A DNA stretch of 64,000 nt from Alcanivorax sp. 24. GTDB taxonomy: Bacteria; Pseudomonadota; Gammaproteobacteria; Pseudomonadales; Alcanivoracaceae. The position numbers and the translations under genes are program-made. Numbering within the stretch: the first letter of the stretch is position 1; each line of letters opens with the position of its first letter. Below are positions 1 to 64,000 of the stretch, piece after piece. The notes under the pieces were generated by a model. The model was given only the letters and a program-made list of their open reading frames with translations. It did no database searches and was not told where the DNA came from. The stretch spans positions 1 to 64,000 of the forward strand of contig NZ_SNUA01000016.1 of the NCBI RefSeq assembly GCF_004360225.1. The letters are read 5' to 3'.

Positions 1-1182
1 TGGGATACTCGCTTGCCAGCAAGCTTCCCACAGTGGCTTCGTGGCAGACCTGTGGGAGACCAGCTTGCTGGCGAGTTCCGGCCCTCTGGTGTTGGGATAT
101 TCGCTTGCCAGCAAGCTTCCCACAGCGACTTCGTGGCGGATCCGTGGGAGGCCCGCTTGCTGGCGAATTCCGGCCCTCTGGTGTTGGGATACTCGCTTGC
201 CAGCAAGCTTCCCACAGCGACTTCGTGGCGGACCTGTGGGAGACCAGCATGCTGGCGAGTTCCGGCCCTCTGGTGTTGGGATATTCACTTGCCAGCAAGC
301 TTCCCACAGCGACTTCGTGGCGGACCTGTGGGAGGCCAGCTTGCTGGCGAATTCCGGCCCTCTGGTGTTGGGATATTCGCTTGCCAGCAAGCTTCCCACA
401 GCGGCTTCGTGGCGGACCTGTGGGAGACCAGCATGCTGGCGAATTCCGGCTCTCTGGTGTTGGGATATTCGCTTGCCAGCAAGCTTCCCACAGCGGCTTC
501 GTGGCGGACCTGTGGGAGACCAGCTTGCTGGCGAGTTCCGGCCCTCTGGTGTTGGGATATTCACTTGCCAGCAAGCTTCCCACAGCGACTTCGTGGCGGA
601 CCTGTGGGAGACCAGCATGCTGGCGAGTTCCGGCCCTCTGGTGTTGGGATATTCACTTGCCAGCAAGCTTCCCACAGCGACTTCGTGGCGGACCTGTGGG
701 AGGCCAGCTTGCTGGCGAATTCCGGCCCTCTGGTGTTGGGATATTCGCTTGCCAGCAAGCTTCCCACAGCGGCTTCGTGGCGGACCTGTGGGAGACCAGC
801 ATGCTGGCGAATTCCGGCTCTCTGGTGTTGGGATATTCGCTTGCCAGCAAGCTTCCCACAGCGGCTTCGTGGCGGACCTGTGGGAGACCAGCTTGCTGGC
901 GAGTTCCGGCCCTCTGGTGTTGGGATATTCACTTGCCAGCAAGCTTCCCACAGCGACTTCGTGGCGGACCTGTGGGAGACCAGCATGCTGGCGAGTTCCG
1001 GCCCTCTGGTGTTGGGATATTCACTTGCCAGCAAGCTTCCCACAGCGACTTCGTGGCGGACCTGTGGGAGGCCAGCTTGCTGGCGAATTCCGGCCCTTTG
1101 GTGTTGGGATATTCGCTTGCCAGCAAGCTTCCCACAGCGGCTTCGTGGCGGACCTGTGGGAGACCAGCATGCTGGCGAATAG
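1..1182. repeat. Tandem REP array 1, 92-bp unit, about 13 copies
   Basis: The word GTTGGGATATTC recurs every 92 bp (for example near 91, 183, 275 and 367). Each unit holds two facing REP-like heads, CTTGCCAGCAAGCTTCCCAC and its near-complement GTGGGAGACCAGCTTGCTGG, so the unit is a REPIN/BIME-like palindromic pair. Units differ by few substitutions. A block repeats at a 368-bp (four-unit) period, for example around 285 and 653. Long reading frames cross the array in all three plus frames because the unit has few stops and 92 is not a multiple of three. I do not regard them as genes. Confidence 0.95.
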
Positions 1183-1311
1183 AGCGGCTTGGTAGCCCCT
1201 TCCGTTACAGACCCGTGTCCATGATTGAAGCGCCGTGGCCCGCCAAACCGCGATGAACCCTAAAAAGCGTTTTAGTGCTTGCCAGGGCGTTGGGTCTGGT
1301 TTTGCATTATC

Positions 1312-1395
1312 GGCGTCCGGCGTCCGGCGTCCGGCGTCCGGCGTCCGGCGTCCGGCGTCCGGCGTCCGGCGTCCGGCGTCCGGCGTCCGGCGTCC
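1312..1395. repeat. Perfect heptamer satellite (GGCGTCC)x12
   Basis: Twelve exact head-to-tail copies of GGCGTCC, directly after the sequence GGTTTTGCATTATC. The array ends 92 bp upstream of the htpG start codon. Read in frame it would give an ASGVRRP peptide repeat, which is not considered coding. Confidence 0.97.
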
Positions 1396-1487
1396 CAACA
1401 AACCGTGCCCCCTTGAAATCCTGGTCGCCAACCCTATTCTGCTCCTATCCCAAAACCGCACTCGACAACAAAACGGAGACCCCCTCG

Positions 1488-3380
1488 ATGAGCAGTGACC
1501 GCGAGACCCGTGGTTTTCAGGCGGAAGTGTCCCGCCTGTTGCATCTGATGATTCACTCCCTGTACAGCAACCGGGAAATTTTCCTGCGCGAACTGGTATC
1601 CAACGCCTCGGACGCCTGTGACAAGCTGCGTTTCGCCGCTCTGGATCACCCGGAATGGCTGGAGGAAGACCCCGAGCCGGCCATTGATCTGGCGGTGGAC
1701 GCCGACACCGGCACCCTGACCATCAGCGACAACGGCATTGGCATGAACCGCGAGGAAGTGGTGGAGAACCTCGGCACCATTGCCCGCTCCGGCACCGAGA
1801 AATTCCTGGCCAGTCTCACCGGTGATCAGAAGAAGGACGCGCAACTGATCGGCCAGTTCGGCGTCGGTTTCTATTCCGCGTTTATCGTCGCCGACAAGGT
1901 CACCGTGGAAAGCCGCCGGGCCGGAGATAGCGCGGAACAGGGGGTGCGCTGGGAAAGCGATGGTCAGGGCGAGTTCAGTGTGGAAACGCTGACGGTACCG
2001 CGCCGTGGCACCCGTATTACCCTGCATTTGCGTGACGACGCCAAGGACTTCGTCGACACCGGCAAGTTGCGCGGCATAGTACGGCAGTATTCTGACCACG
2101 TGGCCTTCCCGATCCGCATGGCGGTACCGGCCGGTGACGAGAAAGCCGGTGACGAGAAGGAGGAGGGCGCCACCGAGCTGGAAACCCTCAACTCCGCCAC
2201 CGCCCTGTGGCAGCGCCCCCGTCAGGAGATCAGCGACGACGAATACAAGAGCTTCTATCGTCATGTCAGCCATGACTTCCAGGATCCGCTGACCTGGAGT
2301 CACAACCGGGTGGAAGGCAACCTGGAGTACACCAGCCTGTTGTACGTACCGCCGCGGGCGCCGTTCGATCTGTACCACCGGGAAGCCAGCCGGGGGCTCA
2401 AGCTCTATGTTCAGCGCGTGTTCATCATGGACGACGCCGAGCAGTTCCTGCCCTTGTACCTGCGTTTCATCAAAGGCGTGGTGGACGCCCCGGGGCTGCC
2501 GCTGAATGTCAGCCGTGAGTTACTGCAGGACTATGGCCCGGTGCGCAAGATCCGCGCGGCGCTGACCAAGCGGGTACTGCAAATGCTGCGCAAACTCAGC
2601 GGCGACCAGGACGCTTACGATACCTTCTGGCAGCAGTTCGGCCAGGTGCTCAAGGAAGGGATCGGCGAGGACGGCGATAACCGCGAGGCCATAGCCGGTT
2701 TGCTGCGCTTTGCTTCCTCCACCTCGCCAACGCCAGGGAGCGTGGGGCTGGATGATTACATTGAACGCGCCGGTGAGGAAAACAAGCGCATTTACTATCT
2801 GCTGGGCGACAGCCTGAGTGCCGCGCGGAACAGCCCGCACCTGGAAGTGTTCCGCAAGAAAGGCGTCGAGGTGCTGCTGCTGGCCGAGCGGGTGGACGAA
2901 TGGATGATGGGCTTCCTTACCGAGTATAAGGGCCGCACCCTGGTCAACGCCGCCCGTGGTGAGCTGGACATGCCTGGAGACGACACCGACGAAGCGGAAC
3001 AGCCGAAGCAGGACGCACCGGTGCTGGGCCGTCTGGGCGAAGTGCTGAACGAGCAGGTGGAAGCGGTGCGCGCCACCGCGCGGCTGGTGGAATCCCCGGC
3101 CTGTCTGGTGCTCGGCGCCGACGAACTGGGCCCGCAGATGCGCATGATGCTGGAAGCCGCCGGCCAGCCGGTGCCGGAAAGCAAGCCGATCCTGGAGGTG
3201 AACCTGTCCCACCCGCTGATGCAACGCATGGCGGAACTGGAGGACAGCGATACCTTTGCCGAACTGGCTCAACTTCTGCTGGACCAGGCGCTGCTGGCGG
3301 AAGGGCAGTTGCCGAAGGACCCGGCGGCCACCGCGCGGCGCTTGAATCAACTGCTGCAGGATCGCGCGGAGAGGGCGTGA
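1488..3380 (+). CDS. htpG: Molecular chaperone HtpG (Hsp90 family)
   Basis: Cytosolic ATP-dependent Hsp90-type chaperone of 630 aa, the usual bacterial length. The N-terminal GHKL ATPase domain shows NASDA at residues 39-43, DNGIGM at 81-86 and the glycine-rich lid motif GQFGVGFYSAF at 122-132. Middle and C-terminal dimerisation domains follow without interruption. The ATG at 1488 is chosen because it sits behind an ACGGAG ribosome-binding site and gives the family start (MSSDRETRGF). The longer in-frame reading from 1275 would translate the heptamer satellite and is rejected. The gene stands alone, with repeat elements on both sides. Confidence 0.97.
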   Translation: MSSDRETRGFQAEVSRLLHLMIHSLYSNREIFLRELVSNASDACDKLRFAALDHPEWLEEDPEPAIDLAVDADTGTLTISDNGIGMNREEVVENLGTIARSGTEKFLASLTGDQKKDAQLIGQFGVGFYSAFIVADKVTVESRRAGDSAEQGVRWESDGQGEFSVETLTVPRRGTRITLHLRDDAKDFVDTGKLRGIVRQYSDHVAFPIRMAVPAGDEKAGDEKEEGATELETLNSATALWQRPRQEISDDEYKSFYRHVSHDFQDPLTWSHNRVEGNLEYTSLLYVPPRAPFDLYHREASRGLKLYVQRVFIMDDAEQFLPLYLRFIKGVVDAPGLPLNVSRELLQDYGPVRKIRAALTKRVLQMLRKLSGDQDAYDTFWQQFGQVLKEGIGEDGDNREAIAGLLRFASSTSPTPGSVGLDDYIERAGEENKRIYYLLGDSLSAARNSPHLEVFRKKGVEVLLLAERVDEWMMGFLTEYKGRTLVNAARGELDMPGDDTDEAEQPKQDAPVLGRLGEVLNEQVEAVRATARLVESPACLVLGADELGPQMRMMLEAAGQPVPESKPILEVNLSHPLMQRMAELEDSDTFAELAQLLLDQALLAEGQLPKDPAATARRLNQLLQDRAERA

Positions 3381-3443
3381 GAAAAGAGCGCCGGACGCCG
3401 GACGCTAAAGTCAAAACCCGGGGCTGCGGGCATTGCAGGAATA

Positions 3444-3468
3444 AAGAATTGCCGGGAGCAATTTTTAA
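3444..3468 (+). terminator. Hairpin plus T-tract behind htpG
   Basis: Stem AATTGC (3447-3452) and GCAATT (3458-3463), loop CGGGA, then TTT. It has the form of a rho-independent terminator and lies 65 nt after htpG, but it is part of the dispersed element module also found twice at 8327-8423. Confidence 0.5.
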
Positions 3469-3614
3469 CGTTGCTGTGCGACGGCCCGAAGGGTGACCGC
3501 CATGGACGGCGGTCATGAAAAGGTTCCTCGCGGTTTAGCGGGAAGGGTCGCTCCGGCGGGGGGCTCCCGTATTGCCCGGTTACCTCGAAGACCTCCCTTC
3601 AGAGGTGGCTACAG

Positions 3615-4211
3615 CGCCGCTGTGGGAAGCTTGCTGGCAAGCGAATCGCCAACGGCTCAGGGCATTCGCGGCCAAGCGGAGCGCCGCCCGGGCCGCTTCC
3701 CACAGCGGTTTCGTGGCATGATCCGTGGGAGGCCAGCTTGCTGGCGAATTCCGGCCCTCTGGTGTTGGGATATTCGCTTGCCAGCAAGCTTCCCACAGTG
3801 GCTTCGTGGCATGATCCGTGGGAGGCCAGCTTGCTGGCGAATTCCGGCCCTCTGGTGTTGGGATATTCGCTTGCCAGCAAGCTTCCCACAGCGGCTTCGT
3901 GGTAGATCCGTGGGAGACCAGCATGCTGGCGAATCCGGCCCTCCGGTGTTGGGATATTCGCTTGCCAGCAAGCTTCCCACAGCGGTTTCGTGGTAGATCC
4001 GTGGGAGACCAGCTTGCTGGCGAATTCCGGCCCTCTGGTGTTGGGATATTCGCTTGCCAGCAAGCTTCCCACAGTGGCTTCGTGGCATGATCCGTGGGAG
4101 GCCAGCTTGCTGGCGAGTTCCGGCCCTCTGGTGTTGGGATATTCGCTTGCCAGCAAGCTTCCCACAGCGGCTTCGTGGCATGATCCGTGGGAGACCGGCT
4201 TGCTGGCGAAT
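3615..4211. repeat. Tandem REP array 2, 91-93-bp units, about six copies
   Basis: Same unit family as array 1: GTTGGGATATTC recurs near 3764, 3857, 3948, 4039 and 4132. The first copy is atypical and carries the extended arm GGAGCGCCGCCCGGGCC also seen near 37915, 43980 and 58352. The spacing varies by one or two bases through small indels. Confidence 0.92.
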
Positions 4212-4451
4212 ACAGCGGCTTGATAGCCCCTTCCGTTACAGACCCGTGCCCATGATTGAAGCGCCGTGTCCCGCCAAACCGCGATGAACCAAAAAAAACG
4301 TTTTAGTGCTTGCCAGGGCGTTGGGTCTGGTTTTGCATTATCGGCGTCCGGCGAGCACCCGATGGTGGAAAGATCCGGCCCAGGCTCTTATGATGCCGGA
4401 AATTCGCGGCTTGGGCCCTGGGCCCGCGCCGCCGGACAAAGGATGCCCTGC

Positions 4452-5477
4452 ATGACGCAACATACGGCGGCCATTCTCGGTGGTGGCAGCTTCGGTACCG
4501 CCATGGCCAGTATCCTGGCGGAAAACGGCCACGACACCCGGCTCTGGGTGCGTGATCCGGAAACCGCCGCGGCCATCAATGAGGATCGCGAGAACCCGCG
4601 CTACCTGCCAGGGCAGGCCCTGCCGGCCGGAGTGGTGGCTTCCGAGAGCCTGGAAGAGGTGCTCAAGGGCGCTGATCTGGTGTTCGTCGCGGTCCCCAGC
4701 AGCGCCTTTGTCGAGGTCCTGGGCCAGGCCCGCCACTGGGTGCCGGACGGTACCATCGTGGTCAGCTGCACCAAGGGTATCCTGGAGGATGGCTTCCTGC
4801 TGATGAGCCAGGTGTTGCAGCGGGAATGGCCGCACACCCGGGTCGGCGTGCTCAGCGGCCCGAATCTGGCACGCGAGATCGTCGAGCGCAAGTTCACCGG
4901 TACCGTTATCGCCAGTGGCGATGAGCAACTGCGCGGCACTATCCAGAAAGCCCTGAGCTGCGATTACTTCCGCGTCTACGACAACCCGGACCTGTACGGC
5001 GTGGAGCTGGGCGGGGCGCTCAAGAACATCTACGCGGTGGCGTCCGGCATGGCGGCGGCCATTGGTGTCGGCGAGAACAGCCGCAGTTTCATGCTGACCC
5101 GGGCCCTGGCGGAGATGAGCCGCTTCGCCGTGGGATTGGGCGCCAATCCGCTGACCTTCCTGGGGCTGGCCGGGGTGGGCGATCTGATCGCCACCTGTTC
5201 CTCGTCGTTGTCCCGCAATTACCGGGTTGGTTACGAGTTGGGGCAGGGCAAGTCGCTGGAGCAGGCGGTGGCGGATCTGGGACAGACCGCGGAAGGGATC
5301 AACACCATCAAGCTGGTGGCGGAGCGGGCCAGGGAGCTGCAGGTTTACATGCCACTGGCCACGGCGCTCTACGACATTATTTACGATCATCAGCCGCTGG
5401 AGACCATGGTGATACGGCTGATGAGTGGCGAACACAAACACGATGTGGAATTCAGTTTCCACGGAGCCTCGTCTTGA
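4452..5477 (+). CDS. gpsA: Glycerol-3-phosphate dehydrogenase [NAD(P)+]
   Basis: Reduces dihydroxyacetone phosphate to sn-glycerol-3-phosphate for phospholipid synthesis in the cytosol. The 341-aa product begins with a Rossmann fold, GGGSFG at residues 10-15. It carries the conserved substrate-domain segment [17 protein letters not shown], which holds the catalytic lysine, and ends with the EHKHDVEF segment. The ATG at 4452 follows AAAGGA at a suitable distance. An ATG three codons upstream (4443) is possible but less well placed. The stop overlaps the start of sixA (TTGA), so the two genes are translationally coupled. Confidence 0.96.
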
Positions 5478-5944
5478 GAGTTTACCTGTGCCGTCATGGT
5501 GAAGCGGTGGCCAAGGCCCCCACTGACGCGGAGCGTCCGCTGACCGAAAGGGGCCGGGCGGAAGTCTTGTCCCTGTGGCAAACCTTGCGTGAGGAGGGGG
5601 TAAACGTGGGGCGGCTGGTGGCCAGCCCCTACCGGCGCGCGCAGCAGACCGCGTTGTGCATCGCGCAGGCGTTTGGCGGCATGGAGCAGGAATCCTGCGG
5701 TTACCTGGTGCCGGAGGCCCAGCCGGAGCGGTTTCTGGAATGGCTGATGCTGCAGCCCGAGCAGGAAGACCTGGTATTGGTCAGCCACATGCCCCTGGTG
5801 TCCTTGCTCACCGCCACCTGGATTGGCGAGCCGTGCTCCCGTCCGGCGTTCCGGGTCGGCTCGGTGGCGGCGCTGGATGTGGACGTGGCCGCCGCCAATG
5901 GCGCCCGCCTGCTGTGGCTGCGAGGGCCGCAACGGCCCTGCTGA
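5474..5944 (+). CDS. sixA: Phosphohistidine phosphatase SixA
   Basis: Histidine-phosphatase superfamily protein of 156 aa. The catalytic RHG motif is at residues 7-9, and an SHMPLV segment with the second conserved histidine lies towards the C-terminus. SixA removes phosphate from histidine phosphotransfer domains. The start is a TTG overlapping the gpsA stop by four bases. No ATG lies nearby, and the RHG motif needs this start to keep the usual short N-terminal strand. Confidence 0.9.
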
Positions 5945-5950
5945 CAATTC

Positions 5951-6114
5951 CCCACCAGGCAGCTTCCCTCAGAGAAGGACTACAAAACTGCTGAGGGAAG
6001 CTGGCTTGCAAGCGAATATTGCCAACGGCAGGGAAAACAATTCGCTGCCAAGGCAGCTTCCCACAGAGAAGAGCTACGAAGCCGCTGTGGGAGCTTGCTT
6101 GCAAGCGAATATCC
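5951..6114. repeat. Two REPIN-like palindromes between convergent genes
   Basis: Two head-to-head REP pairs sit in tandem: 5953-6016 (a variant with TTCCCTCAG/CTGAGGGAA) and 6039-6110 (TTCGCTGCC...GCTTCCCAC and GTGGGAGCTTGCTTGCAAGC). They fill the space between sixA and the minus-strand membrane protein gene. Confidence 0.85.
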
Positions 6115-6179
6115 CAAACACCGGGAAACCGATTAAAACCCAGAGGCAGTAGCGGCCGATCAACCGGGACTCGCTTCCA

Positions 6180-7271
6180 TTACTGTCCGGCTTTCCGTTC
6201 GCGCCTCTCACGGCGCGCTTTGCGGGCTTCTTGTCGGCGTTTCTCCTCGAGCATGCGCTCATCCGCTTCCTCGTGCTTCCAGTGCTGCACGGCGATTTGC
6301 GCCTTCACTTCCTCGAGAATATCGAGCAGAGTTTCGCGTAGCAGCGTATTCAACTGCTGCTGTTGGCCGCCGCTGGCGGTACGGATCAGGTCGTTGATCA
6401 GGTGGTCCAGCCGTTCGCGGTTGGCTGGCGCGCTGATGTCCTCCACCAACTGATCCACCAGCGCGTCCCCGGCATCACGCACGGTATCGCCAAGCAGGGC
6501 GACGGCCCGGGGACCGGCCACCGGGATCGCCGCCAGCCGGCGGCCCGCCGGGGTGCGGTTCACCGCCTCATTGGTGAGATGGCTGAGATAATCACCAAGC
6601 TGGTCCCGGTATTGATCGTGACTGCGCCGGGTGGCGTCGGCGATGCGCCCGCCGAGATAGTCCACCAGTTCGTCACGGCGTGGCAGCAGCACATCCTGTT
6701 CGATGCGATGCATCAACTGGCCGCCGCTGACGATCTCCCGCTGGGCGCCTTCCAGAATGTTGATCACCACCCGGTCGGAAATCTCCTCCACCAGGATCCG
6801 GTAATACTTGAGCACGGTGCGGCCCAGATAGGTCTCGGTGAAGTCCACCACGCCCCGCTTTTGCAGCCGGTACATGAGACTGATCACACGCAGAATCCGC
6901 AGCCAGCGGAAGCTGCCCACCGGGATGCAGCCGAGCAGATCGTACCAATGCGCGAACGGGTAAAAGAACCAGCGGTGGTAGGTGCGCCGGCCGATGGCGA
7001 AGCCCCAGCGGATCACGAATTCAGTGAGGAAAACCGCCACGAACCAAAGGTCGATCTCGAGGAAGTTGGCGTGCACGGTGTCCCGGTAGAAGCCGAAAAA
7101 CGCCGGCGACAGGAATTGCAGGAACTCCTGCACGGCGGGAATGCGGAACAGCCAGTCGAACAGAATCAGCCCCAGATTGAGCAGGATCAGGCCGATCATC
7201 GCCAGATCGACCAGATAGCCCAGACTGTCCAGGTCCAGGCGCAGCCGTTTCAGGTTCAGACGTACATTCAT
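6180..7271 (-). CDS. Ion-channel-like membrane protein with voltage-sensor-like segment
   Basis: A 363-aa inner-membrane protein. Hydrophobic helices lie at about residues 21-40 and 75-92. An arginine-spaced segment [20 protein letters not shown] (121-140) resembles an S4 voltage sensor. The rest is a long cytoplasmic part ending in a highly charged E/R/K-rich helix. I see no obvious K+ or Na+ selectivity filter, so channel activity is a guess from the N-terminal third. The start at 7271 overlaps the xthA stop (ATGA), meaning coupled translation after xthA. Confidence 0.6.
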
Positions 7272-8089
7272 GAGATCGGATCGAAGCGGCTCCACACCGG
7301 GCAGTGGTCGGAGGGTTTCTCCATGGCGCGGATATCGTAATCCACGCCGCTGTCCTTGAGCTTGTCGAGCAGTGGCCGGGTGGCCAGAAGAGTATCGATG
7401 CGCAGACCCCGGCGCGGATCACGATGGAAGCCCTTGGAGCGGTAATCGAACCAGGAGAACACATCGTTGGTCTCGGGGTTCAAATGGCGGAAAGTGTCCA
7501 CCAGGCCCCAGTCCACCAGCCGCTGCCACCATTCACGCTCTTCCGGCAGGAAGCTGGTCTTGCCTTCGCGCAGCCAGCGCTTGCGGTTGTCCTCGCCGAT
7601 GCCGATATCGAGATCGGTGGAGGAGATATTGAAATCGCCCATGATCACCAGTTGTTCGTCCGGCTTGTGTTCGTTCTCAAGATACCGTTGCAGATCCTCG
7701 TAGAACTTCTGTTTGGCCGGGAACTTGGTCGGGTGGGAGCGATTCTCGCCCTGAGGAAAATAGCCGTTCAGCACCGTCACCGGAGCGCCATCGTGATCTT
7801 GCAGACGGCCGATGATCATGCGTCTTTGCGCGTCCTCGTCATCGCCGGGAAAACCGTAGCGGATATCCGCCAACGGCTCACGGGTAATCAGGGCGACGCC
7901 GTAATGCCCCTTCTGACCAAAATAATAGGGGTGATAACCCATGTCCCGCACCGCCTGTTCAGGAAACTCGCTGTCCTGCACTTTGGTTTCCTGCAGACCG
8001 ATCAGCGCCGGCTGGTACTTATTGATCACCGCTTCCAACTGATGCAGCCGGGCGCGAATACCGTTGATGTTGAAAGAAATCAGAGTCAT
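7268..8089 (-). CDS. xthA: Exodeoxyribonuclease III
   Basis: AP endonuclease and 3'-5' exonuclease of base-excision repair, 273 aa, close to the E. coli enzyme in length. Visible motifs are NINGIRAR near the N-terminus, LQETK with the metal-binding Glu at residue 34, GDFNI, and the C-terminal SDHCPVW with the catalytic Asp-His pair. The ATG at 8089 gives the canonical N-terminus ([14 protein letters not shown]). Upstream in-frame codons are ignored. The downstream membrane protein gene overlaps by four bases. Confidence 0.95.
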
Positions 8090-8177
8090 GCCTTTTCCTC
8101 GGATCGTTACTCGGCCGCTGGCGGCCGTCGGCCATCGGGGCATTGTACACGAGCGGACGGGCGTTGCGCCGGGTGCT

Positions 8178-8289
8178 AGACGTCGGACGCCAGACGCCAG
8201 ACGCCAGACGCCAGACGCCAGACGCTAGACGCTAGACGCTAGACGCTAGACGCTAGACGCTAGACGCTAGACGCTAGACGCTAGACGCT
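8178..8289. repeat. Heptamer satellite, 16 copies of AGACGCY type
   Basis: The copies are AGACGTC, GGACGCC, then runs of AGACGCC and finally AGACGCT. The order is a gradient of variants rather than random mixing, as expected from slippage or unequal exchange. The consensus is the reverse complement of the GGCGTCC satellite with one changed base. Confidence 0.93.
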
Positions 8290-8326
8290 AAAGTCAAAAC
8301 CTGGGGCTGCGGGCATTGCGGAAATA

Positions 8327-8349
8327 AAAAATTGCCGGGAGCAATTTTT
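8327..8349. terminator. Perfect 9-bp hairpin with T-tract (first copy)
   Basis: AAAAATTGC, loop CGGGA, GCAATTTTT. It is symmetrical, so it could terminate in either direction. The second copy lies 74 bp further on. It belongs to the dispersed element module. Confidence 0.55.
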
Positions 8350-8400
8350 AACGTTGCTCGGCGACGGCCCGAAGGGTGACCGCCATGGACGGCGGTCATA

Positions 8401-8423
8401 AAAAATTGCCGGGAGCAATTTTT
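8401..8423. terminator. Perfect 9-bp hairpin with T-tract (second copy)
   Basis: Same hairpin as at 8327-8349, inside a 74-bp tandem duplication. Each copy is followed by a second palindrome, GACCGCC-ATGGAC-GGCGGTC. Confidence 0.55.
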
Positions 8424-8524
8424 AACGTTGCTCGGCGACGGCCCGAAGGGTGACCGCCATGGACGGCGGTCATAAAAAAGCGTTTTAGTGCTTGCCAGGG
8501 CGTTGTGTCTGGTTTTGCATTATC

Positions 8525-8643
8525 GGCGTCCGGCGTCCGGCGTCCGGCGTCCGGCGTCCGGCGTCCGGCGTCCGGCGTCCGGCGTCCGGCGTCCGGCGTC
8601 CGGCGTCCGGCGTCCGGCGTCCGGCGTCCGGCGTCCGGCGTCC
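8525..8643. repeat. Perfect heptamer satellite (GGCGTCC)x17
   Basis: Seventeen exact copies without a single variant, ending 103 bp upstream of the start codon at 8747. Compare 12 copies at 1312 and 16 at 23355. Confidence 0.97.
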
Positions 8644-8746
8644 GGCTGACCGAATTCGCCCCCCATGATGTCGTAATCGGTCCATGTGTTTCCCGGCCGG
8701 TGTGGCTATGATGTCCGGCTTTCCACGCTGGTTCTGAGGTTCATGC

Positions 8747-9598
8747 ATGACGGATACCGATAACACCGGTGACGCCGGGCGTAAAACCACGCTCGCCTTC
8801 GCCCATGCCAACGGTGTGCCCGGCCACAGTTACGACACCTTCCTGGCGCCGCTGGCGGAGCACTACGATGTGCGGATTATCGAGTGTCTGGCGCACGATA
8901 AGCGCTTCCCGGTGGACGCCGACTGGAAAAGCCTGAGCCTGGAACTGGAAGCGTGGATGCGGGATCTGCCCAAGCCGCTGATTGGTCTGGGCCATTCCAT
9001 GGGCTCGGTGCTGATGTTTCACGTGGCCCAGCGCCACCCGGACTGGTTCAAGGCGTTGATCATGCTGGATCCGCCCATGGCCAACGGGTTTCGCGGCGTG
9101 GTCATGCGCGGCATCAAGGCGCTGGGCCTGCAGGACCGGTTCACCCCGGCGGGCCTCAGCAAAACCCGGCTTGATCATTGGGACAACTGGGAGGATGTGG
9201 AGAGCTATTTCGGCTCCCGTGGTTTTTTCAAGGCGTTCGATCCGCGTTGTCTGCGGGATTATCTGCGGGCCGGTCTGGAACGTCACGGTGACGGCTGGCG
9301 GTTGCGCTTCCGCCCGGCCGTCGAAGTGGCGATCTTTCGGGAGGTGCCCACCGGCCTTACGCGCATGCCCCGTCTCAAGGTACCCGGAGCCCTGGTCACC
9401 GGCCAGGACTCGCCGCCGCCGTTCCATCACAGCGGCGAGCGTCACGCCCGGCGTCATCGTCTGCGCCGGCTGTTCTCGCCCGGGGGGCACATGTATCCAT
9501 TGCAATACCCGGAGCGCACCGCTGAAATGGTGCGAGAACTGATTGTTGAACTGACCGGAGCCGACCATGCCCCCCATGCCGACAACAAGAACACCTGA
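8747..9598 (+). CDS. Alpha/beta hydrolase
   Basis: A 283-aa alpha/beta-hydrolase fold protein. The HANG segment at residues 20-23 is the likely oxyanion-hole region and GHSMGS holds the nucleophile Ser84. No signal peptide is seen, so it is cytosolic. Substrate is unknown. The last 32 bases overlap the next gene, which encodes another alpha/beta hydrolase, so the two form an operon. The promoter region is the 103 bp behind the heptamer satellite. Confidence 0.85.
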   Translation: MTDTDNTGDAGRKTTLAFAHANGVPGHSYDTFLAPLAEHYDVRIIECLAHDKRFPVDADWKSLSLELEAWMRDLPKPLIGLGHSMGSVLMFHVAQRHPDWFKALIMLDPPMANGFRGVVMRGIKALGLQDRFTPAGLSKTRLDHWDNWEDVESYFGSRGFFKAFDPRCLRDYLRAGLERHGDGWRLRFRPAVEVAIFREVPTGLTRMPRLKVPGALVTGQDSPPPFHHSGERHARRHRLRRLFSPGGHMYPLQYPERTAEMVRELIVELTGADHAPHADNKNT

Positions 9599-10442
9599 AG
9601 AACGCCGCTTCTCCGCCTATGGGCAGACCCTGGCGGCGCTGTATTGGGACGGCGGGCATGGGGACGCGGAGGGGGAACCGATCCTGGCGCTGCACGGCTG
9701 GCTCGACAACGCCGCGTCCTATCTGCCGCTGTCCGGGTATCTGGACCGGCCCATGGTGGCGTTGGACTTCGCCGGCCATGGCCATTCCGAACACCGCCCG
9801 GCGGAGCTGGCCACCCATTATGTGGATCACGTGCGCGATGTGCTCGCCGTGGCCGACCAGATGGGCTGGGGCCGTTTCGTGTTGATGGGGCACTCCATGG
9901 GCGCTGGCGTGGCCTGCCTGTTCGCCGCCACCTTCCCGGAGCGGGTCAGCAAGCTGGTGCTGATCGAAGGGTTGGGCCCGCCCGCCACGCCGGCCAGTGA
10001 CGTGGCGGGCACACTGCGCCAGGCCATCGACCAGATGCATTCGCTGCCAGAGAAGCGCAAGCCGGTCTACGCCGCCCAGGACGACGCCGTGGCGCTGCGC
10101 CGTCAGGCGCTGGGCGGGCTTGATACCGAATCCGCGCGGCTGCTGTGTGAGCGGGGACTGGTGGCGGTGGAAGGCGGCTGGACCTGGCGTACCGACATGC
10201 GTTTGCGAATTGCCTCCTCGGTTCGCTTCACCGAGGAACAGGTGGAAGGCTTTGTCCGTGCCATTGAAGCGCCGACCTTGCTGATCCTGGGGGAGAGCGG
10301 CCTCGCCGGTGAAGTGAAATTCGAACACCGCTTCGACTGGCTCCGGGACGCCGGCCGGGTCATCCTGCCGGGGCGCCACCATTTGCACATGGATACGCCC
10401 GAGCCGGTGGCGGCGGAGATCCGCGCGTTTCTGGACAATTAA
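9567..10442 (+). CDS. Alpha/beta hydrolase (second of an overlapping pair)
   Basis: A 291-aa alpha/beta hydrolase. It shows HGWLDN at residues 43-48 (oxyanion hole), LDFAGHGHS, and the nucleophile elbow GHSMGAG with Ser110. A C-terminal HHLHMD segment supplies the likely catalytic histidine. The ATG at 9567 has GGAG seven bases upstream and lies inside the preceding gene. An ATG at 9576 is an alternative. The two hydrolases share only the fold-level motifs, so a recent tandem duplication is not evident. Substrate is unknown. Confidence 0.85.
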   Translation: MPPMPTTRTPEERRFSAYGQTLAALYWDGGHGDAEGEPILALHGWLDNAASYLPLSGYLDRPMVALDFAGHGHSEHRPAELATHYVDHVRDVLAVADQMGWGRFVLMGHSMGAGVACLFAATFPERVSKLVLIEGLGPPATPASDVAGTLRQAIDQMHSLPEKRKPVYAAQDDAVALRRQALGGLDTESARLLCERGLVAVEGGWTWRTDMRLRIASSVRFTEEQVEGFVRAIEAPTLLILGESGLAGEVKFEHRFDWLRDAGRVILPGRHHLHMDTPEPVAAEIRAFLDN

Positions 10443-10741
10443 ACCCCCTCTGAAAAACACCCCATCATCCTGGCCTTGACCCGTACGTCACCCCGGACCA
10501 GATCCGTACGTCATCCCGGGCTTGACCCGGGATCTCCCTCTACAGGGGACATGGCCTGGTAGCCGGAGATGTCGGATCAAGTCCGGCATGACACAAGACC
10601 GGATCCGGCATGACGTTTTGCAGAGGCTCGTTAAAGCCGGGTAGGGCGATCGGGACCGGAGCCGATGGCATTTCGGTGAATCGACATTGTTGACAGTGAC
10701 ATTGGTCGATGTAAATTAGATTCCATCCAAGGCCTGTTCAG
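10443..10741. repeat. Intergenic region with short palindromic repeats
   Basis: Holds the perfect palindrome arms ATCCCGGG and CCCGGGAT around CTTGA (10512-10532). Repeats of GTACGTCAYCCCGG (near 10482 and 10507) and TCCGGCATGAC (near 10580 and 10604) lie around it. This is the GTCATCCCGGGCTTGACCCGGGA-like dispersed repeat type common in proteobacterial genomes. It is unrelated to the REP family elsewhere in the window. Confidence 0.6.
10690..10717 (+). promoter_or_regulatory. Candidate sigma-70 promoter
   Basis: TTGACA (10690-10695), a 16-bp spacer, then TAAATT (10712-10717), 25 bp upstream of the PF10118 gene. The -35 is a perfect match and the -10 is weaker. Confidence 0.45.
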
Positions 10742-11695
10742 ATGGAAGCCGACATGTCCACCGCCAAACAAAAAGCACAAGAACTGCACCGCGCGGCGGG
10801 CCATGCCCTGAAGGCCCGCCGTGTCCGCTTCGATTTTTCCGGGACGCCGCTGCACTGGCTGCCGGAAGACCCGTTTTCCTCCTACATGATCAATGGCATC
10901 CACTTGCTGCTGCCCGCCGGGGAACTGTGGTTCTGCCGCGTCTATAATCAGGCCCTGCCGCTGGTCAGCGATGACGCTTTGCGGGCCGAGGTGGAGGGCT
11001 TCATTCGCCAGGAAGCGATTCACTCCCGTGCCCACTCCGGTGCCCAGGAATATCTGCGTGGTCATGGCCTGAGTGTGGAGGAGTATGTGGCGCGGGTGGA
11101 CTGGCTGTTCGGCACCTTTCTCGGTGACGCGCCGCTGGCGGTGCCGGCGCTGCGCCACTCGAGTCTGAGCCGCCACTGGCTGGTGCTGAGAGTGGGCATT
11201 ATCGCCGCCATTGAGCATTTCACCGGCGTCCTCGGCCAGTGGGCCATGGACAACACCACCTGGGAGGCGCGGGGCGACGCCGCCATGGCCGACCTGTTCA
11301 AATGGCACCTGGCGGAGGAGGTCGAACACCGCACCGTGGCCTTTGATCTGTTCGATCATCTCTGCCGTACTCAACTGGGGTTCTACGTCAGCCGGCAGGC
11401 GTTGATGGCGCTGGTGTTTCCATTGTTCATTTATTTCATCTCCGAAGGCGCGCGCAGCTTGGCACGCCAGGATCCGGATCCGCGCGTGCGCCGGATCGGC
11501 CGGCTGTGGATTCCGCGACTGTTATGGCAGTTGCAACGCACCGGACGCCGCACTGGCAATGTGCCCACCTTCAGTTTCCTGGTGGTGGCCACCCTGCGCT
11601 GGGTTCACCCCGGCTTCCATCCCTTCTTTGAAGGGGACACCGAACAGGCGCTGGCGTACCTGGCGCGCTCTCCGGCCGCGCAGGCGGCGGTTTGA
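10742..11695 (+). CDS. Metal-dependent hydrolase of the PF10118 family
   Basis: A 317-aa helical protein resembling PF10118 predicted metal-dependent hydrolases. Candidate metal ligands are in RQEAIHSRAH (about residues 89-98) and in HLAEEVEHRTVAF (about residues 188-200), an E-x2-H pattern reminiscent of di-iron carboxylate proteins. A hydrophobic stretch ALVFPLFIYFI may touch the membrane. The biochemical role of the family is not established. The start could be 10742 or the ATG at 10754, and neither has a strong ribosome-binding site. Confidence 0.75.
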   Translation: MEADMSTAKQKAQELHRAAGHALKARRVRFDFSGTPLHWLPEDPFSSYMINGIHLLLPAGELWFCRVYNQALPLVSDDALRAEVEGFIRQEAIHSRAHSGAQEYLRGHGLSVEEYVARVDWLFGTFLGDAPLAVPALRHSSLSRHWLVLRVGIIAAIEHFTGVLGQWAMDNTTWEARGDAAMADLFKWHLAEEVEHRTVAFDLFDHLCRTQLGFYVSRQALMALVFPLFIYFISEGARSLARQDPDPRVRRIGRLWIPRLLWQLQRTGRRTGNVPTFSFLVVATLRWVHPGFHPFFEGDTEQALAYLARSPAAQAAV

Positions 11696-11710
11696 GTCTC
11701 TCTGGCACGC

Positions 11711-11780
11711 TGATTCGCTGCCAAGGCAGCTTCCCACGGGCCGAACCACGAAGCCGCTGTGGGAGCGGCCTTGGCAGCGA
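11711..11780. repeat. REPIN, left copy of a 70-bp identical direct repeat
   Basis: Reads TGATTCGCTGCCAAGGCAGC through GGAGCGGCCTTGGCAGCGA. The same 70 bases occur in the same orientation at 17581-17650. The pair brackets the complete iron-uptake cassette. Confidence 0.95.
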
Positions 11781-11843
11781 TCGGCCACTGGTATACACAT
11801 AAGCTCGCCGGCCCATAACGGTGCTTGACAGGGGCGTCCGGCG

Positions 11844-12035
11844 TCAGATGCGTCGTGGACGAAGGGCGATCAGCACCGGTACCGCCAGGCAGAGCCAGGA
11901 CAGGGCGTCCCAGACGCCGTCGGCGAGCAGGGCGGATACCAGCCCCACCGCGCTGATCACGCCGATCCAGAAGGGGAGGCGGAAAATACCCCACAGCCCG
12001 TTGGGTTTCACCACGGCTCGTCGCGGCATGTTCAT
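11844..12035 (-). CDS. Small two-helix membrane protein
   Basis: A 63-aa protein with two hydrophobic stretches (about residues 14-38 and 42-59) and basic ends (MNMPRRAVVKPNG and LRPRRI). The start overlaps the stop of the PepSY gene (ATGA), so it is the last gene of the iron cassette. Small membrane proteins often accompany PepSY-domain proteins near siderophore receptor genes. No further function can be assigned. Confidence 0.65.
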   Translation of the reverse strand: MNMPRRAVVKPNGLWGIFRLPFWIGVISAVGLVSALLADGVWDALSWLCLAVPVLIALRPRRI

Positions 12036-13168
12036 ACTGTGTCCTCCAACAGGTAATCCGGTCCTTCATCCACGGCGCGTTTCGTGCCTCGTCTTTTGCC
12101 GAGCCACAAATACAAGCCCGTGATCAGCACCACGATGGTGATCACGTCAAGTGCCGTCCACAGCAGTTTTAGCGGCATGCCGCCATAGTCACCGAAGTGC
12201 AGCGGCTGTGACAGAAACAGGGTCCGGGCGTACCAGGGCATGGCGCGGGTGGCGGTGATCTCGCCGCTGGCGGCGTCCACCAGGGCTGGGGAGAGCACGC
12301 GGCTGGTCACCGGCGTATTGCCCACCAGATAGACGCCGTAGTGATGGGGGCTGGCGAATGGCGTGCCGGGGAAGGCCAGGGTAAGCAGATGCCCGTTCGG
12401 AAAGGCGGAGCGGATTTTCCCGCTTACCCGGTCCACGCTGGCGTACTGCCCGGGCACCGGACGGTCCCGGTGGGACGCGGCCATTTCCGCCAATTCGCTG
12501 GCCTGCCACATCCTTTCGATGGGCACGGCCAGGGTATTGATGATACCGGTCAGGGTGACCACGGAAAGCCAGACCACGGTGACGATGCCCAACAAATTAT
12601 GCAGATCCAGCCAGCGCAGGCGCCGGCTGCGCTGGCTGCGCACCGTGGCGAACGGCTGTTTGCGCATGAACGGCGCGTACAACACCACGCCGCTGACGAT
12701 GGCCACCATTACCAGCAGTCCCATCAGCCCCAGAAACAACATGCCGGGCAGTCCGGCGAACAGATCCACGTGCAGCCGCCTCATCACGTACATGAACCCT
12801 TCCGTGGGTTGGGCCACCCGCAGCTGCCGGCCATTACGCAGATCGAAGGTCTGATAATGAAAGGTCTCCGGGGCGCTCATTGGCGAGGCGCCGGTGGCCA
12901 CCATCACCAGCGGGTTCTCGTCATCGAAGAACGCGTAGAGGACCTGTTCATCCGGGCGGTTGCGGTCCGCCTGGTCGATGATGCTCTGTACCGTGACCGC
13001 CTTGTGGTTCTCCGGCAGGGTTTCCAGTTCCGGCAGCGTCAAGTGTTCGATCTCATGATGAAAGATCAGCGGCAGGCCGGTCAGGCACAGCATCAGCATG
13101 AAAAGGGTGGCGATCAGGCTGGTCCACTTGTGTACGAAGGACCAGACGCGAAAGGCGCGTGGTGTCAT
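12032..13168 (-). CDS. PepSY-associated membrane protein (iron-uptake type)
   Basis: A 378-aa inner-membrane protein of the PepSY_TM family. It starts with the characteristic FRVWSFVHKWTSLI helix. A periplasmic region, paired helices around LMGLLVMVAIVSGVVLYAPF and a C-terminal helix LLWTALDVITIVVLITGLYL follow. Proteins of this type accompany TonB-dependent siderophore receptors and some are ferric-siderophore reductases. Reduction of imported iron is inferred from context. It lies downstream of the receptor, separated from it by a 278-bp inverted-repeat element. Confidence 0.85.
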   Translation of the reverse strand: MTPRAFRVWSFVHKWTSLIATLFMLMLCLTGLPLIFHHEIEHLTLPELETLPENHKAVTVQSIIDQADRNRPDEQVLYAFFDDENPLVMVATGASPMSAPETFHYQTFDLRNGRQLRVAQPTEGFMYVMRRLHVDLFAGLPGMLFLGLMGLLVMVAIVSGVVLYAPFMRKQPFATVRSQRSRRLRWLDLHNLLGIVTVVWLSVVTLTGIINTLAVPIERMWQASELAEMAASHRDRPVPGQYASVDRVSGKIRSAFPNGHLLTLAFPGTPFASPHHYGVYLVGNTPVTSRVLSPALVDAASGEITATRAMPWYARTLFLSQPLHFGDYGGMPLKLLWTALDVITIVVLITGLYLWLGKRRGTKRAVDEGPDYLLEDTV

Positions 13169-13189
13169 GACGGTTCTCCCTTATTTAGG

Positions 13190-13467
13190 GCCTGTTTACG
13201 ATCTATTCACCGCCGCGCCGGAGCTCATTTTGTCGTCAGGTCGTGATTCCGACTGTGCGGTGTAGTCCATCTACATAAACAAGCGTAATCGCGGCCTGGC
13301 GGCACTCTCCACCTAAAGAAAGTGGGCCCGGCCCTTCGGGTTGCGCTGGAAAAGCCGCCAGAGAACGCCCCGGCCTTTGCCTTTGGCCCCACCAAAGCCT
13401 TCAGTCCGCGACGCCCTCCGGCGGCTTTTCCAGCGGCAACGCGGTGGCGAATAGATCGTAAACAGGC
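13190..13467. mobile_element. MITE-like element with 28-bp terminal inverted repeats
   Basis: The left end GCCTGTTTACGATCTATTC (13190-13208) is the exact complement of GAATAGATCGTAAACAGGC (13449-13467), and matching continues with two mismatches into CCGCCGCG. A second inner inverted pair is GCTGGAAAAGCCGCC (about 13346) and GGCGGCTTTTCCAGC (about 13421). No coding capacity. It separates the PepSY gene from the TonB receptor gene and fills the 301-bp gap. Confidence 0.7.
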
Positions 13468-13469
13468 TC

Positions 13470-15881
13470 TTAGAGGTCCACGGTGACGGAGAGGGTGAGT
13501 GTCCGTGGCACGCCGATGTTCACCCCCTCATAGCCACTGGCGCCCTGCCAGTAGTCCTCGCCGAAAGCGTTCTCCATATTCGCGCGCACTACCACCGGCG
13601 TGCCGGAAAGACTGAGGCGATAGCGGGCGCCCAGATCCACCCGATGCCAGTCGGGGATAGTGCGGGTGTTGGCGGCGTCCAGGTACGCCTCTCCGGTATA
13701 AATCCAGCGGGCGCCGAGGCTGATCTGACGCGACAGGTCCCAGTCGAAACCCAGGTTGGCCTGTTCGCGGGATACGCCGGGGGCGTCGTTGTCGTCATTG
13801 TGGCCGCCCTGGGTATTGGTCAGGCGAGGCTGGACATAACTCAGACCGGAAAGTACGCGCAGGCCATCCATGGGCTCACCGAAAAGATTGACTTCCACGC
13901 CCCGGTTGCGCTGTTCGCCATCGGCCCTGAAAACATTGTCACTGTTTACGTAGGCGCTGGGCTTTTTGATCTGGAAGGCGGCCAGGGTGGCGCCGAACCG
14001 GCCGCTGTCGTACTTCGCACCTATCTCGAACTGTTTGGTTTTATAAGGGGCCAGAATGGTGCCTGGATTGCTGGCGGTGAGCGGCGCGGCATCGCCGGGA
14101 CTGAGGCCCTGGATGGCGTTGGCATAGAAGGTCAGGTTGTTCAACGGCATGACCGCCAGGCCGATCAGGGGAGTCCACAGTTGTTCGTTGTACGCGCTGG
14201 TTTTGGCGCCAGTACCCTGATCGTAATTGTCGGTTCTGATCCATTGCCGACGAGCGCCCAGGGTCAGTTGCACGCGCTCGTCCAGCATCAACAAGCGATC
14301 GGTGAGAGTCAGACCGCTGAACACGTATTCCTGAGTGGTCGGGATATGGCCGTCCAGAGAGGAATAATCCACGTCCAGATCCCTGGCGGGATGGTAAAGA
14401 TTGCCCGGCACCGGCGCGCCAAACTGGTAAACGACGCCTTCGCGGTGTTTAAGACGGTTCACGCTCAATGACCACTGATGGTTCACGGCGCCAGTGGCAA
14501 AGCGTCCGCGCAAGCCGGTCTGGGCCACCAGGGTGCGCCGCTCGGCGCGCTGGCGCGCGGAGCCGAAATCCGACGCGCCGCTGTCCCCATCGACAACAAC
14601 ATTGGCGGCGACAGTATCCCATTCGTTCTTCCGACCACCGAAGGTAAGAAAGCCGGTGACATGCTCATTGAAATCGTACTCAGCGTTGTTGGCGATGGAC
14701 AGGGTCTGGGCATCGGAATAGGAGTTTTTCATGCCGAACAGGCGATCGGAGTCCGGTGCGTCCGGCATCGACACGCCTTCAGCCACCTGAATCGGCCGGA
14801 TCACACCGTCCAGCTTTTCCTTCTGGAACAGCAGATCGGAGGACAGACGCAAGCGCTCGCCTTGATAATCCAGCGCCAGAGCCATTAACGGGAATTCCCG
14901 GCTCTGATCTTCCAGAGCGGTGTCGCCCTGACGATAGACGCCGTTGAAGCGCACTCCGAAACGGTTCTCTTCGCCGAACCGCCGCCCCACATCCACATGA
15001 GTCCCGACCTGGCTGTCGGAGGTGTAGTCCACGCTGAGTCGGGTCAGCGGCTGCGCCGCCGCCCGTTTGGGCACCACATTAATTGCGCCGCCGACACTGC
15101 CGCTGGGCGCCATGCCGTTGAGCAAGGCGTTGGGGCCGCGTATCAATTCCACCCGCTCGGCGAATTCGATCGGCACCCGCCAATAGGGAAGCAGGCCATA
15201 GACGCCATTGAGCGCCACATCGTGGTTGTTCACCGGAAACCCGCGAATGGTGTAGCTGTCGTTGAGGTCGCCCCGGGCACCGGTGAGGCGGACCGCGGCG
15301 CTGTTGTTGACCAGAATATCGGCGATGCTGCGCGCCTGCTGATCGTCCGCCAGCTCGGCGGTGTAGGCGGTGATATTGAACGGCGCTTCCATCATATCCA
15401 TGTCACCCAGCACGCCGACGCGCCCGCCGCTGGCCACCTGCCCGCCAGCGTACACCGGTACGGGTGTGGCGGCGCCGGAGACAGGGATATCGGCGTTGAC
15501 GTCGATCGGCGCCAGACGTGACGCCGCCGGTTGGATTTGATAGCCGCCCTGGCCGTTGGCGCGTGCCTGCAGCGCCGTGCCCGCCAGTAACTGCTGGAGG
15601 CCATCCGCCACCGTATAGCGGCCATCAAGTCCGGGGCTGCGCAGATCCTTGACCAGCTCGGGGGGGAACGACAGCAGGATCCGTGCCTGTTGACCAAAGC
15701 GGTTCAGGGCCGCTTCCAGGGGGCTGGCGGGAACGCTGTAGTGCTGCCGGGCTTCGGCGCCGGCGGTCTGGGCCGACGCGGCGGCGGGCAGCAGAGGCAG
15801 GCTCAGAGTGAGCGCAACAAGCAGGGACCGCCCCAGGAAGGGCAAGGATCGGTAAGTAAGAGAGGGTAACAAAAGTGGCAT
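13470..15881 (-). CDS. TonB-dependent siderophore receptor with STN signalling domain
   Basis: An 803-aa outer-membrane transporter. An N-terminal signal peptide (about residues 1-37, LVALTLSLPLLPAAASAQ) is followed by a secretin/TonB N-terminal (STN) domain at about 45-120 (HYSVPASPLEAALNRFGQQA). The plug domain follows (about 165-275, with YTIRGFPVNN and ERVELIRGPNALLNG), then the 22-stranded barrel ending LTLSVTVDL. The STN domain marks it as a transducer that signals ligand binding to the FecR-like protein encoded just upstream. The substrate is probably a ferric siderophore and cannot be identified from sequence alone. The start at 15881 is preceded by GGAG. Confidence 0.93.
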   Translation of the reverse strand: MPLLLPSLTYRSLPFLGRSLLVALTLSLPLLPAAASAQTAGAEARQHYSVPASPLEAALNRFGQQARILLSFPPELVKDLRSPGLDGRYTVADGLQQLLAGTALQARANGQGGYQIQPAASRLAPIDVNADIPVSGAATPVPVYAGGQVASGGRVGVLGDMDMMEAPFNITAYTAELADDQQARSIADILVNNSAAVRLTGARGDLNDSYTIRGFPVNNHDVALNGVYGLLPYWRVPIEFAERVELIRGPNALLNGMAPSGSVGGAINVVPKRAAAQPLTRLSVDYTSDSQVGTHVDVGRRFGEENRFGVRFNGVYRQGDTALEDQSREFPLMALALDYQGERLRLSSDLLFQKEKLDGVIRPIQVAEGVSMPDAPDSDRLFGMKNSYSDAQTLSIANNAEYDFNEHVTGFLTFGGRKNEWDTVAANVVVDGDSGASDFGSARQRAERRTLVAQTGLRGRFATGAVNHQWSLSVNRLKHREGVVYQFGAPVPGNLYHPARDLDVDYSSLDGHIPTTQEYVFSGLTLTDRLLMLDERVQLTLGARRQWIRTDNYDQGTGAKTSAYNEQLWTPLIGLAVMPLNNLTFYANAIQGLSPGDAAPLTASNPGTILAPYKTKQFEIGAKYDSGRFGATLAAFQIKKPSAYVNSDNVFRADGEQRNRGVEVNLFGEPMDGLRVLSGLSYVQPRLTNTQGGHNDDNDAPGVSREQANLGFDWDLSRQISLGARWIYTGEAYLDAANTRTIPDWHRVDLGARYRLSLSGTPVVVRANMENAFGEDYWQGASGYEGVNIGVPRTLTLSVTVDL

Positions 15882-15948
15882 CAGGGACTCCGGATCAAGG
15901 GAGATAGGTGGGTTTACCTCCTATGTCCCGCGAGCCGTCCCAAACAGC

Positions 15949-16965
15949 TCACCCGGAAGACGATTTTGGCAAAATCCGCACCCAATAGCGGGTCAGGAAG
16001 CGCACCTCCACTGGCAGGATGCCGGGCAGGGCGGTCAGCACGCGGTCGCTGTCGGCCAGCGGGTAGGTGCCGGACAAGCGCAGATCGGCCACCGCCGGAT
16101 CACAACTCAGAGTCCCATTGCGATAGCGACCCAGTTCCGCCAGGAAATCCGCCAGACGCTGGTTGCTGGCCACCAGCATGCCATGGGTCCAGGCCGCGGC
16201 GTTGTCGTCCAGCGGAGCGGCAGGTGCCACGCCGAAGGCGTTGAAGCGCCGCTGCTGGCCGGCCGGCACCCTGGCGGCTTCGCGACCCTGGCCACGAGGG
16301 CGAATCGCCACCACGCCTTCGAGCACGCTGAGCCGAACGGCGTTCTCCAGTATGCGCACATTGAACCGGGTGCCCAGCGGGTGTAGCTCCCCCTGTCCGG
16401 TATCGATCACCAGGGGGCGGGTGTCCTGGCCGGTGGTGACCATGATCTCGCCCGCGAGCAGGCGCAGCCGCCGCTCCTGATCATTGAACCGCACATCCAC
16501 GGCGCTGTCGGTATTCAGGGTCAGTTCGGTACCGTCGTCGAGCCGGTGGGTGGCGCGCTCGCCCACCGCGGTGCGCAAGTCCGCCCGCCACTCCGGCCAG
16601 GCATCGCGAGTGATCCAGGCGCCGCCACCGAGAAACAGAGCAGCGACCAGTGACTGCACCACTTGCCGGCGTTTGCGTGCTCGGGAAGAGAGGGGAGGCG
16701 TCAGCAGGGTGGCCCGGGCCAGCGGTGCTCGTTGCGGACCACCGAGATCGCGCAGGTGCTGATTGACCTGCTCGATGTGTCGCCAGGCACTGCGGTGATC
16801 CGGGTTGGCCTCGTGCCAACGGCGAAAAGCCTCCTGACGGTCGGCGGCCATGTCACCGGATTGCCATTCCACCAGCCATTCCACCGCCTGCCGTGCAATC
16901 TCCTTGGGAATGTCCGGAGGGGCGGGCAACCCCTGCTCGGCGTCGGTGGACCAGGACTCGCTCAT
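15949..16965 (-). CDS. FecR-family anti-sigma factor
   Basis: A 338-aa inner-membrane signal transducer between the TonB receptor and the sigma factor. The N-terminal cytoplasmic domain carries the typical EWLVEWQSGD and FRRWHEANPDHRSAWRHIEQ motif. A short hydrophobic segment (VVQSLVAALFLGGGAWI) follows, then the periplasmic FecR domain with THRLDDGTELTLNTDSAVDV and LLAGEI. The start at 16965 overlaps the sigma-factor stop (ATGA). Expected to bind and control the sigma factor encoded directly upstream. Confidence 0.92.
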   Translation of the reverse strand: MSESWSTDAEQGLPAPPDIPKEIARQAVEWLVEWQSGDMAADRQEAFRRWHEANPDHRSAWRHIEQVNQHLRDLGGPQRAPLARATLLTPPLSSRARKRRQVVQSLVAALFLGGGAWITRDAWPEWRADLRTAVGERATHRLDDGTELTLNTDSAVDVRFNDQERRLRLLAGEIMVTTGQDTRPLVIDTGQGELHPLGTRFNVRILENAVRLSVLEGVVAIRPRGQGREAARVPAGQQRRFNAFGVAPAAPLDDNAAAWTHGMLVASNQRLADFLAELGRYRNGTLSCDPAVADLRLSGTYPLADSDRVLTALPGILPVEVRFLTRYWVRILPKSSSG

Positions 16966-17471
16966 GTGCTTTCCAGGGCGAAGTAGCATTGGGCGGAGGC
17001 GCGAATCAGATAACGTTTCACGGTGCTGACCGACAGGTTTAACTGGTCGGCGATGGCCTGATGAGTCAGGCCGTCCAACTGGGCATACAGGAACGCGCGC
17101 TTCACTGGCAACGGCAGATTCCCCAGCATCCGGTCCACCTGGTGCAGGGCTTCCAGCAGCAGAGCGTGTTCCTCTGGCGAGGGCGCCTGCTCCTCGGGCA
17201 GCGCCGCCAGACTCCTCAGGTAAGCGGCTTCCACTTGTTCGCGGCGCCAGTGATTGGACAGCACGCGGCTGGCCAGAGTGGTGAGAAAGGCCCGCGGCTC
17301 GCGCACGGTGATGGCTTCGCGGCGTACCAGCAGACGCATGAAAGTGTCGTGGGTGAGATCATCGGCGCGCTGGTGGCAACCGAGCTTGCGACGGAACCAG
17401 CTCACCAGCCAGCGCTGATGGTCTCCATACAACCGGTCGATTTGCTGGTGCCACTGGCCGCTGCTCGCCAT
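16962..17471 (-). CDS. FecI-like ECF sigma factor
   Basis: A 169-aa extracytoplasmic-function sigma-70 factor. Region 2 includes QRADDLTHDTFMRLL, and region 4 includes LPLPVKRAFLYAQLDGLTHQ with the helix-turn-helix AIADQLNLSVSTVKRYL. The ATG at 17471 gives the normal length. The in-frame extension to 17675 would run through a Fur box and a REP and is rejected. The gene heads the sigma-FecR-receptor set, and the Fur box about 30 bp upstream predicts iron-repressed expression. Confidence 0.92.
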   Translation of the reverse strand: MASSGQWHQQIDRLYGDHQRWLVSWFRRKLGCHQRADDLTHDTFMRLLVRREAITVREPRAFLTTLASRVLSNHWRREQVEAAYLRSLAALPEEQAPSPEEHALLLEALHQVDRMLGNLPLPVKRAFLYAQLDGLTHQAIADQLNLSVSTVKRYLIRASAQCYFALEST

Positions 17472-17500
17472 CGCGGATCGTCGTCCCCATGCTCGTTCAT

Positions 17501-17524
17501 GATAATAATAATGGTTATCATTAT
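17501..17524 (-). promoter_or_regulatory. Fur box upstream of the ECF sigma gene
   Basis: On the minus strand the site begins ATAATGATAACCATTATTAT and ends TATC, close to the Fur consensus GATAATGATAATCATTATC. It lies 30 bp before the sigma start codon, a position fitting repression of the whole cassette when iron is sufficient. Confidence 0.8.
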
Positions 17525-17580
17525 GCGGATTGCTGGGACGGCGCGCAATTGCGGGAAAGGCCTGCTTACACGCAACATAC

Positions 17581-17650
17581 TGATTCGCTGCCAAGGCAGC
17601 TTCCCACGGGCCGAACCACGAAGCCGCTGTGGGAGCGGCCTTGGCAGCGA
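17581..17650. repeat. REPIN, right copy of a 70-bp identical direct repeat
   Basis: Identical to 11711-11780, same orientation, 5,870 bp away. It is preceded by the fragment TTACACGCAACA, which belongs to a separate dispersed repeat. Confidence 0.95.
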
Positions 17651-17738
17651 ATACGCGACCATGCAAAAGCGTCAAGCCTCCGGCGTCTGGCGCTTTTGCA
17701 CTTATGGGGCACTACTGGCTCACGGGCCCGCCATCAAG

Positions 17739-18935
17739 CTATCCGCTGGTCCGTTGAAGCTGCTCGAAACGGAGGCCGGCTTTGATCAGGCGCTCCAGCA
17801 ACGGGTCCCCTAACGCCATCACCGGGGTGATGACACCGGTATCCTGGGGCTGGCCCGGATCCAGTGCCAGCGCCATGGCGGTTTCGGCGAGCATACAGGC
17901 GGTCTCGTCGTAGCCGGGATCGCCACCGGACACCTGGCACAGCACCTCACTGTCTCCACAGCGCCCGCGCAATCTCACCTGGAACCAGGAGCGGGCACGG
18001 GTGGCCGCGTCCGGGCCCTCGCCAGCCGGGCGGCTCCGCAGCAGCCAGCGCCGCAGCGGGCCGACTTGCGCCGCGCCGATCAGGGCGCCAACAGCGGCGG
18101 CACCGAGGCCGAGTTTGAGCGGGTTGTCGTTGGCCAGATAATGGCCGTAGCGGAATTGCGGCCCATAGCGGTCCAGCGCGCGGGCGGAGCGCAGCACCAC
18201 CATCGGGTCGATGGTCGGCAGCGGCGCCAGCCAGCCCCCCAGATCCGTGTCATGTCGGGCCCGGAAAGGCAGAGTGGCGACCTGTCTCGGATAGTCCCGG
18301 CGCAGTTGCTCGTTGGCCCGGCGCAGGCTGTCTCGATTGGCGCCGGGGCGGGCGAAGGCTTCCACGGCGGAATGCCAGGTGCCGCCGGAAAACCGGGCCG
18401 AAGCGGTCAGTGCCCCTTCCACCGTTACCGGCTGGTCCAGCGGGCGGCCGTGGGCCTGGATCAGCCGGTTGATGGTGAACAGCACGCCGGCATCGTGGGG
18501 AATGGAGTCAAAGCCGCAACTGTTGACGATGGCACAGCCGGCGTCGCGGGCGGCGGCATGGTGCTCCAGCAGCAGGCGATTGACGAACTCCGGCTCGCCG
18601 GTGAGATCACAGTAGTGGGTGCCCTGGTCGATGCAGGCCCGCACCAGCGGTTCACCATGACGAACATAGGGCCCCACGGTGCTGATCAGCACCCGGGTCC
18701 TGGCGGCCATGGCGGCGAGGCTGGCCTCGTCGTCACTGCTGGCGATCAGCAGGTCCGGCCGGTGACCGCGCTGTTCCAGGGCGGCGGCGATTTTTTCCAG
18801 ACCATCGCGGTGCCGCCCGGCGATGGCCCAGTGGGCATTCCGGGGCAAATGGCAACTCAGGTAGCGGGCGGTGAGCCCGCCGGTGAAACCGGTGGCACCG
18901 TACAACACCAAGGCATAGGGACGTTCGTCGCTCAT
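17739..18935 (-). CDS. Saccharopine-dehydrogenase-like / trans-acting enoyl reductase family protein
   Basis: A 398-aa NAD(P)-binding protein with a Rossmann motif GATGFTG at residues 13-19 and the family segments STVGPYVRHGEPLV, CIDQGTHYCDLTGE and NSCGFDSIPHD. This group includes saccharopine dehydrogenase homologues and mycobacterial trans-acting enoyl reductases. In proteobacteria the substrate is usually unknown. The ATG at 18935 gives the canonical start just before the Rossmann fold. The gene stands alone and is divergent from the DUF2505 gene. Confidence 0.8.
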   Translation of the reverse strand: MSDERPYALVLYGATGFTGGLTARYLSCHLPRNAHWAIAGRHRDGLEKIAAALEQRGHRPDLLIASSDDEASLAAMAARTRVLISTVGPYVRHGEPLVRACIDQGTHYCDLTGEPEFVNRLLLEHHAAARDAGCAIVNSCGFDSIPHDAGVLFTINRLIQAHGRPLDQPVTVEGALTASARFSGGTWHSAVEAFARPGANRDSLRRANEQLRRDYPRQVATLPFRARHDTDLGGWLAPLPTIDPMVVLRSARALDRYGPQFRYGHYLANDNPLKLGLGAAAVGALIGAAQVGPLRRWLLRSRPAGEGPDAATRARSWFQVRLRGRCGDSEVLCQVSGGDPGYDETACMLAETAMALALDPGQPQDTGVITPVMALGDPLLERLIKAGLRFEQLQRTSG

Positions 18936-19057
18936 GCTGTGCCCGATCCTGTTCACAACGGGTATTCCAGTGTACCGTCCCCGCCGTTTCTGGCCCATCA
19001 TAGAGTTCTTTGAACACAGGCTTTCTGGCCAATACGAAAAAACGTTCGGGAGATAAC

Positions 19058-19570
19058 ATGGAAATGACGGTGGAGCGCCGCTATCCGGTGGATGTGGAAA
19101 CGTTGTATGCAATTCTCACCAGTAAGGCGTTTTTTGAGCAGCGTTACGCCTGGGGCAAGGTAGAGAACTATCGTTTTGATGCGTTTGAACAGACTGGTGA
19201 CGGGGTGCTGATCCGCATCGTTCAGCCGATCGCCATCCGTGCCGATAAAATTCCCGGTTTCGCCCGCCGCTTTCTGCCCACCCAGGCCGATCTGACCACG
19301 GAGTTCCGTTGGCACCCCGCGCCGGAAGGCGGCTACCGCGCGGAATACCGCTTCGCCCTCGGCAATGTGCCGGTGAAAGTCAGCGGCACCATGACGCTGT
19401 TACCCGGCAGCGACGGCAGCGGCGAAGCCCGTCAGATCACTCAGGTGGCGGTGCGCTCCTCGGTGCCCTTGGTGGGCGGCAAGTTGGAGAAACTGATCGG
19501 CCAGCGTTTCGACCAGGCGCTGGAAGGGGACTATCGGCACACGCTGCGGTATATAAAAGAAAAGCAGTGA
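19058..19570 (+). CDS. DUF2505 domain protein
   Basis: A 170-aa protein matching the DUF2505 family, which is related to START/SRPBCC ligand-binding folds. It begins MEMTVERRYPVDVETLYAIL, a typical start for that fold, and covers the full domain. Function unknown, possibly lipid or hydrophobic ligand binding. The ATG at 19058 has CGGGAG upstream. The stop codon TGA lies at the very edge of an AT-rich repeat end (19566 onwards). Confidence 0.75.
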   Translation: MEMTVERRYPVDVETLYAILTSKAFFEQRYAWGKVENYRFDAFEQTGDGVLIRIVQPIAIRADKIPGFARRFLPTQADLTTEFRWHPAPEGGYRAEYRFALGNVPVKVSGTMTLLPGSDGSGEARQITQVAVRSSVPLVGGKLEKLIGQRFDQALEGDYRHTLRYIKEKQ

Positions 19571-19790
19571 AGAGTTAATAGGGAACAGGGAAGAGTTAAC
19601 AGTGAATAGTTAATAGTGAAAAGAAAGCGGCGTTGCGATGACGCAAAGGCCGTTTGCCGATCCGCAATAGTCCGCTTTTTTGTTTTTCCAATCAAAGAGG
19701 CCGCTCCCTGTCCCGGACGCGGCCTCTTTGATTTCAGTTACCGCCTTTCGTAGCACGCGCAACTATTCACTGTTCCCTATTCACTGTTAA
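19566..19790. mobile_element. AT-rich-ended element between convergent genes
   Basis: Left end 19566-19620 (GTTAATAGGGAACAGGG, AGTTAACAGTGAATAG) and right end 19760-19790 (AACTATTCACTGTTCCC, ATTCACTGTTAAC) are inverted relatives. The interior holds a strong hairpin (CAAAGAGGCCGC/GCGGCCTCTTTG) and an AAGCGG...CCGCTTTTTT pair instead of REP units. Both flanking genes stop inside the ends. Same end type as 25581-26700 and 52624-52803. Confidence 0.55.
19693..19730. terminator. 12-bp perfect hairpin between convergent genes
   Basis: CAAAGAGGCCGC (19693-19704) pairs with GCGGCCTCTTTG (19719-19730). It probably serves as a bidirectional terminator. A second pair upstream (AAGCGG about 19624 and CCGCTTTTTT about 19671) could also act on the plus strand. 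Confidence 0.5.
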
Positions 19791-20575
19791 CCGCGTTTTT
19801 GCCATTTATGGAAAAAACGCATGGGATTGCGCCGTTTGCGGCGCCAGGCGCGGCGGGCTGTCGCTTGCGGGAAAATGTACAGCGGTCGTTTGGTGGCGGC
19901 GGTGAGGATATCCCGTGCCACCGTGTCGACGTCATCATCGGCACGTTGCATGGCCCGCTCCAGGCGGGCGCGGCTGAGTGGGTCAGCGCCGGTCAGCCGC
20001 AGGTGCAGGGTGCTGGGAAAGACGTCCGGGCAGGCCACGCTGACGGCGACATCGTAGTCGGTCAGTTCCGCTGCCAGCGCCTCGCTGAGGCTGATCACAG
20101 CGCCGCTGGCGGCGGCGTAGCTGCTCATGCCAGGTTGGCCGGTGATGCCGGCCAGTGCCGAGATATTGATCAGATGGCCGCTGTTCTGCCGTTTCATCAT
20201 CGCCAGTGCTGCCCGGCACACATATACGGTCCCCATCACATTGGTTTGCCAGAGCTGCTGCCAACCGTGGTTACCGAGCGCTTCGAACGGGCCCGCATCG
20301 GCCACGCCGGCGTTGTTGATCACCACGTCCAGGCGCTCCCAGCGCCGCTGTATCCGTTCCATTGCCTGGCGGACCGCGCGTTCATCACTGACATCGGCAT
20401 GCAGGAAGAGCACCTCACCGGTACGGCCGCGCAGAGTGTTGGCCAGGGTCTGCCCGGCCAATTCATCACGATCCAGCAGCGCCAGTCGGTAATCATCGGC
20501 GGCCACCCGGGCCAGGGCGGCGCCCAGACCGTGGGCGGCACCGGTGATCAGCATCACGGGGCGGTTCTGACTCAC
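19787..20575 (-). CDS. SDR-family protein with altered catalytic motif
   Basis: A 262-aa short-chain dehydrogenase/reductase. The cofactor motif TGAAHGLG, NNAG and the catalytic serine in NISALAG are present. The active-site motif YxxxK reads YAAAS, so serine replaces the essential lysine. The C-terminus is basic (RRAWRRKRRNPMRFFHKW). It may be inactive as a classical reductase or act differently. The stop TAA lies within the AT-rich repeat end CTGTTAAC, so the last residues may be element-derived. Confidence 0.8.
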   Translation of the reverse strand: MSQNRPVMLITGAAHGLGAALARVAADDYRLALLDRDELAGQTLANTLRGRTGEVLFLHADVSDERAVRQAMERIQRRWERLDVVINNAGVADAGPFEALGNHGWQQLWQTNVMGTVYVCRAALAMMKRQNSGHLINISALAGITGQPGMSSYAAASGAVISLSEALAAELTDYDVAVSVACPDVFPSTLHLRLTGADPLSRARLERAMQRADDDVDTVARDILTAATKRPLYIFPQATARRAWRRKRRNPMRFFHKWQKRG

Positions 20576-20602
20576 GGCCGGCGCTCGTGCCGGAGGTTGG
20601 AT

Positions 20603-21898
20603 CTACACTGCATGGCGTTGGCCATCCAGTTGGCGCATGGGGGTTTGTAGCACGTTTTCCTCGCCTTCACTGCGGGCCAGCAGGACGGCGCCGACGCTGT
20701 CGCCCCACACATTCACCGCGGTGCGGCACATGTCGAGAATACGGTCGGTGACCAGAATCAAACCAATCGCCTCCGCCGGCAGGCCGATGATGCCAAGGAT
20801 CACGGTGATCGCCACCAGGCTGGCGGCGGGGATGCTGGCGACGCCAATGGACGTGATCAGAGCGGTGAAGACAATGGCGAACTGCATGCCGAAGGAGAGA
20901 TCCAGACCATAGGCCTGGGCGATGAAAATGGCGGCGGCGCATTCGTACAGCGCGGTGCCGTCCATGTTCACGGTGGCGCCCAGCGGCAGCACGAAACTGG
21001 CGGTGCGCTTGGAGACGCCGGAGCGTTTCTGCACGCAGTCCATGGTCAATGGCAAGGTGGCGGCGGAACTGGCCGAGGAGAATGCGGTCATCAGTGCCGG
21101 TGACATGGCCTGGAAATGGCGCCAGGGTGAGCGTTGCGCCAGCACCCGGATCAGCAGCGGCATCACCACGAAGGCATGCAGGAACAGGGCGGCGAGCACC
21201 GTGAAGAAGAACCACAGCAGCGGTTCCAGAGCGTCCAGGCCGGTGCGGGTGACGGTGGCGGCGATCAGACCGAACACGCCCAGCGGGGCGAAACGGATGA
21301 TCAGCATGGTGATGCTGACCATCACTTCGTAGAACCCCTCGACCATGTTGCGCAGGGTGTCGCCCGGTGCGCCGGCCAGCGTCCGCAGGAAAAAGCCGAA
21401 CAGCAGCGAGAACACGATCAGTCCCAGCATCTGGCCATCGGCGGCCGCCTGGACCAGATTGGGCGGTAACATTTGCAGCAGAATCTGAGTGAACTCGCCG
21501 GCGCCCCGGCCTTCGATTTTCTGCAGCACGTCCTGGGTGTTGGCGGCGAAGCCCAGCAGATCCCGGGCTGGCTCGCCGTCGATGATGCCTGGCGTGGTGA
21601 TATTCACCAGCAACAAACCGATTAGAATGGCGATCAGGCTGGTGCTCATATAGAACAGCACTGTCTTGGCGCCCAGCCGGCCGAGGTTCTTGCCCTGGCC
21701 GACGTTGACCAGACCGCTGATGATGGCGGTGGTGATCAAGGGGACCACCAGCATCTTCAAGGCATTGATGAACAAAGTGCCGATCAGGTCATAGGCTTCG
21801 ATAACGGCGATGCCCAGAATCCGGGTATCTTCACTGGTCACCCAGCCCGCCAGCCCGCCCAGAATCATGGCGAGAAAAATCTGGTGATGCAGTTTCAT
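20603..21898 (-). CDS. Dicarboxylate/amino acid:cation symporter (DAACS family)
   Basis: A 431-aa inner-membrane transporter of the GltP/DctA type, importing glutamate, aspartate or C4-dicarboxylates with cations. The family signatures include FSSASSAATLPLTMDCV, the serine-rich reentrant loop, and LPLGATVNMDGTALYECAAAIF. The start at 21898 (MKLHHQIFLAMILGG) matches the family. A start 12 codons upstream is possible. It lies downstream of the EVE gene on the same strand. Confidence 0.9.
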   Translation of the reverse strand: MKLHHQIFLAMILGGLAGWVTSEDTRILGIAVIEAYDLIGTLFINALKMLVVPLITTAIISGLVNVGQGKNLGRLGAKTVLFYMSTSLIAILIGLLLVNITTPGIIDGEPARDLLGFAANTQDVLQKIEGRGAGEFTQILLQMLPPNLVQAAADGQMLGLIVFSLLFGFFLRTLAGAPGDTLRNMVEGFYEVMVSITMLIIRFAPLGVFGLIAATVTRTGLDALEPLLWFFFTVLAALFLHAFVVMPLLIRVLAQRSPWRHFQAMSPALMTAFSSASSAATLPLTMDCVQKRSGVSKRTASFVLPLGATVNMDGTALYECAAAIFIAQAYGLDLSFGMQFAIVFTALITSIGVASIPAASLVAITVILGIIGLPAEAIGLILVTDRILDMCRTAVNVWGDSVGAVLLARSEGEENVLQTPMRQLDGQRHAV

Positions 21899-21975
21899 GG
21901 AGTGCCCCACTGCGTTGTTATTCTTACCCAGCATACCGGAGGAAACGATGGTGAGTGAAACCGCCTCTCGCCGGG

Positions 21976-22443
21976 TCAGGCCGCGCCGGAGGCGGATCGC
22001 GGCTCATCGATTCCGCACAGCGCCAGAATCTGCTGGTACTGACGATCCGTTATCTGCTGGATCGACAGCCGTGGGCGGGTCACCAGCTCCATGTCGGCGA
22101 ACTCCGCGTGATCCCGGATGGTCGCCAGGGAGAGCGGTTCGGGAAAGTGGCGATGGTAACGCACGTCCACCTGATACCAGCGAGGCTCACCGGCGTGGCC
22201 GGCGGTGAACTGGGTGGGATCCGGATAGGCGTTGGACACCACTTCCGCCTCGCCAACGATGGCCGGCACCTTGCAACTGGAATGGTAGATCAGAACGCGA
22301 TCACCGTTGCTTACCTCATCGCGCAACCGGTTGCGCGCCTGGTAGTTGCGCACGCCATCCCAGCCGGAGGTACCGTCAGGGGCGGCTCGCAAGTCGTTCA
22401 GACTAAAGGTGTCGGGTTCGGTTTTGAATAACCAGATGCGCAT
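21976..22443 (-). CDS. EVE domain protein
   Basis: A 155-aa EVE-domain protein, a PUA-like fold proposed to recognise modified bases or RNA. It begins MRIWLFKTEPDTFSLNDL and includes GWDGVRNYQARNRLRDEV, the hallmark of the family. The ATG at 22443 is chosen over one 15 codons upstream because it starts directly at the domain. Neighbours on the same strand are an uncharacterised gene upstream and the symporter downstream. Confidence 0.85.
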   Translation of the reverse strand: MRIWLFKTEPDTFSLNDLRAAPDGTSGWDGVRNYQARNRLRDEVSNGDRVLIYHSSCKVPAIVGEAEVVSNAYPDPTQFTAGHAGEPRWYQVDVRYHRHFPEPLSLATIRDHAEFADMELVTRPRLSIQQITDRQYQQILALCGIDEPRSASGAA

Positions 22444-22523
22444 GGCTTCCTCATCAGTGTCCGCGAAGAAAAGGGCAGGCATGATCATTATGGACCACCG
22501 CCACGCCTTGCCCTTTTTCTTTA

Positions 22524-22937
22524 CTACCTGCCTTTGGCACCAGCGGCAAGGGGGCGGTCCGTTTCGTCGGGAGGAAGCTCGTTGAGCAGACGGGTTCTGG
22601 CCTGCTCGAACGATAACGCCGTGGTGACGGTAAAAGCCGGCTTATTGAGTGTCAGCATCATGTGCGCGAAGGTCCGATTGAGCGCGCCTTCCAGCACGAT
22701 GACCTTGTGCGCGGTGATCCGCGCGAACTCGTGGCCGCAGGCAAAGCGCGCGGCACGCATGTCGAGACTGCCGATGTTGCCTTGGTAGATGACTCGCTGG
22801 GGCTGGTCGCCATGCGCATGAAACAGCGCCAGTCGCTGACGGTAGATACGCCACTGCACCGCCGGGTCCACATCGAGGCCGTCGGGTAGCTCGACCAGAG
22901 TCAGGGGGCCGTCCTGGCGGACGGTAAGGGAGGGCAT
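22524..22937 (-). CDS. Uncharacterised protein
   Basis: A 137-aa soluble protein that I do not recognise. It has alternating strand/helix character and the segments VIYQGNIGSLDMRAARFACG and VIVLEGALNRTFAHMML, which recall SpoIIAA/STAS-like alpha-beta proteins without a clear match. The start at 22937 is the only convincing one. Same strand as the EVE gene 80 bp downstream, so possibly cotranscribed. Confidence 0.55.
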   Translation of the reverse strand: MPSLTVRQDGPLTLVELPDGLDVDPAVQWRIYRQRLALFHAHGDQPQRVIYQGNIGSLDMRAARFACGHEFARITAHKVIVLEGALNRTFAHMMLTLNKPAFTVTTALSFEQARTRLLNELPPDETDRPLAAGAKGR

Positions 22938-23028
22938 GGGATTATTGCATCCTGCTTATTTTGGTTAACCTGATGAGAGTGGCGTAGATGGGCGCGGAAA
23001 ATCAATCCGGTGAAAGTGCTATTAGGGG

Positions 23029-23466
23029 CCAGACGCCGGACGCTAAAGTCAAAACCCGGGGCCGTACTACGGGCACGGGTCTGTAACGGAAGGGGCTACC
23101 AACCGCTGTATTCGCCAGCAAGCGGGTCTCCCACGGAGCATGCCACGAAGCCGCTGTGGGAAGCGGCCTTGGCCGCGAATGCCCTGGGCCGTTGGCGATT
23201 CGCTTGCAAGCAAGCTTCCCACGGCGGCTTCGTAGCCCCTTCCGATTACAGACCCGTGCCCGTAATTGAAGCGCCGCGGCCCGCTAAACCGCGATGAACC
23301 ATAAAAAAGCGTTTTTCGTGCTTGCCAGGGCGTTGTGTCTGGTTTTGCATTATCGGCGTCCGGCGTCCGGCGTCCGGCGTCCGGCGTCCGGCGTCCGGCG
23401 TCCGGCGTCCGGCGTCCGGCGTCCGGCGTCCGGCGTCCGGCGTCCGGCGTCCGGCGTCCGGCGTCC
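23029..23466. mobile_element. Composite repeat element D
   Basis: The left end has AGACGCC and GGACGCT heptamers plus AAAGTCAAAACCCGGGG. An inverted copy of the conserved module follows (23064-23100). A few REP heads (about 23105-23225) come next, then the direct copy of the module (23230-23297), the right end with GGTTTTGCATTATC, and 16 GGCGTCC heptamers. The two module copies are complementary except for one base insertion, so element D is close to a long palindrome. It occupies most of the 591-bp gap before prmB. Confidence 0.6.
23355..23466. repeat. Perfect heptamer satellite (GGCGTCC)x16
   Basis: Sixteen exact copies ending 62 bp before the prmB start, so the satellite overlaps or abuts the prmB promoter region. 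Confidence 0.97.
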
Positions 23467-23528
23467 GTGATCCTCCATCCCGCGCCGTTCTATGCTAATC
23501 TTGCGCGCCCATTGGTGGAGGTCCACAG

Positions 23529-24455
23529 GTGATCGACGAGATTCAGCAACAACAGGCCCTGGCCTCTCTGCGCACCCCCCGGGATTGCCTGCGCTGGGGC
23601 GAGAGCTGCCTGCGTCGCGGCAAGGTGTTTCTGGGCCACGGTACCGACGACCATGGTGACGAGGCGCTGGCGCTGCTGCTGCACGTGCTGGCCTTGCCCC
23701 ATGACACCGACCCCCGCATGCTCGATGCCCGTTTGCTGCCCCATGAAGTGGAAGCGTTCGTGACGTTGATGACACGCCGCGTCAACGAACGGGTGCCGAC
23801 GCCGTATCTGACCGGCCAGGCCTGGTTTTGCGGTTTGCCGTTCCAGGTGGATGAGCGGGTGCTGATCCCCCGTTCGCCGATCGCCGAACTGATCGAGGCC
23901 GGTTTCCAGCCGTGGCTTGATCCGGAACAACCATTGCGTGCACTGGATTTGTGCACCGGGGGGGGATGCATCGCCATCGCCATGGCCATGGCCATGGAAC
24001 ACGCTGAGGTGGACGCCAGTGATATTTCCGCCGACGCCCTGGCGGTGTGCCAGGCCAATATCGATCACTACGGCCTCGGGGACCGGGTGCGGGCGGTGCT
24101 CTCCGATGGCTTTGACGGCCTGCGGGGGCGCTACGACCTGATCGTGTCCAACCCGCCCTATGTGGACGCCGCCGATCTCGCCGCCATGCCAGAGGAATTC
24201 CATCATGAGCCGGAGTTGGCGCTGGGCTCCGGTGTCGATGGTCTGGATTTCACCCGCCGCATCCTGGCCCGGGCCGCCGACTATCTGAACGACGACGGCG
24301 TGCTGATCGTGGAAGTGGGCAACAGCGACCAGCACGTGATGGCGACCTGGCCGGAGGTGCCGTTCCTGTGGCTGGCGTTCGAGCGCGGCGGCCATGGCGT
24401 TTTTCTGCTGACACGGCAACAATTGATCGACCATCGTGAGCATTTCGCCGGCTGA
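23529..24455 (+). CDS. prmB: Ribosomal protein uL3 glutamine methyltransferase
   Basis: SAM-dependent N5-glutamine methyltransferase of 308 aa that modifies ribosomal protein L3. It has an HemK-type architecture: N-terminal helical domain with [20 protein letters not shown] motif [13 protein letters not shown] at about 140-151, and the catalytic NPPY at 208-211 in [12 protein letters not shown]. The GTG start at 23529 follows GGTGGAG. The codons after motif I form a (GCCATG) microrepeat that encodes MAMAM. It is followed 28 bp later by aroC, an arrangement common in gammaproteobacteria. Confidence 0.94.
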
Positions 24456-24483
24456 CCGGCACCCCCCTGATCTAGGAGCACGA

Positions 24484-25590
24484 ATGTCTGGGAACAGTTT
24501 TGGTGAACGGTTTCGGGTGACCACCTTCGGTGAGAGTCACGGCCCGGCGCTCGGGGCCATCGTCGACGGCTGCCCGCCGGGATTGGCGTTGAGCGAGGAG
24601 GACCTGCAGGGGGAGCTGGATCGGCGCAAACCCGGCACCAGCCGTTACACCACCCAGCGACGCGAACCGGATCAGGTGCGCATTCTTTCCGGCGTGTTCG
24701 AAGGCAAGACCACCGGCACGCCCATTGGATTGCTGATCGAGAACACCGATCAGAAATCCAAGGACTACAGCGAGATCGCCAATACCTTCCGTCCCGGTCA
24801 CGCCGACTACACCTACACCCAGAAGTACGGCTTCCGTGATTACCGCGGCGGCGGCCGCTCCTCCGCCCGGGAAACCGCCATGCGCGTGGCCGCCGGCGCC
24901 ATCGCCCGCAAGTTTCTGTCGGAGCGGCTCGGAGTGCGGATTTACGGTGGGGTCGAGCAGATCGGCGATATCCGCGCCGAACAGTTTGACTGGAGCACGG
25001 TCAACGACAACCCGTTCTTTTTTCCGGACGCCGCCAAAGTCCCTGAACTGGAAGCGCTGATCAACGCTTTGCGCAAGGACGGCTCTTCCATTGGTGCCCG
25101 GGTCACGGTGTTCGCCGACAGGGTGCCGCCAGGCTGGGGCGAGCCGGTATTCGACCGCCTCGACGCCGATCTGGCCAAGGCGATGATGTCGATCAACGCG
25201 GTCAAAGCAGTGGAAGTGGGAGACGGCTTCGAGGTGGTCAACCAACGCGGTGAACAGCACCGCGACGAGATCACCCCGCAAGGCTTCGTCAGCAACCATG
25301 CCGGCGGCGTGCTCGGCGGTATCAGCTCCGGTCAGCGCCTGCGCGCCAGCATCGCGCTCAAACCCACCTCCAGCATCCTGATCCCGGGCCGCAGCCTGAC
25401 CCTGGACGGCCAACCCACCGAAGTGGTCACCAAAGGCCGCCACGACCCCTGCGTCGGCGTGCGCGCCACCCCCATCGCCGAAGCCATGATGGCGCTGGTG
25501 CTGATGGACCACTACCTGCGCCACCGGGCGCAGAATGGTGACGTGGTGCCGCCCTTGTCGCCGGTGCCAGGCGACAAGGGCAGTGAATAG
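24484..25590 (+). CDS. aroC: Chorismate synthase
   Basis: Last enzyme of the shikimate pathway, converting EPSP to chorismate with reduced FMN. The product has 368 aa. Signatures are GESHG at residues 16-20, [20 protein letters not shown] and [17 protein letters not shown]. The ATG at 24484 has TAGGAG upstream. The final residues GSE and the stop TAG lie in the AT-rich repeat end (AGTGAATAGTGAACAGG), so the C-terminal few residues may have been supplied by an insertion. Confidence 0.97.
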
Positions 25591-26700
25591 TGAACAGGGA
25601 ATAGTTAACAGTGAAAATCAAAAGCGCTGGTCTTTAGCCCCTGTGGGAAGCTTGCTCGCAAGCGAATGAGCCAACGGCGGTGAACACAATTCGCTGCCCC
25701 GGCAGCTTCCCACAGAGCCGGGCCACGAGGCGGCTGTGGGAAGCTTGCTCGCAAGCGAATTCAGCAACGGCGGTGAAGACAATTCGCTGCCCAGGCAACT
25801 TCCCACAGAGCCGGGCCACGAGGCGGCTGTGGGAAGCTTGCTCGCAAGCGAATTCAGCAACGGCGGTGAAGACAATTCGCTGCCCAGGCAACTTCCCACA
25901 GAGAAGGGCCACGAAGCGGCTGTGGGAAGCTTGCTCGCAAGCGAATGAGCCAACGGCGGGGAAGACAATTCGCTGCCCAGGCAGCTTCCCACAGAGAAGG
26001 GTCACGAAGCCCCTGTGGGAAGCTTGCTCGCAAGCGAATGAGCCAACGGCGGTGAACACAATTCGCTGCCCAGGCAACTTCCCACGGAGCCGGGCCACGA
26101 AGCCGTTGTGGGAAGCTTGCTTGCAATCGAATGAGCCAACGGCGGTGAAGACAATTCGCTGCCCAGGCAGCTTCCCACGGAGCCGGGCCACGAAGCCGCT
26201 GTGGGAAGCTTGCTCGCAAGCGAATGAGCCAACGGCGGTGAAGGCAATTCGCTGCCCAGGCAGCTTCCCACGGAGCCGGGCCACGAAGCCGCTGTGGGAA
26301 GCTTGCTCGCAAGCGAATGAGCCAACGGCGGTGAACACAATTCGCTGCCCAGGCAGCTTCCCACAGAGCCGGGCCACGAAGCCCCTGTGGGAAGCTTGCT
26401 CGCAAGCGAATTCAGCAACGGCGGTGAACACAATTCGCTGCCCAGGCCGCTTCCCACGGAGCCGGGCCACGAAGCCGCTGTGGGAAGCTTGCTTGCAAGC
26501 GAATGAGCCAACGGCGGTGAACACAATTCGCTGCCCAGGCAGCTTCCCACAGAGAAGGGCCACGAAGCCGTTGTGGGAAGCTTGCTCGCAAGCGAATATC
26601 CCAATGCTGGAGACGCATTCGCCAGCAGGCTGGCTCTCACAGCAAAGACACGAACTGTTTTTGACTTTCGCTATTCACTCTTAACTATTCACTATTAATT
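25581..26700. mobile_element. AT-rich-ended element carrying REP array 3
   Basis: Left end AGTGAATAGTGAACAGGG (25581 on) with inner TGGTCTTTAGCC. Right end CTGTTTTTGACTTTCGC and ATTCACTCTTAACTATTC (to 26700). The much smaller element at 52624-52803 has matching left (TGATCTTTAGCC) and right (CTGTTTTTGTCTTTCC) inner ends but only one REPIN. The present element therefore looks like an amplified version of the same type. aroC and the LysR gene both end inside it. Confidence 0.6.
25636..26601. repeat. Tandem REP array 3, 93-bp unit, ten full periods
   Basis: The TGTGGGAAGCTTGCT word starts at about 25641 and recurs every 93 bp up to about 26571, ten periods without one indel. Each unit is a palindromic REP pair with loops that vary among a few forms (GAGCC or TCAGC, GGTGAACAC or GGTGAAGAC, GAGCCGGG or GAGAAGGG). 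Part of it (26060-26170) is identical to 62006-62116 in array 4. Confidence 0.95.
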
Positions 26701-27551
26701 GCCTCCAGGAAGGCCCGGGCCGCGTTAGAGCGGCTCCGCCCGGGGTGGGTGACCACGCCCAGCTTGCGTTCCGGCAGGGGAGTGTCCACCGCCAGTTCGA
26801 TCACGCTCTGGTCCAGCATGGTGGCCGGCAGCACGCTCCAGCCCAGGCCGATGGAGACCATCATATGGATGGTCTCCAGATAATTGGTGGACATGGAGAT
26901 GTTCAGCGCCAGGCTGTGTTCCTGGAACAGCCGCTCAACGATGCGGCGGGTGAAGGTCACTGGAGAGGGCAGGATGGCGCTGAAGCGGGTCAGGGTTTCC
27001 AGGGTGAGATCCGCTTGCCGGGCCAGCGGGTGTTCCGGCGCGCACATGAACACCAGCGGGTCGTCCCAGATCACCTGGCTGTGCAGGCGGGTATCCGGCT
27101 GCGGCGGCAGGGTCACCACCCCCATCTCCAGATCCCCGTGCAGCACCGCCTCCCAGGCTTCCTCGGAATCGATGAAATGGATGTCCAGGCGCACCTGTGG
27201 GTACTCCCGGGAGAAACGCCGCAGCACCGGTGGCAGGCGATGCAGGCCGATATGGTGGCTGGTGCCGATGCGCAGGGTGCCGCTGACTTCGCCGGTGAGG
27301 TTGTTGATGGCGCGACCCATGTCCTCCAGTTCCTGAAGCACTTTCCGCGCCCGGGGTAACAGCGCCTCGCCGGCTTCGGTGAGGCGGATACGCCGTCCGA
27401 CCCGGTCGAACAGGCGCGCCCCCAATTGCTGTTCCAGCACCGCGATGCGTTTGCTCACCGCCGGCTGGGTCAGGAACAGCCGCTCCGCCGCGCCGGAAAA
27501 GGAGCCGCTCTCGGCCACGGCCATGAAGGCTTGCAAGGATTGGGTATCCAT
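26685..27551 (-). CDS. LysR-family transcriptional regulator next to leuC
   Basis: A 288-aa LTTR with an N-terminal winged HTH (MDTQSLQAFMAVAESGSFSG, AAERLFLTQPAVSKRIAVLE) and a C-terminal effector-binding domain. It is divergent from leuC, as in Pseudomonas where an LTTR gene precedes leuC, so control of leucine biosynthesis is likely. The start at 27551 gives the canonical N-terminus. The last codons and the stop (INSE, TAG) read through the AT-rich repeat end ATTAATAGTGAATAG. Confidence 0.88.
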   Translation of the reverse strand: MDTQSLQAFMAVAESGSFSGAAERLFLTQPAVSKRIAVLEQQLGARLFDRVGRRIRLTEAGEALLPRARKVLQELEDMGRAINNLTGEVSGTLRIGTSHHIGLHRLPPVLRRFSREYPQVRLDIHFIDSEEAWEAVLHGDLEMGVVTLPPQPDTRLHSQVIWDDPLVFMCAPEHPLARQADLTLETLTRFSAILPSPVTFTRRIVERLFQEHSLALNISMSTNYLETIHMMVSIGLGWSVLPATMLDQSVIELAVDTPLPERKLGVVTHPGRSRSNAARAFLEAINSE

Positions 27552-27571
27552 AAGGTCTCGCTTGCACGCAA

Positions 27572-27634
27572 CACGCTGACACGCAACACGCAAAAATAGG
27601 AGGGTAGCGTGCAGGCGTGTTGCGTGTCAGCGTG
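27572..27634. repeat. Inverted repeat with perfect 20-bp arms
   Basis: CACGCTGACACGCAACACGC (27572-27591) and its exact complement (27615-27634) around a 23-bp loop. It lies just upstream of the LysR gene start. Related CACGCAACACGC fragments occur near 17567, 32171, 33379 and 47449. Confidence 0.9.
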
Positions 27635-27723
27635 CCAGCGCTTCCCTTGCCAGGCCGGAAGCCCTTTGCTTTCCGGATCTCTGCAATACTCTCAAATAAC
27701 CCCTGGGAATCCAAACCATAAAA

Positions 27724-27744
27724 AAGATGAATTGGATTTATCTT
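27724..27744. promoter_or_regulatory. Candidate LysR-type operator (T-N11-A)
   Basis: AAGAT-N11-ATCTT, extended as ATAAAAAAGAT and ATCTTAT, lies 60 bp before the leuC start in the divergent region. It fits the LTTR T-N11-A palindrome rule and is the most likely binding site for the adjacent regulator. No experimental support can be seen here. Confidence 0.5.
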
Positions 27745-27803
27745 ATGCCCCCGCGTAGGGTGTGGTCATTAATAGCCCCCCCAAGGCTCCAGGAGAAGCA
27801 TCA

Positions 27804-29216
<1,413 letters not shown>

Positions 29217-29222
29217 GCGATC

Positions 29223-29876
29223 ATGGAAAAATTCGTCAAGCATGAAGGATTGGTGGCGCCGTTGGATCGCGCCAACGTGGACACCGACCAGATCATTCCG
29301 AAGCAGTTTCTCAAGTCGATCAAGCGTACCGGTTTCGGGCCGAACCTGTTCGATGAGTGGCGTTATCTGGACGAGGGCTACCCGGGCCAGGACAACGACG
29401 CGCGGCCGGAGAACCCGGATTTCGTGTTGAATCGGCCGGAATATCAGGGCGCCACCGTGCTGCTGGCGCGCCGCAACTTTGGTTGTGGCTCCAGCCGTGA
29501 GCACGCGCCCTGGGCGTTGATGGACTTCGGTTTCCGTGCGGTGATCGCGCCGAGCTTCGCCGATATCTTCTACAACAACTGTTTCAAGAACGGCCTGCTG
29601 CCCATCGTGCTCTCCGAGGAGCAGATGGAAGAGTTGTTCCAGGCCGAGGCGGCCAATCCCGGCCTGCGTCTGACCGTGGACCTGGAAGCCCAGCAGGTGC
29701 GCACGCCGGACGGCAAGGCCTACGCTTTCGACATCGATGAATTCCGCAAGCACTGCCTGCTCAACGGCCTCGACGAGATCGGCCTGACCCTGCAGGAAGC
29801 GGACACCATCCGTGCCTACGAGGAACGCCGCCGGGCCCGCGAGCCCTGGGTGTTCGCCGAGCACGCCAGCCACTGA
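29223..29876 (+). CDS. leuD: 3-isopropylmalate dehydratase small subunit
   Basis: Swivel-domain partner of LeuC, 217 aa. The family signature [20 protein letters not shown] and the N-terminal [14 protein letters not shown] are present. It starts 6 bp after leuC and is followed by leuB after 37 bp, so the genes are almost certainly cotranscribed. Confidence 0.98.
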
Positions 29877-29913
29877 TCAGGACAACCCACGGACAACACC
29901 ACGGAAGCGAACC

Positions 29914-30990
29914 ATGAGCCACATTCTGATTCTGCCGGGTGACGGCATCGGCCCGGAAATCGTTCAGGAAGCGGTGCGCGTGCTGCGCGCCGCCGAGCAG
30001 CGTTTCGGCCTCGACATCAGCCTGGACGAAGCCCCGGTGGGCGGCGCCGCCTATGACCTGCACGGCGACCCGCTGCCGGAGTCGACGCTGGATAAGGCGC
30101 GCGCCGCCGACGCCATTCTGTTCGGCTCCATCGGCGGTCCCAAATGGGACACCATTGAGCGTGACAAGCGCCCCGAGCGCGGGCTGCTGCGGCTGCGTTC
30201 CTCCCTGGGCCTGTTCGCCAATCTGCGCCCGGCGATTCTGTTCCCGCAACTGGCGGACGCTTCCTCGCTGAAGCCGGAAGTGGTGTCGGGCCTGGATATC
30301 CTCATCGTCCGCGAACTGACCGGTGGCATCTATTTCGGTCAGCCGCGTGGGATCCGTGAAGAAAACGGTGAGCGTGTCGGCTTCAACACCGACGTCTATT
30401 CCGAATCGGAAATGCGCCGTATCGCCAAGGTGGCGTTCGAACTGGCCGGCCAGCGCAACAACAAAGTGTGCTCGGTGGACAAGGCCAACGTGCTGGAAGT
30501 GACCGAGCTGTGGAAAGAGGTGGTCACCGACGCCGCCAGGGATTACCCGAATATCGAACTGTCCCATATGTACGTGGACAACGCCGCCATGCAACTGGTG
30601 CGCGCGCCGAAACAGTTCGACGTGATCGTCACCGGCAACCTGTTCGGTGACATCCTCTCCGATGAAGCCGCCATGCTCACCGGCTCCATCGGCATGCTGC
30701 CCTCCGCGTCCCTGGACGAAAACCGCAAGGGCCTGTACGAACCCTGCCACGGCTCGGCACCGGATATCGCCGGCCAGGGCATCGCCAACCCGCTGGCCAC
30801 CATCATGTCGCTGGCCATGTTGATGCGCTACAGTCTGGAGCGTGGCGACGTGGCGGATGCGATCCAGACCGCGGTGGAGCAGGTTCTCGACCAGGGGCTG
30901 CGTACCGCGGATATTTACACCGAGGGCACGCGCAAAGTGAGCACCGAGGAAATGGGCGCCGCCGTGGCCGAAGCACTGGCTCGCGGTTGA
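29914..30990 (+). CDS. leuB: 3-isopropylmalate dehydrogenase
   Basis: NAD-dependent oxidative decarboxylation of 3-isopropylmalate in leucine synthesis, 358 aa. Signatures are [11 protein letters not shown] at the start, GSIGGPKWD, and [20 protein letters not shown] near the NAD site. The ATG at 29914 follows ACGGAAGCG. Third gene of the leu operon, 56 bp before asd. Confidence 0.98.
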
Positions 30991-31046
30991 TCGGCGCCTG
31001 AACCCATTGATTAAGAAGGGGCAATCCCTTCGGGAGACAAGTCTCA

Positions 31047-32159
31047 ATGAAGAAAGTCGGTTTTATCGGCTGGCGTGGCATGGTCGGTTCCGTATTGATG
31101 GACCGCATGCGTGAGGAAAACGATTTCCAGGACATCGAACCGGTGTTCTTCTCCACCTCCCAGGTCGGCCAGGCCGGCCCGGACGTGGGCAAGGAAATTC
31201 CGGCGCTGGGCGACGCCAAAAGCGTCGATGAGCTGAAAAAACTGGACGTCATCGTCACCTGCCAGGGCGGCGACTACACCAATGAGGTGTATCCGAAACT
31301 GCGTGAAGCCGGCTGGCGGGGCTACTGGATCGACGCCGCCTCCGCGCTGCGCATGCAGGACAACAGCGTCATCGTGCTGGACCCGGTGAACCGCAAGGTG
31401 ATCGACCAGGCGTTGGACAGCGGCGTCAAGGACTACGTTGGCGGCAACTGCACCGTGAGTCTGATGCTGATGGCCCTGGGTGGCCTGTTCAATGCCGATC
31501 TGGTGGAGTGGGCCAGCGCCCAGACCTACCAGGCGGCCTCCGGCGCCGGCGCCCAGAATATGCGCGAACTGATCGCGCAGATGGGCACCATCCACGGTGC
31601 CGTGGCGGACAAACTGGCCGACCCGGCCAGCGCCATTCTCGACATCGATCGTCAGGTGGCGGACACCATGCGTTCCAGCGATCTGCCGCAACAGCACTTC
31701 GGTGCGCCGCTGGCCGGCTCGCTGCTGCCGTGGATCGACAAGGAAATGGAAAACGGCCAGAGCAAGGAAGAATGGAAAGCCCAGGCCGAGACCAACAAAA
31801 TCCTCGGTCGCGGCGAGCAGCCGATTCCGCTGGACGGCACCTGCGTGCGTATCGGCGCCATGCGCTGCCACGCTCAGGCACTGACCGTGAAACTGAAAAA
31901 GGACGTGCCGCTGGACGAAGTCCTCGAGCTGATCCGCAACGCCAACGACTGGGTGAAAGTGGTGCCCAACGAGAAGGACGCGACGCTGCGTGATCTGACG
32001 CCAACGGCGGTGACCGGCACCCTGACCATTCCGGTGGGGCGCCTGCGCAAGCTGAACATGGGCGGCGAATACCTCAACGCTTTCACCGTCGGTGATCAGT
32101 TGCTGTGGGGCGCCGCCGAGCCGCTGCGTCGCATGCTGCGGATTTTGTTGGAAAGATAA
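31047..32159 (+). CDS. asd: Aspartate-semialdehyde dehydrogenase
   Basis: Reduces aspartyl phosphate to aspartate semialdehyde, feeding lysine, threonine and methionine synthesis. The 370-aa enzyme is of the Gram-negative long type. It has WRGMVGS in the N-terminal Rossmann fold, the catalytic Cys135 in GGNCTVSLM, and later [17 protein letters not shown]. The ATG at 31047 is preceded by CGGGAGA. A shorter, apparently non-catalytic paralogue follows. Confidence 0.98.
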
Positions 32160-32166
32160 AGATCGC

Positions 32167-32308
32167 TGGCACGCAACACGCAAAAAGACACGCTCTAACA
32201 AGGGCACGTGGCTGCCCGGCGTTGCCGAGCAGAACGGTGTTTCCGAACCCGTTCTCGCCGCAAGTATGGCGTGCCGGCGTGCAAGCGTGTTGCGTGTTGC
32301 GTGTAAGC
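32167..32308. repeat. Imperfect inverted repeat of the CACGCAACACGC family
   Basis: ACGCAACACGC (32171-32181) and GCGTGTTGCGT (32285-32295, with further GTTGCGTGTAAGC) bracket about 100 bp between asd and the usg-like gene. Same family as the 27572-27634 hairpin. The long stem could act on readthrough between the two genes. Confidence 0.7.
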
Positions 32309-32354
32309 ACCATCCCACGATGGTGGAACAGCGGTCGCCTTGGAGGAAAACTCA

Positions 32355-33368
32355 ATGTCGATGGAACCCGGATTGGCGGTGGTTGGTGCCACCGGCCTGG
32401 TGGGCGATGCCCTGCTGGAACAACTGGCGGAGCGTAAGGTGCCCTATGGGGAACTGTTTCTGCTGGCCTCGGAAGAGAGCGAAGGCAAGTCCTTGCGGGT
32501 GGGTGGCCGTTTGCTGACGGTGCAGCGGTTGGAGGGCTTCGACTTTTCCCGCGTGGCGTTGGTGGTGTTCGCCGCCGGTGCCGCGGTCTCCCAGGAATGG
32601 GTGCCGCGCGCGGTGGATGCCGGCGCCATGGTCCTGGACCTGTCACCGGCGTTTCGCTACGAGCCGGACGTGCCGTTGCTGGTGGCCGGAGTCAACGACG
32701 AGCAGATTCCCGCCGCCCGCGAGCGCAATCTGGCCGCCGCCGCCGACGCCGCCACCGTGCAACTGATGCTGGCCTTGAAGCCGCTGATGGCGATCTCCGA
32801 ATTGCAGCGGGTCACCGTGACCCAGTTGCAGGCCGCCTCTTCCTCGGGGCGCAATGGCGTGGAACGTCTGGCCCGCCAGAGCGCCCGTTTGCTCAATGGC
32901 ATGGATGCCAGCGAAGGCGCGGAACCGCAATACGCCTTCAACCTCGTGCCCACCGTCGGGCGCCTGCAGGACAACGGCTATACCAGCGAGGAATTGAAAC
33001 TGATGCTGGAAGCCCGGCGGGTGCTTGGGCGCCCGGACCTGGCCGTGGATGTGAGTTGTGTGCAGGTGCCTGTATTCCACGGCCTTTCCCAAGTGGTGGT
33101 GGTGCGCGGCGGCCTGCCCATCGGTCTGGCTCAGGCACAGGCCTGCTGGGATGAGGCGCCAGGTCTGGCCCAGGATGAAGGTGGGGAGGGCGACGGCGCG
33201 TCGCCGGTACGGCAGGTGAAGGAGGAGCCGCTGGTGCGCCTGGCCCGCGCCCGGGAAGATGTGGACGGGCAGGGCGAACTGAGCTTCTGGACCGTGGCCG
33301 ATAACATCAAGGCCGGTGCCGCCCGTAACGCTGCCCTGCTGGTGGAGCAACTGCTCGCCGGCGGGTGA
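32355..33368 (+). CDS. Usg-like aspartate-semialdehyde dehydrogenase paralogue without catalytic Cys
   Basis: A 337-aa protein of the Asd fold with GATGLVG at residues 11-17 and LDLSPAFRYEPDVPLLVAGVN. Where active enzymes have N-C-T, this one reads DAATVQLM, with Ala133 in place of the cysteine. It corresponds to Usg of enterobacteria and its Pseudomonas relatives, whose role is unclear. The ATG at 32355 has TGGAGGAAAA upstream. It follows asd after a repeat-filled 195-bp gap. Confidence 0.88.
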   Translation: MSMEPGLAVVGATGLVGDALLEQLAERKVPYGELFLLASEESEGKSLRVGGRLLTVQRLEGFDFSRVALVVFAAGAAVSQEWVPRAVDAGAMVLDLSPAFRYEPDVPLLVAGVNDEQIPAARERNLAAAADAATVQLMLALKPLMAISELQRVTVTQLQAASSSGRNGVERLARQSARLLNGMDASEGAEPQYAFNLVPTVGRLQDNGYTSEELKLMLEARRVLGRPDLAVDVSCVQVPVFHGLSQVVVVRGGLPIGLAQAQACWDEAPGLAQDEGGEGDGASPVRQVKEEPLVRLARAREDVDGQGELSFWTVADNIKAGAARNAALLVEQLLAGG

Positions 33369-33378
33369 GCCCGCTTGC

Positions 33379-33475
33379 ACGCAACACGCTCGCACGCTGG
33401 CACGCCATTCGCTGCCAAGGCCGCTTCCCACCGCGACTCTGTAATCCCCTGTGGGAAGCGAGCTTGCTCGCGAAT
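33379..33475. repeat. CACGC repeat fragment plus REPIN behind usg
   Basis: CACGCAACACGC (33379 on) leads into a REPIN at 33407-33475 (TTCGCTGCCAAGGCCGCTTC and GTGGGAAGCGAGCTTGCTCG). The rest of the 538-bp gap before fimV holds further inverted repeats, described at 33577-33635 and 33781-33821. Confidence 0.85.
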
Positions 33476-33576
33476 CGGGCCAGGCACCGAATCCGCGAAA
33501 ATGGATCAGACGCCAGCGCCCCGCCAACCGCGTGCCCGCAATTCACGGGCAAAGGAAGTGCTTACCCCCTCGACAA

Positions 33577-33635
33577 CCCCCATCCCACCAGAATAAAGTC
33601 GTACCTCCCGGGCCGCCCTGATGGCTCGGGATGGG
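33577..33635. repeat. 10-bp inverted repeat upstream of fimV
   Basis: CCCCCATCCC (33577-33586) and GGGATGGGGG (33626-33635). Just after it, CATGGTT...AACCATG around a TTTTTTTGAAAAAA core (33650-33680) forms another weak palindrome. Function unknown. It could be part of a terminator for usg. Confidence 0.45.
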
Positions 33636-33780
33636 GGCGTCTCAATTCATGGTTGGGAGCGCATTTTTTTGAAAAAACCATGGAAAATGCGTACTTACTA
33701 ACAATATGTGACGCAGTTTCTAGGTTTGTCCCCCGCCGTCGGGCACAATCGAATACGGACTTTTCGACCAGAGCGTCTCA

Positions 33781-33821
33781 GAATAAGGTTTGTTTTCTCT
33801 GGATTGATCCAGACCTTATTC
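33781..33821. promoter_or_regulatory. Nested palindrome upstream of fimV
   Basis: Outer arms GAATAAGGT (33781-33789) and ACCTTATTC (33813-33821) enclose inner arms CTGGAT and ATCCAG. The structure lies 85 bp before the fimV start and could be an operator or an RNA leader structure. It does not belong to the REP family. Confidence 0.4.
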
Positions 33822-33906
33822 CGAGGCTCGCGGAAGGAAATCCGCAGCGTGCCTGCCGCGGCTCAGAGGGCGGGGAATACAGAATAAGTAACTGGGGTTC
33901 AACCAC

Positions 33907-36900
33907 ATGCTCCGAAAATTTGGCATAGGGTTTGTCGCACTGGCGGCGATGACGCCGGGACTTGCGGCTGCTCTGGGGGTGGGGGAATACGAGCTTAACT
34001 CCTATCTGAACCAGCCGCTGGAGATGGATGTCGTCCTGCACGAAACCGGGCGGCTGTCGACAGAAGAAATCGTGGTCAATCTGGCCCCGCAGGCGGAATT
34101 CGACTCCGCCGGGGTGGAGCGCGGCTACTTCCTTAATGATCTGACCTTCGAGGTGATCTTCACCGGCAAGGGCGACGGGGTGCTGCATATCCGTTCCCGC
34201 CAGCCGGTGCGTGAACCCTATCTCAATTTCCTGGTGGAAATTCTCTGGCCCACCGGCCGGCTGGTGCGCGAATACACCGTATTGCTGGATCCGCCCAGCT
34301 ACGACGCCGGCGGCGAGACGGTCAGTGCCGCCCGGGTTGAGCCGGCGCCGGTGCCGGTCGTGCCGCAAGCGGAGCCGAAGACAAAACCGGCAGCGCCCGC
34401 GCCGGCGCACGAACCGCCGGAGCCCGCCGTCAGCGGGGAGGCGACGGACGAGGCAGCACAACAAGAGGAACCGCGAGACCAGCTGGAAACCGCCGCCGAG
34501 CCGGAGCAGGACGATTCCGCAACGGTGGCGGAATCCGAAGAAACCGGCCCGGATCAGAGCGCCAGCAACGCGACGCCGGGGCGCGGCACCCTGAACGAAA
34601 GCAATGGCCGTTACCGGGTGCGCTCGTCCGATACCCTGTGGCGCATCGCCGCCGAGCACCGTCCCGGCAGCCGTGTTTCCGTTCAACAGATGATGATGGC
34701 GATCCAGGAAATGAACCCGGAAGCGTTCATCGACGGCAATATCAATTTGGTGCGGGAAGGCGCGGTGCTGCGGTTGCCGAGCGAGCGTCAGGCCACGGCG
34801 ATCGCCAGCAGCGAAGCGATGCGGCGAGTCGCTGATCAAACCAGCGAATGGCACCAGCGGCGGGCAGACCGCGGCAATGACGAAGAAACGTTGGCGGCGG
34901 CGCAATTGGATGCCACCGAGCAGAGTGACGCGGTGCCGGCGCAACAGCAAGACGACGGCGGTCGGGTCACGTTGGTGGCGCCGGATTCCGCTGACGCCGC
35001 CACTGATGGCGATGGCACCGGGACCGGTGATGGCGGTGAAGCGGCCACCGCGGCACTGCAGAACGAACTGGCCATCCGCGATGAGAATCTGGACCGGCTG
35101 AGCCGGGAAAACGATGAGCTGCGCAGCCGTATCGATGAACTCGGCGAGCAGTTGGATACCAGTGGTGAAATGCTGCGTTTGCAGAATGAGAAGATCGCCG
35201 CGCTCCAGGAGGCGCTGCGGCAACTGCGGGAAGGCGAGGGGGACGGCGCCGTGGACGAGGCCTTGCTGGCTCCCACGGAAATCGGGCCGGAAGTGGCCCC
35301 TGAACGGTTGGTGCCGGGAGAGCCGGGGGCCGCGGAAGCGGAGGAGCCGGCGCGGCAACCGGGCAACAGCGGCCCGGAATCCGGCCCGGCGGCGGTCACC
35401 GCCTCGCCGCCGGCGGACACCACGCCGACATCCCAGTCCCAACCGGCAAGCGGCGTTGACAGCGCCGCTTCCTCGCGTCCGGCGCCGCCGGCGGCCGAGC
35501 CTGCTGCTTCGGCGCCGGCCCCCGCTGGCTGGCTGGACCGGGTGGCGGGTAATCTGCTGTATCTGGGGGCCGGGGTGGCGGTGCTGCTGCTGCTTCTGCT
35601 GCTGGCACTACGCCGCCGTCAGGGCGGCAAGGGGGATCCCGAGGAAGACGCTCCGCCGCCGTTGATGCCGCTGGCGGAGGAAGGTGGCAACGAGGACGAA
35701 GGGGCCTCAGGGCAGGGGCCGATGGCGGCGCGAGCCGGCGACGCCGATGAGGAAGACGGCGCCGCCACCACCGCCAATCAGGATCCGCTGGAAGAAGTGG
35801 AAGTCTACGTGGCTTATGGCCGCTACCCGCAGGCGGCGGATTTCCTGCGCAATGAAATCAATCAGGCGCCGGGTCGCAGCGACCTGAAAGTACGATTGCT
35901 GGAAGTACTGAACGAAATGGGCGATCAGGCGGCGTTCCGGCAGCAGGCCGCGCTGTACGCCGGCACCGCGGTGCAGCTGGACCGCGCCATCGAACGGCTG
36001 GGTGGTGGCGGGCGGGCCGCCGCGGAGGAATCGGCTCCGGTTTCCCTGGACGATCTGGAGTTGGATCTGGCCGGTGATATCGGCGCGCCGGCGCCGGCGG
36101 AACAATATCAGCACGAAGAAGACCCGCTCAATCTGGATGACTTCGAGTTCAACCTGGATGATGACGAGGCCATCCGCGACGGAGCCGATACTGATGGAGA
36201 GCCGTTGCTGATTGAGGATGATCCGGAGGAGGCGCTGGCTCTGGATGAGGAACCGTTGACCCATTCCACTCTGACGGTGAGGGACGATACGCCGGTGAAG
36301 CCGGACGGCCTGGACCTGGATGATCTGGATTTTGCTTCCGATGCCGACGATGCCGACGATGCCGGCGACGTCGGGGGGCTGGAGCTGGATACGATACCGG
36401 AGGAAGCGGTTCGGGAAGAGCCGACGGCGCCGGAGGCGGATTCGCTGGAGTTTCAACTGGATGACCTGGAACTGGAATGGGATGGCGACCAGGCCGTTTC
36501 CGCTCCCGAGCCCGTCTCCGAGCCGGTCTCTCTGGCGGAAGCCGCCGACCATGGCCAGGTGGGCGCGGGGGAGCAGGGGGATGACACCTTTGAGTTCTCT
36601 CTGGACGGTCTGGACCTGGACGAGGCCGGTGTCGATGACACCCCGGAGGAATCGATCGAACTGACCGAGCCGCCGGCCAGTGAGGGGCAGGAACCGGCCA
36701 CGCCGGGTGCCGCCGACGAGGACGATGATTTCGACTTCCTGGCGGAAACCGATGAGAATGCCACCAAACTGGACCTGGCCCGCGCCTATATCGAAATGGG
36801 TGACATGGAAGGCGCCCGGGATATTCTCAACGAGGTGATCAGCGAGGGCAGTGACAGCCAGCGGGATGATGCGCGCCAATTGCTGGAACGCGTCGAGTAA
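33907..36900 (+). CDS. fimV: FimV/HubP-family polar hub protein
   Basis: A 997-aa inner-membrane protein involved in cell-pole organisation, type IV pilus function and twitching in relatives. It has a signal peptide (MLRKFGIGFVALAAMTPGLA), then a periplasmic FimV N-terminal domain. A LysM peptidoglycan-binding domain lies at about 233-297 (YRVRSSDTLWRIAAEHRPG), a coiled coil at about 386-443, and one transmembrane helix at about 549-570. A very acidic cytoplasmic region follows, ending in a TPR-like motif (ATKLDLARAYIEMGDMEGAR). The position between asd/usg and truA is the classical fimV locus. The acidic part is rich in short D/E repeats. Confidence 0.95.
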   Translation: MLRKFGIGFVALAAMTPGLAAALGVGEYELNSYLNQPLEMDVVLHETGRLSTEEIVVNLAPQAEFDSAGVERGYFLNDLTFEVIFTGKGDGVLHIRSRQPVREPYLNFLVEILWPTGRLVREYTVLLDPPSYDAGGETVSAARVEPAPVPVVPQAEPKTKPAAPAPAHEPPEPAVSGEATDEAAQQEEPRDQLETAAEPEQDDSATVAESEETGPDQSASNATPGRGTLNESNGRYRVRSSDTLWRIAAEHRPGSRVSVQQMMMAIQEMNPEAFIDGNINLVREGAVLRLPSERQATAIASSEAMRRVADQTSEWHQRRADRGNDEETLAAAQLDATEQSDAVPAQQQDDGGRVTLVAPDSADAATDGDGTGTGDGGEAATAALQNELAIRDENLDRLSRENDELRSRIDELGEQLDTSGEMLRLQNEKIAALQEALRQLREGEGDGAVDEALLAPTEIGPEVAPERLVPGEPGAAEAEEPARQPGNSGPESGPAAVTASPPADTTPTSQSQPASGVDSAASSRPAPPAAEPAASAPAPAGWLDRVAGNLLYLGAGVAVLLLLLLLALRRRQGGKGDPEEDAPPPLMPLAEEGGNEDEGASGQGPMAARAGDADEEDGAATTANQDPLEEVEVYVAYGRYPQAADFLRNEINQAPGRSDLKVRLLEVLNEMGDQAAFRQQAALYAGTAVQLDRAIERLGGGGRAAAEESAPVSLDDLELDLAGDIGAPAPAEQYQHEEDPLNLDDFEFNLDDDEAIRDGADTDGEPLLIEDDPEEALALDEEPLTHSTLTVRDDTPVKPDGLDLDDLDFASDADDADDAGDVGGLELDTIPEEAVREEPTAPEADSLEFQLDDLELEWDGDQAVSAPEPVSEPVSLAEAADHGQVGAGEQGDDTFEFSLDGLDLDEAGVDDTPEESIELTEPPASEGQEPATPGAADEDDDFDFLAETDENATKLDLARAYIEMGDMEGARDILNEVISEGSDSQRDDARQLLERVE

Positions 36901-36910
36901 GGGGGGCCGA

Positions 36911-36982
36911 GTTCGCTGGCAAGCCAGCTTCCCACAGCGACTCCGTAGTGACACTACTGTGGGAGCTGCCTTGGCAGCGAAT
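36911..36982. repeat. REPIN behind fimV
   Basis: TTCGCTGGCAAGCCAGCTTC and GTGGGAGCTGCCTTGGCAGC facing each other. The two heads have different stem sequences, so one half may have been exchanged. A short TTACGTGTAAGCG remnant follows at about 36990. Confidence 0.85.
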
Positions 36983-37021
36983 CGGCGTATTACGTGTAAG
37001 CGAAAACGCTGTTCTGTAAAA

Positions 37022-37062
37022 AAAGGGGGCGATGCCGTAAGGTATCGCCCCTTCCTTTTGGC
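37022..37062 (+). terminator. Rho-independent terminator after fimV
   Basis: GGGGCGAT (about 37026-37033) pairs with ATCGCCCC (about 37043-37050), followed by TTCCTTTT. It lies 20 bp before truA, whose expression then needs a promoter within the remaining bases or partial readthrough. Confidence 0.7.
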
Positions 37063-37081
37063 GTGAAAAAACAGGCCCATC

Positions 37082-37888
37082 ATGACCCGAATCGCCCTGG
37101 CGGTGGAATACGATGGCAGCCGCTTCCATGGGTGGCAGACCCAGGAGGACGGCGTCCGGACGGTACAGTCGCACCTGGAGCAGGCCCTGTCGCGGGTGGC
37201 GGACCACCCGGTGACGTTGATCTGCGCCGGCCGCACCGATACCGGCGTGCATGCCACCGGCCAAGTGTGCCATTTTGATTCAAACGCCAATCGCGACATG
37301 AAAGCCTGGGTCATGGGCGGCAACCGTTTTTTGCCCGATGACGTGGCGGTTCGCTGGGCGGTGCCGGTGAGCGACGACTTCCACGCCCGTTTCAGTGCCT
37401 TCCGGCGCTGCTACCGTTACGTGATTTACAATGCCGGCGCGCCGCCGGCGTTGTTCCGCCGCCAGGTCACCTGGAATCACCGGCCGCTGGATGTACAGCG
37501 GATGGCCGAGGCCGCCCGGGCTTTGGTGGGGACCCACGATTTCACCTCTTACCGTTGTGTGCATTGCCAGGCCAAGTCGCCGGTGAAGACGCTGCACCGG
37601 CTGGACATTCAGCAGCGCGGCCGGATGATCATCCTGGAAGTGGAGGCCAATGCCTTCCTGATGCATATGGTGCGCAACATCGCCGGCGTGCTGATGGCCA
37701 TTGGCGCCGGCCATCAACCGGTGGAATGGGCCGCCCAAGTGCTGGCCGCCCGCGACCGCCGCGAAGGGGGCGTCACCGCGCCGCCCTACGGACTGTATCT
37801 GGTGGATATCGGTTACCCGGATGAGTTCAAGCTGCCCAGGGAGCCGTTGGGGCCTTTGTGGCTGGAGCGGGTTGAAAGGAATCGCTGA
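37082..37888 (+). CDS. truA: tRNA pseudouridine(38-40) synthase
   Basis: Modifies uridines 38-40 in the tRNA anticodon stem-loop. The 268-aa protein carries [12 protein letters not shown] near the start and the catalytic Asp53 in [13 protein letters not shown], plus [14 protein letters not shown] near the C-terminal part. The ATG at 37082 is the standard start. It lies between fimV and trpF as in Pseudomonas. Confidence 0.97.
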
Positions 37889-37901
37889 CATGCAACGTGC
37901 C

Positions 37902-38040
37902 GATTCGCTGGCAAGCGGAGCGCCGCCCGGCCATCTTCCCACAGCGGCTTCGTAGCCTCCTCTGTGTGCTGTCTTGGCCGCGAAGACAGCGCGAGTGCAT
38001 GTCCGCGAAGCCGCTGTGGGAAGCGAGCTTGCTCGCGAAT
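37902..38040. repeat. REP cluster between truA and trpF
   Basis: Three or four REP heads: TTCGCTGGCAAGCGGAGCGC, a TTGGCCGCGAAGACAGC segment, and GTGGGAAGCGAGCTTGCTCG. The first head has the extended arm GGAGCGCCGCCCGGCC. Confidence 0.8.
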
Positions 38041-38145
38041 GGCGTGCCAGACCCGCGCCGCTTTGCTAATATGGACGGTCCCCGCGGGGCAAGCCGCGCC
38101 GCCTTTGGCGCCGTGCTTCGGTCCGCGTTTCCTGATAGGCTTTTG

Positions 38146-38790
38146 ATGAACACACCCCGGGTTAAAATCTGCGGCATTACCCGTCCGGAAGACGCGGTAC
38201 AGGCCGCCCGTGCCGGCGCCGATGCCATCGGCTTGGTGTTTTATCCATCCAGTCCCCGCTACGTGGATCCGCCGCGTGCCGCGCGCATTCTCGCCGCGCT
38301 GCCGCCGTTCGTGACCACGGTGGGCCTGTTCGTCAACGCCGACGCGGGGCTGGTGCGCGAGTACCTGCGTGAGCTGCCCCTGGACATGTTGCAGTTCCAC
38401 GGTGATGAATCGCCGGCCTACGGTGCCGCCTTTCAGCGTCCCTGGATCAAGGCCCTGCGCATGCGTGACGGCGCCGACCCGGCCAGGGTGGCGCGTGAGT
38501 ACGCCGCCGCCGGCGCCCGCGGGTTATTGGTGGACAGCTACGTGCCGGGCACGCCCGGCGGTACCGGCGAACGCTTCGATTGGGGCCTGCTGCCCCGGGA
38601 GTCGGCGTTGCCGTTGATTCTGGCCGGCGGTTTGACACCGGCCAATGTGGCCGAGGCCGTGCGCCAGGTGCGCCCCTGGGGGGTGGACGTAAGCGGCGGC
38701 GTGGAGGTGCGGGCGGTGACCGGTACCACCCTCGGCGGTATCAAGGACCGCCATGCAGTGCGGGCCTTTTTGCGCGCGGCCAGGGCCTGA
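38146..38790 (+). CDS. trpF: Phosphoribosylanthranilate isomerase
   Basis: Tryptophan-pathway TIM-barrel enzyme, 214 aa. The catalytic cysteine is in VKICGITR near the N-terminus, and [24 protein letters not shown] and the phosphate-binding LAGGLTP and DVSGGVE segments are present. The ATG at 38146 gives the canonical start. It is followed by trpB after 71 bp. Confidence 0.97.
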
Positions 38791-38861
38791 CCCTTGGATC
38801 GGGCCCTTCGGGCCCGGCGCGACAATCCTGACAGTACGCTATCCCAGACGAGGAGCATGAG

Positions 38862-40073
38862 GTGACTGAACGTCCTGATTACAAGGCATTCCCCGACCAG
38901 CGGGGCCACTTCGGGCAATTCGGCGGACGGTTCGTCTCCGAAACCCTGATGGCCGCTTTGGACGAACTGGAAACCATGTACCGGCGTCTCAAGGATGACC
39001 CCCAGTTCCAGGCCGATTTCGATTACGACCTGGCCCACTACGTGGGGCGTCCTTCGCCGCTGTATCTGGCGGAACGCTGGAGCGAACAGCTCGGCGGCGC
39101 CCGCGTCTGGCTCAAGCGTGAGGATCTCAACCACACCGGCGCCCACAAGGTGAACAACACCATCGGTCAGGCGCTGCTGGCCAGGCACATGGGCAAAAAA
39201 CGGGTGATCGCGGAAACCGGCGCGGGCCAGCACGGGGTCGCCTCCGCCACCGTGGCCGCCCGGCTGGGGCTGGAATGTCACGTGTTCATGGGCGAGGAAG
39301 ACATTCGCCGGCAGCGACTCAATGTCTACCGCATGAAACTGCTCGGCGCCGAAGTGATTCCGGTGACCTCCGGTTCGCGCACCCTCAAGGACGCCATGAA
39401 CGAAGCCATGCGAGACTGGGTCACCAACGTGGACGACACCTTCTACATCATTGGCACCGTGGCCGGGCCGCACCCGTATCCGATGCTGGTGCGGGACTTC
39501 CAGTCGGTGATCGGCCGCGAGGCCCGTGAACAGAGTCTCAAGCAGGCCGGCAAGCTGCCGGACGCGCTGGTGGCTTGTGTCGGCGGCGGCTCCAATGCCA
39601 TTGGCCTGTTCCACCCGTTCCTGGAGGACGAGGGCGTGGCCATGTACGGCGTGGAAGCCGCCGGTGATGGCGTCGACACTGGCCGTCACGCGGCGCCGTT
39701 GAACGCCGGGCGTCCCGGTGTGCTGCATGGCAACCGCACCTATTTGATGGAAGACGAGAACGGCCAGATCATCGAGACCCACTCGGTGTCCGCTGGTCTG
39801 GATTATCCGGGGGTCGGCCCCGAGCACTCCTGGCTCAAGGACATCGGCCGGGTCAATTACGTGGCCGCCGATGACCAGGAAGCGCTGGCCGCGTTCCGGG
39901 AACTGACCCGGGTGGAGGGCATCATGCCGGCGCTGGAATCCGCCCACGCGCTGGCCTATGCGCGCAAGCTGGCGCCCACCATGGGCGCGGATCAGAATCT
40001 CATCGTCAATCTGTCCGGACGGGGTGACAAGGATATCCTGACCGTGGCCGACATCGACGGCATCGAGTTTTGA
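38862..40073 (+). CDS. trpB: Tryptophan synthase beta chain
   Basis: Condenses indole with serine using PLP. It has 403 aa with the PLP lysine K96 in [27 protein letters not shown], and the phosphate-binding [10 protein letters not shown]. The GTG start at 38862 follows GAGGAGCATGAG and gives the usual N-terminus. The spacing to trpA is 11 bp, so the subunits are made from one message. Confidence 0.98.
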
Positions 40074-40084
40074 GGGGGAATGCC

Positions 40085-40888
40085 ATGAGCCGTATTCAAG
40101 CCTGTTTCGAACAACTGAACACCGATGGCCGCAAGGCGTTGATCCCCTTTATCACCGCCGGTGATCCGAACCGGGACGTGACCGTGCCGGTGATGCACGC
40201 GATGGTGGCGGCTGGCGCCGACATCATCGAGCTCGGGGTGCCGTTCTCCGATCCCATGGCCGATGGCCCGGTGATCCAAAAAGCCTGTGAGCGGGCACTT
40301 GAAGCGGGCACCAGCCTGCATGACGTGCTCGCCATGGTCACCGAGTTCCGTCGCCAGAACGAGGATACTCCGGTGGTGCTGATGGGCTATCTGAACCCGG
40401 TGGAAGCGATGGGTTACGAGACCTTCGCCGACGCCTGCGTCAGCGCCGGCGTGGATGGAGTGCTGTTGGTGGACCTGCCACCGGAGGAATGCGAACAGGT
40501 GGTGCCGCGGTTTCGCCAGCGCGGTGTCGATCTGATCTTCCTGGTGGCGCCGACCACCACCGATGAACGCATTCGCCGTATCGGCGAGGCGGCCAGCGGT
40601 TATCTTTATTATGTCTCCCTGAAGGGCGTTACCGGTGCCGCCTCTCTCAATGTGGAGGAAGTGGCGGCGCGGGTTGAAACAATTCGCAACCTTGCCCAAT
40701 TGCCCATTGGGGTAGGCTTTGGTATCAAAGACGCGGCATCGGCCCAAGCCGTCAGCCGGGTCGCCGATGGCGTGGTGGTGGGCAGCGCGCTGGTCAACCA
40801 GATTGCCGCCAACGCCGGGCAAACCGATGCCATCGCACCGGCGGTGTCGGCGGTGCTGGCCGAGATGCGCTCCGCCATGGACGAATAA
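40085..40888 (+). CDS. trpA: Tryptophan synthase alpha chain
   Basis: Cleaves indole-3-glycerol phosphate to indole, which is channelled to TrpB. The 267-aa TIM barrel has [20 protein letters not shown] with the catalytic Glu/Asp residues, [11 protein letters not shown], and GVGFGIKD. The ATG at 40085 is preceded by GGGGGAAT. accD follows after 67 bp. Confidence 0.98.
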
Positions 40889-40955
40889 GCCGGTGCCGTA
40901 TTCGCTTGGTGACAAGCGGGTCCCATAAAGCGGGTCAAACACAAGGGTCTAGGTA

Positions 40956-41840
40956 ATGAGCAACAACTGGCTGGAAAAGATTCTGCCCGCGGTTCGTCGG
41001 CCGCAGGAAAACCGTCGCAACAGCGTGCCGGAAGGTCTGTGGCGAAAATGCCCACGCTGTGACAGCGCCTTGTACCGGCCGGAACTGGAGCGCAACCTGG
41101 ATGTGTGCCCCAAGTGCGAACACCATATGCGTATTGGGGCCCGCAAACGCCTGAAGCTGTTCCTGGATGAAGGCGTCACCTCCGAGATCGGTGCCGAACT
41201 GGCGCCGGAGGACCGGCTCAAGTTCAAGGATTCCAAGAAGTACAAGGACCGCCTCACCGGCGCGCAGAAGGACACCGGCGAAAAAGACGCTCTGGTGGCT
41301 TTGAAGGGCAAACTGCACGGCCTGCCGCTGGTGGCCTGCGCCTTTGAATTCCGCTTCATGGGCGGGTCCATGGGCTCGGTGGTGGGCGAGCGTTTCGTGC
41401 GCGCGGTGGAAGTGTGCCTGGAACAGCGACTGCCGCTGGTGTGCTTCTCCGCCAGTGGCGGCGCGCGCATGCAGGAAGGTCTGTTTTCCCTGATGCAGAT
41501 GGCCAAGACCTCGGCCGCTCTGGAACGCTTGCGCGAAGCCGGGCTGCCGTTCATCTCGGTACTCACCGATCCGGTTTATGGCGGCGTTTCCGCGTCCCTG
41601 GCCATGCTGGGCGATATCAACGTGGCCGAGCCCAACGCTCTGATCGGCTTCGCCGGCCCGCGGGTGATCGAGCAGACCGTGCGGCAAAAGCTGCCGGAAG
41701 GCTTCCAGCGCAGTGAGTTCCTGCTTGAGCATGGCGCCATCGACATGATCGTGCCGCGTCTGCAAATGCGCGACACTCTGCATCGTCTTCTCGCCAGCAT
41801 GACCGGAGCACCGGCGCCCCTGCCTCTGTCCGACGAATGA
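40956..41840 (+). CDS. accD: Acetyl-CoA carboxylase carboxyltransferase subunit beta
   Basis: Transfers carboxyl to acetyl-CoA for fatty-acid synthesis as part of the AccA/AccD complex. The 294-aa protein has an N-terminal zinc ribbon (Cys32, Cys35, Cys51, Cys54) and the crotonase-like carboxyltransferase fold with [12 protein letters not shown] and [11 protein letters not shown]. The ATG at 40956 is standard. Its stop overlaps the folC start by four bases (ATGA). Confidence 0.98.
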
Positions 41841-43093
41841 GCGATCCGCAGTCTTGGCTCGAACGCATCGAGCGGCTCCACCCCAGCGAAATCGAGCTGG
41901 GGCTGGAGCGTTTGCGTCGTGTCGCCGGAGACCTGGGCGTAGGCACTCTGCCGATGCCGGTAATCACCGTGGCCGGTACCAACGGCAAGGGTTCGGTGGT
42001 GCGCCTGCTGACCGCCATGGCGGAGGCCGCCGGGCTGCGCTGCTGTGTTTATACCTCCCCCCATTTGCTGCGTTTCAACGAACGTATCCGGCTCCCCGAC
42101 GGCCCCGCCTCGGACCGGGCGCTTTGTCAGGCGTTCGAAGCGGTGGAGCGGGGGCGTGGCGATACCGCGCTGACTTATTTCGAGTTCACCACCCTGGCTG
42201 GTTTGTGGCTGTTCCAGCGTAGTGACGCGGATTTGTGCATCCTTGAAGTTGGACTGGGTGGGCGCTTGGACGCGGTCAATCTGATCGACGCCGACGTGTC
42301 GGTGGTGACTTCGGTGGGGCTGGACCATCTGGATTGGCTCGGTGACAGCCGCGAGGCGATTCTGCGGGAAAAAATCGGCATCGGCCGGGCCGGCCGGCCA
42401 CTGGTTTACGGTGAATTGGCGGCGCCCTCGAATCTGGACTCGGAACTGGCGGCGCTGGCGGCCTTGCCGCTCAGGGCGGGGCGGGAGTTCACGCTGGGCG
42501 ACGGGGAAGTGACCGTGCGTGACGGCGACGGGCAACGCCGCTACCGGATACCGGAGCCGGCGCGTCTGGGCAATGACAACCTGGCCACCGCGATCCAGGC
42601 ACTGGCCGCGGCGGGTCTGGCACCGGCCCCGCCTGTTCCGGCCCGGGTGGTGGACACCGGCCTGACCGGTCGTTGCGACCAGCGCCGTTTCCAAGGCATC
42701 GAGTGCATTCTCGATGTCGGCCACAACCTGGAAGCACTGACCCGACTGCGGCGGCGGTTGCCGTCCTGTACCGGCCGCCGCCGGCTGGTGCTGGGCATGA
42801 TGGCGGACAAACCGGTGGAGCAGGTCGTGGCCCTGTTCGCCAGCGAGCCGCTGGAATGGTATCTGTGCCGGCCGGATCTGCCTCGCGCCGCCACCGTGGA
42901 AAGGTTGGCGTCGGCGCTATCGGAAACCACCTCACGGGACGGAGCGGTCCATCTTTGCGGCAGTGTCGCCGAAGCACTGGAAGCGGCGGTGAATGACAGC
43001 AATACTGGCGATCAGGTGGTGATCGTGGGATCCTTCTACACTGTGGCTGAAGCCCTGACGGTGATTGAAGCGGCGCCCGCGCCGCGCCGCTAG
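41837..43093 (+). CDS. folC: Bifunctional folylpolyglutamate/dihydrofolate synthase
   Basis: ATP-dependent addition of glutamate to dihydropteroate and folates. The 418-aa Mur-ligase-like protein has the P-loop TNGKGS at 48-53, [12 protein letters not shown], and [25 protein letters not shown] segment lies in the C-terminal domain. The start overlaps the accD stop, and the accD-folC-dedD-cvpA-purF order is classical. Confidence 0.96.
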
Positions 43094-43218
43094 AACCGCT
43101 GGCGTGCCGGAGCGCTGGAATAGCCCGGCGGCTCCGGGCCGCCCCCTCCGGGGCTGGCCCGCCCGAGCCCGCGACCACCTGATGCTGGACCTTTAATTCG
43201 CGCAAGGAGCCTTCGTAC

Positions 43219-43854
43219 GTGCACCCCCGCACCCGCCATCGCTTGATTGGCCTGTTGTTGCTGCTTCTGCTGGCGGCGATTCTCGCTCCGCTGGTATTGC
43301 GATCCCCGGACCAGGTCCGGGTGGCGCTGGACATGACCCTGCCGGAGGCGCCGATGCTGGAAACCACCGAGCTGGAACCGGTCATCGACGAACAGGAGCA
43401 GGAAAGCCTGGAGCGGGAAATCGAAGCGGATCAACAGGCCGTGGCTGACGCTGGCCAGGCGGAGCTGGAGACTCCCTTACCCGAAGAACGGGACGACAAG
43501 GCCGAGGCGGCGTCCGGCGATCAGGTCGAACCCCGCCCTGAACCTCAGCCGGACCCCGAACCGGAGCCGGAACCCAAGCCCGCCCCGGCTCAGAACGGCA
43601 CCCTGCCGAAATCGGGTTTTACCGTGCAAGTTGCCAGCTTCAGTGATCAGGCCAACGCCGATGCCCTGGTGGAACGGCTGCGCGAGGCGGGCTACAACGC
43701 CTATTTCCGCACCCAGGAACAGGACGGCAACCGCTGGCAGCGGGTGTTCGTGGGGCCGGAAATCCAGCGCAAGGACGCCGAGGCGATGAAACAACGCCTG
43801 CGCGATGACAAACGCTTCGCCCTCGATGGCCTGGTGCGTACCTTCGTGCCTTAG
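43219..43854 (+). CDS. dedD: SPOR-domain cell-division protein DedD-like
   Basis: A 211-aa bitopic inner-membrane protein: short cytoplasmic N-terminus, one helix at about 9-27 (LIGLLLLLLLAAILAPL), an acidic and proline-rich linker (PEPQPDPEPEPEPKPAPA), and a C-terminal SPOR domain from about 132 (GFTVQVASFSDQANADALVE). SPOR binds denuded peptidoglycan at the septum. The GTG at 43219 has AAGGAG nine bases upstream. Position between folC and cvpA supports dedD. Confidence 0.88.
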   Translation: MHPRTRHRLIGLLLLLLLAAILAPLVLRSPDQVRVALDMTLPEAPMLETTELEPVIDEQEQESLEREIEADQQAVADAGQAELETPLPEERDDKAEAASGDQVEPRPEPQPDPEPEPEPKPAPAQNGTLPKSGFTVQVASFSDQANADALVERLREAGYNAYFRTQEQDGNRWQRVFVGPEIQRKDAEAMKQRLRDDKRFALDGLVRTFVP

Positions 43855-43867
43855 TGATCTCTACAAC

Positions 43868-44006
43868 CGCTGTGGGAGATGGCTTGCCAGCGAATGGAAT
43901 ACGTTCGGGCGTTTGGACTATTCGCGGCCAAGGCCGCTTCCCGCAGCGGCTTTGTAGTTCCCTCCGTGGGAAGCTGGCCGGGCGGCGCTCCGCTTGCCAG
44001 CGAATA
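43868..44006. repeat. REP cluster between dedD and cvpA
   Basis: Three REP heads, GTGGGAGATGGCTTGCCAGC, TTCGCGGCCAAGGCCGCTTC and GTGGGAAGCTGGCCG. The last has the extended arm GGGCGGCGCTCCGCTTGCC. Confidence 0.8.
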
Positions 44007-44115
44007 TGCCCCTATACACATAGGCTCCGACGATGACGTTCATTCACGTTCATCCATGGGCAAGCGCGGGACGCTCTGGTAAACTTTGCCGCCTGTTCCG
44101 CCCACGCCCCATCTC

Positions 44116-44622
44116 ATGACTCTGAATCTGGCAGACGGCATCATCCTGTTCATCATCGCTGTGTCGGCCTTGATCAGCCTCCGCCGCGGTTTCACCCGGG
44201 AAGCCTTTTCTCTGCTGACGTGGGTGGCCGCCTTCGTGGTGGCGCGGTTGTTCAGCCCGGCGCTGGATGCGCTGCTGGTGGATCAGATCGAGACCCCCAG
44301 CCTGCGTTTGGCGGTGGCGTTTGGTGTGCTGTTCGTCCTGACACTGGTGATCGGCGCGCTGATCAATCATTTGCTCGGCGAGTTGGTCCGGGTCACCGGC
44401 CTGAGCGGGACCGACCGGCTACTGGGCATGGTATTCGGCGCCATTCGCGGCGTCCTGCTGGTGGTGGTGCTGGTCGCACTGGGCCGCCAGCTTTTCATCG
44501 AGGATCCCTGGTGGCAGGCGTCGGTACTGGTACCGCATTTCGTCATGCTGGAGAACTGGACCCGCCAGGTGGCCGGGGATCTGCTCACTTATCTCATCAA
44601 CATCAGCGCAAGCTCCAGCTAG
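44116..44622 (+). CDS. cvpA: CvpA family inner-membrane protein
   Basis: A 168-aa protein with four predicted membrane helices and the family segment LISLRRGFTREAFSLLTW. In E. coli cvpA lies upstream of purF and is needed for colicin V production. Later work links it to envelope homeostasis. The ATG at 44116 fits the family start (MTLNLADGIILFIIAVSALI). It lies 15 bp before purF, so the two are cotranscribed. Confidence 0.93.
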   Translation: MTLNLADGIILFIIAVSALISLRRGFTREAFSLLTWVAAFVVARLFSPALDALLVDQIETPSLRLAVAFGVLFVLTLVIGALINHLLGELVRVTGLSGTDRLLGMVFGAIRGVLLVVVLVALGRQLFIEDPWWQASVLVPHFVMLENWTRQVAGDLLTYLINISASSS

Positions 44623-44637
44623 CTCGAGGATAAGCAA

Positions 44638-46161
<1,524 letters not shown>

Positions 46162-46178
46162 GGTGAACCGAGTACATC

Positions 46179-47390
46179 ATGAGCGATTTTTCTGATCCAA
46201 ACGAACTGCATACCGATACACTGGCGATTCGCTGGGCGCAGTTACGTACCGATCAGATGTCGCACTCGGAGCCGCTGTTTCTTACCTCCAGCTTTGTCTA
46301 TGACAGCGCCGCCCAGGCGGCGGCGCGGTTCTCCGGCGAGGAGCCGGGCAACGTTTACACCCGCTTCACCAATCCCACCGTGGCGGCGTTCGAACAGCGC
46401 CTGGCCGCCATGGAAAGAGCGGAGAAGGGCGTGGCCCTGGCTTCCGGCATGGCCGCCATCAGCAGCACGTTCTTCGCGCTGCTGGCCCCGGGCGATCACA
46501 TCGTCAGCTCCCGCAGTGTGTTCGGCACCACCAATGTGGTGTTCGACCGCTACCTGAAGAAATTCCAGGTCGAGACCACCATGGTGGACCTGGCGGACCT
46601 GGAGCAATGGCGTGCCGCGATCCGCCCGGAAACCAAGGTGCTGTTCCTGGAGACGCCGTCCAACCCGCTTTCCGAAGTCGGTGATATTCCGGCCCTGGCC
46701 AAATTGGCCCACGACAACGGCGCCATTCTTATCGTCGATAACTGTTTCTGCACGCCGGCCTTGCAAAAGCCACTGGCGCTCGGCGCGGATCTGGTGATCC
46801 ACAGTGCCACCAAGTATCTGGACGGCCAGGGGCGCTGCCTGGGTGGCGCCGTGGTGGGCCCTGCTGATCTGGTGGATCAGGTTCATGGCTTCGTCCGCTC
46901 CGCCGGACCGAGCATGAGCCCGTTCAACGCCTGGGTATTTCTCAAGGGGTTGGAGACCCTGGGCATCCGCATGCAGGCCCATTCCCGCAATACGCTGGAG
47001 CTGGCCGAATGGCTGGAACAGCAGCCGGGCATCGCGCGCGTGCACTACGCCGGACTCAAATCCCACCCGCAGCATGAACTGGCGGCGCGTCAGCAGAGCG
47101 GCTTTGGCGCGGTACTGGCGATTGAAGTGGAAGACAGCGACGGCAACCGGGACCGCCAGGCCGCCTGGCGTTTCATCGACGGCACCCGGCTGATCTCGAT
47201 CACCGCCAACCTCGGCGATACCAAATCCACCATCACCCATCCGGGCAGCACCACCCACGGGCGGGTGGCGGAAGAAGACAAACAACGGGCCGGCATCACG
47301 GAAAACCTGATCCGTATTGCGGTAGGCTTGGAGGATGTGGCGGACCTGAAAGCGGATCTGTCCTTGGGGCTGAAAATGCTTGGGTTCTAG
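46179..47390 (+). CDS. metZ: O-succinylhomoserine sulfhydrylase
   Basis: PLP enzyme that makes homocysteine directly from O-succinylhomoserine and sulfide. The 403-aa protein is of the Cys/Met metabolism family with YTRFTNPTVAAFEQRLAAME, LFLETPSNPL and the PLP-lysine segment IHSATKYLDGQGRCLGG. Position directly after purF matches Pseudomonas metZ and separates it from metB or metC homologues. Confidence 0.93.
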   Translation: MSDFSDPNELHTDTLAIRWAQLRTDQMSHSEPLFLTSSFVYDSAAQAAARFSGEEPGNVYTRFTNPTVAAFEQRLAAMERAEKGVALASGMAAISSTFFALLAPGDHIVSSRSVFGTTNVVFDRYLKKFQVETTMVDLADLEQWRAAIRPETKVLFLETPSNPLSEVGDIPALAKLAHDNGAILIVDNCFCTPALQKPLALGADLVIHSATKYLDGQGRCLGGAVVGPADLVDQVHGFVRSAGPSMSPFNAWVFLKGLETLGIRMQAHSRNTLELAEWLEQQPGIARVHYAGLKSHPQHELAARQQSGFGAVLAIEVEDSDGNRDRQAAWRFIDGTRLISITANLGDTKSTITHPGSTTHGRVAEEDKQRAGITENLIRIAVGLEDVADLKADLSLGLKMLGF

Positions 47391-47402
47391 AAGAAAGCCA
47401 TC

Positions 47403-47660
47403 GTGGTCCGTGGACCACTGGTGTCCCACAGATGTGGAACAGGCGGCTTACACGCAACACGCTGGCACGCCTACACGCTGATTCGCTGCCAAGGCAGCTT
47501 CCCACAGAGGACGCTACGGAGCCGCTGTGGGAAGCTGCCTTGGCAGCGAATACAGCGCGATTTCATATCTCCAAGACCAATAGACTGGCCACGGCCATGG
47601 ATTCCTCGGTCAAACCTTAGAACCATCAAAATTTGTGGGACAGCAATGGTCCGTGGACCG
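47403..47660. mobile_element. Inverted-repeat-bounded element with REPIN
   Basis: Left arm 47403-47432 (GTGGTCCGTGGACCAC then TGTCCCACAGA). The right arm 47632-47660 is its imperfect complement (TTTGTGGGACAG then GGTCCGTGGACC). Inside lie a CACGCAACACGC fragment (47449-47478) and a REPIN (47480-47551). It fills most of the 341-bp gap between metZ and moxR. Its ends are a third type, unlike the heptamer or AT-rich ends. Confidence 0.55.
47480..47551. repeat. REPIN between metZ and moxR
   Basis: TTCGCTGCCAAGGCAGCTTC and GTGGGAAGCTGCCTTGGCAG are a nearly perfect palindromic pair around ACAGAGGACGCTACGG. Confidence 0.88.
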
Positions 47661-47731
47661 CTCCCGGTATTTTAACGTGCTCCTGATTTGGGGGGAGCGC
47701 CATTTTAAGAAACAACCACAAGGCCGTACCC

Positions 47732-48640
47732 ATGCAGGCACTGGAAAAAGCCCTGGCCCAGGTGGGCCGGGTGGTATTGGGGAAACCGGAACAAATCAAA
47801 CTGGCCCTGGCCTGCATGCTTGCCGGCGGCCATCTGTTGATCGAAGACCTGCCCGGCATGGGCAAGACCACGCTGGCTCAGGCTCTGGCGCGGGTCTTCC
47901 GGCTGGATTACCGGCGGGTTCAGTTCACCAGTGACATGCTGCCGGCGGACATTCTCGGGGTGTCCGTATTCGACCCGGACAGCCGTGAATTCACCCTCCG
48001 GGAAGGGCCGGTATTCACACAACTGCTGCTGGCCGACGAGATCAACCGTGCCACGCCCAAAACCCAGGGGGCGTTGCTGGAGGCCATGGAAGAGCAGCAG
48101 GTATCGCTCGATGGTCTGACCCGGCCGCTGCCTGACCCCTTCTTTGTCGTGGCCACGCAGAACCCGGTGACCCAGGCCGGCACCTTCGTCCTGCCGGAAT
48201 CCCAACTGGACCGCTTTTTGATGCGCATTTCGCTGGGCTATCCGTCACCGGAAGTGGAGCGGGATCTGCTCGCCGGCGGCGACCAGCGTGATCGGGTAAG
48301 GCAACTGGAGTCGGTGATCGAGCCGTCGGGGCTGCGCAAACTCTGCCGCTTCGTCGATCAGTTGCGCGCCACCCGGGAGCTGATCGACTACGTGCAACGC
48401 TTGCTGGAGGCCACCCGCGCCGACAGCCGGTTTGTCGCCGGTCTTTCACCCCGTGCCGGTTTGGGGTTGCTGCGCGCCGCCCGTGCCTGGGCGTTGCTGC
48501 ATGGCCGTGACTATGTGCTGCCGGAAGATGTGCAGTCGGTCTGGGCGGCGGTGGCGGAACACCGGCTGCAACCCCGTGAAGGCGGCAACGTGGCGGCGAT
48601 GACCCAGTCCCTGTTGCAGACCGTGCCGGTGGTGCGCTGA
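47732..48640 (+). CDS. MoxR-family AAA+ ATPase
   Basis: A 302-aa AAA+ protein, probably a chaperone-like ATPase for the proteins encoded downstream. Walker A is GMGKTT (42-47), Walker B LLADEIN with ADEIN at 101-105, followed by RATPKTQGALLEAMEE. Sensor segments VVATQNPVTQAG and LPESQLDRFLMRI are present. First gene of a three-gene set with a DUF58 protein and a transglutaminase, an arrangement found widely in proteobacteria. Confidence 0.93.
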   Translation: MQALEKALAQVGRVVLGKPEQIKLALACMLAGGHLLIEDLPGMGKTTLAQALARVFRLDYRRVQFTSDMLPADILGVSVFDPDSREFTLREGPVFTQLLLADEINRATPKTQGALLEAMEEQQVSLDGLTRPLPDPFFVVATQNPVTQAGTFVLPESQLDRFLMRISLGYPSPEVERDLLAGGDQRDRVRQLESVIEPSGLRKLCRFVDQLRATRELIDYVQRLLEATRADSRFVAGLSPRAGLGLLRAARAWALLHGRDYVLPEDVQSVWAAVAEHRLQPREGGNVAAMTQSLLQTVPVVR

Positions 48641-48666
48641 CCGGCGTCGAGCGAAGGAGGGCGGCC

Positions 48667-49611
48667 ATGCTAAAACGCGCCTGGCAACACTGGTTGGCCC
48701 GACGTCTGCCCCGTGACCATCAGGTGCAACTGAACCAGCGCCGTATCTTCATCCTGCCCAGCGGTTACGGTGTGCTGTATCTGGTGGTGGCGCTGCTGTT
48801 GTTTCTCGGCGGTGTCAATTACGAGAACAACCTGATTCTGGCACTGTGCTTCCTGATGGTGTCGTTATTCGTGATGGGCATCCTGCATACTTTCCGCAAT
48901 CTTTCTGGTTTGACCCTGCGCGCTGGCGCCGCCCGTAATGGCTTTGTCGGCGGGCACGGTGGTCTGGCGGTGGTGCTGGTGTCCCAGGGACAGCCGCACC
49001 GCAGTGTATGGCTGAGCTGGCCGGGGCAGGATGCCCAGGAAGTCAGCCTGGAAACCGGAGAAGAGAAAACCGTTTGGTTGAATCTGGCGCTGCCCCGCCG
49101 TGGTCCGGTCTGGTCGCACCGGTTGCGGGTGGAAAGCCGTTATCCGTTGGGCCTGTTGCGGGCCTGGTCGTTGGTGGAGCTGGAGCACCATTGTCTGGCC
49201 TGGCCCAGACCCCGGGAGGAGGCCGCTTCGCCCTGGGAGGGTAGCGGTGGTACCGGTGGTGTCGGCCGCCATGGCAGCGAAGCTTTCCAGGGGTTGCGTG
49301 CCTACGTGCTGGGGGATTCGCTGCGCCAGGTGGACTGGAAAGGTTACGCACGTGGACGCGGCATGAACACCAAGCTGTTTGATGCCGAGGAGGGCGAACG
49401 GCTCTGGCTTGGCTACGAGCGCCTGGAAGGCCTGCCCGAGGAGCAGCGCCTGGCGTTGCTATGCCATTGGGTGTTGCTGTTGAGCGAGGCCGGCCAACCC
49501 TTTGGTTTGCGTCTGCCCGGCGTGATGCTGGCGCCGGGCGGTGGTGATGAACATCGGCTGCGGGCTCTGGATTTGCTGGCACTGCACGGCAGCGAAGGAG
49601 GGCCGCGCTGA
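48667..49611 (+). CDS. DUF58 domain protein
   Basis: A 314-aa protein with two membrane helices in the N-terminal quarter (YGVLYLVVALLLFLGGVNY and NLILALCFLMVSLFVMGILH) and the DUF58 core (SEAFQGLRAYVLGDSLRQVD then WKGYARGRGMNTKLF). DUF58 is a von Willebrand-A-like module that usually partners with MoxR ATPases. Starts 26 bp after moxR. Its TGA shares one base with the next ATG. Confidence 0.9.
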   Translation: MLKRAWQHWLARRLPRDHQVQLNQRRIFILPSGYGVLYLVVALLLFLGGVNYENNLILALCFLMVSLFVMGILHTFRNLSGLTLRAGAARNGFVGGHGGLAVVLVSQGQPHRSVWLSWPGQDAQEVSLETGEEKTVWLNLALPRRGPVWSHRLRVESRYPLGLLRAWSLVELEHHCLAWPRPREEAASPWEGSGGTGGVGRHGSEAFQGLRAYVLGDSLRQVDWKGYARGRGMNTKLFDAEEGERLWLGYERLEGLPEEQRLALLCHWVLLLSEAGQPFGLRLPGVMLAPGGGDEHRLRALDLLALHGSEGGPR

Positions 49612-51635
49612 TGGCCCGCCTGTATCAGGTGCCCAGCCATGCCCGGCCCTGGCTGACCGCCGCCATTCTCGCCATTTCCTTGCCGCAATTGCTGCGTGGA
49701 CCGCTCTGGCAGGTGCTGTTGTTGGCGGTGATCCTGTTGTGGCGGGCGCTGATGGATCGTCAGCGGGCGCCGCTGCCGGGCCGGTGGATACGGCTGTTGC
49801 TGTTGCTCGGCACGGTGGGCGGCATTCATCTGAGTTTCGGTCGCTTGATCGGACCGGAAGCGGGCACCGCTTTGATCACCAGTTTGTTCGCGCTGAAGTA
49901 TCTGGAGCTGGTGGGGCGTCGCGACGCCTATGTGTTGATCATCATCGGCTATTTCGTCTGCGCCACCATCCTGCTTTTCCAGCAGGGGTTCTTCGTTTTT
50001 CTTTACGTCTGTCTGTGTCTGTTGCTCCTTACCGCCAGTCTGGTGGGGATCCACTACAACGATTCCCAGGCGCGCGCACGTCAGCATCTGGGCAAGGCGG
50101 CGGTGCTATTGTTGCAGGCAGCGCCGTTGGCGGTGGTACTGTTCGTGCTGGTGCCGAGGCTGCCACCGTTATGGAACGTGCATACCGATCAGGGACAGGC
50201 GCGCACCGGCATGAGCGACACGATGGCGCCGGGGCAGGTCAGTAATCTGGCCGAGTCCAGCGCCATCGCCTTTCGTGTGCAGTTCGATGGCGAGATACCG
50301 CCATACCGGCAACGCTATTGGCGTGGCCTCACTTACAGCTGGTTTGATGGCCGTACCTGGAGCCAGGCTCGGCCGGACGATTGGGGCGACGAACTGACCT
50401 TCTACAGTGGCCGGGGAGAACCGCCGTTGTGGTACCGGGATCTGCTGGAGCGGGCCGCCGATCGCCCTTACTGGGGCTACCAGGTGATCATGGCGCCGAG
50501 CCAGCGACGCTGGCTGTACGCGCTCAATACTCCGGTGCCGGAGTTCGATGGTCTGGTGCTGGCCCGTGACCGGCACCTGGTGGCCACCGAGCCGGTCACG
50601 GGTAACTTCCGCTATCGGGTACGTAGCTATACGGGGGTACCACTGACCGAACCGCTGGCGCCGGATCAGCGTGCGTTGATGTTGAGTTTGCCGGAACAGG
50701 GTTTCCCGCGCGCCCGCGAACTGGCCGGCCAATGGCGTCGGCAATATCAGCACGATAGTGCCCTGGTGAGCGCCGCCTTGAGCTGGTTTCGCAACGAGCC
50801 GTTTCATTACACCCTCAGCCCGCCCGCCGTCGGCCCGGATGTGGTGGATGGTTTTCTGTTCAATACCCGTCGGGGGTTTTGCGAGCACTACGCCAGCAGT
50901 TTCGTGGTGCTGATGCGCGCCGCCGGCATTCCCGCCCGTGTGGTGGGAGGTTATCAGGGCGGCGAAGCCAACCCCATGGGGCGGCACCTGCTGATTCGTC
51001 AGTACGATGCCCACGCCTGGGCGGAGGTGTGGCTGCCCGGACGCGGCTGGGTGGAAGTGGATCCGACCGCGGCGGTGGCGCCGGAACGGGTGGAACTGGG
51101 CTTGCGGGGCTCGCTCAGCCAGGCCGGCGCCGCGCGTATTCCCGGTGATGGCATCGGACGTTTGCCGGTGTTGTTTCAATTGCGGCAATGGGCGGACCTG
51201 CTTGAATTCCGCTGGCAGAGCTGGGTGCTGGGCTATGACCTGGAGCGTCAGAATCAATGGCTGTCCCGTTGGCTTGGCGCGGTGACGCCCTGGCGGCTCG
51301 CGTTGCTATTGCTGACCCTGGCGGCACTGCTGGTGCTGGCCACGGCGCTGATCATGTTCCGGGGGCGCGGCCCCCGCTCCGCCACGCCGCTGACCCGTGA
51401 ATACCGGCGGCTGGCTCGCGGGCTGAGCAAGCGTGGCGTGCGGGGAGCGGAACGTTTGTCCGCGGCCCAACTGTGCGAGCGGCTCGAGCGCCGCTGGCCG
51501 GCGGCGGAAGCGGCGGCCCTGGCCTGGCGGGAGACCTTCGAACGGATGGCCTATCAGCAGGACTCGGCGCCTTCCATCGCCGCGTTGCGAACTTTGCGCC
51601 GGCAACGGCGGCGGTTGCTGAGGGCATGTCGTTGA
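49611..51635 (+). CDS. tgpA: Membrane transglutaminase-like protein (TgpA type)
   Basis: A 674-aa inner-membrane protein. About six N-terminal helices (DUF3488) are followed by a periplasmic transglutaminase-like domain with the triad Cys424 (RRGFCEHYASSF), His468 (DAHAWAEVW) and Asp484 (VEVDPTAAV). A further helix at about 563-585 and a C-terminal DUF4129-like tail complete it. P. aeruginosa TgpA has this layout and is essential there. Start and upstream stop overlap (TGATG). Confidence 0.92.
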   Translation: MARLYQVPSHARPWLTAAILAISLPQLLRGPLWQVLLLAVILLWRALMDRQRAPLPGRWIRLLLLLGTVGGIHLSFGRLIGPEAGTALITSLFALKYLELVGRRDAYVLIIIGYFVCATILLFQQGFFVFLYVCLCLLLLTASLVGIHYNDSQARARQHLGKAAVLLLQAAPLAVVLFVLVPRLPPLWNVHTDQGQARTGMSDTMAPGQVSNLAESSAIAFRVQFDGEIPPYRQRYWRGLTYSWFDGRTWSQARPDDWGDELTFYSGRGEPPLWYRDLLERAADRPYWGYQVIMAPSQRRWLYALNTPVPEFDGLVLARDRHLVATEPVTGNFRYRVRSYTGVPLTEPLAPDQRALMLSLPEQGFPRARELAGQWRRQYQHDSALVSAALSWFRNEPFHYTLSPPAVGPDVVDGFLFNTRRGFCEHYASSFVVLMRAAGIPARVVGGYQGGEANPMGRHLLIRQYDAHAWAEVWLPGRGWVEVDPTAAVAPERVELGLRGSLSQAGAARIPGDGIGRLPVLFQLRQWADLLEFRWQSWVLGYDLERQNQWLSRWLGAVTPWRLALLLLTLAALLVLATALIMFRGRGPRSATPLTREYRRLARGLSKRGVRGAERLSAAQLCERLERRWPAAEAAALAWRETFERMAYQQDSAPSIAALRTLRRQRRRLLRACR

Positions 51636-51663
51636 CTCTTGTGAGGTAGTGAGCCTGGACGCC

Positions 51664-51734
51664 GATTCGCTGGCAAGCCAGCTTCCCACAGCGGCTTCGT
51701 GTCCCTTCCGTGGGAAGCTGGCTTGCCAGCGAAT
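51664..51734. repeat. REPIN behind tgpA
   Basis: TTCGCTGGCAAGCCAGCTTC and GTGGGAAGCTGGCTTGCCAG form a perfect long palindromic pair around CCACAGCGGCTTCGTGTCCC. Confidence 0.88.
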
Positions 51735-51857
51735 GCAGCGCGAATTCTTGATTCCGGAATCCAGCCATGCGGCCCTGGCGTCCACTGGCACAACCACCAA
51801 GAGCGCAGTAGGCTTTATCCCTTGATGATCACGGGAACGATCAAAAAAGGGGAGACT

Positions 51858-52628
51858 ATGTCCGTCGCGCGTTATAAGGAAGCTCTGCAACTGACCGATC
51901 ACGAACCCTGGGCACAACGCTTTTGGGAGGCGCTGGTGCCGTACAAGGACCGGGTGGCTGAGCATCCGTTGTTCGTGGAAATGGGGGAGGGAACTTTGAC
52001 GCCGGAGCGGTTTCGCGACGCGCTGCTGCACTTCTACCCCTTGGTGGAAAATTTCCCCAAGTACATGGGCCTGGCATTGGCCAAAACCCGGCCGGGCATT
52101 TTCCCCGGTCATGAAGAAAGCAAGAACTGGCTGATCGGCAACATCAAGGTGGAACAGCGGCACGCCTATTGGTATCAGGACTGGGCCGCCGGCTTCGGCA
52201 TCGATCAATCGATCCTGGAGAACACCGTGCCGCCCGCCGCCATGGACGCGGTGAACCATTACCTGTGGTCCGTTGGCGAGCGCGGTACGCTGGAAGAAAG
52301 CATTGCCGCCACCAACCTGGCCATCGAGTGGGCCACCGGCGAATGGAGCCAGCGCGTGGTGACTGGCATGACCCGCTACGCGGAGCAGGGGGTGGCGGAG
52401 ATCAACCGGCACACCCTGGCGTGGTTGCGCGCCCATGCCAGCTATGACGACGCCCATCCCCATGAAGCCATGGAACTGATCAAACGGGTGGCGATGGAAC
52501 CGGAATCCCGCCGCCGCGCCTTTACCGCCGCCCGCCGTGGACTGGAATACTACCTGCTGGCGCTGGACGATTGTTATCGGATCGGCGGGAAAAGAGCGGA
52601 AGAGAAAACACCGGAATTCAATGAATAA
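51858..52628 (+). CDS. TenA/PqqC-like (haem-oxygenase fold) protein
   Basis: A 256-aa all-helical protein resembling the TenA/PqqC/iron-containing redox enzyme superfamily. Candidate metal or substrate residues are in LLHFYPLVENFPKYM and VEQRHAYWYQDWA. No thiamine or PQQ genes are nearby, so a TenA or PqqC role is not supported. The ATG at 51858 has AGGGGAGA upstream. The final codons and stop (AATGAATAA) merge into the AT-rich repeat end that follows, so the C-terminus may be altered by insertion. Confidence 0.75.
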   Translation: MSVARYKEALQLTDHEPWAQRFWEALVPYKDRVAEHPLFVEMGEGTLTPERFRDALLHFYPLVENFPKYMGLALAKTRPGIFPGHEESKNWLIGNIKVEQRHAYWYQDWAAGFGIDQSILENTVPPAAMDAVNHYLWSVGERGTLEESIAATNLAIEWATGEWSQRVVTGMTRYAEQGVAEINRHTLAWLRAHASYDDAHPHEAMELIKRVAMEPESRRRAFTAARRGLEYYLLALDDCYRIGGKRAEEKTPEFNE

Positions 52629-52803
52629 TTAATAGGGAACGGTGAATAGTTAACAGCAAAAAAAAGAGATGATCTTTAGCCGCTGTGGGAAGCTTGCTTG
52701 CAAGCGAATATTGCCAAACGCCTGAGCGATATCATTCGCTTGCAAGCAAGCTTCCCACAGCAATTCAAAGTCACCTGTTTTTGTCTTTCCGCTGTCAACT
52801 ATC
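52624..52803. mobile_element. Small AT-rich-ended element with one REPIN
   Basis: Left end AATAATTAATAGGGAACGG and GAATAGTTAACAGC (52624-52656), inner TGATCTTTAGCC, one REPIN (52682-52760), right inner CTGTTTTTGTCTTTCC and end CTGTCAACTATC (to 52803). Both ends correspond to those of the 25581-26700 element. This makes it the one-copy form of that element. Both flanking genes stop within it. Confidence 0.6.
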
Positions 52804-53334
52804 TTTTCCATCTGTTCCATGAAAGTGCAGCACCAGTTCTTCCAGCAGATCCGGCAGGCCGGTGGCCATTTGCCGGACCACGGCGGAATTTTCCCACAGC
52901 TCGTCCAGGGAGGGGTCCTCGTCCACGCCGGAGATCAGAACCACTGGCAGTAGCCAGTTGGCCATGGTGTCTTCGTGATCCTGATACCAGTCTTCCTCCC
53001 GCAAGAACACGCCGGCGAGAAAACCCGCGCACCAACTGGCCAGGTCGTTGCCATCCTCTTCCCGGTACGGGTCCAGCAGGCAGGGCAGAGTGGTGCGTTC
53101 GCCGTTGTACAGGCCGGTCAGCAGGCGCCCGCGCAGTGACACCAGAGCATCCAGAACCGGCTCCGGCAGCTCGCTCTCCAGGGCCGTGACGAAATCCTCC
53201 GGCCCCCCATAAGGACCCACCGCCAGGGCGCAGGTCAGACCGTGAATTTCCACCCAGGTAGGGGCGTCCTCGCCTTCGCCGGCGAAATGCCCTTCGATGA
53301 CCTGCTTGAGGCTCGGGTTGGTGACATCGCTCAT
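52795..53334 (-). CDS. UPF0149 / YecA-YgfB family protein
   Basis: A 179-aa acidic cytosolic protein of the UPF0149 family with the recognisable EIHGLTCALAVGP, DLASWCAGFLAGVF and the VVLISG region. Function is unclear. YgfB-type members influence gene regulation in pseudomonads. There is no C-terminal SEC-C zinc motif, so it is the short form. The stop TGA lies in the AT-rich repeat end (AGTTGACAG). Confidence 0.85.
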   Translation of the reverse strand: MSDVTNPSLKQVIEGHFAGEGEDAPTWVEIHGLTCALAVGPYGGPEDFVTALESELPEPVLDALVSLRGRLLTGLYNGERTTLPCLLDPYREEDGNDLASWCAGFLAGVFLREEDWYQDHEDTMANWLLPVVLISGVDEDPSLDELWENSAVVRQMATGLPDLLEELVLHFHGTDGKDS

Positions 53335-53400
53335 AGATTCCTCCCTATGCGGGCAAGGATACCGGTTTGCGTGGAGGATGGAAGCGCCGCTGAGGGGTAT

Positions 53401-53470
53401 TATTCGCTTGCAAGCAAGCTTCCCACAGGAGCGTCACCAACAAAGTGGGAAGCTGCCTTGGCAGCGAATA
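53401..53470. repeat. REPIN between UPF0149 and diguanylate cyclase genes
   Basis: TTCGCTTGCAAGCAAGCTTC facing GTGGGAAGCTGCCTTGGCAG. The two heads are of different subtypes. Confidence 0.85.
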
Positions 53471-53484
53471 ACGATGCGGCATGC

Positions 53485-54591
53485 CTACCCGCTGACCCGG
53501 TTACGGCCTTCGGACTTCGCCCGGTACAGGGCCTGGTCGGCGCGTTCCAGCAGGGTGCGGGCGGTGTCCCCAGGCTGATAGGCGGCCAGACCGCAAGACA
53601 GAGTTACCCGCAGGTCCGGAGCAAAAGCGTAGCGCGCTTCCGCGAACCGTTCGCGTAGACGGGTGATGGCCGCCAGGCTGGCTTGGTGGTGGCTGCGCGG
53701 AAACAGGATGGCAAATTCCTCGCCGCCATAGCGGGCCAGCACATCGGTGCGTCGCAGGCAGTGGCTGGCGATGTTGGCGAAGCGCTGCAGCACCGCGTCG
53801 CCGGCCTGATGGCCGTAGGTATCGTTAACCGGTTTGAAGTGATCCAGGTCCACCAGTGCCAGATACAGCGGTGCCGGTTCCCGGCTGATTCGGCTCAGTT
53901 CCTCATCAAACCGTTCGAGAAAGTGGCGGCGGTTGTACAGACCGGTGAGTTCGTCGCGCACGGCGATACGGGCCAGTCGGTCATGGGCTTGCAGCAGCGA
54001 CTCGCGCTGGGCCCGGAAGCGCTGTTGCAAGCTCTGAATATGGCTGCCCATGGAAACGAACCAGGTCAGGGTGAGCGCCAGAATGCCCCAGTGGCTGAAC
54101 ATCAGGGTGAAACGCGGTTGAGCCGGTTTGTTCAGCCATTCGTAGATCAGCAGCAAGGTGAAGGCGCTTTGCGCCACCAACGCCATGGCGATTTGTCGGC
54201 GCCGGTGAATCGAGAACACTCCGAAGGTCATCAGCATCAGGTACAGGCACAACAGGGCGCCGCGCAGCTCCCGCGCATAGTGCAGAATCAGGGTGATCAC
54301 GGCGATGCCCACCAGCATTTGCGCCACGGTCAGACTGGGGTCCTTGAAGCGCTCGCTGTACCCGCTGCGGATCATCACGAAAAACACCGCGTTGATCGCC
54401 AGAAGCACCAACAGCAATGGCCAATGGGGCAGGTCCGGGGCCACGGCGCCCAGCCTGGTGCCGATCACCAGTCCGCCCCACATCAGCAGATAGGAATACA
54501 CCGCCATCAACAGGCGGCGCAGGCGCAGGGCCCGATCCGGGTGATCCCGGGGTATCAGACGAAAACCGGGTTCCAATGAATGTCGACTCAA
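53485..54591 (-). CDS. Membrane diguanylate cyclase (GGDEF)
   Basis: A 368-aa protein that makes cyclic di-GMP. About six membrane helices fill residues 30-190, then a coiled linker (SHIQSLQQRFRAQRESLLQA) leads to the GGDEF domain from about 210 (DELTGLYNRRHFLERFDEEL). The active site is GGEEF at 289-293, a functional variant. RRTD five residues before it is a complete inhibitory I-site. No periplasmic sensor domain is seen, so the signal would be sensed in the membrane part. Confidence 0.92.
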   Translation of the reverse strand: MSRHSLEPGFRLIPRDHPDRALRLRRLLMAVYSYLLMWGGLVIGTRLGAVAPDLPHWPLLLVLLAINAVFFVMIRSGYSERFKDPSLTVAQMLVGIAVITLILHYARELRGALLCLYLMLMTFGVFSIHRRRQIAMALVAQSAFTLLLIYEWLNKPAQPRFTLMFSHWGILALTLTWFVSMGSHIQSLQQRFRAQRESLLQAHDRLARIAVRDELTGLYNRRHFLERFDEELSRISREPAPLYLALVDLDHFKPVNDTYGHQAGDAVLQRFANIASHCLRRTDVLARYGGEEFAILFPRSHHQASLAAITRLRERFAEARYAFAPDLRVTLSCGLAAYQPGDTARTLLERADQALYRAKSEGRNRVSG

Positions 54592-54739
54592 AGACAGCGG
54601 CCAGCGGTCACCCTGGGCGCAAGGCCGGGGTGCCTGGGCATGTTAGTAGTTATATAAGCTCACCCTACACGGAGCGGGGCAGGCGGGGAAGTGGAAAAGG
54701 AGGGGCGGGTTGGCCCTGGAACAGGAACCCGGAGGGCGC

Positions 54740-54830
54740 TACGAAGCCGCTGTGGGAGCTAGCCCTGCTGGCGAATTGGCCTTGGCGTTTGGGAATATTC
54801 GCTTGCAGGCAAGCTCCCACGGAGACTCCG
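54740..54830. repeat. Divergent REP pair upstream of the htpX 3' end
   Basis: GTGGGAGCTAGCCCTGCTGG and TTCGCTTGCAGGCAAGCTCC face each other. The copies are degenerate compared with the other loci. Confidence 0.75.
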
Positions 54831-54856
54831 TAGTCTTCTCTGTGGGGTAGGTGGCC

Positions 54857-55753
54857 TTAACCGTAGCGCTTGTCGCTCAGCGCCTGGATCCGGTCGTCCA
54901 GTGGCGGGTGCGAGCGGAACAGGGCGGAAAGCCCACGGCGCACGCCGCTGTTAATGCCGAACGCCACCAGGCTGTCGGGCATCTGGTTGGGCACTTCCGA
55001 TTCCGCTTTCAGCCGTTGCAGCGCGGCGATCATGTCGCGGCGGTCCGCCAACTGGGCGCCGGAGGCGTCGGCGCGGTATTCGCGGAAGCGGGAGAACCAC
55101 ATGACAATGACGCTGGCGGCGATACCGAAGATGATCTCCGCGACGAACACCACGATGTAATAGCCGAAGCCCAGGCCGCCCTGGCCGTCGCGGCGCAGGA
55201 AGCTGTCGATCACATAACCCACCACCCGGGCGGCGAAGATGACGAAGGTGTTGACCACGCCCTGGATCAGGCTGAGGGTGATCATGTCGCCATTGGCCAC
55301 GTGGCCAATTTCATGGGCCAGCACGGCGCGGGCTTCCTCGGGGCGGAAGCGTTGCAGCAGACCCTGGGAAACCGCCACCAGAGCGGCGTTCTTGTTCCAG
55401 CCGGTGGCAAAGGCGTTGGATTGCTGAGCCGGGAAGATTCCGACTTCCGGCATTTTGATGCCCGCTTTCCGGGACAGTTCCTCGACGGTGGCCAGCAGCC
55501 AGCGCTCGGCTTCGTTGCTGGGCTGTTCGATCACCTGAACCTTGGCGGACCATTTCGCCATCGGCTTGGAAATAAGCAGGGAAACCAGCGAGCCGGCGAA
55601 ACCAAAGACGGCACTGAAAATCAGCAAGTTAGTCAAATCCAACCCGGTACCACTTTGGGCCAGGTAGGAATTCACTCCCAACAGGCTCAAAGTAATGCTG
55701 GCGACCACGATCACCGCCAGGTTAGTGAGCAGGAAAAGCGCAATGCGCATCAT
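54857..55753 (-). CDS. htpX: Protease HtpX
   Basis: Membrane zinc metalloprotease of M48 involved in quality control of inner-membrane proteins. The 298-aa protein starts [20 protein letters not shown] as in E. coli, has four helices and the zinc site HEIGH at 147-151. A further conserved [11 protein letters not shown] supplies the third ligand. Start at 55753 is taken over the upstream in-frame ATG because of this N-terminal match. Confidence 0.97.
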
Positions 55754-55941
55754 CGGTATGTTTCTCCACTGACTGATGTTGTTAGCCCTGATGGGTCCGA
55801 TGCCCGGACACCAGCTTACCCGACGTGGAGGACCCCCACATCGAGCAAACTTCAATGGAAAATGGGGGCGGAGCGGTTGCCTTCAAGGTCCGGTAGCGGA
55901 ATACTCCCGCTTTTCCCGGCGTGACTGCGAATGCCCAGGCT

Positions 55942-56868
55942 ATGACCCATTCCTTTTCCATTGACCCACTCGATCCCTATTTGGTTCCCCCCGGAGACCC
56001 CCGCCACCGTCTTTTTCATGGGCGGGGGAAAACCCTGCCCGGCTGGGAGGGGCTGACCGTCGATCGCTTTCCTCCGGTGCTGATGGCGACTCTGTTCGAT
56101 GACTACGATGCCGCCACCCTGGAGGCTCTGGAGCAGCGGCTGCGGGCGGCGTTGCCGGCACTGGGCTGTGACACCCTGGTGTTTCAGCATCGCCACCGCC
56201 GGCCAGCGCTGACCCGGGTGATCGTCGGCACCGTACCGGAGCCGCACTGGGCCCATGAACAGGGATTACGTTACCGGCTGGACTTTGAGCGGGGCCAGAA
56301 TCTGGGGTTCTTCGCCGATATGGCGCCCGGGCGGAGCTGGCTGCGGGAACGGGCGGCGGGCAAGAAAGTGCTGAACCTGTTCAGCTTTACCTGTGCCTTC
56401 TCGGTGGCGGCGCTGGCCGGTGGCGCCGAATCGGTGGTGAACATCGATCTGTCCGCACCGGCGCTGGCCCTGGGGCGGGAGAACCAGGTCGCCAATGGCC
56501 TCGCCGATGCCCGGGCGCACTATCTGCCGCACAATATCTTCCGCAGCTGGAAGAAGCTGCACAGCCTGGGCCGCTATGACCTGATCGTGGTGGACCCGCC
56601 CAGCGCCCAGCGCGGCAGTTTCATGGTGGAGAAGGACTACCCCAAGGTGCTGGAACGGCTGTCCAAGCTGTTGGCGCCGGAGGCGGAATTGCTGGTGTGC
56701 CTGAACGCGCCCTGGTTGGGACGGGACTGGATTGAGGCGCGGGTGGCGGAGCGGTTGCCGGGCGCCGTTCTGGAGGCGGTACTACCGGGAGCGCCGGGCT
56801 TCGATGAGGTCGCGGAGCCGGCATTGAAGGCGCTGCACTATCGTTATCGGCGGCCGGCGGTGGAGTGA
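55942..56868 (+). CDS. Class I SAM-dependent methyltransferase (RlmI/PF10672-like)
   Basis: A 308-aa methyltransferase resembling the catalytic domain of RlmI/RlmKL-type rRNA m5C/m2G enzymes. GQNLGFFADMAPGRSWLRER precedes the SAM motif I KKVLNLFSFTCAFSVAALAG, followed by VNIDLSAPAL and the catalytic-region DLIVVDPPSAQRGSF. It has no PUA domain, so the exact target is open. The start could also be the GTG at 55921. Neither has a clear ribosome-binding site. Confidence 0.8.
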   Translation: MTHSFSIDPLDPYLVPPGDPRHRLFHGRGKTLPGWEGLTVDRFPPVLMATLFDDYDAATLEALEQRLRAALPALGCDTLVFQHRHRRPALTRVIVGTVPEPHWAHEQGLRYRLDFERGQNLGFFADMAPGRSWLRERAAGKKVLNLFSFTCAFSVAALAGGAESVVNIDLSAPALALGRENQVANGLADARAHYLPHNIFRSWKKLHSLGRYDLIVVDPPSAQRGSFMVEKDYPKVLERLSKLLAPEAELLVCLNAPWLGRDWIEARVAERLPGAVLEAVLPGAPGFDEVAEPALKALHYRYRRPAVE

Positions 56869-56884
56869 GCGGCTGGCGGGGCCG

Positions 56885-56952
56885 AATTCGCTGGCGAGCC
56901 AGCTTCCTACAGAGGGGACGAAGCCGCTGTGGGAAGCTGGCTCGCCAGCGAA
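56885..56952. repeat. REPIN between convergent genes
   Basis: TTCGCTGGCGAGCCAGCTTC and GTGGGAAGCTGGCTCGCCAG form an almost perfect palindrome between the methyltransferase and alaA. Likely to fold at the 3' ends of both transcripts. Confidence 0.88.
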
Positions 56953-56957
56953 AGAGC

Positions 56958-58187
56958 CTACTTCTTGCGAATCCGGTCCAGATAGCGGGCGATGCGGCCG
57001 ATGGAGTCTTCCAGGTCGTCCACCCGTGGCAGAAAGACCACCCGGAAGTGGTCCGGGTCCGGCCAGTTGAAGGCGGTGCCCTGAACGATCAGCACGTGTT
57101 CCTCGCGCAGCAGGTCCAGGGCAAAGGCCTCGTCATCCTGGAACGGGAACACCTTCGGATCCAGCCGCGGGAACAGATACAGCGCGGACTTGGGCTTGAC
57201 ACAACTGACCCCGGGGATGGCGCTGAGCATTTCCCAGGCAATATCCCGCTGCCGGCACAGCCGCCCGCCCGGTGCCACCAGATCGTCGATGCTCTGGTAG
57301 CCGCCCAGCGCCGCCTGGATCGCGTTCTGGCTGGGCACATTGGCGCACAGGCGCATGCTGGCCAGCATCTCAAGACCCTCGATGTAACTTTCCGCGAGAT
57401 GCTTGGCGCCGGAGATGATCATCCAGCCGGAGCGGAAGCCGGCGGCCCGGTAGTTCTTGGACAGGCCATTGAAGGTAATGAACAGCAGGTCGTCCGCCAG
57501 GGACGCGATGGAGGTGTGTTTCTCTTCGTCGTAGAGAATCTTGTCGTAGATCTCGTCGGCGAACACGATCAGGTTGTGTTCGCGGGCGATCCGCAGCATG
57601 TCCTCCAGCAGCGCGCGGTCATAGTTGGCGCCGGTGGGGTTGTTCGGATTGATGATCACCAGGGCACGGGTGCGGTCGGTGATTTTTGAGCGCAGATCGT
57701 CCAGGGCCGGGTGCCAGTCCTGCTTTTCGTCGCACAGGTAATGCACCGGGTTGCCGCCGGAGAGCCGCACCGCGGCGGTCCACAGCGGATAGTCCGGCGC
57801 CGGCAGCAGCACCTCGTCGCCGTTATTGAGCAGGGCCTGCATGGCCATCACGATCAGCTCGGAGACCCCGTTACCGATAATGATGTCGTCCACCGAGACA
57901 TCCTGAATGCCTTTGGTCTGGCTGTACTGCATCACCGCCTTGCGGGCCGGGAACAGGCCCTTGGAGTGGCAATAACCGGTGGCGTCGGGCAGATTATGGA
58001 TCACATCCTGGAGCAGTTCTTCCGGTGCCTCGAAACTGAACGGCGCGGGGTTACCGATATTCAGTTTGATCACCCGGTGGCCTTCATCCTCGAGCCGATG
58101 CGCCTCACGCAGCACCGGACCGCGAATGTCATAGCAAACACCTTTGAGTTTGTCCGACTTACCGATCCTGAAAGGATAACCGCTCAT
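56958..58187 (-). CDS. alaA: Glutamate-pyruvate aminotransferase AlaA
   Basis: Class I PLP aminotransferase making alanine from pyruvate and glutamate. The 409-aa protein has KLNIGNPAPFSF, NPNNPTGA (180-187), ADEIYD, and the PLP lysine K244 in NGLSKNYRAAGFRSGW. It matches the E. coli AlaA type in length and motifs. Located near htpX as in Pseudomonas. Confidence 0.94.
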   Translation of the reverse strand: MSGYPFRIGKSDKLKGVCYDIRGPVLREAHRLEDEGHRVIKLNIGNPAPFSFEAPEELLQDVIHNLPDATGYCHSKGLFPARKAVMQYSQTKGIQDVSVDDIIIGNGVSELIVMAMQALLNNGDEVLLPAPDYPLWTAAVRLSGGNPVHYLCDEKQDWHPALDDLRSKITDRTRALVIINPNNPTGANYDRALLEDMLRIAREHNLIVFADEIYDKILYDEEKHTSIASLADDLLFITFNGLSKNYRAAGFRSGWMIISGAKHLAESYIEGLEMLASMRLCANVPSQNAIQAALGGYQSIDDLVAPGGRLCRQRDIAWEMLSAIPGVSCVKPKSALYLFPRLDPKVFPFQDDEAFALDLLREEHVLIVQGTAFNWPDPDHFRVVFLPRVDDLEDSIGRIARYLDRIRKK

Positions 58188-58278
58188 GGAGATCTCTCGC
58201 CCTGATCCGCGAAACAGAAGAATGGAAACCGATTCTACATGGGCGCGGAAATGCTGTATATGAAGGGGCGGCCCGCTT

Positions 58279-58382
58279 ATTCGCTGCCAAGGCAGCTTCC
58301 CACAAGGAGAGATACGGAGCCAGGGGAGCTACGGAGCCGCTGTGGGAAGATGTCCGGGCGGCGCTCCGCTTGGCAGCGAATA
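58279..58382. repeat. REPIN with extended arm
   Basis: TTCGCTGCCAAGGCAGCTTC and GTGGGAAGATGTCCGGGCGG with the arm GCGCTCCGCTTGGCAGCG. Contains a short internal duplication (TACGGAGCC twice). Confidence 0.82.
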
Positions 58383-58409
58383 AGGCCTGAATAAAGGAGA
58401 AGCAATACC

Positions 58410-59078
58410 ATGATCAAGTTCGAGGAGCTGATGACCCTGGCGGTCAACCGAAAGGGCGGTCTCAAAGCGGTGGAGGCGGCGCTGCCGGAAGTGAAAACCC
58501 CGGCGCAATTGCGTAAACCGGACGATGCCTTTTACTTCTCCGCCATGACCCGCCGCGTATTCCGGGCCGGTCTTACCCACAGTCTGGTGGACGCCAAATG
58601 GCCGGCTTTCGAGCAGGCGTTCTTTGGCTTTGACCCGGAAAAACTGGTGCTGATGCCCGATACCATGCTGGAAGAACGCATGCAGGACACCCGTCTGATC
58701 CGGCACTGGGGCAAGATGAAGGCGATTCGCCACAACGCGCAATTGGTGTTGGATCTGCGCAAGGAATACGGCGGAGTGGGGCGCTGGCTGGCCGGCTGGC
58801 CCGAGGAGGACACCGTCGGCATGTGGCAGTTGCTGAAGAAGCGCGGCAAGCAGCTCGGCGGAAATTCCGGCGCCGCTTTTCTGCGCATGGTCGGCCGCGA
58901 CACCTGGTACCCCACCAACGATGTCATCGCCGTGCTCAAGTCCCATCGCATCATCGACAAGCCGCCGGTCAGCCAGCGCGATCAGGCCGCCGCCCAGGCC
59001 GCGTTCAATCAGTGGCAAAAGGAATCCGGCCGGCCCCAGGCGCACATCAGCAAGATCCTGGCCTTCACCGTGGGCTAG
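58410..59078 (+). CDS. DNA-3-methyladenine glycosylase I-like protein
   Basis: A 222-aa protein related to the Tag family (HhH base-excision glycosylases). Supporting segments are FRAGLTHSLVDAKWPAFEQA, which corresponds to the substrate-pocket helix, and IRHWGKMKAIRHNAQLVLDL, the family's conserved R-N region, followed by GAAFLRMVGRDTWYPTNDV. It lacks the N-terminal CxW zinc-binding motif of canonical Tag, so it is a divergent branch. GGAG precedes the start closely. Confidence 0.75.
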   Translation: MIKFEELMTLAVNRKGGLKAVEAALPEVKTPAQLRKPDDAFYFSAMTRRVFRAGLTHSLVDAKWPAFEQAFFGFDPEKLVLMPDTMLEERMQDTRLIRHWGKMKAIRHNAQLVLDLRKEYGGVGRWLAGWPEEDTVGMWQLLKKRGKQLGGNSGAAFLRMVGRDTWYPTNDVIAVLKSHRIIDKPPVSQRDQAAAQAAFNQWQKESGRPQAHISKILAFTVG

Positions 59079-59159
59079 GGTGAACAGGCCCTGCCAAAGT
59101 AAAGATCGCAAACCCGAGAAGAACACTTTGACTTTTGCGCATCGGAGCGCGACCATAAA

Positions 59160-59174
59160 TGAGAATAATTCTGC
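59160..59174 (+). promoter_or_regulatory. Candidate Fur box upstream of the FTR1 gene
   Basis: TGAGAAT-A-ATTCTGC resembles the 7-1-7 Fur pattern TGATAAT-N-ATTATCA with most positions conserved. It lies 22 bp before the start codon of the iron permease gene, which makes iron regulation plausible. Confidence 0.5.
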
Positions 59175-59196
59175 TTTCTTTCGGGCTCCTTATCTC

Positions 59197-61110
59197 ATGA
59201 CCAGAACCCTTCAGCGCTGGCTGGGCGCTTTCGTTGTACTGTTTTTGCTGTCATCCCTGGCTCAGGCCGCCTCCCAGACCGCTTTGGTGCAATTGGTGGA
59301 ATACGTTGGCGCCGATTACATCAATGCGGTGCAGGACGGCACCATCGTCAGCGACGAAGAATACGTGGAGATGGAAGAGTTCTCCCGTCTGCTGCATGAA
59401 GGGATCGGTCAGCTGGACGATGTGGAAGGCCGGGACACTCTGCTGGAGCAGGCCGCCGCACTGCAACAGGCGGTGGCGGACAAGGCGCCGGAGGCCGATG
59501 TGAAAGCCCTGGCCCAGTCCATACGCGGTACTCTGGTGGACGTCTACGGCATCCCGGTGATGCCCAAGGCGGCGCCGGATATGGCGCGGGCCGCGGAAGT
59601 TTATCAAAGCACCTGTGCCCTGTGTCACGGCCAGGAAGGGCGTGGTGATGGCCCCGCCGGTGCCGCGCTGGAGCCGGCGCCCACCGATTTCCATGAACTG
59701 GCCCGCTATGAAGGCCGTTCTCTGCTGGGGCTGTACACCACCATCACCGGCGGTGTGGAAGGCACCGGCATGGCCGCCTATGAAGAGACCCTGAGTGAAG
59801 CCGACCGTTGGGCGCTGGCCTTCTATGTCGGCAGCATGGCGGTGACCCCGGAGATGGCCGCCAGCGGCAAGACCGCGATCAACAATGAGCGGGAACTGAA
59901 AACCGCGCTGACCCTGGACGCGGTGATCGCCAAGGCGCCGGAAGACGTGCGCAATCAGCTGGGTGACCAGGCCTATGACGCCGCCGGCTACCTGCGTACC
60001 GAGCCCCAGGCGCTGTTCAGCCAGAACCGCTTCATCGAGATCAGCGACGGTAAATTGTCGGAAGCCGAGCAGGCCTATGCCGCTGGCGATACCGGCGCTG
60101 CCCGCGCCGCCGCGTTGTCCGCTTACCTGGACGGCTTCGAAATGATCGAGCAGCAGCTCTCCGCCGTGGACCCGGCCGTCATGCGCGGTATCGAACGCCG
60201 CTTCATGGCCGTGCGCGAAGGCATCGAGCGGGGCATGCCGCAAGCGGAAGTCAGCGACCGGGTGGCCCAGGCCCGTGCCGGGCTGCAGGAGGCGGAAGAC
60301 ATTCTCAGCGGCGATGGTCTGAGCGCCGCCGCTACCTTCTCCGCCAGTTTCTTCATCCTGTTCCGGGAAGGTCTGGAGGCGCTGCTGATCATCGCCGCTT
60401 TGCTGACCTTCACCCGCAAGGCCGACGCCAAGACCGCCACCCGCTACATTCATTACGGCTGGATTCTGGCGCTGGCGGCCGGTGTCGCCACCTGGTACCT
60501 GGCGTCCACGCTGATCAACCTGAGCGGCGCCACCCGGGAAATCACCGAAGGCGTGGCCGGACTCGCCGCCGCCGTGATTCTGTTCTACGTCGGATTCTGG
60601 ATGCACAACCACAGCCAGAGCCAGAAGTGGCTGGGCTACATCAAGAACAAGGTGGACAGCGCCCTGGATGGCGGCACGGTATGGGCCCTGGCGGTGGTAT
60701 CGTTCATCTCGGTGTACCGAGAGATGTTCGAAACCATCCTGTTCTACCAGGCGCTGTGGACCCAGGTGACCGCGGCGACCCAGTCCTACCTGTTCTATGG
60801 TTTTGGTGCCGCCGTGGTGGCCCTGGCCGTGGTCTGTGTGTTGATCTTCCGCATCGGCATGAAGCTGCCGCTGGGGCTGTTCTTCAAGGCCACCAGTCTG
60901 ATCCTGCTGGTGCTGTCGGTGATCCTGCTCGGCAAGGGCGTGGCCGCGCTGCAGGAAGCCGGCATCCTCAATGCCCGCTACCTGCCGCTGCCCACCATTG
61001 AATGGCTGGGCTTCTTCCCCACCGTCCAGGGGGCACTGGCCCAGGCGGCGGCCATCGTGCTGGCGGTGCTGATGTGGCTGCGCAGCCGGGGACAGGTGAA
61101 AAGCAGCTGA
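59197..61110 (+). CDS. Cytochrome c-FTR1 fusion, high-affinity iron permease
   Basis: A 637-aa protein with a signal peptide (residues 1-24, ending LAQA), a helical periplasmic region, a c-type cytochrome domain (C140-x2-C143-H144 in STCALCHGQEGRGD) and a C-terminal FTR1 permease with seven or so helices. Both R-E-x-x-E iron motifs are present: REGLE at 390-394 and REMFE at 508-512. The fusion suggests coupling of ferrous iron oxidation to ferric import in one polypeptide. A Fur-like box precedes it. The ATG at 59197 is chosen because it starts the signal peptide. Confidence 0.9.
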   Translation: MTRTLQRWLGAFVVLFLLSSLAQAASQTALVQLVEYVGADYINAVQDGTIVSDEEYVEMEEFSRLLHEGIGQLDDVEGRDTLLEQAAALQQAVADKAPEADVKALAQSIRGTLVDVYGIPVMPKAAPDMARAAEVYQSTCALCHGQEGRGDGPAGAALEPAPTDFHELARYEGRSLLGLYTTITGGVEGTGMAAYEETLSEADRWALAFYVGSMAVTPEMAASGKTAINNERELKTALTLDAVIAKAPEDVRNQLGDQAYDAAGYLRTEPQALFSQNRFIEISDGKLSEAEQAYAAGDTGAARAAALSAYLDGFEMIEQQLSAVDPAVMRGIERRFMAVREGIERGMPQAEVSDRVAQARAGLQEAEDILSGDGLSAAATFSASFFILFREGLEALLIIAALLTFTRKADAKTATRYIHYGWILALAAGVATWYLASTLINLSGATREITEGVAGLAAAVILFYVGFWMHNHSQSQKWLGYIKNKVDSALDGGTVWALAVVSFISVYREMFETILFYQALWTQVTAATQSYLFYGFGAAVVALAVVCVLIFRIGMKLPLGLFFKATSLILLVLSVILLGKGVAALQEAGILNARYLPLPTIEWLGFFPTVQGALAQAAAIVLAVLMWLRSRGQVKSS

Positions 61111-61123
61111 AAAAAGCAGAGAA

Positions 61124-61148
61124 AAGTTAATAGTGAATAAGTAACAGC
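61124..61148. repeat. AT-rich repeat end remnant behind the FTR1 gene
   Basis: GTTAATAGTGAATAAGTAAC matches the AT-rich end type of the elements at 19566, 25581 and 52624. It lies 13 bp after the permease stop, just before REP array 4. No corresponding right end is seen after the array. Confidence 0.7.
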
Positions 61149-61150
61149 CA

Positions 61151-61190
61151 AAAACGCGGCCCATGGTGTTTCCTCGGGCCGCGTTTTGTT
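61151..61190 (+). terminator. Rho-independent terminator after the FTR1 gene
   Basis: AAAACGCGGCCC (61151-61162) and GGGCCGCGTTTT (61176-61187) form a perfect 12-bp stem followed by GTTTG. The strongest classical terminator in the window. Confidence 0.8.
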
Positions 61191-61212
61191 TGTGGAGCGA
61201 GTGGGATCGAGC

Positions 61213-62223
61213 CGCTGTGGGAAGCTTGCTTGCAAGCGAATGGGGCAACGGTGGTGAAGACAATTCGCTGCCCAGGCCGCTTCCCACAGAGAAGGGCCAC
61301 GAAGCCGCTGTGGGAAGCTTGCTCGCAAGCGAATGGGGCAACGGTGGTGAAGACAATTCGCTGCCCAGGCAGCTTCCCACAGAGCCGGGCCACGAGGCGG
61401 CTGTGGGAAGCTTGCTCGCAAGCGAATGAGCCAACGGCGGGGAAGACAATTCGCTGCCCAGGCAACTTCCCACAGAGAAGGGCCACGAAGCGGCTGTGGG
61501 AAGCTTGCTCGCAAGCGAATGAGCCAACGGCGGGGAAGACAATTCGCTGCCCAGGCAGCTTCCCACAGAGCCGGGCCACGAAGCGGCTGTGGGAAGCTTG
61601 CTCGCAAGCGAATGAGCCAACGGCGGGGAAGACAATTCGCTGCCCAGGCAACTTCCCACAGAGCCGGGCCACGAAGCCGCTGTGGGAAGCTTGCTCGCAA
61701 GCGAATGGGGCAACGGCGGGGAAGACAATTCGCTGCCCAGGCAACTTCCCACAGAGAAGGACCACGAAGCCGCTGTGGGAAGCTTGCTCGCAAGCGAATT
61801 CAGCAACGGCGGTGAAGACAATTCGCTGCCCAGGCAGCTTCCCACAGAGCTGGGCCACGAGGCGGCTGTGGGAAGCTTGCTCGCAAGCGAATGGGGCAAC
61901 GGCGGTGAAGACAATTCGCTGCCCAGGCAGCTTCCCACAGAGAAGGGCCACGAAGCCGCTGTGGGAAGCTTGCTCGCAAGCGAATGAGCCAACGGCGGGG
62001 AAGACAATTCGCTGCCCAGGCAACTTCCCACGGAGCCGGGCCACGAAGCCGTTGTGGGAAGCTTGCTTGCAATCGAATGAGCCAACGGCGGTGAAGACAA
62101 TTCGCTGCCCAGGCAGTTTCCCACAGAGCCGGGCCACGAAGCCGCTGTGGGAAGCTTGCTTGCAAGCGAATATTGCCAAGCGCTCGAGAGAATCCCATTC
62201 GCTTGCAAGCAAGCTTCCCACGG
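61213..62223. repeat. Tandem REP array 4, 93-bp unit, ten full periods
   Basis: The TGTGGGAAGCTTGCT word begins at about 61215 and recurs every 93 bp to about 62145, again ten periods with no indel. The variant loops (GAGCC, TCAGC and GGGGC; CCGGG and AAGGG; CAACT and CAGCT) are shuffled relative to array 3. TTTTGTTTGTGG...TGGGATCG occurs as a direct repeat on both sides (61184-61209 and 62250-62275). The array fills the 1.2-kb gap between the permease and hyi. Confidence 0.95.
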
Positions 62224-62310
62224 AAGTCCGGTCTACACGGGGCGGGTTTTGTTTGTGGGGGCGGTGGGATCGGGTAACCTATGGCGGCGCCTTGGTCTGG
62301 GAATCCCCGC

Positions 62311-63084
62311 ATGCCCCGTTTCGCCGCGAATCTGACTTTACTGTTCACCGAATTGCCGTTTCTGGAGCGCTACGCCGCCGCCGCCGAGGCGGGCTTCAAG
62401 GGCGTGGAGTGTCTGTTTCCCTATGAATGGGCACCGACGGTGCTGGCGGAGTGTCTGCGCGAGCACGACCTGCGGCAGGTGCTGTTCAATTTGCCGGCGG
62501 GGGACTGGGGCGCTGGCGACCGTGGTCTGGCCGCCTTGCCCGACCGGGAAGCGGAATTCCGCGATGGCGTTGCACGGGCCCTGGCTTATACCGAAGCGCT
62601 GGACTGTCCTCGGGTCAATTGCCTGGCCGGTATTCCCGCCGCCGGCGCTGATCCGGAACACTGCTTCGAAACGCTGGTCCACAATTTACGCTACGCCGCC
62701 GACCGACTGGCGGAGCAGGGCAGGGAAGTGACCGTGGAGCCGATCAACACCCGGGTGGATATCCCCGGATTCTTTCTCGCCACCAGCGACCAGGCGCTGG
62801 CCGCGATCACGGCGGCGGACCGGCCCAATTTGCGCCTGCAGTACGATCTTTACCACGCCTGGGTGATGGGGGAGGCGGTGGCGGCTTCCCTTTCCCGGTT
62901 GCGGCCCCATATAGGGCATGTGCAGTTCGCCGACGCGCCTGGCCGTCATCAACCGGGCAGCGGCGAGATGCCGCTGGCGACGCTGTTCGCGCGTCTGGAC
63001 GATATTGGCTATCAGGGTTGGGTCAGCGCCGAATACCGGCCTTTGGGACACACCCTGGACAGCCTGGGTTGGCTGCCGGCTTAA
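62311..63084 (+). CDS. hyi: Hydroxypyruvate isomerase
   Basis: Interconverts hydroxypyruvate and tartronate semialdehyde, normally in glyoxylate or glycerate metabolism. The 257-aa TIM barrel has FAANLTLLFTELPFLERYAA, EAGFKGVECLFPYEW, VNCLAGIP, VEPINTRVDIPGFFL and LQYDLYHAWVMGE, with the metal-binding glutamates. No glyoxylate carboligase or tartronate semialdehyde reductase gene is next to it. The ATG at 62311 fits the family start. An in-frame ATG at 62281 is less likely. Confidence 0.88.
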   Translation: MPRFAANLTLLFTELPFLERYAAAAEAGFKGVECLFPYEWAPTVLAECLREHDLRQVLFNLPAGDWGAGDRGLAALPDREAEFRDGVARALAYTEALDCPRVNCLAGIPAAGADPEHCFETLVHNLRYAADRLAEQGREVTVEPINTRVDIPGFFLATSDQALAAITAADRPNLRLQYDLYHAWVMGEAVAASLSRLRPHIGHVQFADAPGRHQPGSGEMPLATLFARLDDIGYQGWVSAEYRPLGHTLDSLGWLPA

Positions 63085-63161
63085 TCGCGGGCCGTATCCA
63101 CTGGAGCCGGTGAGCGTTCGTCACCGGCTTTTTCACAAAGGGCAGGAGCAAGCGAGTCTTT

Positions 63162-63995
63162 ATGAGAAGTTGGGGTGGCAAGATCATCGTCGGGCTGCTC
63201 GGCATGTTGGTGGGTGGCCCCATCGGCTTGGCGGTGGGCGTGCTGATCGGACATTTCCTGGACCGTGGCGTGGAGCGGGTGCAATCGTTCAACCCGTTCC
63301 GGCCCTATCGGCCCGGCGAGAAGGAGCAAGTACAGGATGCGCTGATGTCGGCGGTGTTCTCGATCATGGGGCATTTGGCCAAGGCCGATGGTCAGGTCAG
63401 TCGCACCGAGATCCAGCACGCCGAAGCCGTGATGGCGCGCATGCAATTGAATCCGGAACAGCGTCGTCACGCTATCGACTGCTTCAACCGGGGGAAGGCG
63501 GCGGACTTTCCCCTGGACGCCACCGTGACGGAGTTCCGGCAGCGCATTCGTCAGCGCCGCCATCTGGTGCTGGTGTTCCTGGAAATCCTGCTGCAGACCT
63601 GCCTGGCGGACGGAGAACTGAAACCGGAGGAAGAACGGATTCTGATCCGGGTGGCCAACGGGCTCGGGGTGCCGCCGGACCAGTTCCGTCAGATCCTCAA
63701 CATGCTGTTGGCTCAGGCCCGCTTCGCCGGAGCCGGCGGCGGCGCTGGTGGTGCCGGAAGCGGCCAGCCCGGCGCCAGCCGCCCCTCCATCAATGAGGCC
63801 TACGGCGTGCTGGGGGTGGAGCCTTCCGCCTCCAATCAGGAGATCAAGCGAGCCTACCGCAAACTGATGAGCCAGCATCACCCGGATAAGCTGGCGGCTC
63901 GCGGCGTGCCGGAGGAAATGATCCGCATGGCCACGGAAAAAACCGCGGAAATCAGCAAGGCCTACGAAATGATCAAGACCGCCCGGGGGTTCTAG
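63162..63995 (+). CDS. djlA: Co-chaperone DjlA
   Basis: A 277-aa membrane-anchored J-domain protein that stimulates DnaK at the inner membrane. One N-terminal glycine-rich helix (about 8-31), a TerB-like helical domain at about 50-185 (IMGHLAKADGQVSRTEI), a Gly/Ala-rich linker (190-207), and a C-terminal J domain with HPD at 240-242 in MSQHHPDKLAARG. The helix has glycine spacing typical of DjlA dimerisation. Ends 5 bp before the window edge. Confidence 0.94.
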   Translation: MRSWGGKIIVGLLGMLVGGPIGLAVGVLIGHFLDRGVERVQSFNPFRPYRPGEKEQVQDALMSAVFSIMGHLAKADGQVSRTEIQHAEAVMARMQLNPEQRRHAIDCFNRGKAADFPLDATVTEFRQRIRQRRHLVLVFLEILLQTCLADGELKPEEERILIRVANGLGVPPDQFRQILNMLLAQARFAGAGGGAGGAGSGQPGASRPSINEAYGVLGVEPSASNQEIKRAYRKLMSQHHPDKLAARGVPEEMIRMATEKTAEISKAYEMIKTARGF

Positions 63996-64000
63996 CGAGC

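Follow-up and report, generated by a model that had tools for sequence, protein, structure and literature searches.

A dispersed repeat with heptamer-array ends in Alcanivorax sp. 24 whose orientation follows replication

The stretch of DNA analysed here, referred to as the window, comprises 64,000 nucleotides of the Alcanivorax sp. 24 draft genome (C16:1-64000) and contains four loci at which tandem heptamers border a mixture of other repeats, raising the question of what these loci are and how they spread. The original prediction described a common right end followed by heptamers at all four loci, a left end at three of them, and ends that are imperfect inverted repeats of one another. The window bears this out: GCCGGACGC..AAAACC at the left matches the reverse complement of GGTTTT..GCGTCCGGC at the right, and the left-end pattern is found at positions 3401, 8284 and 23039. 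The first locus (1-1395) lacks a left end because the contig begins within the REP array of its element.

All features of the four elements are given on the + strand. Element 1 consists of a RAYT-type REP array with a 92-bp period (1-1180, detected by TRF), which belongs to the same REP family as that beside the Y1/RAYT gene L208, one end of a nested ISL3-type MITE, ending CCCGC..AAACCGCGATGAACC (1181-1259), which is the 70-bp module of the original prediction, the core right end identified by pattern match (1260-1311) and a right heptamer array, (GGCGTCC)12 (1312-1395). Element 2 opens with the left heptamer array GCCGGACGCCGGACGC (3390-3405) and continues with a type A core left end, TAAAGTCAAAACCCGG..GCATTGC.. 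(3406-3448), a single copy of the hairpin module TTGCCGGGAGCAATTTTTAACG.. (3449-3514), a nested ISL3-type MITE (GGTTCCTCGCGGTTTAGCGGG .. CGCGATGAACC; 3522-4290) holding a REP array at 3695-4211, the core right end (4291-4342) and a minimal right heptamer end of 1.4 units, GGCGTCCGGC (4343-4352). In element 3, a left array of 16 units, of which the core-adjoining AGACGCT is present ten times (8178-8288), is followed by the core left end (8289-8331), two tandem copies of the hairpin module (8332-8471; TRF gives 8324-8479, period 74, 2.1 copies), the core right end (8472-8524) and (GGCGTCC)17 (8525-8643). Element 4 has a left array of about two units (23028-23043), the core left end TAAAGTCAAAACCCGGGG (23044-23065), MITE-derived sequence with one REP, in which the 70-bp module also occurs inverted and which is classed as mixed (23066-23300), the core right end (23301-23354) and (GGCGTCC)16 (23355-23466). 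Rfam returned nothing at the gathering score for positions 1-30000. Outside the heptamer elements, the window also holds two REP arrays 35 kb apart (25636-26597 and 61210-62171), each of 0.96 kb with a 93-bp period and 10.3 copies, that are 92.5% identical over 964 bp.

The four loci are members of a dispersed repeat family in the genus of Alloalcanivorax mobilis, and the 4.76-Mb draft genome of Alcanivorax sp. 24 (the own genome, G000) carries about 50 copies. When the right end, which the original prediction had suggested as a genome-wide query together with its heptamer, was used as a 37-bp pattern with up to three mismatches, 42 matches were obtained, compared with none for the reversed-pattern control; a 14-bp left-end query gave 32 matches and three consecutive heptamers gave 353 overlapping match positions, again with no control matches. 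The copies have discrete ends in a constant order. The stretches that were read contain 45 right-end and 36 left-end records. Minimal copies, such as C11:107536, C26:22638 and C30:127, measure about 90 bp (90-94 bp when counted from the innermost left heptamer up to the array on the right) and read TAAAGTCAAAACC..GGTTTTGCATTATC, with inverted heptamer arrays extending outwards. The core runs from the left end TAAAGTCAAAACCCGGGGCTGCGGGCATTGCGG through an A-rich stretch to GCGTTTTAGTGCTTGCCAGGGCGTTGGGTCTGGTTTTGCATTATC; its outer tip is inverted (GCCGGACGCC..GGCGTCCGGC), as is AAAACC/GGTTTT, imperfectly, and inside the tip the two ends are strongly unlike. A second form, type B, has the left end TTTAGAACAYC..TTGCGGATATAAA and a similar right end, and pattern search recovered 12 copies of it in the own genome. 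Near-identical cores with exact ends occur at some forty own-genome loci.

The original prediction regarded the loci as modular composites. The REP, hairpin and 70-bp modules are indeed present, but they do not form one system: they are separate repeats lying within the A-rich middle of the ~90-bp core, and the extra sequence of larger copies lies between the A-rich stretch and GCGTTTTAG. The conserved 70-bp module and its inverted copy were both seen, and prove to be the two ends of one repeat, GGTTCATCGCGGTTTAG.., an end of which is present (up to two mismatches) in all 13 genus genomes. In genomes G011 and G005 the same repeat end bounds 1.36-kb elements (copies L266-L268) with a 401-aa ORF; the protein of L266, the one scanned, matches DDE_Tnp_ISL3 (E 1.4e-66), and the ORFs of L267 and L268 are near-identical and likewise of 401 aa. 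The sequence ATAAAAAA is duplicated on both sides of L267 and ATTAAAAA on both sides of L268, and ATAAAAAA also stands beside the module in the A-rich stretch of the core. An 8-bp duplication is usual in the ISL3 family. Since the ends are common to ISL3 transposase copies and an 8-bp duplication is present, the inner module is an ISL3-type MITE. The ISL3 family (Pfam PF01610), which shares the ends GGTTCATCGCGG and the AT-rich 8-bp duplication, accounts for the module, but not for the heptamer-ended core. Among 38 copies, the MITE lies one way in 11 and the opposite way in 3, is partial or mixed in 11 and is lacking in 13. The REPs inside it match those beside the Y1/RAYT gene at C12:2883, and L208 shows nine REPs of this family at ~93-bp spacing beside a Y1/RAYT gene, so that the inner arrays, and these alone, are RAYT-associated REPs. 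The hairpin module measures 74 bp and is present in 0-2 copies per element. The modules are mostly ordinary nested repeats, namely an ISL3-type MITE and, inside it, REP arrays that belong to a resident RAYT.

Two further observations concern these modules. By eye, the ISL3-type MITE and its 1.36-kb parent (L266-L278) often lie in A/T runs beside GC-rich hairpins, settings that look as if the T-tracts of intrinsic terminators were favoured. At C6:66250-67350 of the own genome (L080/L081), a copy without a left end begins at the MITE end, beside an apparently truncated coding sequence.

The empty sites in relatives that the original prediction had proposed as support were found. The unique flanks of 14 own-genome copies were located in three close relatives (G006-G008; 86-96% identity), and 40 of the 42 orthologous loci were read, site 0 through its right flank and 1 kb upstream only. 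At 13 sites occupied in the own genome (sites 0-12), neither core end was present in any of 39 relative loci, and the element is therefore an insertion. At site 13, where G006 alone was read, this relative carries a B-like element with a MITE, recognised by eye and too diverged for the pattern. The gap between the flanks in the relatives is mostly 0-43 bp; longer gaps without a core occur at sites 7 (90-91 bp in two relatives), 10 (80-183 bp, some with REPs), 11 (64 bp in G008) and 12 (99 bp in G006), and site 8 holds 236 bp of another repeat in G007 and a heptamer palindrome without a core in two relatives. No heptamer pair was detected by pattern at 38 of the 40 loci, and no fixed target motif was seen by eye in the empty sites. 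The element shares with MITEs its scattered, almost identical copies with exact ends, its empty sites and its terminal inverted repeats, imperfect though these are. The target duplications anticipated by the original prediction did not emerge: the minimal copies show no consistent one, the heptamer arrays obscure the junctions, and a possible GAGC repeat was noted only at the ends of element 2 (C16:3401).

A pre-existing hairpin or terminator as the target rule was rejected, as the mean longest stem was 4.9 in 28 empty sites, compared with 5.2 in 99 post-stop controls and 4.7 in 200 random windows; the 28 sites were drawn from 36 relative loci at sites 1-12 after 8 whose flanks stand more than 60 bp apart had been set aside. 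Core-less heptamer palindromes as a general target also fared poorly, with 12 compared with 8 for the control in the own genome and 21 compared with 8 in G008. As a separate observation, a 28-bp perfect palindrome, GTCGGACGTCTGACGTCAGACGTCCGAC, built of four heptamers of the form GTCNGAC, lies at site 7 of G006 (L162), and 21 bases of it recur at site 12 of G007 (L178); both are at or near places that hold the element in the own genome.

Outside the core, the heptamer arrays span 1-17 units on the left and 1-22 units on the right, with means of 4.6 and 8.4 units in the 38 copies in which both were counted, and the shortest usual tips are GCCGGACGCCRGACGC and GGCGTCCGGC, respectively. The unit adjoining the core is the amplified variant in two left arrays, C16:8284 (AGACGCT ten times, then AGACGCC four times) and C5:127 (eight times, then nine). 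Of the 13 left arrays that have five or more units, the remaining 11 have a single copy of the boundary unit, and a run of a near-identical unit often comes next; the right arrays inspected have nearly uniform units, as seen with an array finder that allows one mismatch. Growth of the heptamers near the core would fit these arrays.

The orientation of the copies, which the original prediction did not address, follows replication. Flank queries were oriented to the left-to-right direction of the element, and the best hit of each query piece was taken on the complete relative G006, which consists of one contig. Its GC skew, taken in 20 samples, is positive to 2.46 Mb and negative from 2.71 Mb, and its sequence starts with ORFs that we take to be dnaA/dnaN/recF/gyrB-like. 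All 48 records (14/14 and 34/34) were placed either on the + strand at 0.26-2.16 Mb, in the right replichore, or on the - strand at 2.70-4.71 Mb, in the left. These records represent 46 loci, because two loci are represented twice, at the contig ends C18/C3 and C26/C11. In 46 of 46 mapped loci, on both replichores, the left-to-right strand of the element is thus the lagging-strand template; random orientation would yield such agreement with a chance of about 2^-45. The same pattern is seen without recourse to G006 on own-genome contig C3, which spans the terminus and along which the skew changes sign at ~205-225 kb: the six elements there lie on the + strand at 26 and 171 kb and on the - strand at 291, 338, 348 and 420 kb, flipping as the skew does. 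Six further copies are consistent, four of them on C3, with C15:13741 and C5:152592 agreeing with their contigs. Left-end hits with two mismatches were kept outside the polarity count; C12:145047 (-) and C15:117796 (+) agree with the other elements on their respective contigs, and C25:26624 (+), like G008 C35:39173, was left unplaced. Transcription was ruled out as the cause of the orientation, since crude ORF calls made without annotation show no orientation rule for the neighbouring genes (codirectional in 21 of 41 cases on the left and 26 of 42 on the right). The complete polarity suggests that the element spread while one strand was briefly single during copying.

Beyond the own genome, the left end was searched in GTDB genomes and matched 11 stretches, all from A. 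mobilis MT13131. With up to two mismatches, it occurs 39 times in the own genome, 45 times in A. mobilis (G001), once in G008 and once in G009 (two mismatches), with no match for the reversed control; the other 9 of the 13 genus genomes, G002-G005, G010 and G011 among them, have none. Among 57 genomes of the own strain, genus, family and order, a DNA search matched four, all of one genus; PLSDB plasmids gave no match to the 103-base core, and the left-end pattern has no exact counterpart in IMG/VR. The A. mobilis cores largely keep the left ~40 bp and vary in the remainder, and from species to species the cores are very different. Other cores, GGTGTGTTT..AAACACACC hairpins, are also enclosed by these heptamers in A. 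mobilis and G012. At L183 and L184 (G012) and L188 (G007), no core could be recognised, and the inverted heptamer arrays enclose loops of just 14, 22 and 26 nt. Of the other A. mobilis structures observed, L193 (G001 C22:9574-9834) comprises three head-to-tail element copies with short heptamer blocks between them, and L105 (G001 C1:231972) has the usual left core flanked by long inverted arrays of a CACGC-rich unit that is not the heptamer. One intergenic place carries different cores or modules in three species (by G000 C11:110815, at G006 C1:2063437 and at G001 C4:67502), which may reflect either turnover of cores at an ancestral site or a hot spot; in the own genome it lies downstream of the gene to its left, which is presumably ammonium-transporter-like.

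The polarity of A. mobilis copies is weaker evidence because the replichores of G006 were used. Of 19 flank queries, 13 were placed, of which 11 agree and two do not, namely L105, the flanks of which are other repeats, and L131 at 903; five had no hit and L190 had short conflicting hits only. L133 and L134 were placed by short matches, and a weaker second hit of L133 would disagree. Orientations are mixed within A. mobilis contigs.

The linked or trans-acting recombinase envisaged by the original prediction did not come to light in the places searched. No linked transposase was found, the longest left-right pair among 33 type A pairs being 1413 bp (with a pairing limit of 1.8 kb and five unpaired ends read in part). 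Y1 genes are present in all 13 genus genomes, with or without the element, and a Y1/RAYT gene was rejected as its partner in a search confined to Y1 loci: none of 48 loci carries element ends within ~1.5 kb on each side, some of these spans being cut by contig ends. A looser pattern gave one 13-base core-like match, at Y1 locus L212. The own genome has Y1 genes at C12:2883, C16:66121 and C21:55146. When folded as single-stranded DNA, four of four sequences pair their heptamer arms, with z from -1.9 to -8.7 and below -2 in three; folding is weak for the type A core from the own genome (z -1.9, with 8 of 200 shuffles as good).

The element may be non-autonomous and mobilised in trans on the lagging-strand template at the fork, probably via single-stranded DNA, a reading that we hold with about even confidence. 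Fork-coupled orientation is a signature of IS200/IS605 single-strand transposition and of TnsE-guided Tn7 in the accessible portions of two reports (PMC5371812, PMC6006769). Mobilisation in trans on the lagging template is favoured because the replication-following orientation is a mark of IS200/IS605 and the single strand folds through the heptamer arms. A putative trans-acting enzyme would excise the element and/or insert it in single-stranded form where the lagging-strand template is exposed, and would recognise a folded strand composed of a heptamer stem, an asymmetric bulge and an AAAACC/GGTTTT stem, in a manner likened to the Y1/HUH mode of IS200/IS605. Membership of that group is not claimed, because no Y1 locus carries the ends. 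Heptamers would grow by replication slippage at the base of the hairpin, near the core; the modules were added by an ISL3-family transposase, with its AT-rich duplication of 8 bp (ATAAAAAA), and by amplification of RAYT-type REPs, and the larger composites might subsequently move as units. The two of 13 A. mobilis copies that depart from the rule, the contigs of mixed orientation and the failure of the hairpin-target idea count against this reading, as do the negative search for a transposase linked to the ends, the occurrence of Y1 genes regardless of the element and the weak fold of the type A core.

A further point against it is that inverted tips characterise DDE transposons more than they do IS200/IS605. 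The minimal copies have such tips (GCCGGACGCC/GGCGTCCGGC), and a TIR-type (DDE) transposase acting in trans might therefore move a double-stranded element, with polarity arising from target choice via the beta clamp or fork structure, as with TnsE of Tn7. That the Y1 genes checked are without element ends speaks for this alternative, as does fork-directed orientation, which the accessible part of one paper (PMC5371812) describes for TnsE and also for several IS families. The lack of a consistent target duplication at minimal copies, the possible GAGC of C16:3401 apart, and the strong difference between left and right ends inside the tip weigh against it, and we regard it as fairly unlikely. 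A bolder view, to which we give slightly less credence, is that the elements form a new class of fork-borne single-strand element, with self-growing heptamer satellites as ends: the arrays would form the stem of the transferred hairpin, lengthen beside the core and act as sockets where cores are swapped over evolution, which would give unrelated cores within the same heptamers in different species.

Orientation might instead have been selected after insertion, if the element were a polar chromosomal signal or were harmful in one direction at the fork, so that wrong-way copies were lost. A polarity that is complete in the own genome and independent of genes is what such selection might leave. 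The copies are, however, missing at 13 sites from three close relatives, 9 of 13 genomes in the genus have no left-end pattern, both orientations occur among the A. mobilis copies and cores are widely different between species, which together make selection a distinctly unlikely explanation. Cassette exchange by single-strand annealing, in which a single-stranded copy (for example transcript cDNA) would use its heptamer arms to anneal with heptamer sites at the fork and so become incorporated, is more doubtful still. It draws on the same heptamers flanking quite different cores across species, even loops of 14-26 nt, on three orthologous places, recognised by eye, with different cores or modules (C11:112750 and G008 C38; G001 C59 and G006; the C11:110815 site), and on the core-less heptamer palindrome at site 8 in two relatives. 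Against it, core-less palindromes reach only about twice the control (167 compared with 86 in all 13 genus genomes, counted on one strand, as any palindrome appears on the other too), the pattern search detected no heptamer pair at 38 of 40 relative loci, and the shared sites could be hot spots. Ordinary satellite growth, with heptamer microsatellites arising at gene ends around intervening sequence, is hardly credible: heptamer arrays are enriched in some bacteria according to the accessible part of one study (PMC4692102), but near-identical cores with exact ends at some forty loci, missing in relatives, already refute it for the own genome.

With mobilisation in trans on the lagging template as the preferred reading, several known systems may be compared. 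The (GGGAATC)n arrays of Xanthomonas comprise 2-26 units and are mostly intergenic, near gene ends, and 70 (Xcc) and 75 (Xac) convergent inverted pairs could fold into a stem-loop (Rehm et al. 2015, PMC4692102, accessible portions). The arrays studied here resemble them in being convergent, inverted and intergenic. The Xanthomonas heptamer is, on the other hand, a different, G-rich one, for which the authors report no leading or lagging preference and generally no mobile-element link, and the accessible portions of the same study describe no conserved core, whereas here the pair frames a mobile core and the polarity is complete in the own genome. The elements share with IS200/IS605 and RAYT/REP systems (REPIN, TIRYT) the form of a short, hairpin-forming intergenic repeat and an orientation that follows replication, with one strand in the lagging template; TIR families tied to Y1 transposases also exist, and IS200/IS605 orientation is described as following replication (PMC6006769, PMC5371812, PMC3733652, accessible portions). 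Unlike those systems, the core contains no GTAG- or CGTC-tagged REP by eye and its ends flank none of the Y1 genes examined, and the accessible portions of these three papers mention no heptamer satellites in such systems. The BrickBuilt MITE of Porphyromonas gingivalis likewise joins a MITE to a tandem repeat, with 19 intergenic copies in one strain, but its 23-nt repeat lies inside the element, whereas here inverted arrays stand at both tips (PMC4596501, accessible part). Literature searches, with most subscription journals outside their coverage, returned no heptamer-ended mobile repeat in Alcanivorax or Alloalcanivorax and no report of a heptamer-ended mobile core combined with fork polarity. 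The group II intron RmInt1 consists of a ribozyme and a reverse transcriptase and is far larger than 90 bp. It inserts predominantly into the lagging-strand template (PMC8914252, accessible part). The statement in the original prediction that no known IS or MITE with a 7-bp satellite terminus came to mind thus needs qualification: inverted heptamer arrays as such are published for Xanthomonas (PMC4692102, accessible portions), and it is the combination for which these searches returned no report.

The 46 mapped insertions, all lying with the direction of the fork and without a link to genes, provide a clean natural case for replication guiding small mobile DNA. The heptamer ends join bacterial microsatellites and MITEs, which are usually studied apart, and suggest a reason for the inverted heptamer pairs of some bacteria. 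Once found, the enzyme would make it possible to tell whether elements of this kind could have left the inverted heptamer arrays of other bacteria, such as Xanthomonas, as scars.
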